A stretch of 29,372 nucleotides of DNA from a virus. The position numbers were made by a program, and so were the translations under genes. Position 1 is the stretch's first letter. Each line of letters begins with the position of its first letter. This document shows, piece by piece, positions 1-29,372 of the stretch. The notes beneath the pieces were generated by a model. It had not been told where the DNA came from. It did not search any database and saw only the letters and a program-made list of their open reading frames with translations. The stretch spans positions 1-29,372 of the IMG/VR virus record IMGVR_UViG_3300046516_000972, one strand, 5' to 3'.

Positions 1-2
1 CG

Positions 3-662
3 TTCGTGAGCCCGTCGCTCTATCGGCACACGGCCGGCACCTGGGCCGGCGCCGTGACCGTCGCCGTCGCGCCGACCATGCCCGTCGTGCCGGGCCCCAC
101 GCCCAACGGCGGCGCGGCCGGGATCACCTCGATCACCGTCGCGTGCACCAACGGCGACACGTTCAAGAAGGGCGACGTGTTCAACGTCTCCGCGATGAAC
201 GAGGTCAACCTCACGAGCCGGCGCCCCGGCACCGGCGGGCTCAAGCTCCGCGAGATGACGATCCTCGTCCCGACGACCGGCGCCGGCGGCCTGGCGACGC
301 TCATCTTTACGCCCCCGCTCTACGGCCCCGGCTCGCCGTATCAGAACGTCGACGCGCTGCCGCTCGTCGGCGCGACGTTGACGTTGTTCCCCGGCACCGC
401 AACGCCCAACGGCAAGAGCGGCGTGCAAAATCTGTTTCTGGGGAAAGACGCTTTCGCGCTCGTGGGCGTGAAGCTCAAGGTGCCGCCGTCCGGCGGCGAC
501 ATCAAGACCGCGCAGCGCCGCGACCCGACGACGGGCCTCGCCGTCGTCTACACGCAGCAATTCACCAACGACGAGATGAAGTACCGATGCCGGTTTGATT
601 GTCCCTTCGGCATGGGTGAACTGTGGAACGCGGTCGCCGCGGTGCGACTGCTCGGAGCCTGA
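3..662 (+). CDS. P22-like major coat protein, 3' part (5' end outside window)
   Basis: The gene is cut by the left edge; 219 codons remain against about 430 residues in P22 gp5, so about the second half is present, and the in-frame GTG at position 6 is not taken as the start. Family resemblance is seen in LYRHTAGTWAG, in KGDVFNVSAMNEVN (compare the GDIFTIEGVNEV type in P22 coats), in YQNVDALP, and in the closing block KDAFALVGVKL...KYRCRFDCPFG that ends these coats. P22-type coats have the HK97 fold and build the icosahedral head. It is the first visible gene of the virion operon and ends 3 bases before the next start. The assignment rests on remembered motifs, not on a search. Confidence 0.82.
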   Translation, partial: FVSPSLYRHTAGTWAGAVTVAVAPTMPVVPGPTPNGGAAGITSITVACTNGDTFKKGDVFNVSAMNEVNLTSRRPGTGGLKLREMTILVPTTGAGGLATLIFTPPLYGPGSPYQNVDALPLVGATLTLFPGTATPNGKSGVQNLFLGKDAFALVGVKLKVPPSGGDIKTAQRRDPTTGLAVVYTQQFTNDEMKYRCRFDCPFGMGELWNAVAAVRLLGA

Positions 663-665
663 ACC

Positions 666-1088
666 ATGCCTATTCCGTCCTTCAGCCCGAGCGCGAACTA
701 TCCGCGCACCTCGACGCTCAACTATCCGACCGTCACGCCGACGCCCGAGGCCAACGCCGGCAACGCGACCTACACCGTCGCCGAAATCCTGAGCGGCTTG
801 CTCAACCGCGACGCGCTGAGCGCGGCGAAAGCCGACGTGCTGCCGACGGCCGCGCAGATCATCGCCGGGATCAACGGCTGCCAGATCGGTACGTCGTTCC
901 GGACGATTCTCCGGAACACCAGCGCGGCGGCCGGCTCGATCACGTTGACCACCAACACCGGCCTGACCCTCATCGGGACGATGGTTGTCCCGTTCCAGTC
1001 GTTCCAAGAGCTGTTGTTTGTGGCGACGAACGTGCTCCCCGGCCAGGAGGCCGTCTCCGTCTATAGCCTGGCGCGCGGCGCCGTCTAG
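666..1088 (+). CDS. hypothetical virion protein next to coat gene
   Basis: This 140-residue protein is not recognised. The first 35 residues are rich in Pro, Thr and Asn. A short helical stretch follows (TVAEILSGLLNRDAL), and then a beta-rich half (FRTILRNTSAAAGSITL, LTLIGTMVVPFQSFQELLFV). It has no signal peptide and no membrane span. The beta-rich C-terminus and its place directly after the coat gene fit a small head or head-decoration protein, but that is inferred from position only. The start follows the coat stop by 3 bases, so the two genes are probably coupled. Confidence 0.72.
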   Translation: MPIPSFSPSANYPRTSTLNYPTVTPTPEANAGNATYTVAEILSGLLNRDALSAAKADVLPTAAQIIAGINGCQIGTSFRTILRNTSAAAGSITLTTNTGLTLIGTMVVPFQSFQELLFVATNVLPGQEAVSVYSLARGAV

Positions 1089-1165
1089 CGCGACGTTTAC
1101 ACACGCGGCGGCGGGGCGCCTCGAGGCGCCGCGCCGTCGCCGTTTCACGGACAAGGATCGCCCCC

Positions 1166-1516
1166 ATGACGGCAGCAGAACGCAGCGACGCGCGCCCCGA
1201 CGGCCGCACCGCGCCGGACACCTCGACGCCGCGGCTCGTGTATCGCGGCAAGCAGGACATCCTCGGCCTCGGCACGCACACCGACCCCGACACCGGCGAG
1301 CTCATCGGCGAAAACAAGGCGGTGTACACGCAGGAGGAACTCGAGGCCGCGGCGGCCGACGGCTGGCGCCTGACCGCGGAAGATCCCGACGCGGCCGAGC
1401 CCGTCGACGAGGTGAACCCGCTCCGCGGGCGCCCCGACAGCACACCGGGCCACCCGCACCCCGATCACGATCTCCCCGGCCGGCCCGCCCGGCCCACGCC
1501 GAAAGCCAAGCGGTAA
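1166..1516 (+). CDS. hypothetical acidic/proline-rich protein in head region
   Basis: The protein has 116 residues and an AAGGATCG ribosome-binding site just upstream of the ATG. A central part (LVYRGKQDILGLGTHTDPDTGELIGENKAVYTQEELEAAAADGWRLT) looks folded and ends with the EELEAA..DGWRL pattern often seen in small phage head-region proteins. Both ends look disordered: the N-terminus is Asp/Arg-rich, and the C-terminus is Pro/His-rich with a basic tail (PTPKAKR). It lies between the coat-proximal gene and the gp4-like tail factor. No function is assigned. Confidence 0.7.
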   Translation: MTAAERSDARPDGRTAPDTSTPRLVYRGKQDILGLGTHTDPDTGELIGENKAVYTQEELEAAAADGWRLTAEDPDAAEPVDEVNPLRGRPDSTPGHPHPDHDLPGRPARPTPKAKR

Positions 1517-1528
1517 GGCGGCGCGGCC

Positions 1529-2239
1529 ATGCCGACGCCCGTCGCGACCATCATCGGGACCGCGCTCGCCGGGCATAACGTCTACCTGCCGGGCGAGCCG
1601 GTGCCGCCGGCCGCGGCGGAAACGTGCCGCGTGCTGCTCAATCAGATCATCGACGCCTGGAATGCCGACGCCGGCGCGAGTGTCGCCGAGGTGTTTACGC
1701 CGTTCGTCACCACGCCCGGCCTGCAGCCGCACACGATCGGCCCGTCCGGCGTCTGGATGCTCCCCGTCCGGCCCGTCGCGATCGACGGCGCCGCGCTCGC
1801 GCTCGGCAGCAGCTGGACGCCGATCACCGTGCACACCGATCCCGATTGGTGGAACGGGCGATCGCCGATCAACGGCGGGCCGATCAGTGATTGCTACTAC
1901 TCGGCCGATCTCCCCAACGGCACTCTCTACTTTGACGGGATCCCGCTGAGCGCGACCGCGATCCGCGTGATGACGCGGACGGTGCTCGGCCCGGTGCTCC
2001 TGACGCAAACGATCGCGCTCGCGCCCGGCGGCGAGCTCGCGCTCACCTTGACGTTGCAGGAAGCGATCGCGGAACCGTTCCACGCGACGATCACGCCGAG
2101 CCTCGAGCGCCGCGCCGGCCAGGCGCGCGGGAAGTACTTCAAGAACAATTTGCGGATCCCGACGCTGACCGCCGTCGGCCAGGGCGCGCCCGGCTTGCGC
2201 GGCTGGCGGTGGGACTACCGCACCGGGACGATCCGCTAA
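1529..2239 (+). CDS. P22 gp4-like tail accessory / DNA stabilization protein
   Basis: At 236 residues it is longer than P22 gp4 (about 166 residues) but close to the longer podoviral relatives. The N-terminal helix pattern AAETCRVLLNQIIDAWNADA is the usual opening of this family (a small helix bundle that inserts at the portal). It is followed by the HTIGPSGVWML...RPVAIDGA strand block, GTLYFDGIPL, and a late LQEAIAEPFH...KYFKNNL helix. In P22, gp4 extends the portal and seals the packaged head before gp10 and the fibres attach. The gp10-like gene downstream supports the call. The stop TAA overlaps the next ATG by one base. Confidence 0.75.
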   Translation: MPTPVATIIGTALAGHNVYLPGEPVPPAAAETCRVLLNQIIDAWNADAGASVAEVFTPFVTTPGLQPHTIGPSGVWMLPVRPVAIDGAALALGSSWTPITVHTDPDWWNGRSPINGGPISDCYYSADLPNGTLYFDGIPLSATAIRVMTRTVLGPVLLTQTIALAPGGELALTLTLQEAIAEPFHATITPSLERRAGQARGKYFKNNLRIPTLTAVGQGAPGLRGWRWDYRTGTIR

Positions 2240-3408
2240 TGGCGACCAATCTCCTCGCGCCGATCGGCCGCCAGCGCGCCGTGACCGACCTGGGCGTCGT
2301 CGCGCCGGGCGCGCTCCTGTATACCCTGGTGAGCGGATCCCCCGCGACGCCGCAGACGACGACCAGCGACGCCGCCGGCACCATCCTGAACGCCAACCCG
2401 ATCGTCGCGTCGGCGGGCGGCTTGTTCGGGCCGATCTATGTCACGCCCAATCTCCCGTACCACTTCCGCCTGACCGACGCGGCCGGGTTCCTGATCTGGG
2501 ATCAGGATCCGGTGACGGTGAACGACGGCGCGTCTAACCCCGGTGATGCGTTCATCGCCGGCAATCTGACGGTGGGCGGGGCGCTGACCGTGACGGGCTT
2601 CGGCCCCCATATCATTTCGGGGAACGCGCCCGGCTTTCTCAGCATGCAGGTCCGCAATACCTACCCGACCGGCGGATCGCAATTTGTCCTGGGGAATGAC
2701 CTCAACTTTGCGCGGACGATCGTCCAGAGCCAGGGCAGCGGCTTTGCGTCTAACGGCGCGCTCATCGCCGACGGATCGCTGCTGGCGGCGAGTGGGAATG
2801 GCGGACTCTCGGTGCAGGCGGCCGGGGCCGGCGCGGGCGCCGCGATCCGCTTCTATACGGCCGGGAATACGCAGCGCCTGACGATCCTCTCGACGGGCGA
2901 AGTGCTGATCGCCGCCGCCGCCAACGTCGGGCCGGGGACGCTCTGCGTCCAGGCTGATACCCCGCATCTCGGCCTCACCGTGAGCGACCAATCGGCCGCG
3001 CAAAATCAGACCTTGGTCGGATGTTTTAATAGCGCGGGCACGTTCTCGGGCGGGATTCAACATAGCGGACCGACGAGCGTGGTCTACACCACGAGCTCGG
3101 ACGCGCGGCTCAAAACCGACGACGGGCGCGCGTCGGATCTGGCGGCGCTGCGCGCCGTGGTCGTCCACGACTTCACCTGGAAAGCCGACGGCGTGCGCGA
3201 CCGCGGGATCTTCGCGCAGGAGGCGGCCGCGCTCTATCCGCGCGCCGTCACCGTGGGCACCGACGAGACGACCGCCGCCGGATCGCTCGCGCGGCCGTGG
3301 CAGACCGATTACTCGAAATTTGTCGCCGACCTGATCGTCGGCTGGCAACAGCACGACGCCGAGCTCGCCGACCTGCGCGCCCGCCTCGCGCCTCAGGGGG
3401 CCGCGTGA
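2239..3408 (+). CDS. tail fibre 1 with C-terminal S74-type intramolecular chaperone
   Basis: The protein is 389 residues long from the ATG that overlaps the upstream stop (TAATG). The first ~110 residues (TNLLAPIGRQRAVTDLG...HFRLTDAAGFLIWDQDPVTV) look like a phage tail-attachment domain. The middle is a Gly/Ala-rich beta fibre. The last ~105 residues carry the peptidase S74 signature SSDARLK, with the predicted catalytic serine near residue 287, then a DFTWKADG...RGIFAQEA block and a C-terminal coiled coil (VGWQQHDAELADLRARL). In known S74 fibres this end trimerises the fibre and then cuts itself off before the Ser. The last ~165 residues are closely matched in the second fibre gene. Host recognition is the likely role. 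Confidence 0.85.
   Translation: MATNLLAPIGRQRAVTDLGVVAPGALLYTLVSGSPATPQTTTSDAAGTILNANPIVASAGGLFGPIYVTPNLPYHFRLTDAAGFLIWDQDPVTVNDGASNPGDAFIAGNLTVGGALTVTGFGPHIISGNAPGFLSMQVRNTYPTGGSQFVLGNDLNFARTIVQSQGSGFASNGALIADGSLLAASGNGGLSVQAAGAGAGAAIRFYTAGNTQRLTILSTGEVLIAAAANVGPGTLCVQADTPHLGLTVSDQSAAQNQTLVGCFNSAGTFSGGIQHSGPTSVVYTTSSDARLKTDDGRASDLAALRAVVVHDFTWKADGVRDRGIFAQEAAALYPRAVTVGTDETTAAGSLARPWQTDYSKFVADLIVGWQQHDAELADLRARLAPQGAA
2908..3405 (+). repeat. fibre C-terminal module, copy 1
   Basis: This is the coding module for the last ~165 residues of fibre 1 and is paralogous to 5998-6495 in fibre 2. The best-conserved stretch, around DYSKFVADLIVGWQQHDAE, is almost identical even at the DNA level (about 60 bases from 3304 and from 6388), so homologous recombination between the two genes is possible. 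Confidence 0.85.
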
Positions 3409-3620
3409 CTTACTCGCGCCCGCGCCACGGACGCGCCGGGACGACGAGATCGAGCACGAGTAACAGGACCACAAGGGCCACGAGGAGCGCGCCGCCGCCC
3501 ACGAGCACCCATCCGAGGAGATGCACGATCCGCATCGACCAGGAGTGTAGCAGCCTGATCCGCCCGCTCGAGGCCGCCCGGCGCGCCGCGCTCGCGCCGC
3601 CGCCCGGATCCGCCACATGA
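3405..3620 (+). CDS. possible small ORF bridging fibre 1 and the next gene (doubtful)
   Basis: A GTG overlaps the fibre stop as GTGA, 4 bases after an AGGGGG motif, and opens a 71-codon frame that ends in an ATGA overlap with the next gene. That is the junction style of the rest of the operon. The product is rich in Arg, Thr, Ser and Pro and looks more like out-of-frame GC-rich sequence than a folded protein; only the last ~30 residues could form a helix. It competes with a minus-strand ORF over the same stretch (3410-3535). I cannot decide between them. Confidence 0.3.
   Translation: MTYSRPRHGRAGTTRSSTSNRTTRATRSAPPPTSTHPRRCTIRIDQECSSLIRPLEAARRAALAPPPGSAT
3410..3535 (-). CDS. possible antisense 41-residue membrane peptide (doubtful)
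   Basis: This minus-strand ORF encodes one convincing membrane span (GWVLVGGGALLVALVVLLLV) followed by a basic tail (RPWRGRE), a typical single-span layout. No clear ribosome-binding site precedes its ATG, and it would be the only minus-strand gene in the first 14.8 kb. Hydrophobic frames arise easily opposite Arg/Thr/Ser-rich frames in GC-rich DNA, so it may be an artefact. Confidence 0.25.
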   Translation of the reverse strand: MRIVHLLGWVLVGGGALLVALVVLLLVLDLVVPARPWRGRE

Positions 3621-3814
3621 CGCCCGCCGGCGCGCTCGAGTCCGTGGCGGATCTCCGCGCCTGGCTCGAGGCGCGCGTCCGCGTGCTCCAGGGCGAACAG
3701 CAACAGCACGCCGCCCACGCGAACGCCGCCGCCGGCGCGCTCGAGCTCTGTCAGCAGTTGTTACAGGCGATCCCCGCCGCCCCCCTCGCGGCGCCGCGCG
3801 AAGGCGCGCCCTAG
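3617..3814 (+). CDS. small helical hypothetical protein upstream of gp10-like gene
   Basis: The product has 65 residues and is almost entirely predicted helix: ESVADLRAWLEARVRVLQGEQQQHAAHANAAAGALELCQQLLQ, then a flexible Pro/Ala tail. Short coiled-coil proteins with the ANA..GALE..QQLL ending are common in phage virion operons, but no function is established. The start overlaps the end of the doubtful upstream frame, and its stop is directly followed by the gp10-like ATG, so translation is probably coupled. Confidence 0.65.
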   Translation: MTPAGALESVADLRAWLEARVRVLQGEQQQHAAHANAAAGALELCQQLLQAIPAAPLAAPREGAP

Positions 3815-5299
3815 ATGGCCTTGTTTACCGGCTTCTGCGGCGGCAGTAACGCGGAACGATCGTCCCTGATCGACGCCGAGATCACGGTCAATCTGTATCC
3901 GACGACGGTGGAAACCGCCGGCGCCGCGAAAGCCGCGTACCTCGTCGGGACGCCGGGCTTGCGGCCGCTCGTCACCGGCCCGACGGCGGGGCCGTGTCGC
4001 GGGATCTTCTACCAGGACGGCCGCGGCTGGACCGTGCTCGGGGATCAGGTGTGTGCGCTCGTGTTCGACGCCGCGAGCGGTGATGTCGTGGGCGTGACGG
4101 CGATCGGCCAACTGCCCAACGACGGCCGCCCGGTGAGCTTCGCCAGCAACGGCGACGGCGGCAACCAGCTGATCCTGTGTGGCGGCGGGCTGCTGAAACT
4201 GATCAACCTGGCGACGGGCGTCCTGAGCGCCGCGATCCCGCTCCCGCTCGCCGGCGTGCCGCGGTTCGTCGGGTTCATGGACGGGTATTTTGTCTGTCAC
4301 GAAGAAGGATCGATCCGCTTCTGGTTCTCCGGGATCGAGAACGGCCTGAGTTGGGACGCGCTCGACTTCGTGAGCCGCTCGACCGCCAGCGATGGGATCG
4401 TCGCGCTGGCCACCGCCAATAGTCGCGTCTGGATCTTCGGCTCCGAAACGAGCGAAGCGTACGAAGATGTCGGCGACGCGGATAACCCGTTTCAGCCGAT
4501 CAAGGGCTCGCTCTTTCAGATCGGGATCGCGGCGCCCTATTCGCTGAGTCTCGGCCTCGCGACGATGCGGTGGCTCGGGCGCAGCAATACGAGCGGCCTG
4601 GCGGTCTATCGGCTCGACGGCTACACCGGGACGCGCATCTCGACGCACGCGATCGAAACCGCGATCGCCGGCGCGCGCACCGTCGCCGACGCTGAAGGGT
4701 TCACCTACAGTCAACAGGGGCACCTCTTTTATGTCCTGACCCTGCCGTCACTCGGCTCCGACGGCGATACGATCGTGCTCGACGAGCTCGAGCGCCAATG
4801 GCATCACCGGCGGACGTGGAACACGCACCTCGCGAAAGAGCAAGTGTGGCGCGTCCGCGGACACGCCTTTACCGGCCGGTGGCATGTCGTCGGCGACCGC
4901 TCGAGTGCCGCCCTGTGGGCTCTCGATCTCGATCGCTTCGATGACGGCGGCTTTGTCTTGCGCGCCCGCCGGCGCGCGCCCTACCTCGGCGCGGAGAACA
5001 CGATCGCGTCGATCGACGCCTTCGAGCTCGGCGTCGAGCCCGGCGTCGGCCTGACCAGCGGCCAGGGCGCCGCCCCGCAGATCGAGCTCTTCGTCAGTCG
5101 CGACGGCGCGAAAACATGGCAGAGTGCCGGCTTGGCGCCGCTCGGCGCGATGGGCCACTACGGCGACCGGACCCGCTGGACGCAACTCGGGCAGGCGCGG
5201 ATCGATCGGCTCGTCTTTGAAGTGGTGATCACGGATCCGGTCAAGCGCATCCTCGGGCCCGGCGCCTGGGTGCAGGCGACCCCGGGACGGACGGTCTAG
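3815..5299 (+). CDS. P22 gp10-like packaged-DNA stabilization / tail hub protein
   Basis: At 494 residues it is close to P22 gp10 (472). The opening FCGGSNAERSSLIDAEITVNLYPTTVE matches the VNLYPE-type start of this family, followed by GTPGL...GPCRGIFY. The body is a run of short beta repeats with conserved aromatic positions (GYFVCHEEGSIRFWFSGIENG, NSRVWIFGSETSEAYED, HHRRTWNTHLAKEQVWRV), as expected for a beta-propeller-like hub. In P22, gp10 forms the hexameric ring below gp4 that closes the head and carries the tailspikes. The flanking fibre genes fit that role. Confidence 0.8.
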   Translation: MALFTGFCGGSNAERSSLIDAEITVNLYPTTVETAGAAKAAYLVGTPGLRPLVTGPTAGPCRGIFYQDGRGWTVLGDQVCALVFDAASGDVVGVTAIGQLPNDGRPVSFASNGDGGNQLILCGGGLLKLINLATGVLSAAIPLPLAGVPRFVGFMDGYFVCHEEGSIRFWFSGIENGLSWDALDFVSRSTASDGIVALATANSRVWIFGSETSEAYEDVGDADNPFQPIKGSLFQIGIAAPYSLSLGLATMRWLGRSNTSGLAVYRLDGYTGTRISTHAIETAIAGARTVADAEGFTYSQQGHLFYVLTLPSLGSDGDTIVLDELERQWHHRRTWNTHLAKEQVWRVRGHAFTGRWHVVGDRSSAALWALDLDRFDDGGFVLRARRRAPYLGAENTIASIDAFELGVEPGVGLTSGQGAAPQIELFVSRDGAKTWQSAGLAPLGAMGHYGDRTRWTQLGQARIDRLVFEVVITDPVKRILGPGAWVQATPGRTV

Positions 5300-5301
5300 C
5301 G

Positions 5302-6498
5302 ATGGCGATCGGGGATGTCCCGCTCACGCCGATTATCGACACCGTGACCGGCAGCGTCACGGAGATCGGGCGGATTTTTCTGCGGACGCTGGCGGCCGCG
5401 GTCAACGGCCTGGCGCCGATCGACGCGGCCTATTGGACGAGTCGCGCCGCCGGCGTGCTGAGCGCCGAGGTGAATCTCGGCGCGCTCGCGTCCGGCTATC
5501 TCAAGATCGCGACGGCCGTCGGGATCGCGACACCGACGACCGTCGCCAGTATCCCGCAAGCGGACATCACCGGCCTGACCGGGGCGCTCGCCGGGAAGGC
5601 GTCCCTCCCGATCAATCTCGCGACCGATGTGGTCGGCACGCTGCCCGCCGCGCAGGAGCCCGCGCATACCGGGGATGTCACCAACGCGGCCGGCTCGCTC
5701 GCGCTCGCCATCGGCGCCGGCAAAGTGACCAACCCGATGCTCGCCGGGGCGATTCCCGCCAGTAAACTCGTCGGGTCCGATCTCGTGCTGGCCGAGAGCC
5801 AGGTGACGAACCTCGTGGCGGACCTGGCCGCGAAGGCGCCGCTCGCCTCGCCGGCGCTCACCGGCACGCCGACCGCGCCGACCGCGACCGCCGGCACGAA
5901 TACGACGCAGCTGGCGACGACCGCCTTCGTCCAAGCGGCGAGCGGCACCGGCACCGCGAAACTAGCCGGCGGCAACGCCTTTACCGGCGAGCAACTCATG
6001 ACCGCCGCGGCCAACGTCGGGCCGGGCAATCTCTGTGTGCAAGGCGACGACACGCACATCTGTATCACCGCCGTCGATCGGACGGCCGCGCAGAACCAGC
6101 ATCTGTACGCCTGTTTCAACAACACCAACGCCTACATTGGCGGGATCCAGCATAGCGGCGCCGGCGTCGCCTACAACGCGACCTCCGACGCGCGGTTGAA
6201 AGACGACGCCGGCCGCGCGACCGATGTCCGCGCGCTCCGCGCGCTCGTGGTGCATGACTTCGCGTGGAAAGCCGACGGGCGCCCCGATCGCGGCGTGTTC
6301 GCCCAGGAAGCGCACGCCGTCTTCCCGCGCGCCGTCACCGCGGGCACCGACGCGCGCACGGAGACGGGCCAGCTCGCGCGGCCCTGGATGACCGATTACT
6401 CGAAATTCGTCGCCGACCTGATCGTCGGCTGGCAACAGCACGACGCCGAGATCGCGGACTTGCGCGCCGCGCTCGCCGCGCTGAAAGGATCGCGCTAA
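5302..6498 (+). CDS. tail fibre 2 with C-terminal S74-type intramolecular chaperone
   Basis: The protein has 398 residues. Its N-terminal ~60 residues are unlike fibre 1. The shaft holds repeats typical of tail fibres (QADITGLTGALAGKASLP, SPALTGTPTAPTATAGTNTTQLATTAFV). From about residue 233 it matches fibre 1: ANVGPGNLCVQ, GGIQHSG, then TSDARLK with the predicted S74 Ser near residue 295, and a coiled-coil end. Both fibres should therefore trimerise and self-cleave in the same way while presenting different shafts. The gene sits directly after the gp10-like hub gene. Its stop overlaps the next ATG by one base. Confidence 0.85.
   Translation: MAIGDVPLTPIIDTVTGSVTEIGRIFLRTLAAAVNGLAPIDAAYWTSRAAGVLSAEVNLGALASGYLKIATAVGIATPTTVASIPQADITGLTGALAGKASLPINLATDVVGTLPAAQEPAHTGDVTNAAGSLALAIGAGKVTNPMLAGAIPASKLVGSDLVLAESQVTNLVADLAAKAPLASPALTGTPTAPTATAGTNTTQLATTAFVQAASGTGTAKLAGGNAFTGEQLMTAAANVGPGNLCVQGDDTHICITAVDRTAAQNQHLYACFNNTNAYIGGIQHSGAGVAYNATSDARLKDDAGRATDVRALRALVVHDFAWKADGRPDRGVFAQEAHAVFPRAVTAGTDARTETGQLARPWMTDYSKFVADLIVGWQQHDAEIADLRAALAALKGSR
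5998..6495 (+). repeat. fibre C-terminal module, copy 2
   Basis: Paralogous to 2908-3405. Protein similarity extends from ANVGPG to the C-terminus, while the sequences upstream of the module are unrelated. This pattern fits module duplication or shuffling of fibre ends. Confidence 0.85.
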
Positions 6499-7958
6499 TG
6501 GCGACGACGCCCAACCTCGGCTACGGCCAGCAGAGCGAGCAGACCATTGACACGGTGAACCAGTGGATGCGCGCGAGCGACTGGTACAACACGTTGATCC
6601 ACTCGTTCGGCCAAGACCCGCGCAACGTCCATCTGAACGACCAACAGAAACAACAGGTCATGCGCGCGGCCCAGGCGCAGGGCGTGGTCGTCGACGAGGG
6701 CAACATGGAGATCGACCCGTCGGGCAACTTCAACCCGATCGGGCACAAGCTCCGGAACACGTTGATCGTCGCCGGCCTGGCGGCGGCCACGATCGCGACG
6801 ATGGGCGCGGCGGGCGTGTTCTCCGGGGCGGCGGGCGGCGGCGCCGCCGGCTCGAGCGCGGCGGGCGGTGTGCTCGAGGGCACCGCGGCCGGCGCGGGCG
6901 GCTCGACGGCCATCGCCGCCGGCATCCCGGCCGGCGTCGGCGCGGTCGAAGGCGGCGCCTATGGGCTCGGCGATGCGGCGCTCGCGTCGATGGGCGGCGC
7001 GGCCGGAACGGGCGTCGGCACCGGGGCCGCCGTGGCCGGCGGTGGGGCGGGCGCCTGGGATGCGGCCGGCAATTTCATCGGCAATAGTACCTACGACATT
7101 CCGGCCGACGTGGCCGCGGCCGGCGGCAGCCGGTCGTACATGGATCTCCTCAAGTACGGGCTCCCCGTCGGCGGCGGCATCGCCGGCGCGCTGATTCAAG
7201 CCAACGCCAGCGGCAACGCCTCGGCCGCGCAGCAGAAGTACCTCGAGGACGCGCTGGCCTACGAGAAGGAAAACGATCTCTATAACCGCGGCGTCGCCGC
7301 GGATACGCTCGCGTATAACCGCGCCGCCAGCGAAGCCAAAATCGCGCTCGAGGCGGGCCGGTATGCCGACTACAGCGGGCGGATCACGCCGTTTGTGCAG
7401 AACGCCACCAGCAGCAACGATCGCATGAGCGCGCTGCTCGGCCTGCCGGCGCGCAGCGGCGCCACGAGCGGCGGCGCCAGCGGCGGCGGCGGGTCGTCCT
7501 ACAGCAGCTACGGCACCCAGACGCCGCAAGGCGTGGCCGTCTCGCCCGAGCTGACGCAGCGCGTGATCGACAACTACAAGGCGCTCGGCCTGACGCCGAC
7601 CGGCGCCGGCAGCGGGCCGACCGATACGGCCTACTTCGCCGAGAAGTACGCGCAGACCGGCGGCAGCAACCCCGGCAACGATGCGTATTGGTTTGGCCCC
7701 GGCGGGCGCATCGCGAAAGAGGCGACGCAGGCCGGGCTCAAATTCGGCGCGCCGACCACGACGACGCCGCCGGCCGCGACATCCCCGACACCGTCGCAGA
7801 CAGGACCGACACCGGGCCCGCTCCCGATCCAGCCCAAGAGCCCGGCGCCGGCAAGCAGTCTCGTGACGGTGCGCTGGCCCGACGGCAGCACGTTGAGCGT
7901 CACGCCGGATCAGGTGGATCAGTACCGCCGCGGCGGCGCGACGGTCGTAGGAGCGTAG
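6498..7958 (+). CDS. glycine-rich internal virion / DNA-ejection-type protein
   Basis: The true start is the ATG overlapping the fibre stop (TAATG), giving 486 residues; the longer upstream frame is an artefact. The N-terminal ~90 residues look globular (EQTIDTVNQWMRASDWYNTLI). A Gly/Ala-rich hydrophobic segment follows (LRNTLIVAGLAAATIATMGAA), then long glycine repeats and a second hydrophobic patch (YGLPVGGGIAGALI). A helical block (QQKYLEDALAYEKENDLYNRG...ALEAGRYADYSGRITPF) resembles proteins of podovirus internal-core regions. The C-terminal third is Pro/Thr/Ser linker plus a small beta unit (LVTVRWPDGSTLSVTPDQVDQYRRGG). By position and composition it probably leaves the head with the DNA and crosses the host envelope; this is inference. 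Confidence 0.7.
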   Translation: MATTPNLGYGQQSEQTIDTVNQWMRASDWYNTLIHSFGQDPRNVHLNDQQKQQVMRAAQAQGVVVDEGNMEIDPSGNFNPIGHKLRNTLIVAGLAAATIATMGAAGVFSGAAGGGAAGSSAAGGVLEGTAAGAGGSTAIAAGIPAGVGAVEGGAYGLGDAALASMGGAAGTGVGTGAAVAGGGAGAWDAAGNFIGNSTYDIPADVAAAGGSRSYMDLLKYGLPVGGGIAGALIQANASGNASAAQQKYLEDALAYEKENDLYNRGVAADTLAYNRAASEAKIALEAGRYADYSGRITPFVQNATSSNDRMSALLGLPARSGATSGGASGGGGSSYSSYGTQTPQGVAVSPELTQRVIDNYKALGLTPTGAGSGPTDTAYFAEKYAQTGGSNPGNDAYWFGPGGRIAKEATQAGLKFGAPTTTTPPAATSPTPSQTGPTPGPLPIQPKSPAPASSLVTVRWPDGSTLSVTPDQVDQYRRGGATVVGA

Positions 7959-7961
7959 ATC

Positions 7962-9011
7962 ATGGCCGCATGGACCCAAGCCGAGCTCGCCGAGTCGCAG
8001 AACGCGGCGAATCAGTACTACACGTCCCACCAAGCCCCGCAAGGCTGGACGCCGGACGACGTGAACCAGCAGTACCTCTATTGGCGCCAGCAGGGCTACA
8101 GCCACGCCGACAGCCTGGCGCACATGAACGCGCTCGGCTGGACGGCGAACCCGACGCCGGCCGCCGCCGGCCCCTCGAACGACCAGATGGCCGGGTTTTA
8201 TCAGGACAACCTCGGCCGCCCCGGCACGCCCGAGGAGTATGCGAAATGGATCAGCGACTACGGCGGCGACGCGAACCGGATCCGCCAGGGCATCTACGAC
8301 TCGGCGGAAGCGGCGGCGTACCGCGCCAAACAGACCGGCGGCGGGACGACGGGCGGCGGCAGCACCGGCGGCGGCGGCGGCGCGGCGCCCGCCGGGCCCG
8401 CCGGGCCCGCCACGGCGGCGCCGGGGTGGAGCGCGCCGGCCGGCCCGCCGTCGTCCGGCTTCGGCGCGGCGCCCCCGACGTATCAGAGCGATCCCAACGC
8501 GCCGACGTTTACGCCCCTGCCCGACTACAAGGCGCCGACGTGGACCGGCGGCGATTTCGTCAACCCGAGCGAGGAAGATCTCAAGAGCTCGCCCGGCTAC
8601 CAGGCGCGGCTCGATCAGTTGATCAAGACCAAGACGCGCCAGGCCGCGGCGCAGGGCACCGTCTTGAGCGGCGGGACGCTCGTCGCGCTCGATCGCGCCG
8701 GCCAGGACTACGCCACCAACGAGTACCAGACGTTTCGCAACAACGCGCTCGACGCCTACAAACAGAAATACAGCCAGTTCACCGACGCGGCCGGTATGGA
8801 CCTCAACGCGCGCACGATCAACGCGAACCAGAATCAGGCGACGTTCGCCAACCGGACGCAGACCTACAACACCGGCAACGCGCGCACGCTCAGCGACTAC
8901 CTGACCAACGTCACCGCGCAGCGCAACGCCGAGCTCGATTACTGGAACCGGCTGAACGATGTCAACCAAACCGGCGCGCAGCTCGCCGGCAGCAGCTACA
9001 AAGCACCATGA
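7962..9011 (+). CDS. internal virion protein with DUF4214-like motif
   Basis: This is a protein of 349 residues. Near residues 70-115 it has FYQDNLGRPGTPEEYAKWISDYGGD...GIYDSAEAAAYRA, which resembles the DUF4214 pattern (Y...LGR.....Y..W......). A Gly/Pro-rich linker follows (TGGGTTGGGSTGGGGGAAPAG). The second half holds SPGYQARLDQLIKTKTRQAAAQGTVLSGGTLVALDRAGQDYATNEY, a block common in phage proteins of the ejection region. The end is a long Asn/Gln-rich helical segment. The stop overlaps the next start as ATGA. A role in DNA transfer is likely from context but not demonstrated by sequence. Confidence 0.7.
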   Translation: MAAWTQAELAESQNAANQYYTSHQAPQGWTPDDVNQQYLYWRQQGYSHADSLAHMNALGWTANPTPAAAGPSNDQMAGFYQDNLGRPGTPEEYAKWISDYGGDANRIRQGIYDSAEAAAYRAKQTGGGTTGGGSTGGGGGAAPAGPAGPATAAPGWSAPAGPPSSGFGAAPPTYQSDPNAPTFTPLPDYKAPTWTGGDFVNPSEEDLKSSPGYQARLDQLIKTKTRQAAAQGTVLSGGTLVALDRAGQDYATNEYQTFRNNALDAYKQKYSQFTDAAGMDLNARTINANQNQATFANRTQTYNTGNARTLSDYLTNVTAQRNAELDYWNRLNDVNQTGAQLAGSSYKAP

Positions 9012-10882
9012 GCTCCGTCAGCGCGATCCTGCAGCAGATGGCGGAAAACGCCGGCCGGGCGCAGCTTGCGCGCGGGCAGACGTACGGGAGTCTCGTCGCG
9101 CAGGCCTCGCAAGTGCCGGCGCAAATCATGGACGACCGCGAGCGCCAGGCCACGCTCGATTTTCAGCGCGCGCGCGAGGCGCAGCAGATGGCGCTCGCGA
9201 CCCGCGCCGATCAGCGCGCGACGCTTGATCAGGCCTACCAGGATCAGACCCGCGCGCAAGAGGTGGAGAAGCAACAGAAGATCCGCGCGATCCTCGGCGC
9301 CTACACCGCCGGCACGCCGAACGATCCGAGCACGAACAACCTCGCCGCCGGCGTCGCGAAGGCGCGCGAGGTGGGCCTGCCGGAATGGATCCCGAACCTC
9401 TGGGAGCTGCACAAGAAGGAGCAGGAATTTACCAACCCGCGGCCGTACGAGACGGACTCGACCAAGGATCTACGCTCGTCACTCACGAACGAGATCATTA
9501 CGCCGGCCCGGCCGAAGATGCCCGAGATCGGCACGCCGGGCTATGGCATCGCCACGCGGATCCAAGACATCGAGGGCACCGGCGCCCCGAGCGCCCCACC
9601 GGCCGCGGCGGGCCCGCCGCTCGCGTCAGGCACGCCCCCACCGGGCCCGGCCTCAACGTATGCCGGCCGCGTCGATCTCTTACAGAACGGCCCGCCGCCG
9701 TCGCCGGTGCCGGCCGGCGGCCCTGGCGCGCCCGCGACGACCGCGATCGCCCCGGCCGGCGCCCCGGCCTCGAGTCTGCCGCCGCCGCCGAGCGCCCCCG
9801 GCACGGCCCCCGGCGCGCCGCCCGCCCGTCTGACGCACGCGCAGGCCGTCGCCCAGGCGTACGCCGAAGCCGAAGCCGCCAAGGATCCCGTCGTGCAAGC
9901 CTACGGCAAGCGCGCGGGCGGGCAACCGTTGACGCCCGCCGAAACCGCGCTGATCGCCGGCTACGAGGCCAAGGCCGGCGTGAATGACGCGCCCGTCACC
10001 GTGAAAACGATGGTCAATGGGAAGGCCGTCGAAAAGGTGATGACGCGCAAAGAGGCGCTCGCCGCCGGCGTGTTTGCCTCCCAACCGCCCGCGTCGGTGC
10101 AGATCCAGAACATGCCGCCGGCGCCCGTCATCCCGGCCTCGAAGGCCGAGATCGCGATGGCGAATTACATGATCCCGACGCCGAGCCCGCGCTCGTTTCA
10201 GACGCGGGAGGGCAAGGCGATGCTCGATCGGATCCTCACCGTCAATCCCGATTTCGATGCGTCGCTCTACAGCGTGCGCGCCCCGACGCGCAAGGCCTAC
10301 ACGACCGGCCCGCAGGGGCAACAGTTGACCGCGATGAACACGGCGATCGAGCACCTCGATCAGCTCCAGGCCGCGGCCGACGCGCTGCAGAACGGCACGT
10401 TCAAGCCGGGCAACGCCGCCTACAACGCGCTCGCCGACCTCTTCGGATCGGGCGCGCCGACGAGTTTCGCGACGATCAAAGAGAAGGTCGATAAGGAGCT
10501 CGATGCGGTCGCGTCGAAGGGCGTCCCGACGGTGAGCGGCGCGGCGGCGCAAAAGGCGATCGGCGGCGTGTCGTCGAGCCCCGAGTCGATCAAGAACTAC
10601 ATCGACACGTCGATCCGGCTGCTCGGCTCGAGTCAGAACGCGCTGCGTGAACCCTACAAGCGCGCGATGGGCGCGAATGCGCCGTTCGATCCGCTGACGC
10701 CCGAAGCGAAAGCGGTCTTGCTCAAGCGCGGGTTCGATCCGGAGAATCCGACCGCGGCCGTCCAGCCGCCGGCGACGCTGGCGCCGAACCGCACGCAGCG
10801 CGTCGTGCAAAACGGCGTGACCTACGACGTCACCACGGACGCGACCGGGAAGGTCGTCAGTAGCAAGGCGGTGCAACCGTGA
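9008..10882 (+). CDS. large internal virion / DNA-transfer-type protein
   Basis: The start is the ATG in the ATGA overlap; 624 residues follow. The in-frame open sequence before it overlaps the preceding gene and is rejected. Residues ~1-100 are a coiled coil (ERQATLDFQRAREAQQMAL, DQTRAQEVEKQQKIRAIL). Residues ~195-275 are a Pro/Ala-rich linker. The last ~230 residues are helical, with RSFQTREGKAMLDRILTVNPDFDASLYSVRAPTRKAYTTGPQGQQ, AMNTAIEHLDQL and a Leu/Lys-rich end. This pattern (F....G......V...P.FD...Y..R...RK.F..G, then LNTAI.HL..L) is shared by many phage proteins of unknown function in ejection clusters. Confidence 0.72.
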   Translation: MSSVSAILQQMAENAGRAQLARGQTYGSLVAQASQVPAQIMDDRERQATLDFQRAREAQQMALATRADQRATLDQAYQDQTRAQEVEKQQKIRAILGAYTAGTPNDPSTNNLAAGVAKAREVGLPEWIPNLWELHKKEQEFTNPRPYETDSTKDLRSSLTNEIITPARPKMPEIGTPGYGIATRIQDIEGTGAPSAPPAAAGPPLASGTPPPGPASTYAGRVDLLQNGPPPSPVPAGGPGAPATTAIAPAGAPASSLPPPPSAPGTAPGAPPARLTHAQAVAQAYAEAEAAKDPVVQAYGKRAGGQPLTPAETALIAGYEAKAGVNDAPVTVKTMVNGKAVEKVMTRKEALAAGVFASQPPASVQIQNMPPAPVIPASKAEIAMANYMIPTPSPRSFQTREGKAMLDRILTVNPDFDASLYSVRAPTRKAYTTGPQGQQLTAMNTAIEHLDQLQAAADALQNGTFKPGNAAYNALADLFGSGAPTSFATIKEKVDKELDAVASKGVPTVSGAAAQKAIGGVSSSPESIKNYIDTSIRLLGSSQNALREPYKRAMGANAPFDPLTPEAKAVLLKRGFDPENPTAAVQPPATLAPNRTQRVVQNGVTYDVTTDATGKVVSSKAVQP

Positions 10883-12111
10883 CGGCCGAGGCGCAGCAAT
10901 TCGATCCGTCGCAACCGTTTACGACCTTCGATCCGTCGAAGCCGTTCACGGTCGCCGAGCCGACGCCGGATTTCCGCGCGACGAATGAACCGCCGTCGAC
11001 GGCGTTGAAAGCGGCGGCGTACGGCAAGGACGCGATGCAGCTCGCGCTCGACGCGCTGCCGGGCGCCGGCGCCGTGATCGGCGGCGTGCTCGCGACGCCA
11101 GAGACGGCGGGCGCGGGCACCCTGGCGGGCGCCGCGCTCGGGGCCGGCGCGGGCCGCGGGCTGCGCGATCTGATTGGGGCGGGGCTCGGGCTCCAGCCGC
11201 CGACCACGGCGCTGCGCGAGGGGAAGGCGATCGCGCTGGATACCGCCGAAACCTATGTCGCGGGCAAGATACTGCCGGCGCTCTGGGAAGCGATCAGGAC
11301 GCCCGGCGCCACGGTCGCCGATGTCTTTGACGGGATGCGGCAACTCTACGCGGCGAGTCCGAAAGCGGTGAAGGCGTTCATGCCGGACTTCGAGGCGCTG
11401 GGGAAGTTGCCGCGCGGTGTCGGGAAAGCGCCGGCGTCCATTCTGACGCGGCCCGCCTGGCAGACGTGGCAGGACCATCTGCCGGAGACGGCGACCGCGC
11501 TGCATCTCGATCGGTCGGTCCCGGTGCCCCCGTCCGTCCTGACGCCGCAGGAACTCAGCGAGCGTATTTTGTCCGGCCACGGCGTCCCCACCGCCGCGGC
11601 ACCGAAGCCGCCCATCGGTGGACCCGTCGCCACGCCGCCGGTCGAGGCGCCCGGAGTGCCTGCGGCGGCCGTCGCCGCGCCATCCGCCGCCGCGGCGCCC
11701 GTGGTCCCCGTCGCGCCGACCGCCGCCGCGGCGCCGGCCGAGCTCGTTCCTGCCGCCGCGTCCGTGCGGCCCCCGGCGAGCGCCGCACCCGTCGCCGGGC
11801 TCCGACCGACGCCGGAGTCGGCGGCGATTGCGGCGGCGCTGCCGGATCAACGCGCGCTGAACGAGGCGGCGCTGGCGGCCCGCCGCGCCGCGTTTCAAGC
11901 GAGCCAGGCGGCCCCCGCCGCCGGCCCCGTCGTGCCGGCGAGTGGCAAGATGCGCTTGACCCTGCCGGAGTTCAAAGAATTCCAGCGCTTGATTCAACGC
12001 GGCATGTCCCTGCCGGATGCGGAGCGCGTGGTGAAGCTGGCACGCGATCTGGGCGCCGACGCGCCGCCGGTCGCGGCGACAACGTTCCCGAAGATGACGC
12101 GCGGGAAATGA
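10879..12111 (+). CDS. alanine-rich virion protein of the ejection cluster
   Basis: GTG start in a GTGA overlap with the previous gene; 410 residues. The N-terminus repeats FDPSQPF / FDPSKPF. Then comes an amphipathic or membrane-active glycine-rich segment (ALDALPGAGAVIGGVLATPETAGAGTLAGAALGAGAGRGLRDLIG) of the sort found in phage ejection proteins. The middle is helical, followed by ~130 residues of Ala/Pro/Val low complexity. A short folded helix pair closes it (LTLPEFKEFQRLIQRGMSLPDAERVVKLARDL). It is the fourth and last of the large virion proteins. Confidence 0.68.
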   Translation: MTAEAQQFDPSQPFTTFDPSKPFTVAEPTPDFRATNEPPSTALKAAAYGKDAMQLALDALPGAGAVIGGVLATPETAGAGTLAGAALGAGAGRGLRDLIGAGLGLQPPTTALREGKAIALDTAETYVAGKILPALWEAIRTPGATVADVFDGMRQLYAASPKAVKAFMPDFEALGKLPRGVGKAPASILTRPAWQTWQDHLPETATALHLDRSVPVPPSVLTPQELSERILSGHGVPTAAAPKPPIGGPVATPPVEAPGVPAAAVAAPSAAAAPVVPVAPTAAAAPAELVPAAASVRPPASAAPVAGLRPTPESAAIAAALPDQRALNEAALAARRAAFQASQAAPAAGPVVPASGKMRLTLPEFKEFQRLIQRGMSLPDAERVVKLARDLGADAPPVAATTFPKMTRGK

Positions 12112-12191
12112 CGGCGGACCCTCGAGCGGTCGACGGATCGCCGGCGTGCTGGGACGTGGCATCGCGGCAAGTCAGCCGTGGTCACGAGTAG
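12108..12191 (+). CDS. possible 27-residue ORF after the ejection cluster (doubtful)
   Basis: The ATG lies in an ATGA overlap with the preceding stop, which is the operon's usual junction. The short product (MTADPRAVDGSPACWDVASR...) has no recognisable feature and no clear ribosome-binding site. It may simply be read-through of an intergenic stretch. Confidence 0.22.
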   Translation: MTADPRAVDGSPACWDVASRQVSRGHE

Positions 12192-12221
12192 CGCGCGCCG
12201 GCGGTCCGTCGTCGGATCGCC

Positions 12222-12305
12222 ATGACCCCGGGCCTGCTGCTCGTCGTCGCGCTGCTGGCGCTGCTGCTGGTCGGCCGCGGAGTGCGGCGCGACAAAGGAG
12301 ACTGA
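12222..12305 (+). CDS. 27-residue single-span membrane peptide
   Basis: The ORF encodes MTPGLLLVVALLALLLVG followed by a charged tail (RGVRRDKGD), a clean single membrane span with a basic end. Its last codons contain the AAAGGAG ribosome-binding site of the next gene, whose ATG follows the stop by 4 bases. This coupling makes it more credible than a chance frame. Size and position (end of the virion genes, where lysis genes often lie) would allow a small holin-like or lysis-regulating peptide, but nothing proves that. Confidence 0.5.
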   Translation: MTPGLLLVVALLALLLVGRGVRRDKGD

Positions 12306-12309
12306 TCGC

Positions 12310-13707
12310 ATGACGAAAGCGAAAGCCACCCCCGCCACCGTCGACCCGGAGTACCTCGTGCTGTTCCACGTCGAAGATCCGGCCGGCCACCCGATCGCGA
12401 GCGCCGCGGCCGCGAGCACCGGCGGGCCGGGGCCGTGGCAGTCCATGACGAACCCCTGCGGCGACGTAGTGAACCCGGCGACCGGCCTCGCCGGCGTGCT
12501 GCTCCGCGCCGGCGACTATACGATCGTGTTCAGCGCCGCCGGCTACGCCGATCGCACGCTGCCGGTGCACATCGCGACCGAGGGCCCGCCGATCCGCGTG
12601 GGCCTCGAGCGCGCGGCCGGCGGCGGTACCGGCCCGCTCCCGCCGATCCCGACACGCGCCCTGGTGTGCAGCGTGCAGCACAGCCTCGCCGGCCTGACCT
12701 ACCCGACGCGCCAGTACGGCCCGGTGCCGGCGTGGTTCTACGGGAAGCTCGAGGCCGACGACCGCGCCGCCGCGCGCGCCGCGCATCGCGCCGCCGGCGA
12801 TACGCACATCCCGATCCCGATCACCGAGGCCTATCGCGAAGGCGGCACGCTCTGGCCCGCCGAGCTCGCCGATGGCTACGACTACACCAACGACCTCGAC
12901 ACGTACCGCGCGATCGCGCACGAGGCGATCGCCGATGGGTTTTTCATTGACTGTCCGCTGGGCGGCGACGGCCTCGGCAACGGGCCCGGCTACAACGATC
13001 CCGTCGGTCGCACGTACGGCTGCGGCTGGCTGATGCAGAACCTCGAGCGCATGATCCGCGCGCTGCAGGGTGACGGCACGCCCGCGCGGCCGGACCTGAC
13101 GCCCTACATCTGTTTCCGCCCCGGCTGGGACGCCGTGTTTTACTCGTGGGGCGATCCGACCGCGGCGCGCAGCAAAGGCGGGCTCCGCTGGCGGTGGGTG
13201 CGCTGGCGCGAGACGCCCGGCGCGAAGGCGCCGGCGCCGCTCTCGGCGAAGATGCTCGACGAGCAACAGGCGCGCGTCAAGAAATTCGGCGAGCTGTTCC
13301 GCCAGGTGCTCCCGGCCGGCTATCTCGCGATCGAGCACACGCCGGGGAATATTCCGTGCGGCGAAGGCGGCGGCGACTACGCGCCCGGTGGGCTGATGAC
13401 CACCTACGACACGATCATGGGCGAGTACAACACCTTCCACGAGGATTCGTACTGGCAGATCGCCGGGCGGATGCTCGATGACTATCACCGCCCGCCGGAC
13501 CAACCGCGCGGCGACGATCCGAATCCGCCGAAGTATCTCGGGCCGGACAGTCCGCGCGGCCCGTACTTCTACGTGGTCTTCGAACCCACGAAGAACGGCG
13601 TCTATGAATGGTGCCGCGGCCGCTGCACGCGCGAGGCGATGCAACAGGAAGACGCCTACATCCGCGCGTCCGGCGCGACGCTGACCGGCTACCCGGTGCA
13701 TTGGTGA
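12310..13707 (+). CDS. beta-sandwich (carboxypeptidase-regulatory-like) plus putative barrel enzyme, virion-associated
   Basis: The protein has 465 residues and a strong AAAGGAG ribosome-binding site. Residues ~15-100 read as a carboxypeptidase-regulatory-like beta sandwich (LVLFHVEDPAGHPIASA...GLAGVLLRAGDYTIVFSAAGYADRTLPVHI), a typical display or anchoring module. The rest (~350 residues) alternates strands and helices with many Trp, Tyr and acidic residues: GFFIDCPLGGDG, YICFRPGWDAVFYSW, LAIEHTPGNIPCGEGGGDY, YFYVVFEPTKNGVYEW. This resembles a TIM-barrel glycosidase layout, with glutamates at strand ends as possible catalytic residues. No signal peptide is present. A polysaccharide-degrading tail enzyme is a reasonable guess; the family is not recognised. 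Confidence 0.6.
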   Translation: MTKAKATPATVDPEYLVLFHVEDPAGHPIASAAAASTGGPGPWQSMTNPCGDVVNPATGLAGVLLRAGDYTIVFSAAGYADRTLPVHIATEGPPIRVGLERAAGGGTGPLPPIPTRALVCSVQHSLAGLTYPTRQYGPVPAWFYGKLEADDRAAARAAHRAAGDTHIPIPITEAYREGGTLWPAELADGYDYTNDLDTYRAIAHEAIADGFFIDCPLGGDGLGNGPGYNDPVGRTYGCGWLMQNLERMIRALQGDGTPARPDLTPYICFRPGWDAVFYSWGDPTAARSKGGLRWRWVRWRETPGAKAPAPLSAKMLDEQQARVKKFGELFRQVLPAGYLAIEHTPGNIPCGEGGGDYAPGGLMTTYDTIMGEYNTFHEDSYWQIAGRMLDDYHRPPDQPRGDDPNPPKYLGPDSPRGPYFYVVFEPTKNGVYEWCRGRCTREAMQQEDAYIRASGATLTGYPVHW

Positions 13708-14096
13708 CCGCGCGGCTCGCGTACGTGCTCGTCGCGCTGCTCGCCGCGAGCGCGTCCGCCTGGGCCCAGGACGATCCGCCGTCGCCGCCGCCGCCACCGC
13801 CGCACGCGTGGCAGAGCGGCGAACCCGTGTCGATGACCGTCGCGATGGCGGGCGTCGTCGTCGCCTCGGCGGGCTTCGGGCTGATGCTGCGCACGACGGA
13901 ACCGTGCAATTGCGCACCGCGCACGGCGTGGGTCGTCGGTGGTGTGATCGTCGTCGCGGCGGGCGTGACCCTGACCTGGCTCGGGCTTCGGTCGCGCACG
14001 ATCACCGTCAGTCCGACGCTCGGGCCGCACGCCGTCGGCGGCGCGGTCGCGCTGCGCTGGGGCGGCCACGACCACGCCCGACCCCCTGACCCCTGA
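13704..14096 (+). CDS. exported membrane protein, two spans
   Basis: GTG start in a GTGA overlap with the previous gene; 130 residues. The N-terminus is a signal peptide (RLAYVLVALLAASASAWAQ, cut likely after AWA). A proline run follows (DDPPSPPPPPPHAW), then two hydrophobic segments (MTVAMAGVVVASAGFGLML and AWVVGGVIVVAAGVTLTWLGL) separated by a short loop with CNC. The end (ITVSPTLGPHAVGGAVALRW) looks like a beta strand. It could be a holin-region envelope protein or a host-derived surface protein; function unknown. Confidence 0.65.
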   Translation: MTARLAYVLVALLAASASAWAQDDPPSPPPPPPHAWQSGEPVSMTVAMAGVVVASAGFGLMLRTTEPCNCAPRTAWVVGGVIVVAAGVTLTWLGLRSRTITVSPTLGPHAVGGAVALRWGGHDHARPPDP

Positions 14097-14117
14097 ACCC
14101 TGACGCATGAGGTGTCT

Positions 14118-14300
14118 ATGACGAGCCCCGCCGCGCCCGACCGTGACCGCGACGACGACGACCGCCCCGGCCGCCCGACGCACCCGATCACCGATCCCGA
14201 GCCCGGCGAGGGGGGCGCGCACCCGACGCACCCGATCGCCGAGCCGCCGCCGCCGGCGCGCCCCAATCCGCCACCGCCGCGCCCGACGCCGACACGGTGA
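14118..14300 (+). CDS. proline-rich disordered small protein
   Basis: The product has 60 residues; the start is chosen because GAGGTG lies 4 bases before this ATG. The sequence is Asp/Arg-rich at first, then Pro-rich with the motif PTHPI repeated (RPTHPITDPEP, HPTHPIAEPPP). It has no predicted fold. It may be a linker-like accessory protein or a non-functional frame in GC-rich DNA; the ribosome-binding site favours translation. Confidence 0.45.
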   Translation: MTSPAAPDRDRDDDDRPGRPTHPITDPEPGEGGAHPTHPIAEPPPPARPNPPPPRPTPTR

Positions 14301-14307
14301 CGGACCG

Positions 14308-14811
14308 ATGGCGAGCTCCGCGACGCGCCACCATCTCCGCGTCGATCACATGACCCGCAAGTGTGAGAGCTTGAAAATCGGGTACGACACGCGCGCCGAG
14401 GCGCTCGAGGCCTGCGAAGCGCAGATGCTCGCGGACCTGGTGGACCCGGGCTGTCACATCATGCCGTATGCCTGCGAGGCCTGCGGCGCCTGGCATACGC
14501 GCAATCAGCGGATCGTGTTCACCGAGGCGCCGACGAACCTCGCGCGCGCCGACTACCGGCGCCGGAAAGATGATCATCGGCCGCGTCGAGCGAAAATTCT
14601 ACAGGCTTGTAGAATTTCTACAGAGGGGGAGCACCACACCATGACCGACACCGACACCGCACCGACCGAGACACCGACCGACGCGACACCCGGCGCCGAC
14701 GCGATCGCGCGCTGCGCCTGCGGCGTGCCGCGGGGCCTCGCGCACTACTGTGCCGCTCAGGATCACAATTGGGTCAAGGCGCCCGAGCCGGACGAGGCTG
14801 ACGCCGACTAG
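14308..14811 (+). CDS. zinc-ribbon-like protein, possibly two genes in one frame
   Basis: An uninterrupted frame of 167 codons. The first ~75 residues (CESLKIGYDTRAEALEACEAQ...MPYACEACGAWHTRNQ) match the small phage type with a tyrosine-rich helix and CxxC-x-WH zinc ribbon. The last 56 residues start at a second ATG (14641) 10 bases after AGGGGGA and hold another Cys pair (ARCACGVPRGLAHYC). Between them the frame crosses an AT-rich perfect palindrome (14594-14617). So this may be one protein with a regulatory element inside, or two genes of which the second starts at 14641. Confidence 0.6.
   Translation: MASSATRHHLRVDHMTRKCESLKIGYDTRAEALEACEAQMLADLVDPGCHIMPYACEACGAWHTRNQRIVFTEAPTNLARADYRRRKDDHRPRRAKILQACRISTEGEHHTMTDTDTAPTETPTDATPGADAIARCACGVPRGLAHYCAAQDHNWVKAPEPDEADAD
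14594..14622. promoter_or_regulatory. palindromic operator-like site / AT-rich hairpin
   Basis: AAATTCTACA and TGTAGAATTT form a perfect 10-bp inverted repeat around GGCT, and a third half-site (TTCTACA) follows after one base. The core CTACA-N4-TGTAG is the same as at 16163-16176. It could be an operator or an RNA hairpin upstream of the ATG at 14641. No U-tract follows, so an intrinsic terminator is unlikely. Confidence 0.5.
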
Positions 14812-14838
14812 CAGGGCGCATCTCGAGAGAGCACCGAT

Positions 14839-15366
14839 CTACTGGCAGCTCACATACGAGACGCCCCGGGCGACTTGACGCGTCACGCAGATCGCCGATG
14901 TCTTGGGGAGCGGCGTCCACGGCGTCGGCGCGGGCGATGGGTCCTCGGCCGCGCGCCGGATCGCGGCCATCTGCGCCAGCATCGCCTGTTGCTGCGCCAA
15001 CATCGCCTGTTGGTACGCGACCTGGAGATCGAGTTCAAGGTTCGGGGCGTCGGCCGGCCGAGCCAATGTGACCGTTTGGTGCTTGCCGATGGCCGTGCAG
15101 AGTCGCACCCCCGCGACGTGCGTTTCGGCGCCGCTGGCCCAGCGCACCCGGACCGCTTGGGTCTGTCCGCAGTCGTCCGGGATCTCATAGCTGAGCGCCA
15201 GCGGGGTCACGCCCATCAGGCGGCCCGGCTCCTCGCCGGTCAGCACCTGCGCGCCTTCTGGCGTCGCATGAATATCGAGAAGGATCTTGTGCGTCTCGGC
15301 GGCGGACACCTCGACCGAGAGGGCCACAGCAACGATCGCGAGAACGAGGAGGGCGGCAGGTTTCAT
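14839..15366 (-). CDS. secreted PEGA-like protein (cargo)
   Basis: Start chosen at the ATG that gives a clear signal peptide (MKPAALLVLAIVAVALSVEV, cleavage near SAAE); 175 residues. After it comes a PEGA-like beta domain (ILLDIHATPEGAQVLTGEEPGRLMGVTPLALSYEI). A helical stretch with a duplicated unit follows (AMLAQQQAMLAQMAAIRRAAE), then a Pro/Thr linker and a short tail with two cysteines (ICVTRQVARGVSYVSC). PEGA domains occur in bacterial surface proteins. The gene converges with the virion operon and looks like a lysogeny-expressed moron acting outside the cytoplasm; its role is unknown. No strong ribosome-binding site is seen. Confidence 0.65.
   Translation of the reverse strand: MKPAALLVLAIVAVALSVEVSAAETHKILLDIHATPEGAQVLTGEEPGRLMGVTPLALSYEIPDDCGQTQAVRVRWASGAETHVAGVRLCTAIGKHQTVTLARPADAPNLELDLQVAYQQAMLAQQQAMLAQMAAIRRAAEDPSPAPTPWTPLPKTSAICVTRQVARGVSYVSCQ
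14971..15012 (-). repeat. 21-bp tandem duplication inside the PEGA-like gene
   Basis: Two adjacent 21-bp units differ at one base and encode the repeated AMLAQQQ unit. The length is a multiple of three, so the frame is kept. Confidence 0.8.
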
Positions 15367-15416
15367 AACGGGACTCTCAACTGACCAATGGGGGTGGACG
15401 CGCGTAAGTGACGCCT

Positions 15417-15481
15417 TAGTGGACCATCGACCGAGCGGACGGCAGATGACGGGACGGGCCAATCGATTGACACTCGCGGCC
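15417..15481 (+). repeat. long dispersed inverted repeat, left copy
   Basis: The core at 15421-15481 matches the reverse complement of 19866-19926 at 57 of 61 positions; similarity extends about 4 bases outward. It contains the palindrome CAATCGATTG. It lies between the coiled-coil gene and the PEGA-like gene. Both copies face inward like terminal repeats, but no transposase or target duplication was found. Confidence 0.85.
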
Positions 15482-15513
15482 AGACCACTCGGTCGCGGGC
15501 CTGGCGTCGGCGC

Positions 15514-15729
15514 TTATCGTCCCGTCTTCGTGTACGGAAGCAGCGACACCGGGGGCACGGCCTGCCCTTGCGCAGCGGCCCAGAGCTGATCGAGGACCGA
15601 CGGGTCCGCCCCGAGCGCGCCGGCCACCTGGTAGACCTCCGCACACAACCGCCGCAGGCGATCGATCTCGGCGCGCGCGGCCTCGAGCTCCGTCGACGTG
15701 TCGCGGTCGGCGTGATGCGTGTGGCTCAT
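15514..15729 (-). CDS. coiled-coil protein coupled to hicA (candidate antitoxin)
   Basis: The protein has 71 residues; its ATG overlaps the hicA stop as ATGA, so the two are translationally coupled. The sequence is a charged coiled coil (STELEAARAEIDRLRRLCAEVYQVAG) followed by ALGADPSVLDQLWAAAQGQ and a LLPY end. Proteins with the LCAEVYQV.GALGA..VLD.L motif occur in other phages without known function. It lacks the RNase-H-like fold and the GC(F)SxG-type core of HicB. Its position directly after the toxin makes it a candidate partner or antitoxin; this is inference. Confidence 0.7.
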   Translation of the reverse strand: MSHTHHADRDTSTELEAARAEIDRLRRLCAEVYQVAGALGADPSVLDQLWAAAQGQAVPPVSLLPYTKTGR

Positions 15730-15911
15730 TTCAGTCCTGCCTGTTTCCAAATGCTCGTGAGCAGCCAGCCCTGCACGTCGTCGCCGGGATGCCCGTTCAC
15801 CGTCACCTTGCCGGGTTTGGTCGGGTGCGTGAACTGGCGATGGCTCCCGGTGGTCGTCTTGAGCGTCCAGCCGTCCGCCGCCAGCCGCTTCAGAATGTCG
15901 CGCACCTTCAT
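15726..15911 (-). CDS. hicA: HicA-family toxin (dsRBD-fold mRNA interferase)
   Basis: The protein has 61 residues, the normal HicA length, starting at MKVRDILKRLAADGW. The family core is intact: GSHRQF with the predicted catalytic His24, then THPTKPGKVTV and the C-terminal LLTSIWKQAGL. HicA toxins cleave mRNA and are normally neutralised by an adjacent HicB. No HicB-like ORF is seen in this window. Upstream on the same strand is a small HTH gene and downstream an overlapping coiled-coil gene. The start lies about 7 bases from a TATACT -10 box, so the message is probably almost leaderless. The palindrome at 15920-15940 overlaps that box, which suggests repression. Confidence 0.85.
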   Translation of the reverse strand: MKVRDILKRLAADGWTLKTTTGSHRQFTHPTKPGKVTVNGHPGDDVQGWLLTSIWKQAGLK

Positions 15912-15918
15912 CAAAAGA

Positions 15919-15940
15919 AGTATACAGCATTGCTGTAGTC
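15919..15940 (-). promoter_or_regulatory. hicA -10 box overlapped by operator (site B)
   Basis: On the minus strand TATACT (15924-15919) lies 7 bases before the hicA ATG. The 21-bp site 15920-15940 overlaps it and matches the perfect palindrome at 16227-16247 at 18 of 21 positions (core TACAGCA-T-TGCTGTA). The -35 region is poor (GC only), so the promoter may be weak or need help. Confidence 0.6.
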
Positions 15941-15951
15941 GCGCGCGGGTT

Positions 15952-16149
15952 TTATTTCTGTCGCGCCCCGGCTTTTTTTCGACGCGCGGCGAGGGCCCGG
16001 ATGCTATCGAGCACGAGCTGATCCGGTCGCCGTAACCCTTGCTCCCACGTTTCGACCGTCCGACCGGTGCGGCGCCAGCGCGCGCCAAATGTGGCGCGGT
16101 CCTCATCGAGCAGTGTGCGGAGTGCCCGCACCTCGTCGGCAATCGTCAT
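15952..16149 (-). CDS. small XRE/HigA-like HTH repressor
   Basis: The product has 65 residues. The stretch LLDEDRATFGARWRRTGRTVETWEQGLRRPDQLVLDSIRAL fits a lambda-repressor-type helix-turn-helix of the HigA kind (compare LT..EFA..LGVS..TVE.WEQG.R.P....L.LL..L), with a basic tail. It is the first gene of the minus-strand unit with hicA and the coiled-coil gene. Related palindromes lie in its own promoter, before hicA, and in the promoter of the rightward operon. It is therefore the best candidate for the protein that binds them and for the DNA-binding half of the toxin control. Which part neutralises the toxin is unknown. Confidence 0.75.
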   Translation of the reverse strand: MTIADEVRALRTLLDEDRATFGARWRRTGRTVETWEQGLRRPDQLVLDSIRALAARRKKAGARQK

Positions 16150-16162
16150 GGCGATGACCGTA

Positions 16163-16186
16163 CTACATTGCTGTAGGTGACGTCAA
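16163..16186 (-). promoter_or_regulatory. promoter of the HTH-hicA unit with nested site C
   Basis: Reading leftward, TTGACG (16186-16181) serves as -35, and CTACAGCAATGTAG (16176-16163) follows in the spacer, giving CTACA-N4-TGTAG half-sites. A weak TAGTAC lies near the -10 position, about 10 bases before the ATG. The operator inside its own promoter suggests autorepression. Confidence 0.5.
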
Positions 16187-16219
16187 TCCGGCCAAAGAGG
16201 GAGGCCATCGAAGGAGGGC

Positions 16220-16248
16220 TTGACACGACTACAGCAATGCTGTAGTCT
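16220..16248 (+). promoter_or_regulatory. strong rightward promoter with perfect nested operator (site D)
   Basis: TTGACA (16220-16225) and TAGTCT (16243-16248) are exactly 17 bp apart. The spacer holds a perfect palindrome with 10-bp arms (right arm TGCTGTAGTC) around a single A, 16227-16247. Any protein bound there would cover the RNA polymerase site. The promoter faces the recombination operon that starts at 16386. Confidence 0.78.
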
Positions 16249-16385
16249 ACTGAAGTCAGAGAAACGGAGCCGCCCGGTGCTACTAACACCGACCGGCCCC
16301 TCGCCCGTAAACCGAGACTAGTTCGGCGCCGGGTTCCCGCCAGTGTAGGGGAGCCAGCCGCCCAACGCAAAAGGCAGGCCCCACG
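16249..16385 (+). promoter_or_regulatory. long structured 5' leader of the early operon
   Basis: About 130 bases separate the promoter from the first ATG. The leader holds a small hairpin (CGGTG-CTACTAA-CACCG, 16275-16291) and several G/C-rich self-complementary stretches, and has no good ORF. It may be an antitermination or translational control leader; the class is not recognised. Confidence 0.4.
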
Positions 16386-16709
16386 ATGGCACGCTCCGCA
16401 CGCAAGACCGGCACTCCCGCCGCCGCCTGGTTCTACGCACAATCCTTTCACCACTCCACCACGCCCGCGCCGCCCGCGCCGCCCGCGCCGCCCGCGCCGG
16501 CGCTGTTCGGCGCCGACACCGACGCGGACACGCAGTTCTACGCCGGCTTGCTGCTCGAGGCCTTCGACACGCGCGAGGCGCTCGAGGATGAGGCCGCCGA
16601 TCTCGCGCTCATCGCCGACCGCGACCTCGAGCGGGAGGCCGCCTATCGCGCCGACCGCGAGGGCGACGCCTGCGGGACGGCCTGCGGCTACTGCGGACGG
16701 TGCAGCTAA
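16386..16709 (+). CDS. hypothetical early protein with APP repeats and Cys-rich tail
   Basis: This is a 107-residue product. The N-terminus is basic, followed by PAPPAPPAPPAPPAPA, an acidic helical region (TREALEDEAADLALIADRDLEREAAYRADRE), and CGTACGYCGRCS at the end, which could bind a metal ion. It is the first gene after the nested-operator promoter and its stop overlaps the next ATG (TAATG). No family is recognised. Confidence 0.62.
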   Translation: MARSARKTGTPAAAWFYAQSFHHSTTPAPPAPPAPPAPALFGADTDADTQFYAGLLLEAFDTREALEDEAADLALIADRDLEREAAYRADREGDACGTACGYCGRCS

Positions 16710-16894
16710 TGCGCGCCGCGCCGCCGCTCACCCTGACCGCCGCCGAGCTCGCCGCCGTGGTGCGGGCGCTCGGCCGCGGCCGCTCGCTCGCCGCCTGTCT
16801 GCGCCGCATCGCGCAGCAGCGCGCCGCGCGCCTCCAGATCCCGCTCACGCTGGATCGCCCTTATACCCTCACCCCCACGACCAGGAACCGCTAA
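16709..16894 (+). CDS. small basic hypothetical protein
   Basis: The chosen ATG overlaps the upstream stop; an alternative GTG lies 9 bases earlier in frame. The product has 61 residues with a helical basic core (TAAELAAVVRALGRGRSLAACLRRIAQQRAARLQ), which could be a small DNA- or protein-binding helix pair. The C-terminus is Thr/Pro-rich. No family assignment is possible. Confidence 0.6.
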   Translation: MRAAPPLTLTAAELAAVVRALGRGRSLAACLRRIAQQRAARLQIPLTLDRPYTLTPTTRNR

Positions 16895-16896
16895 CC

Positions 16897-17319
16897 ATGA
16901 CCACGAACATTAACGACTATTTTCCGAGCCGGTATCTCAAAGCGCACGACCTGAAGGGCAGGACCCCGACCGTGACGATCGCGCGCGTGACCTTTGAGCA
17001 GGTCCGCGGCGGGCGGACCGGCAGCGTCGAGACGAAAGCGATTCTGCACTTCGCCGGCAAGGACAAAGGCTTGTTGCTCAACAAGACCAACGCGCGCGCC
17101 ATCATCGCGATCGCCGGCACCGCGATCACCGAGCAGTGGACCGGCGTCACCGTGACCCTGTTCGCGACCGTCGACACCTTCGGCAAGGAAAAGCACGACG
17201 TGATCCGCATCAAGGCGCCGGCCGCGGTGCCCGCGCGCCGCGAGGCGGGCCCGGCGATCCTCGTCGACGCGCTCGAGATTGATCTGGCGGACGGCCAGGG
17301 ACGGGGACGGGCCTACTAA
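16897..17319 (+). CDS. conserved phage recombination-region protein
   Basis: This 140-residue protein starts MTTNINDYFPSRYLKAHDLKGRTPTVTIARVTFEQV. Pattern YLKA.DL.G...TVTI..V..E.........K..L.F.GK.KGL.LNKTNA..I....G......W.G..VTL is one I know from many phages next to recombination nucleases, where it is annotated only as hypothetical. The short barrel of beta strands could be an OB-like single-strand-binding fold, which is inference. The stop overlaps the start of the PD-(D/E)XK nuclease gene, so the two are probably made together. Confidence 0.72.
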   Translation: MTTNINDYFPSRYLKAHDLKGRTPTVTIARVTFEQVRGGRTGSVETKAILHFAGKDKGLLLNKTNARAIIAIAGTAITEQWTGVTVTLFATVDTFGKEKHDVIRIKAPAAVPARREAGPAILVDALEIDLADGQGRGRAY

Positions 17320-18185
17320 TGGCGGCCCAGGTGACGCAAGTCAACGGCCCCAACGGCCGGTTCTACAATGTCGACGGCGAGCTCTACCCCTCGGTGACGC
17401 ACGTCCTCACGGCAATTTCTAAACCTGCACTGATTCCGTGGGCCGCGAAGCAGGAGCGCGAGGCCGTCAGTGAGGCCGCGACGACGCTCTACGACGAGCT
17501 CGGCGCGGCGGGGCAGCGGTATCCGGGCTCGTGGTTCGCGGCCGCGCTGGCGGCCAAGCTCGGCACGATCAAGGCGCATCAGCGCACGCTCGAGCGCGAG
17601 GGCAACATCGGGACGGAAACGCACAAAGCGATCGAATGGTTGCTCCGGACGGCGCTCGGCGCCGAGGCCGGCCCGAAGCCGGTCATCAGCGCGCCGGCGT
17701 TGATTGCGGTGCAGGCGTTCAAGGCCTGGGCGGTGCGCGTGCAGCTCAAGCCGATCCTGATTGAACGGATCGTCTACTCGAAACGGCACCGCTACGCCGG
17801 CACGCTGGACCTGTTGGCGCGCGTCGACGGGGTCGTGAGCAATATCGATTTCAAGACCGGGAAGGCCGTCTACGCCGAGGCGCATCTCCAAGCGGCGGCC
17901 TACGGCGCGGCGCTCGAGGAAATGGGCTATCAGGCGCCGGCGCAATCGCTGATTATCCGCCTGCCGAAAGTGGCCGGCGATCCGCCGGTCGAGGTGGTGC
18001 CGGTCCCGACGCCTGCGGCGCTGTTGCCGGTGTTCCTCGCGACGCGCGCGTTGTGGGAGTGGACGTATTCGAACGAGGCCGCGTTCAAGGCGCGCAAGCC
18101 CCGCGCGGCGAAGGCGGAGCCGCTCCCGCCGCTGTCGCCGCTGCCGCGGATCGTCGCCGTCGAGCCGATCGCGAGCGCGCGATGA
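17319..18185 (+). CDS. PD-(D/E)XK nuclease, RecB/Cas4-type exonuclease (first copy)
   Basis: The protein has 288 residues. The start of the fold reads FYNVDGELYPSVTHVLTAISKPAL. Motifs are in order: a His in GTETHKAIEW (~102), GTLD with Asp164, DFKTGK with Asp177 and Lys179, and the closing QAAAY (Gln191-Tyr195) of the RecB/Cas4-like group. Such enzymes resect DNA ends to make single-stranded tails for annealing. The last ~50 residues are Pro/Lys-rich. A second nuclease with the same motifs lies downstream of RecT at 25.1 kb. Its stop overlaps the next start as ATGA. Confidence 0.82.
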   Translation: MAAQVTQVNGPNGRFYNVDGELYPSVTHVLTAISKPALIPWAAKQEREAVSEAATTLYDELGAAGQRYPGSWFAAALAAKLGTIKAHQRTLEREGNIGTETHKAIEWLLRTALGAEAGPKPVISAPALIAVQAFKAWAVRVQLKPILIERIVYSKRHRYAGTLDLLARVDGVVSNIDFKTGKAVYAEAHLQAAAYGAALEEMGYQAPAQSLIIRLPKVAGDPPVEVVPVPTPAALLPVFLATRALWEWTYSNEAAFKARKPRAAKAEPLPPLSPLPRIVAVEPIASAR

Positions 18186-18301
18186 CGAGCCACGAGTGGA
18201 TCGAGCTCATCGCCACGTTCGTCGGCGTGTTCGTCATCTACTTCGGCGGCTATCGTGCCGGCCTTGAGGACGCGCGCGCCGGACGTCGCGCCGACCGCTA
18301 G
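18182..18301 (+). CDS. 39-residue single-span membrane peptide
   Basis: ATGA overlap with the nuclease gene. The sequence is one membrane span (WIELIATFVGVFVIYFGGYRAG) followed by a charged tail (LEDARAGRRADR). A peptide of equal length and layout is at 19992-20111, with a similar sequence around its start. Function unknown. Confidence 0.58.
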   Translation: MTSHEWIELIATFVGVFVIYFGGYRAGLEDARAGRRADR

Positions 18302-18350
18302 ACCGCGGCCGGCCGCTGGTTCTGACGTGGAACCGGCGGCCGAGCTCTGC

Positions 18351-18405
18351 TAAAATCGCCGTTCCCCGAACCATCTTCGAACCGTTCCCCGAACCTGCTT
18401 CGAAC
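18351..18405 (+). repeat. two 23-bp direct repeats with nested GTTC/GAAC palindromes
   Basis: 18360-18382 and 18383-18405 are adjacent 23-bp repeats identical at 21 positions. Each contains GTTCCCCGAAC (4-bp arms around CCC) and TTCGAA. A further GGTTC...GAACC pair lies at 18319-18335, and a TAAAAT -10-like box precedes the repeats. They could be iterons of an origin or a repressor array controlling the small gene at 18414. Confidence 0.6.
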
Positions 18406-18413
18406 GTCTCCCC

Positions 18414-18641
18414 ATGACCGACCACCAGACCCCGCCGACCCTGGCCGAGATTCTCGCCGCCTGCCTGGCGGTCCAGGCGATCTACGCCGGCCAGGACGCC
18501 GCCGCCGCCGAGCTCGCCCGGCTCGCCGTCGCTGGGACTCCGAGAAACTCCGACAAACTCCCATTGACACCCGAGCCCGAGCGCCCCGCGGTCGAGACGG
18601 TGCCTCCACCTTTTTCCACTTCGGGATCTAGCCAAATCTAG
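18414..18641 (+). CDS. small hypothetical protein downstream of the repeats
   Basis: The ORF has 75 codons. The first ~45 residues are helical (TLAEILAACLAVQAIYAGQDAAAAELARLAVAG), the rest Pro/Thr-rich. No Shine-Dalgarno sequence is visible before the ATG, which follows the 23-bp repeats by 8 bases. The product is not recognised. It faces the convergent P63C gene. Confidence 0.5.
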   Translation: MTDHQTPPTLAEILAACLAVQAIYAGQDAAAAELARLAVAGTPRNSDKLPLTPEPERPAVETVPPPFSTSGSSQI

Positions 18642-18700
18642 CGATCGGTACGGGCGCCGCGATCCACGCCGAACAGTGGCCGTCGCCGGCACCGCCAGCT

Positions 18701-19741
18701 TCACCGGCTGGGCGGGAACGGTAGCAGCATGGTCGTATTCTTTTTCGGGTACGCGCGCTGAAGCAGACGATAGAACTCCTCCCACGCCTCTGAAATTCGC
18801 ATCAACCCGATCACCGCGTAGAGATGCTGGGCCAGGGCGGGGTGACCCACGTCCTCCGTCAGCCACTGGTGATGTTTGGAGGATCGGCGTCCGTGCTCAT
18901 CTTTTGGATTCAGGCGTTGCAATTCCTCTAAGAGGCTGGGCGCGAGTCGTTGATACACGACGTCGGCGGTATAGAGTCCGACGATGCGCGGTCGCTTGAG
19001 CCCCATGCCGCGCCACTCCCAGCCCTTCAAGCGAAACATCTGCTGATAGAACTCATCGGGAAATCGCCGGGCCCAGGCGGCGAGTTCCTTTCTCAAATAT
19101 CGGTCCAGAATGGCTTGCAGGGCTTGTCGATCTCGGACCTCTTGATACCCAGTGGCCTCATCGATCAAAGCGGTGATGCCGACGACCGCAAATCCTCGGC
19201 TCAGCACACGACAGCGCTCCCAAATGTGCAGCTGCTGCGCGCCCAATGCGCCGGCTTCCTTGGCATCGAGGAACACGTTGCACACCTGCGGGAGAAACTC
19301 GGCCTTGTAGCCGAACGCGATCCCGCCACCGCCGCGAGAGGTCGGCTTGTAGGGGATAGCCTTTGAAGCTTCTAGTAAGTCAGCGGAAATAAAGGGCTTC
19401 AGGTTCGCGGAGTCCAAAAAAATAGGTAAACCGAAGCTGGCGGTCGCTCTCCGTGGCCGGCCCGTGCGGCCAATGGCCCTGATGAACCCGTTGAGGGACA
19501 ACACGCGAGTGCCATCATCGAGGACCGCGACCGGGATCGTGATGCCGCCGATCGCCAGGGGTGCCTGATGCGTGGCCTTTCGAAGCCCGTCGACCTCGAC
19601 GACTTCGCCCCATCGTTGAATCGCGGCCTGCCGGGCAATTTCGCTGCGCTGTTCCCGGGTCAGTTTCGCGGCTCGTGCGCGGCCGCCTCTGGCGCCGATC
19701 TCCGCGACGGTCGGGACGTGAGGATCTTTTTCGGTAGCCAT
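18701..19741 (-). CDS. P63C-domain protein (lysogenic cargo)
   Basis: The protein has 346 residues with an AGGAGG ribosome-binding site 5 bases before the ATG. The N-terminus has ARGGRARAAKLTREQRSEIARQAA, a charged helical segment. Residues ~50-200 hold SLNGFIRAIGR and KPFISADLLEASKAI. The C-terminal half carries the P63C pattern: ITALIDEATGYQEVRDRQALQAIL, LAAWARRFPDEFYQQMFRLKGW, YTADVVYQRLAPSLLEEL and KHHQWLTEDVGHPALAQHL. P63C proteins occur in phages and bacteria with no settled function. The gene stands alone, opposite to its left neighbours, and is visibly less GC-rich than them, which suggests recent acquisition. Confidence 0.82.
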   Translation of the reverse strand: MATEKDPHVPTVAEIGARGGRARAAKLTREQRSEIARQAAIQRWGEVVEVDGLRKATHQAPLAIGGITIPVAVLDDGTRVLSLNGFIRAIGRTGRPRRATASFGLPIFLDSANLKPFISADLLEASKAIPYKPTSRGGGGIAFGYKAEFLPQVCNVFLDAKEAGALGAQQLHIWERCRVLSRGFAVVGITALIDEATGYQEVRDRQALQAILDRYLRKELAAWARRFPDEFYQQMFRLKGWEWRGMGLKRPRIVGLYTADVVYQRLAPSLLEELQRLNPKDEHGRRSSKHHQWLTEDVGHPALAQHLYAVIGLMRISEAWEEFYRLLQRAYPKKNTTMLLPFPPSR

Positions 19742-19757
19742 TGTGCCTCCTGCGTGA

Positions 19758-19794
19758 CGCTAAGCATCGTAAACACAATCATGCTTAGCGCCAA
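19758..19794 (-). promoter_or_regulatory. P63C promoter flanked by a perfect 10-bp inverted repeat
   Basis: CGCTAAGCAT (19758-19767) and ATGCTTAGCG (19781-19790) are perfect inverted repeats 13 bases apart. On the minus strand TTGGCG (19794-19789) and TACGAT (19771-19766) have a 17-bp spacing, so the two arms cover -35 and -10. This is a likely operator pair controlling the cargo gene. Confidence 0.6.
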
Positions 19795-19865
19795 CGAATA
19801 GAGGGGGCCGGTATTGGGGTGGCGGAGGGGTCGCGCCCGGCCTGCTCACAACGCCGCTTCAACGC

Positions 19866-19930
19866 GGCCGCGAATGTCAATCGATTGGCCCGTCCCGTCA
19901 TCGACCGTCCGCTCCGTCGATGGTCCAATA
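19866..19930 (-). repeat. long dispersed inverted repeat, right copy
   Basis: Partner of 15417-15481 in opposite orientation, about 4.4 kb away. On the minus strand it could be read as part of a 50-codon ORF (19937-19785), but three of the four base differences between copies would change amino acids there, so DNA function is more likely than protein function. Confidence 0.85.
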
Positions 19931-19991
19931 GAGCCATGTTAGCTGGCACGACGACAAAGAACGTCCGGGTTGAGCGGATCGCGAGGGCGCG

Positions 19992-20111
19992 ATGAGCGCG
20001 CTCGTCATCACCATCACCGGCCAGGACGTGATCGACCTGCTCGGCGTCATCGTGGTCTATGTCTGTGTGGTCACGGTCGGGGCGCACTGGCTGTACTCGC
20101 GGGCGCGATGA
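19992..20111 (+). CDS. 39-residue single-span membrane peptide (second)
   Basis: The ORF starts 5 bases after GAGGG-like sequence. It encodes ITGQDVIDLLGVIVVYVCVV, one membrane span, then a short basic end (HWLYSRAR). The sequence before its start (GAGCGGATCGCGAGGGCGCG) resembles the end of the nuclease gene before the 18182 peptide, so the two peptides may come from a duplication. Alone between opposing genes; function unknown. Confidence 0.48.
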   Translation: MSALVITITGQDVIDLLGVIVVYVCVVTVGAHWLYSRAR

Positions 20112-20155
20112 CGGCCGCGGCGCGCGGCGCGGCCCTAGACGGCCCGCCCGGCGCG

Positions 20156-20503
20156 TCAGGGCGCCGCAGGCGAGGCGATCGGCTTGGCCGGCGGGGGATA
20201 GAGGCGGGCGCGGACGCCCTGTAGCGTCGGCCCCTTGCCGTTCGCCTGGTCGCGGATCGCCTCCTGGACGATGGCTAACATCTCCGTTTTGAGCGCATCG
20301 CTCAGCTCGTGCACGCGGATGGTCGGTGCGGGCGTCGCGGACTCGGGCCGTTGACTGTGCCGCCAGGCTTGCATTTCGTCGCGCGTGGCCGTGCGGGGAA
20401 ACATGCGGCTGACGAAGTGGCCGCCGACACGCACGTACGCTTGCCAGCCCTGGCCGGCACGTCGAATTCCCACTCGAGGATCGCTGTGTTGCATGTGCAA
20501 CAT
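20156..20503 (-). CDS. standalone integrase-N-terminal-domain-like protein beside attP
   Basis: The product has 115 residues. Residues ~10-50 (VGIRRAGQGWQAYVRVGGHF...DEMQAWRHSQ) align with integrase residues 8-49 (IGIRRKADGWQAFIDVDGEF...VEMRAWRDAQ). That part of tyrosine integrases is the arm-type DNA-binding domain. The remainder (RVHELSDALKTEMLAIVQEAIRDQ) is helical and there is no catalytic domain. It lies on the other side of attP from the integrase gene, same strand. Phased GCAAC repeats cover its start, so it may bind them and act as an excisionase-like or competing regulator. The start is uncertain: ATG 20503 or 20494, neither with a clear ribosome-binding site. Confidence 0.65.
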   Translation of the reverse strand: MLHMQHSDPRVGIRRAGQGWQAYVRVGGHFVSRMFPRTATRDEMQAWRHSQRPESATPAPTIRVHELSDALKTEMLAIVQEAIRDQANGKGPTLQGVRARLYPPPAKPIASPAAP

Positions 20504-20554
20504 TCTGCAACACTACTGCAACTTATTGCAACTCTTGGCAAGTTCCTGGGCAAG
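20487..20554. repeat. helically phased GCAAC repeats (candidate arm-type sites)
   Basis: GCAAC or GCAAG occurs at 20497, 20507, 20518, 20528, 20538 and 20550, spacings 10, 11, 10, 10 and 12 bp. The first unit is half of the palindrome TGTTGCATGTGCAACA (20487-20502). The array lies 115-185 bp from the attP core and overlaps the putative promoter of the 20503 gene (minus strand TTGCCC, 17 bp, TGCAAT). Units on one helix face fit cooperative binding. Confidence 0.65.
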
Positions 20555-20670
20555 GTTAGCGTGCGCAACGGCACAAAACGCCCCGTTCTGACCGTTCGTG
20601 GCCGCGATGAAACCGCGCGCGAATCGCGCCGTTTCCGAGCAAATCATTGAATGTTCTGGGGATTGTGGAG

Positions 20671-20718
20671 TGGAGCGGGCTACGGGGATCGAACCCGTGT
20701 CCGAGGCTTGGGAAGCTT
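20671..20718 (-). other. attP core: 3' half of tRNA-Gly(CCC)
   Basis: On the minus strand the sequence runs from the anticodon loop (TTCCCAA, anticodon CCC) through a perfect 5-bp T stem (ACGGG/CCCGT around TTCGATC) to the acceptor strand AGCCCGC, discriminator T and encoded CCA. No 5' half exists: the adjacent bases are the 3' end of the integrase gene. This is the usual attP form for integration into a tRNA gene. Identity to the tRNA appears to begin at the anticodon loop, a common crossover point. Confidence 0.82.
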
Positions 20719-21838
20719 AGGACCCGTTCGCTAAGCGCTGTATCTGCGGCTGTTTGCGGCGTCGGGCAAGTTTCGCGGGCAAGCTAAGCGGCCGTTGGGC
20801 CGCGCGCGCGGCCTGTAATTTCACGAGCGCCGCGCGATCGACCTCCGCATGGGCGCCCATCGCATACCGCTGCGTCACGATCGAGCCCGCGACATGGCCG
20901 AGCAACCGGCCGACCGTCGCCAGGTCGTGCGTCTCGCGGTAAGTGTCGGCGCCGAGGCTGTGCCGCAGGTCGTAGAGGCGGATCGGCGTGTCGGCTCCGC
21001 ACACCTTCCGGGCCGCCCGCTTGAACGACGTCGACAACCGCTCGGCCGCGAACGGCCCCCAGGCGCCCGCGGCATCGAGCGCGACGAACGCGGCGACGCC
21101 GGCCGCGGAGAGCTCGCGCGTGTGCGCCGGCGTGCCGCCGCCCTTGTCGCGCCACGGCATCCGCACGAACGCGCCCTTGCGGTCGAACAGGTGCGCGCTT
21201 AGCTTCATCAGTTCGGCCGGCGGGATGCCGGTATGCAGGATGACGGCGACGCGCAGCCGTGCGAAGGACGGCTGCCGGATGCCTTTCGCGATCTGACGCT
21301 CGGCCGGCATCGCCTCGAGAATGCGCTCGAGCGTGGCGAAGGGCACCGAGCGATCGACGGGTCGGTAGTGATCGGGGCGCGTGGTGCCGGTCACCGGATT
21401 GTGGCCGCCGGCGTCGCCGTTCATCACGACGTAGAACGACCCGAGCGCGGTGCGTCGATGGTAGACCGTCGGCTGCGCAAGGCCCGCGGCCAGCCAGTCT
21501 TGCAGGACCGCCTCGACCTCGGCCCGCGTGACCGTATAGCGTGAGCGCGCGCCGCCGAGCGCGTCGATCCAGAGCTGCAGATGGCGCGCGCGTTCGCTCA
21601 TGGTCGGCATCGCGGCAATCTCCGGGCGTCGCAGATACGTCGCCACGTCCGCCGCGAACGAGCCGGCGGTCAGCGGGGCGCGCGCGGTCCCGGCCTGCGC
21701 ATCGCGCCAGGCGCGCATCTCGACGACGGGTGTGTCGATCGCGAACTGCTTCGATCGAAACTCGCCGTCCACGTCGATGAAGGCTTGCCAGCCATCGGCC
21801 TTGCGGCGAATTCCGATCTCTTGGCGACGGCGGGTCAT
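20717..21838 (-). CDS. int: tyrosine-recombinase integrase with altered Arg-I box
   Basis: The protein has 373 residues. Residues 8-49 are an arm-binding-type N-terminus, ~60-150 a core-binding domain, and ~165-340 the catalytic domain. Present: Lys232 (RDKGGG), YDLRH (Arg292, His293), LLGH (His315) and the nucleophile Tyr325 in TQRYAMG. The first catalytic Arg, expected in TGLRxxEL, is replaced: the box reads HTGIPPAEL with Pro206 there. I recall other annotated phage integrases with TG(L/M)P-type boxes, so it may be a real subclass. The gene ends against attP in a tRNA-Gly half, consistent with an active integrase. No strong ribosome-binding site is seen. Confidence 0.85.
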   Translation of the reverse strand: MTRRRQEIGIRRKADGWQAFIDVDGEFRSKQFAIDTPVVEMRAWRDAQAGTARAPLTAGSFAADVATYLRRPEIAAMPTMSERARHLQLWIDALGGARSRYTVTRAEVEAVLQDWLAAGLAQPTVYHRRTALGSFYVVMNGDAGGHNPVTGTTRPDHYRPVDRSVPFATLERILEAMPAERQIAKGIRQPSFARLRVAVILHTGIPPAELMKLSAHLFDRKGAFVRMPWRDKGGGTPAHTRELSAAGVAAFVALDAAGAWGPFAAERLSTSFKRAARKVCGADTPIRLYDLRHSLGADTYRETHDLATVGRLLGHVAGSIVTQRYAMGAHAEVDRAALVKLQAARAAQRPLSLPAKLARRRKQPQIQRLANGS

Positions 21839-21871
21839 TGCGCGCCTACCATCATTGCCATCGGTTTATCC

Positions 21872-21889
21872 CCTGTCTGTTTTGACAGG
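21872..21889. promoter_or_regulatory. inverted repeat upstream of integrase
   Basis: CCTGTC and GACAGG form a 6-bp stem around TGTTTT. The site is in a 167-bp, less GC-rich intergenic stretch (21839-22005) that must hold the integrase promoter. The plus strand also has TTGACA (21882-21887) and two ribosome-binding-like motifs but no convincing matching gene. Confidence 0.4.
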
Positions 21890-22005
21890 TAGGGTCAGTC
21901 TCAACGGTATGCACCATCGTGTCCTATGTAGAAAAATCCTATTGAAGGAGTTCACTCTTTCGGCGTACGTTTGACGCTTCGTCCCTAAGGAGGCGTCGGG
22001 TTCTT

Positions 22006-22257
22006 ATGGCGTCGACGACATCCGCGGCTCTTGCCAAGACACATCAGTGGATCACTGATCAGTACGACGCCCTGCGGCCCGACGGCCAGGCCGCGGTGCA
22101 CGCGCTTTTGGTGGCGTTGCCCCGCCGACCGGTTTCAGAGGTGGCGCCGGCGGCGCCTCGGCCAATGGGAGCGCGTTCGCGGTTGCGAGTAGCGCGGTGC
22201 GACCAGCCACAGTCGTCTCCGCAAATTTCCGCACGATCTGGGCGGCCTCGGGACTAA
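22006..22257 (+). CDS. possible small ORF antisense to repressor 3' end (doubtful)
   Basis: AAGGAGG lies 12 bases before the ATG, a rather long spacing. The first ~50 residues look protein-like (ALAKTHQWITDQYDALRPDGQAAVHALLVALP), but the second half resembles out-of-frame sequence and overlaps the CI-like gene on the other strand. Possibly only the N-terminal part was once a gene. The low-complexity C-terminus of the CI-like protein lies opposite this part. Confidence 0.3.
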   Translation: MASTTSAALAKTHQWITDQYDALRPDGQAAVHALLVALPRRPVSEVAPAAPRPMGARSRLRVARCDQPQSSPQISARSGRPRD

Positions 22258-22585
22258 GCGGCGTGACCCGCGATTCGAGGACGGCGTGCAGCACGTCCAC
22301 GATCGACAGGTCGAGGGCGCGCGCGCACTTCTCGAGACTATCGACCGTGCCGGCATCCCCGGCCTCGATGGCCTGCACGGTCTTGTAGGTCGGCCACCCG
22401 GCTCGTTCCACATCGATCGGTTTCTCGTGCCGGTCCAAGCGCGCCCGTTGCAACGCTACGCCGACCGCCTTCCACAACTCCGCTGGGGTCACGGCCACAT
22501 TGTAGAAAATTTCTCCTAACGATGCACGCACTGGGTCGTCTCCTTGAGTGATTGCCAGCTCAGTTGTGGAAGTAAATCCTAGCAT
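22052..22585 (-). CDS. CI-like XRE repressor
   Basis: The protein has 177 residues. Residues ~35-110 are an XRE helix-turn-helix domain (LWKAVGVALQRARLDRHEKPIDVERAGWPTYKTVQAIEAGDAGTVDSLEKCARALDLSIVDVLHAVL). The C-terminal part is helical, then Pro/Ala/Arg-rich, and has no S24 (LexA-like) protease motif, so induction would not be by RecA-type self-cleavage. It is divergent from a Cro-like gene with 50 bp between the starts, and its ATG touches the palindrome GGAATTAAATTCC. It is the likely maintenance repressor of lysogeny. AAGGA lies 10 bases before the start. Confidence 0.78.
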   Translation of the reverse strand: MLGFTSTTELAITQGDDPVRASLGEIFYNVAVTPAELWKAVGVALQRARLDRHEKPIDVERAGWPTYKTVQAIEAGDAGTVDSLEKCARALDLSIVDVLHAVLESRVTPLSPEAAQIVRKFAETTVAGRTALLATANALPLAEAPPAPPLKPVGGATPPKARAPRPGRRAAGRRTDQ

Positions 22586-22647
22586 GGAATTAAATTCCTT
22601 GACAAAGCCGGAAAGCTTTTCTATCTTTTCCGGAAATGAATTTCCGG
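22586..22647. promoter_or_regulatory. divergent CI/Cro-like control region with two palindromes
   Basis: For the plus strand TTGACA (22599-22604) and TATCTT (22622-22627) are 17 bp apart. Palindromes sit at both gene starts: GGAATTAAATTCC (22586-22598) at the repressor ATG and CCGGAAATGAATTTCCGG (22630-22647), which contains the Cro-like ATG. Both share the GGAA...TTCC arms; a further CCGGAAA half-site is in the spacer (22608-22614). Predicted +1 lies next to the ATG, so the Cro-like message is probably leaderless. Confidence 0.72.
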
Positions 22648-22851
22648 CAACTTCGGGAGCGCGCGGGCCTCACGCAGTACCGGCTCGCCAAGGTCACCGG
22701 GGTCGAACAGACCACCATCAGTCAGCTCGAGCTCGGCAAGGTGCGCGATCCGCGTTGGTCGACGATCTCTGCCCTGGCCGAGGCGCTCGATACCACGCCC
22801 GGCGTTGTTGCCCGGGCCATCGAACACACCCAGAAACGGAAGATCGCATGA
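22636..22851 (+). CDS. Cro-like XRE regulator
   Basis: The product has 71 residues, nearly all a helix-turn-helix domain: LRERAGLTQYRLAKVTGVEQTTISQLELGKVRDPRWSTISALAEALDTTPGVV. The glycine and Thr-Ile-Ser-Gln positions are classic for XRE recognition helices. It is the first gene of the rightward early operon and ends in an ATGA overlap with another DNA-binding protein. The start codon is inside an operator palindrome, so its own binding would block both transcription and start-site access. Confidence 0.85.
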   Translation: MNFRQLRERAGLTQYRLAKVTGVEQTTISQLELGKVRDPRWSTISALAEALDTTPGVVARAIEHTQKRKIA

Positions 22852-23078
22852 CTGCCGAACAGCGGTGCTACGTCGTACCGCAGATCCTTGAGCGGTTGCA
22901 GATGTCGCGACGGACGTTCGCGCGCCAGCGCAAGGCCGGCGCGCTCCCGTTCCTTGAGGAGCTGCGCCCGCGCATCGGCCGGCGCCCGCGGTACCGCGCC
23001 GACCTGATCGACCAGTACCTGGCGGGCGAGTGGGGCCGGCCGTCGCTGGTGTTCGGCCGCAAGCGCGGGGTGCGCTGA
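22848..23078 (+). CDS. excisionase/AlpA-like HTH protein
   Basis: The protein has 76 residues. VVPQILERLQMSRRTFARQRKAGALPFLEELRPRIGRRPRYRADLIDQYL has the layout of excisionase-type helix-turn-helix proteins (selection of helix with SRRTF..., then a wing with R.G..PRY...D...YL). Such proteins bend DNA for excision or regulate early genes. It follows the Cro-like gene with an ATGA overlap and overlaps the next gene by one base. Xis or early regulator cannot be told apart by sequence. Confidence 0.68.
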   Translation: MTAEQRCYVVPQILERLQMSRRTFARQRKAGALPFLEELRPRIGRRPRYRADLIDQYLAGEWGRPSLVFGRKRGVR

Positions 23079-23350
23079 TGCCCACGAGCTCGAACGTCCT
23101 CTGTGGCTGTGGCCGCTTCCTGCGCGTGAAACAGAACAGCGTGACGGTCGAGGAACAGCTCGAGGATGGATCGCCCTACAAGCTCTGGGATGCGGACCTG
23201 CTCGAGTGCGTCGAGTGCGGCGTCGAGATCATCGCGGGCTTTGGCGCGGCGCCGCTCGCCGAACACCACCAGCCGACGTACGCCGACCAGCGCGCCCGCC
23301 TGGCGCCGATCTATCCCGGCCGCTGCCGGCCCGAGCCGGAGGTCGCGTGA
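23078..23350 (+). CDS. zinc-ribbon phage protein
   Basis: This is a 90-residue protein with two Cys pairs: LCGCGRFL near the N-terminus and LECVECGVEII around residue 45, separated by a beta-rich stretch (KQNSVTVEEQLEDGSPYKLWDADL). This is a four-Cys zinc ribbon. It may bind nucleic acid. The TGATG and GTGA overlaps at its ends place it inside the coupled early operon. Confidence 0.68.
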   Translation: MPTSSNVLCGCGRFLRVKQNSVTVEEQLEDGSPYKLWDADLLECVECGVEIIAGFGAAPLAEHHQPTYADQRARLAPIYPGRCRPEPEVA

Positions 23351-23499
23351 TCGTCGCCGTCGCCGTCGCCTCGGTCGTCGCGGTCGTGCTCGTGGGCGGC
23401 GTGGCCTGGCTGATGGTGCAGGACGCGAAGGCGGACGATCGGGTGTCGATGGCGTGGCGCGACGAGCACTCGCGCGATCGGAGGGACGGCGATGGCTGA
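23347..23499 (+). CDS. 50-residue single-span membrane peptide
   Basis: GTG start in a GTGA overlap. The N-terminus is a strong membrane span (VAVAVASVVAVVLVGGVAWLMV), followed by a charged cytoplasmic-like tail (QDAKADDRVSMAWRDEHSRDRRDGDG). It contains the GGAGGG ribosome-binding site of the next gene in its coding sequence. Function unknown; small early membrane proteins in phages often interfere with host or superinfecting phage processes. Confidence 0.55.
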   Translation: MIVAVAVASVVAVVLVGGVAWLMVQDAKADDRVSMAWRDEHSRDRRDGDG

Positions 23500-23695
23500 C
23501 GACACACTGACGCCCGCGTCCGAGGCGTGCGAGCTGTGCGGCGACGCCGACGGCGCGCTGTTCCTGCACGCGCGGTGTCACCCGACCGCGCCGCTGCGCG
23601 CGCGCAAGGAGGGTGACGTGCTGATCCTGTCGTGCTATCTGCCAACGTGCGGGCGGGAAGTGGTGCGCCTGCACCTGGCGCCGGAGGGGGAGTAA
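23492..23695 (+). CDS. small Cys/His-rich protein
   Basis: The product has 67 residues with GGAGGG upstream. Metal-ligand pattern: CELCGDADGALFLHARCHPTAPL and later LSCYLPTCGREVVRLHL. The first part looks like a CxxC...HxxC finger of the type found in small phage proteins. It lies just before recT. Confidence 0.66.
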   Translation: MADDTLTPASEACELCGDADGALFLHARCHPTAPLRARKEGDVLILSCYLPTCGREVVRLHLAPEGE

Positions 23696-23697
23696 CG

Positions 23698-24594
23698 ATG
23701 GCTGAGACCCCTGAGAGGGCTGATAGGGCTGATAGGGCTGAGACCCCTGAGCGGCCCGAGACCCCGACGACCGCTCTGCAGCCGGCCGCGCCGCCTTCGA
23801 AGACGCCCGCGCGCATCGGCGTCGCGCCGACCACGCTCGACGAGGGCTGGCGCCTGGCGCAGATGATGGCGAAGTCGGACCTCGTCCCGAAGTCGTTCCG
23901 CGGCCACCCCGAAGATGTGCTCGTCGCGATTCAACTCGGCACCGAGATCGGCTTCGCGCCGGTGCAGGCGTTGCAGTCGATCGCGGTCATCAACGGCCGG
24001 CCGTCGGTCTGGGGGGATGGCTTCCTCGCGCTGATCATGGGCTCGGCGCTCTACCGCGACCACGACGAGTACTACGAGGTCGACGGCGCGCGCGTCGAGG
24101 GCCTCACCGCCGACGCGCTGAAGAAGGACACCACCGCCGCGGTCTGCACGTTCTGGCGGCGCGGCAAACCGGAGCCGGTCACGCGCCGCTTCACGGTGGG
24201 GCAGGCGAAGAAGGCGCAACTGTTCGACAAGCGCGACACGCCGTGGATCACCTATCCCGACCGGATGCTCCTGATGCGCGCGCGCTCCTGGGCGGGCCGC
24301 GATTGTTTCCCGGATCTGCTCCGCGGCATCCGCACCGCCGAGGAAGCGCTGGACGAGCGCGAGATCGTCGACGCGCCGCTCGTGCGCGAGGTCAAGCGCG
24401 TGTCGGAAACTTCCTTAGCTAAGGATCTACCGGGGAAGGATGATCGACCGACACCCGAGGGCTCAGACCAGCGTGTCGGAACCGGGGGCGATAGACTCGA
24501 GCCGCCCCCTGCTGTCGCCGAGCGCGTCGACGAGACGACTGGCGAGATCCTGCCGCCGCTGACCGCGGCCGACATTCCCTTCGGTGGCCGATGA
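23698..24594 (+). CDS. recT: RecT-family single-strand annealing protein
   Basis: The start ATG follows a GGAGGGGG ribosome-binding site; 298 residues. The RecT core is clear: LAQMMAKSDLVPKSFRGHPEDVLVAIQLGTEIGFAPVQALQSIAVINGRPSVWGDGFLALI, then TRRFTVGQAKKAQLF and YPDRMLLMRARSWAGRDCFPDLLRGI. It anneals complementary strands after end resection, most likely with the nuclease encoded 0.5 kb downstream. The N-terminal ~35 residues are a low-complexity repeat (ERADRADRAETPERPETP), and the C-terminus is acidic and Pro-rich with FGGR at the end. Confidence 0.9.
   Translation: MAETPERADRADRAETPERPETPTTALQPAAPPSKTPARIGVAPTTLDEGWRLAQMMAKSDLVPKSFRGHPEDVLVAIQLGTEIGFAPVQALQSIAVINGRPSVWGDGFLALIMGSALYRDHDEYYEVDGARVEGLTADALKKDTTAAVCTFWRRGKPEPVTRRFTVGQAKKAQLFDKRDTPWITYPDRMLLMRARSWAGRDCFPDLLRGIRTAEEALDEREIVDAPLVREVKRVSETSLAKDLPGKDDRPTPEGSDQRVGTGGDRLEPPPAVAERVDETTGEILPPLTAADIPFGGR
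23701..23751 (+). repeat. short repeat cluster at the recT 5' end
   Basis: GCTGAGACCCCTGAG occurs at 23701-23715 and 23737-23751, with two GGCTGATAG-type 9-base units between. All spacings keep the reading frame. It encodes the repetitive N-terminus of RecT and could vary by slippage. Confidence 0.7.
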
Positions 24595-24749
24595 TCGTCT
24601 CGCACTATTGCGACTGGGACGCCCCCGGTCAACGCCTCGTGCGCGCGCTCTGCGGCATCCTGATCCGCCGCCGCGAACATGTGAACCACCCGACGTGCCC
24701 CATGTGCGCGACGCTCCTCGCCGCGCGCGAGGCCGAGGTCGGGCCATGA
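24591..24749 (+). CDS. 52-residue zinc-finger-like small protein
   Basis: Starts in an ATGA overlap with recT and ends in an ATGA overlap with the next gene, which supports translation. The product holds HYCDWDAPGQRLVRALCGIL and HPTCPMCATLL, Cys/His pairs that could bind zinc. No family is known to me. Confidence 0.6.
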   Translation: MIVSHYCDWDAPGQRLVRALCGILIRRREHVNHPTCPMCATLLAAREAEVGP

Positions 24750-25147
24750 GCTTTCACGTCCCGGAACTGTCGCGCGGCGGCCCGATGACGCATCCGGCCC
24801 TCCACGGGGATCGGCATGACGGCAACAACGGCGCCTTCGATATGGAATCGCCGGCGCCGGGGTGGCGGCTCGCGTTGGTCGCGAGCGATGGTGACGGCTG
24901 GGAGCATGTCAGCGTCCACGCCTACAACACGATCCGCACGAAACAGCGCGTCCCGACCTGGGCTGAAATGTGTTTCGTCAAGCGACTCTGTTGGGACGGT
25001 GACGATGTGGTGATGCAACTGCACCCGCAGGACTCGCAGTACGTGAACTGCCATCCCTACGTGTTGCATCTCTGGCGGCCGACGACCGCCACGATTCCGA
25101 CGCCACCCGCCGAGCTGGTTGGACCCGTCGCAGGAGTCGGCCAGTGA
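24746..25147 (+). CDS. DUF7694-like phage protein
   Basis: The protein has 133 residues. It matches a widespread phage family by MSFHVPE at the start, NNGAFDMESPAPGWRLALVASDGDGWEHVSV, PTWAEMCFVKRLCWDGDDVVMQLHP and YVNCHPYVLHLWRP. I recall this family as DUF7694; its function is unknown. It sits between recT and the nuclease gene, overlapping both neighbours by 4 bases. Confidence 0.78.
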   Translation: MSFHVPELSRGGPMTHPALHGDRHDGNNGAFDMESPAPGWRLALVASDGDGWEHVSVHAYNTIRTKQRVPTWAEMCFVKRLCWDGDDVVMQLHPQDSQYVNCHPYVLHLWRPTTATIPTPPAELVGPVAGVGQ

Positions 25148-25791
25148 GCCTGACCTTCTTCGCGCCGGATCACACCTACGAGCTCGACGGCGTGCGCGTG
25201 CCCTCCGTCACGGGCGTGCTGCACCGGGCGGGGCTGATCGATTTCTCGCACGTCCCGCCGTCGATCCTCGCCTCGGCGCTCGAGCGCGGGCGCCGCGTCC
25301 ACCAGGCCATCCACTACTGGAACGAACGCGACCTCGACGTCGACGACTTCGACCGCTCGTTCCCCGAGTGCGCGCCGTACCTGCACGGCTGGATCACCTT
25401 CACCGAGCAACGCCGCTTCGTGCCGGTGCTCAACGAGTGCCGCGTCGCCTCGCGCCGCCACCGCGTCGCCGGGACCCTCGACTGTCTCGGGCTGCTCGAC
25501 GGCTCCGCGGTCCTGCTCGATTTCAAGACCGGCCGCCCGGAGGACGTCGCCGCCGATCTCCAGACCGCGGCGTATCACGCCCTGGCGGTCGAGTGGGCCG
25601 AGGAGGACGACGCCCTGGCGCGCTTCCTGGGGACGCATCCCGTCGTGCGGCGCTTCGCGGTGCAGCTCCGCAAGGATGCGACCTTCCGCGTGGAGGCCTA
25701 TGCCGACCCGCGCGATTTTCGGGACTTTCTCACGCTCGTCGCCGCGCAACAGATCGTCACGCGGCGCGGGCGCACCGAGGTCGCCGCATGA
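25144..25791 (+). CDS. PD-(D/E)XK nuclease, RecT partner (second copy)
   Basis: GTG start in a GTGA overlap; 215 residues. Motifs: TYELDGVRVPSVTGVL at the N-terminus, His53 (GRRVHQAIH), GTLD with Asp113, LDFKTG with Asp126 and Lys128, and QTAAY (Gln140-Tyr144). This is the compact RecB/Cas4-like exonuclease form. Next to recT it most likely makes the 3' single-stranded tails that RecT anneals. It shares the same motif order with the 17.3-kb nuclease but is ~70 residues shorter and clearly diverged. Confidence 0.84.
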   Translation: MSLTFFAPDHTYELDGVRVPSVTGVLHRAGLIDFSHVPPSILASALERGRRVHQAIHYWNERDLDVDDFDRSFPECAPYLHGWITFTEQRRFVPVLNECRVASRRHRVAGTLDCLGLLDGSAVLLDFKTGRPEDVAADLQTAAYHALAVEWAEEDDALARFLGTHPVVRRFAVQLRKDATFRVEAYADPRDFRDFLTLVAAQQIVTRRGRTEVAA

Positions 25792-26471
25792 AAGCCGCCG
25801 TGCTCGATTTCAATCAGCCGGACAGCGCGCGCGGCGTGGGCGGCGAGCTCGCGGCCGACACGACCACGCTCGTCACCCGCGTCGGCATCGTCCACGTCAG
25901 TGACCGTCCGTCCCTCGAGCAGGCGGTGCTCGACCGCCAGGCGATCGGGGAGTCGGTCAAGCGCGTGCAGGCGTTCTTCGAGCCGTTCAAGTCGAGCGCC
26001 TACAAGCTGCACCGGATGCTCTGTGACCGCGAGAATGAAATTCTCGGCCCCCTGCTGCGCCTCGACAAAACGATGCGCGACGGCATGTCGGCGTTCAAGG
26101 CCGCCGAAGATCGCGCGCGCCAGCAGCGCGAACGCGAGGAGAGCGATCGTCGGCGGCGCGAGGACGAGGAACGCGCCGCGCGCGAGGCTGCCGCGCTCGA
26201 GGCGTCGGGCGATCACGCCCTGGCCGCCGCGGTGGTCGACGAAGCGATCGCCGCGCCCGCGCCGGTGGTGGTGCTGCCCGACACGACCAAGGGCGTCGAG
26301 GGGCTGAAGTTCACGCGCCGCTGGCTGTGGCGCCCGCAGAACGAGGCGCTGGTGCCGCGAGAGTTTCTGTGTCTCGATGAGAAAAAAATCGGCGCCTACG
26401 TGCGGGCGATGAAGGGGAGCGGGGCGATCCCCGGTCTCGAGATCTACCACGTCGACGACCCGGTACGGTGA
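25788..26471 (+). CDS. coiled-coil protein of phage recombination modules
   Basis: Start at the ATGA overlap; 227 residues. The layout is typical of a family next to phage recombinases: an N-terminal VSDRPSLEQAVLDRQAIGESVKRVQAFFEPFKSSAYKLHRML, a long charged coiled coil (RQQREREESDRRRREDEERAAREAAALEASGDHALA), and a C-terminal beta/alpha domain (LKFTRRWLWRPQNEALVPREFLCLDEKKIGAYVRAMKGSGAIPGLEIYHV). The family has no firm function. It may regulate or bind the recombination nuclease. Confidence 0.75.
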   Translation: MKAAVLDFNQPDSARGVGGELAADTTTLVTRVGIVHVSDRPSLEQAVLDRQAIGESVKRVQAFFEPFKSSAYKLHRMLCDRENEILGPLLRLDKTMRDGMSAFKAAEDRARQQREREESDRRRREDEERAAREAAALEASGDHALAAAVVDEAIAAPAPVVVLPDTTKGVEGLKFTRRWLWRPQNEALVPREFLCLDEKKIGAYVRAMKGSGAIPGLEIYHVDDPVR

Positions 26472-26475
26472 GGGC

Positions 26476-26847
26476 ATGACACGGATGACCGGCCTCTATT
26501 GGTGGATCGATCGCTGGCGCACGAGCACCGCGTTTCGCGAGATGACGCTCGAGGAGCAGGGCGCCTATCGCAACCTGCTCGACGAGGCGAGTCTCTGCGG
26601 CGGCGCGTTGCCGGATGACGAGCGCATTCTGGCGCGGGCGTGCGGCGACGCGACCCGCTGGCCGGCGGTGCGCGAGCACGTGCTCGCGAAGTTCACGCGC
26701 ACGGCGACGGGCTGGCACAACGAGACGCTCGATGCCGTGCTCCGCGAGTCGCGCCTCCGCGCGAAGAAGCAACGGCGCTACCGGACCGGACAGGGTAACG
26801 ACCACGGTAACGGACGCCGTAACGCACGGAGTAACGGGCGGGGGTAA
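26476..26847 (+). CDS. DUF1376 protein, frame broken in a 12-bp repeat array
   Basis: 123 residues in the reading frame given. The DUF1376 domain is clear: GLYWWIDRWRTSTAFREMTLEEQGAYRNLLDEASLCGGALPDDERILARACGD, then FTRTATGWHNETLDAVLRESRLRAKK. These phage proteins sit where replication initiators or helicase loaders usually are, and commonly end in Asn-rich repeats plus a variable tail. Here the repeats begin (GNDHGNGRRNARSNGRG) and the frame stops at TAA right after GGGGG. One base less would continue the same repeat for eight units and end at 27046 in an ATGA overlap with the next gene. GAGGG precedes the ATG. Confidence 0.8.
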   Translation: MTRMTGLYWWIDRWRTSTAFREMTLEEQGAYRNLLDEASLCGGALPDDERILARACGDATRWPAVREHVLAKFTRTATGWHNETLDAVLRESRLRAKKQRRYRTGQGNDHGNGRRNARSNGRG

Positions 26848-26939
26848 CGCGCGCGGTAACGCGCTGAGTAACGCATGGAGTCACGCCATGGATAACGACG
26901 TGGGTAACGGCAGCGGTAACGACCACCGTAACGAGAGGG
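26795..26939 (+). repeat. 12 tandem units of 12 bp (GTAACG-N6), one unit 13 bp
   Basis: Units begin at 26795, 26807, 26819, 26831, 26844, 26856, 26868, 26880, 26892, 26904, 26916 and 26928. All are 12 bp except the fourth (26831-26843), which has one extra G in a run of five. Units 8 and 9 have degenerate starts (GTCACG, ATAACG). The unit encodes x-Asn-x-x. The 12-bp period and variable last six bases indicate coding selection rather than plain iterons. Confidence 0.88.
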
Positions 26940-27046
26940 CACCTCTGGATCTGGATCTGGATCGTACGTACGAAAAACAAGAACAGGGCGGCGCCCGTAG
27001 GGCGAGCCGCCCTAGTTCGTGGATGGGCCTGTGGTACTTCGTATGA
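26844..27046 (+). other. out-of-frame 3' extension of the DUF1376 gene
   Basis: In the +1 frame the Asn repeats continue (GNARGNALSNAWSHAMDNDV...GNDHRNER), followed by PLDLDLDRTYEKQEQGG and a tail ending WMGLWYFV. The stop overlaps the next ATG as ATGA, the standard junction here. This strongly suggests that it belongs to the same protein, by true frameshifting, a variable G run, or a sequencing error. Confidence 0.68.
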
Positions 27047-27627
27047 CTGAGGCCGATTTCGGCACCTTCGATCGCGCCTTTCGGCGCGTCTGCGGTGCCT
27101 TCCGGCTACGCGTCAAAGCGACGGCGGTGGAGGAGTTGAGCCGCACATATTTCCGCATTCTGGAGCACGCGCCGCTGGACGAAGTACTGACGGCGGGGAA
27201 GGCCTGCGTGGCGTCGTGCCGCACGTTTCCGAAGCCCGCCGAATGGCTGCAGGCGCTGCCGGTGCCGCCCGCCGCGGCGGCACACGCCGACACGCGCGTC
27301 ATGGGGACGCCCGAGCGGCTCGAGTATGTGCGCGCGGAAGCCCTGCGCTACGAGGACGCGCCATGCGGGTGCTTGCTGTGCCAGGAGGCGGCCGTCACGC
27401 ACCGCCCGCTCCGCTTCGTACCCGACGAGATTCTCGGCGTGCTCGACAAGGCGCTCGACACCGTGCGCAACCGCATTGTTGTCACCGGCCACTGGGCGCA
27501 CGGCGAGGAGCTCGCACGCTGGTACGTCGCGCGAGATGCGTTTTTTGCGTGCGCGCCGCGCCGCGGGCCGATGGCCCGCGCGCTGGCGCTCATCGGCGGC
27601 GGACGTGAACCCGGCGAGGACGGCTGA
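27043..27627 (+). CDS. replication-region phage protein of unknown role
   Basis: Start at the ATG that overlaps the extended DUF1376 frame; an in-frame GTG 24 bases upstream is less likely. 194 residues. The first ~80 residues match a phage pattern (FDRAFRRVCGAFRLRVKATAVEELSRTYFRILEHAPLDEVLTAGKACVASCRTFPKPAEWLQAL) known next to DUF1376 or helicase-loader genes. A Cys pair (CGCLLCQ, ~115) may hold zinc, and the remainder is helical. Helicase-loader accessory function is possible but unproven. Confidence 0.7.
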   Translation: MTEADFGTFDRAFRRVCGAFRLRVKATAVEELSRTYFRILEHAPLDEVLTAGKACVASCRTFPKPAEWLQALPVPPAAAAHADTRVMGTPERLEYVRAEALRYEDAPCGCLLCQEAAVTHRPLRFVPDEILGVLDKALDTVRNRIVVTGHWAHGEELARWYVARDAFFACAPRRGPMARALALIGGGREPGEDG

Positions 27628-27857
27628 TGAAGATCTACCAGGACTCCCGCAATGTCTCCGCGTGTCGATCCTGCGGCGCGCCGATCGAGTGGGCGGAGAC
27701 CGCCCGCGGCAAGCGGATGCCGTTCAATCCGCCGATCGTGACCGTGCCGGTGCTCGTGCCGGTGATCCTCGGCGGCCGTGTCGTGGAGGACGTCGACCCC
27801 GCGACCGTCTCGCATTTCGCCACATGTCGCGACGCGCAGGACTGGCGGCGGCGCTGA
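27627..27857 (+). CDS. zinc-ribbon phage protein (CRSCGAPIEW type)
   Basis: The protein has 76 residues. SACRSCGAPIEWAETARGKRMPFN is the opening of a common phage zinc-ribbon family, and the second pair is supplied by HFATCRDAQDWRRR (His/Cys). The one-base overlaps on both sides (TGATG) show coupling with the RusA gene. Its function is unknown. Confidence 0.75.
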   Translation: MKIYQDSRNVSACRSCGAPIEWAETARGKRMPFNPPIVTVPVLVPVILGGRVVEDVDPATVSHFATCRDAQDWRRR

Positions 27858-28330
27858 TGCTCCGGTTCACGGTCTACGGCGAGGCGCAACCGCAGGGCAG
27901 CGCGAAAGCGTTCATCCCGAAGGGCTGGGCGCGGCCGGTCATCACCAGCGACAACCGCTCGCTGCGATCGTGGCGGCAGCTCGTCGCCGAGGGCGCCAAC
28001 CAGGCGCTCGGCGCGTTGCCGGCGGTCGAACGCGCGTTGCTCCTCGAGGGCGTCCGCCTGTCGATCGCGTTCTATCTGCCACGCCCGAAGAGTCTGCCGA
28101 AGCGCGCGACCGCGCACACCAAGAAACCCGACCTCGACAAACTGGTGCGCAGCTGCTGCGACTCGCTCACCGCGATCGTGTTCCGCGACGACAGTCAGGT
28201 CTGCGAGCTCGTGGCGGTGAAGCACTACGCGGCCGACCAGCAGCCGCCGCGCGTGGACATCTGCGTGGAGGCGACGGCGGGGACCGTGCCGCTCGTGCGC
28301 GATCAGCCGTTGTTCGCAGGGGTGCGGTGA
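27857..28330 (+). CDS. rusA: RusA-family Holliday junction resolvase
   Basis: The protein has 157 residues. RusA hallmarks: FTVYGEAQPQGSAKAF at the start, a strand with FYLPRPKSL, the catalytic block KKPDLDKLVRSCCDSLTAIVFRDDSQV with Asp92, Asp94 and Asp111, and a closing beta strand. RusA resolves four-way junctions left by recombination and replication; in phages it also debranches DNA before packaging. It fits with RecT and the nucleases in this operon. Start chosen at the TGATG overlap. Confidence 0.88.
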   Translation: MLRFTVYGEAQPQGSAKAFIPKGWARPVITSDNRSLRSWRQLVAEGANQALGALPAVERALLLEGVRLSIAFYLPRPKSLPKRATAHTKKPDLDKLVRSCCDSLTAIVFRDDSQVCELVAVKHYAADQQPPRVDICVEATAGTVPLVRDQPLFAGVR

Positions 28331-28332
28331 CC

Positions 28333-28881
28333 ATGCGGCCGACCGATCTCCCGCTGACGGATCATTTCCAGCGCCTGGCGTGCGGCGTGCGCGCGAAGTA
28401 CGTCGCGGGTGGCTGTCGCTGTCTGCAGTGTCGCGCGGCGAACAGCCGGTACGAGACCGCGCGCGCCGCGGCCCGCCAGCGCGGCGAGTGGAACGGCCTG
28501 GTCCCCGCTGATCGGGCGCGAGCCCACATGGTGACCCTGTCGCGCGCCGGCGTGGGTCGCCGGGCGGTCGGCGCGGCCTCCGACGTCGGCGACACGACCC
28601 TGTCCGAGATTCGCAACGGGACGAAGACCCAGATCCGCGCGGATACCGAGCGGCGGATTCTCGCGGTCGATGCGTCCTGCGTCTCCGATCACGCGTTGGT
28701 GTCCGCCCGTCGCGCGCAGCGCCTGCTCGGCCGCTTGAAAGCCGAGGGGTATCCCGCGCGCCGCCTGGTGCGGTGGCTCGGCGGCACGAGTCAAGGCCTG
28801 CAATTCGGCACGCGCCGCATGACGGCGCGCAACGTGCGCCGGATCGAACAGCTCTATCGCGAGCTGATGGCGGTGAGTTGA
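28333..28881 (+). CDS. phage HTH DNA-binding protein
   Basis: The protein has 182 residues. The N-terminus has a Cys pair (CRCLQCRAANSRYETARA). The central part VPADRARAHMVTLSRAGVGRRAVGAASDVGDTTLSEIRNGTKTQIRADTERRILAV is a helix-turn-helix of a type common in phage genomes (R.H...L...GvG.r..a..sgv....l..I..G....I...t...Il.v). The C-terminal part holds another helical unit (RRAQRLLGRLKAEGYPARRLVRWLG...RIEQLYREL). Location at the end of the replication module suits a late-gene or replication regulator; unproven. Confidence 0.75.
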   Translation: MRPTDLPLTDHFQRLACGVRAKYVAGGCRCLQCRAANSRYETARAAARQRGEWNGLVPADRARAHMVTLSRAGVGRRAVGAASDVGDTTLSEIRNGTKTQIRADTERRILAVDASCVSDHALVSARRAQRLLGRLKAEGYPARRLVRWLGGTSQGLQFGTRRMTARNVRRIEQLYRELMAVS

Positions 28882-28974
28882 GCGGTGCCGGGTGTCTATC
28901 GGGACGGCATCGGGGTGCCTCGGTGCGAGACGTGTTGGCGGCCGTGGCCGTGTGCCTGTGTGAAGGAGGAGCCG

Positions 28975-29372
28975 ATGGCGAAGCGAGCGACGCGCGCGAC
29001 GAAACGCGCCAAACGCGTCAATGGGCGGGTGAACACCTTCAAGGCGAACGGCGGGTTGGCGGAGTCGCGCGAGGTCGCGCCTGCGCGTCGCGGCCGCGGC
29101 CGTCCGCGCCAGCCGGATCTCCCCGGCACCGAGGATCGCCGCCTGCAGCCGCTCGACGACGTCGCCGCGGCGTACGCGGACGTGCGCGATCGGCGGATCG
29201 ACCTGAATCGCGAGGAAGCCGAGCTCAAGGCCCGCGCGCTCGAGCTGATGCATCGATTCGACAAGACGATCTACAAACGCGACGGGATCGAGATTCGCCT
29301 CGTCGCGGGTGAGGAGGACGTCAAGGTCAAGGTCCGCAAGGCGACGGAGGACGCGGACGACGAGTCCGTCGA
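28975..29372 (+). CDS. AT-hook-like basic / coiled-coil protein, cut by right edge
   Basis: AAGGAGGA lies 4 bases before the ATG; the frame stays open to the window end (132 codons). The N-terminus is very basic (AKRATRATKRAKRVNGRVN), then ARRGRGRPRQP, an AT-hook-like core. The second half (DDVAAAYADVRDRRIDLNREEAELKARALELMHRFDKTIYKRDGIEIRLV) has the pattern of small phage coiled-coil proteins that often precede terminase genes. An in-frame GTG at 28885 would add a Cys/Trp-rich stretch (RCETCWRPWPCACV), but the ribosome-binding site favours the ATG. Confidence 0.7.
   Translation, partial: MAKRATRATKRAKRVNGRVNTFKANGGLAESREVAPARRGRGRPRQPDLPGTEDRRLQPLDDVAAAYADVRDRRIDLNREEAELKARALELMHRFDKTIYKRDGIEIRLVAGEEDVKVKVRKATEDADDESV

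Follow-up and report, generated by a model that had tools for sequence, protein, structure and literature searches.

A small gene lying across the phage attachment site from an integrase gene encodes a stand-alone arm-binding domain homologous to that of the integrase itself, and we give an even chance to the reading that its product is an accessory RDF-like factor that would act on the P arm, limit its own expression, and derive from a copied integrase arm-binding domain. The gene belongs to a soil phage of Acidobacteriota, of which the whole stretch of 29,372 nucleotides (IMG/VR virus record IMGVR_UViG_3300046516_000972, positions 1 to 29,372; hereafter the window) was analysed. On the minus strand, the gene for a 373-aa tyrosine integrase (21838-20717; PF00589, E = 7.9e-7; phrog_1, E = 2.7e-13), with its arm-binding domain at residues 7-52, is followed directly by a 45-bp core (20715-20671), beyond which lies the small gene (20503-20156). 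This core is the exact 3′ 45 nt, CCA included, of the tRNA-Gly(CCC) gene of seven Acidobacteriota metagenome-assembled genomes, in which the tRNA gene is intact, and the exact core was also found in 12 viral contigs. Because phage genes flank it on both sides, the core in the window is attP. From this geometry, a lysogen would have the small gene immediately after the restored tRNA gene and the integrase at the opposite end. An alignment search yielded 27 loci whose integrases are related to the query at 36-100% identity, and the window integrase had no homologue in the phages searched. At integrase residue 206, the window integrase and its close relatives L004, L008, and L018 read HTGIPPAEL in place of the catalytic arginine motif, VGLRP or similar, that the other six integrases of the alignment carry; in these four, a proline replaces Arg I of the tyrosine recombinases, while K232, R292, H315, and Y325 are kept.

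The open reading frame at 20156-20503 encodes 115 aa, and the second ATG, at 20494, is the likelier start, since in L008 the homologue starts at that position, preceded by a GGAG ribosome site. A preliminary description of this DNA had held that the protein repeats the integrase N-terminal domain without any catalytic part, as a true paralogue of the arm-binding domain encoded just across attP, and our comparisons bear this out: the small protein, which lacks a catalytic part, matches integrase residues 8-48 with 46% identity over 41 aa (blastp, E = 2e-10), the match is recovered by tblastn within the record (E = 2.7e-9), and profile comparison with the integrase N-terminal domain gives a probability of 97.6% (E = 2.9e-12). 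No match to an excisionase family was found in Pfam, PHROG, or NCBIfam. A match to KfrA_N was too weak to be believed (E = 0.28 and 0.16). The small protein had no homologue in GenBank phages, the copy in L008 none in plasmids; Acidobacteriota genomes, searched without a positive control, returned one weak match with an internal stop, and a phylum-level search, likewise without a positive control, returned none.

Structure prediction pointed the same way, with a strand-strand-strand-helix order common to both proteins. In the AlphaFold model, residues 11-51 of the small protein, the arm-binding part, form three strands (11-16, 19-26, and 29-36) followed by a helix (41-51); block-mean pLDDT values are 87-92 over residues 11-50. 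A second, conserved helix (69-87) and a tail complete the protein. The integrase N-domain is predicted to fold as strands 7-13, 16-23, and 26-32 with a helix at 38-52, and a three-stranded sheet followed by a helix is the arrangement of integrase arm-binding, AP2-like domains. VIA-align placed the model at Z 4.2 to the AP2 domain 6sy0 (rmsd 5.1, 54 aligned) and at Z 3.1 to the P4-like integrase domain 3rmp (rmsd 2.9, 48 aligned), scores that tie with those of unrelated folds. Foldseek found no solved structure at E <= 0.001 for the model, and a sequence search of solved structures returned chance hits only.

When we looked beside the integrases of other phages, as the preliminary description had proposed, the small gene occupied the equivalent position in L003 (identical), L004 (82%), and L008 (70%), so that three distinct phages (window/L003, L004, and L008) carry the window type. 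Comparison of these three copies gave a dN/dS of 0.19-0.29 over the gene as a whole. The arm-binding half scored 0.19-0.24 and the second half 0.10-0.20, values which indicate that purifying selection acts on both parts of the protein. L014 carries a more distantly related gene for a stand-alone arm-binding domain whose tail differs (1178-1552), beside an integrase about 47-50% identical to that of the window; the product of this gene had no homologue in the phages searched. Whether the L014 gene was copied independently received no answer either way from a tree of the roughly 60-residue domains. The shared position, the distant version in L014, and the purifying selection place the small gene beyond chance, and the idea of a chance reading frame was accordingly dropped.

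The DNA between the core and the small gene carries two sets of short sites. In about 18 related phages, integrase arm sites are located near -68, -56, +118, and +130 from the core, a layout seen in nearly all family loci with a readable attP, with the -68/-56 pair mostly within the 3′ end of int. The arm-site sequence varies between phages, and the four sites within one phage agree closely. In the window, the two predicted int-side sites, CTTGCCCG (minus strand, 20776-20783 and 20763-20770), lie within the 3′ end of int, and the two P-side sites, CTTGCCC (20548-20554) and CTTGCCA (20536-20542), lie on the same strand at positions that are constant across the family. Directly extending the P-side pair is an array of four direct GTTGCA repeats (20496-20532, minus strand; spacing 10, 11, and 10), such that six sites follow in a row with steps of 12-10-10-11-10 in the window, L004, and L008. 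The region 20487-20554, singled out in the preliminary description for a binding assay, thus comprises the two P-side arm sites and the four phased repeats. In L008, the array consists of two GTTGCA and two weaker GTTG copies at the same spacing. The last GTTGCA repeat forms an inverted repeat together with the likely start codon.

The array departs from chance and is tied to the small gene. It was absent from 100 shuffles, and 1000 local shuffles at each of the three loci (window, L004, and L008) never produced a chain of four. All three distinct window-type loci have such a chain; the 15 other attP regions compared lack it and show at most two repeats in a row; L018, whose integrase is 86% identical and which lacks the small gene, has no array. 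An array-only scan of viral contigs gave 33 stretches, of which only those at the three loci already known come with a gene for the small protein. On these grounds, the small protein is likely to bind DNA near attP, with the GTTGCA repeats as its predicted sites.

A link between protein residues and site bases suggests which protein reads which sites. Over 20 integrases, the leading residue-base pairs were D22 with base 1, Q18 with bases 4-5, R11 with base 4, and S29 with base 7, in residue columns that were noticed by eye first and scanned afterwards; residue 27 with base 1 also scored high, probably by hitchhiking on the same clade as residue 22. Phylogenetically independent pairs, counted on a tree built from the integrase without its N-domain, agreed in 4 of 4 cases for residue 18 and base 5, in 2.8 of 3 on average for residue 11 and base 4, and in 1 of 1 for residue 22 and base 1, numbers so small that no sign test can reach significance alone. 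Residue 22 as R or D tracks base 1 as G or C, a rule that rests on a single evolutionary change; L030 is an exception to the base 4 rule, and L043 gives a mixed picture. The pairs make chemical sense, since Arg or Gln goes with G and Asp or Glu with C. With R11, Q18, and D22, the window integrase is predicted to read CTTGC, and its arms are CTTGCC; with R14, Q21, and R25 at the matching positions, the small protein is predicted to read GTTGC, as in the array repeats. The array and the integrase arms are therefore probably read by different sibling proteins.

These observations would fit the following course of events. The N-terminal arm-binding domain of a family integrase would have been copied and joined to a short conserved helical tail, giving the small gene. 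Its product, probably as a group of cooperating molecules, would occupy the four phased GTTGCA repeats and from there could steer the occupancy of the P arm by integrase and thereby the direction or efficiency of recombination. It would also limit its own expression through the array, as we propose because the array runs into the gene's own start. A role in directionality is possible on this sequence evidence. We further suggest, tentatively, a switch after copying, in which base 1 of the integrase arms went from G to C (residue 22 from R to D) and the copy, on its own array, retained the earlier specificity, leaving two insulated siblings on one attachment site with the copy as directionality factor.

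Comparison with known factors lends the accessory RDF-like reading some weight. RDFs of the phage 186 Apl type are marked by operators at attP made of direct repeats, each about six bases long and spaced by one helix turn (PMC7498355); RDFs are small and positively charged (PMC11963761), and some also regulate transcription (PMC7498355, PMC11963761). The small proteins have 105-112 aa and a pI of about 11, and the GTTGCA repeats, to which their binding is predicted, are spaced by 10-11-10. Like Apl, Xis, Cox, TorI, and RdfS, the window protein is thus a small basic protein of a temperate phage with direct repeats of about six bases at attP, 10-11 bp apart. Unlike them, it is predicted to fold as a three-stranded sheet and helix of integrase origin and not as a winged or plain helix-turn-helix, and its RDF role is putative. 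Two further differences count against the accessory reading: the array lies outside the arm sites, and the same phages conserve a more usual Xis candidate, an HTH_17 protein encoded separately; in addition, L014 lacks such an array, although it has a small gene of its own. In phage lambda, Xis binds between the P2 arm site and the core, in contrast to the placing of the array in the window. Lambda Xis touches the integrase N-domains on the arms (PMC4880445).

Of the alternatives, the one that survives best, though we regard it as rather unlikely, is that the small protein is only an autoregulator or local transcription factor, which would bind the array across its own promoter and start and control itself and, in some phages, neighbouring cargo, but not recombination. 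The array does end at the start codon, and in L008 the small gene shares four bases (GTGA), stop overlapping start, with the cargo-type zinc-ribbon membrane gene after it, which favours a regulatory role there; in L036, a similar zinc-ribbon gene occupies that place without the small gene. However, the window and L004 have no close same-strand gene downstream, and in all three loci the array keeps step, at the same spacing, with the integrase arm sites. In most relatives, the slot on that side of attP is filled by unrelated cargo, for example lipoproteins and membrane proteins, which agrees with a regulator of cargo and also means that position alone proves little. The zinc-ribbon membrane-type proteins behind the arm sites of L008 (5385-5966) and L036 are similar to each other (NCPYCAEAIQDAA and KCQFCAEEIQDAA), cargo with and without the small gene. 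Across the core in L011, L017, L019, and L021, the P-side arm sites are followed directly by lipoprotein-like genes, which would adjoin the restored tRNA gene in a lysogen.

It is improbable, in our view, that the small protein is the main excision factor and replaces a classical Xis, as had been suggested at first. Its predicted operators are laid out like those of an RDF, and L018 has a different HTH_17 protein exactly at the place of the small gene (PF12728, E = 4e-11; phrog_66, E = 3.8e-7). Yet an HTH_17, excisionase-like gene (22848-23078, plus strand, in the window; PF12728, E = 3e-5, below the curated cut-off; phrog_66 "excisionase", E = 1.3e-4) lies upstream of int, near the early genes, in nearly every relative with sequence there, including all carriers of the small gene, whereas most relatives lack the small gene. 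For a Xis general to the phage family, this HTH_17 protein is the best candidate. Because it is kept with or without the small gene, the small protein would more probably be an accessory factor or an autoregulator than the sole Xis. Another HTH_17 excisionase-like protein occupies the small-gene place in L007 (1290-1505), with a second tRNA-like 3′ end (GGTCAGGAGTTCGATCCTCCTGCGGTCCACCA, about 1555-1612) behind its gene.

Similarly doubtful is a competitor that would occupy the integrase's own arm sites and block assembly, as a lock on lysogeny or re-integration. The two proteins share the domain, related TTGC sites stand side by side, and in L014 both proteins carry R, Q, and R and hence have the same predicted sites. 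In the window clade, however, the predicted first bases differ between the two proteins (GTTGC for the small protein vs CTTGCC for the integrase), and these residue-base correlations weaken the earlier proposal of competition for arm sites. A decaying integrase fragment without function, although integrase pieces standing alone are common in genomes, is extremely improbable and was dropped, being contradicted by the selection on the protein (dN/dS 0.19-0.29 over its full length and 0.10-0.20 in the part without integrase likeness), by its constant place in three diverged phages, and by its own conserved array.

Neither a stand-alone arm-binding protein nor any described system of this kind turned up in literature searches, in agreement with the preliminary description. 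The closest relations are the arm-binding domains of lambda Int, Tn916 Int, and the P4-like integrases: like these, the small protein is homologous to the N-domain of its own phage's integrase, with the same predicted fold order and with sites beside attP, but it is free-standing and has a new conserved tail and a different predicted first base. Sarkar, Radman-Livaja and Landy (in EMBO J, 2001) reportedly used the isolated lambda Int N-domain in trans, and a separate arm-binding domain is said to be able to modulate integrase. Unlike that laboratory fragment, the small gene is natural and conserved, with predicted sites of its own.

New in this work are the arm-site positions of the family, the GTTGCA array tied to the small gene, and the residue-base co-variation. 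If the preferred reading of an accessory RDF-like factor is true, an integrase can bud off a regulator of itself, its DNA-reading domain turning into a free protein with its own sites beside those of the enzyme. The family would moreover offer a readable link between arm-binding residues (11, 18, 22, and 29) and arm sequence, which may serve to predict attP arm sites and to change the arm specificity of integrases.
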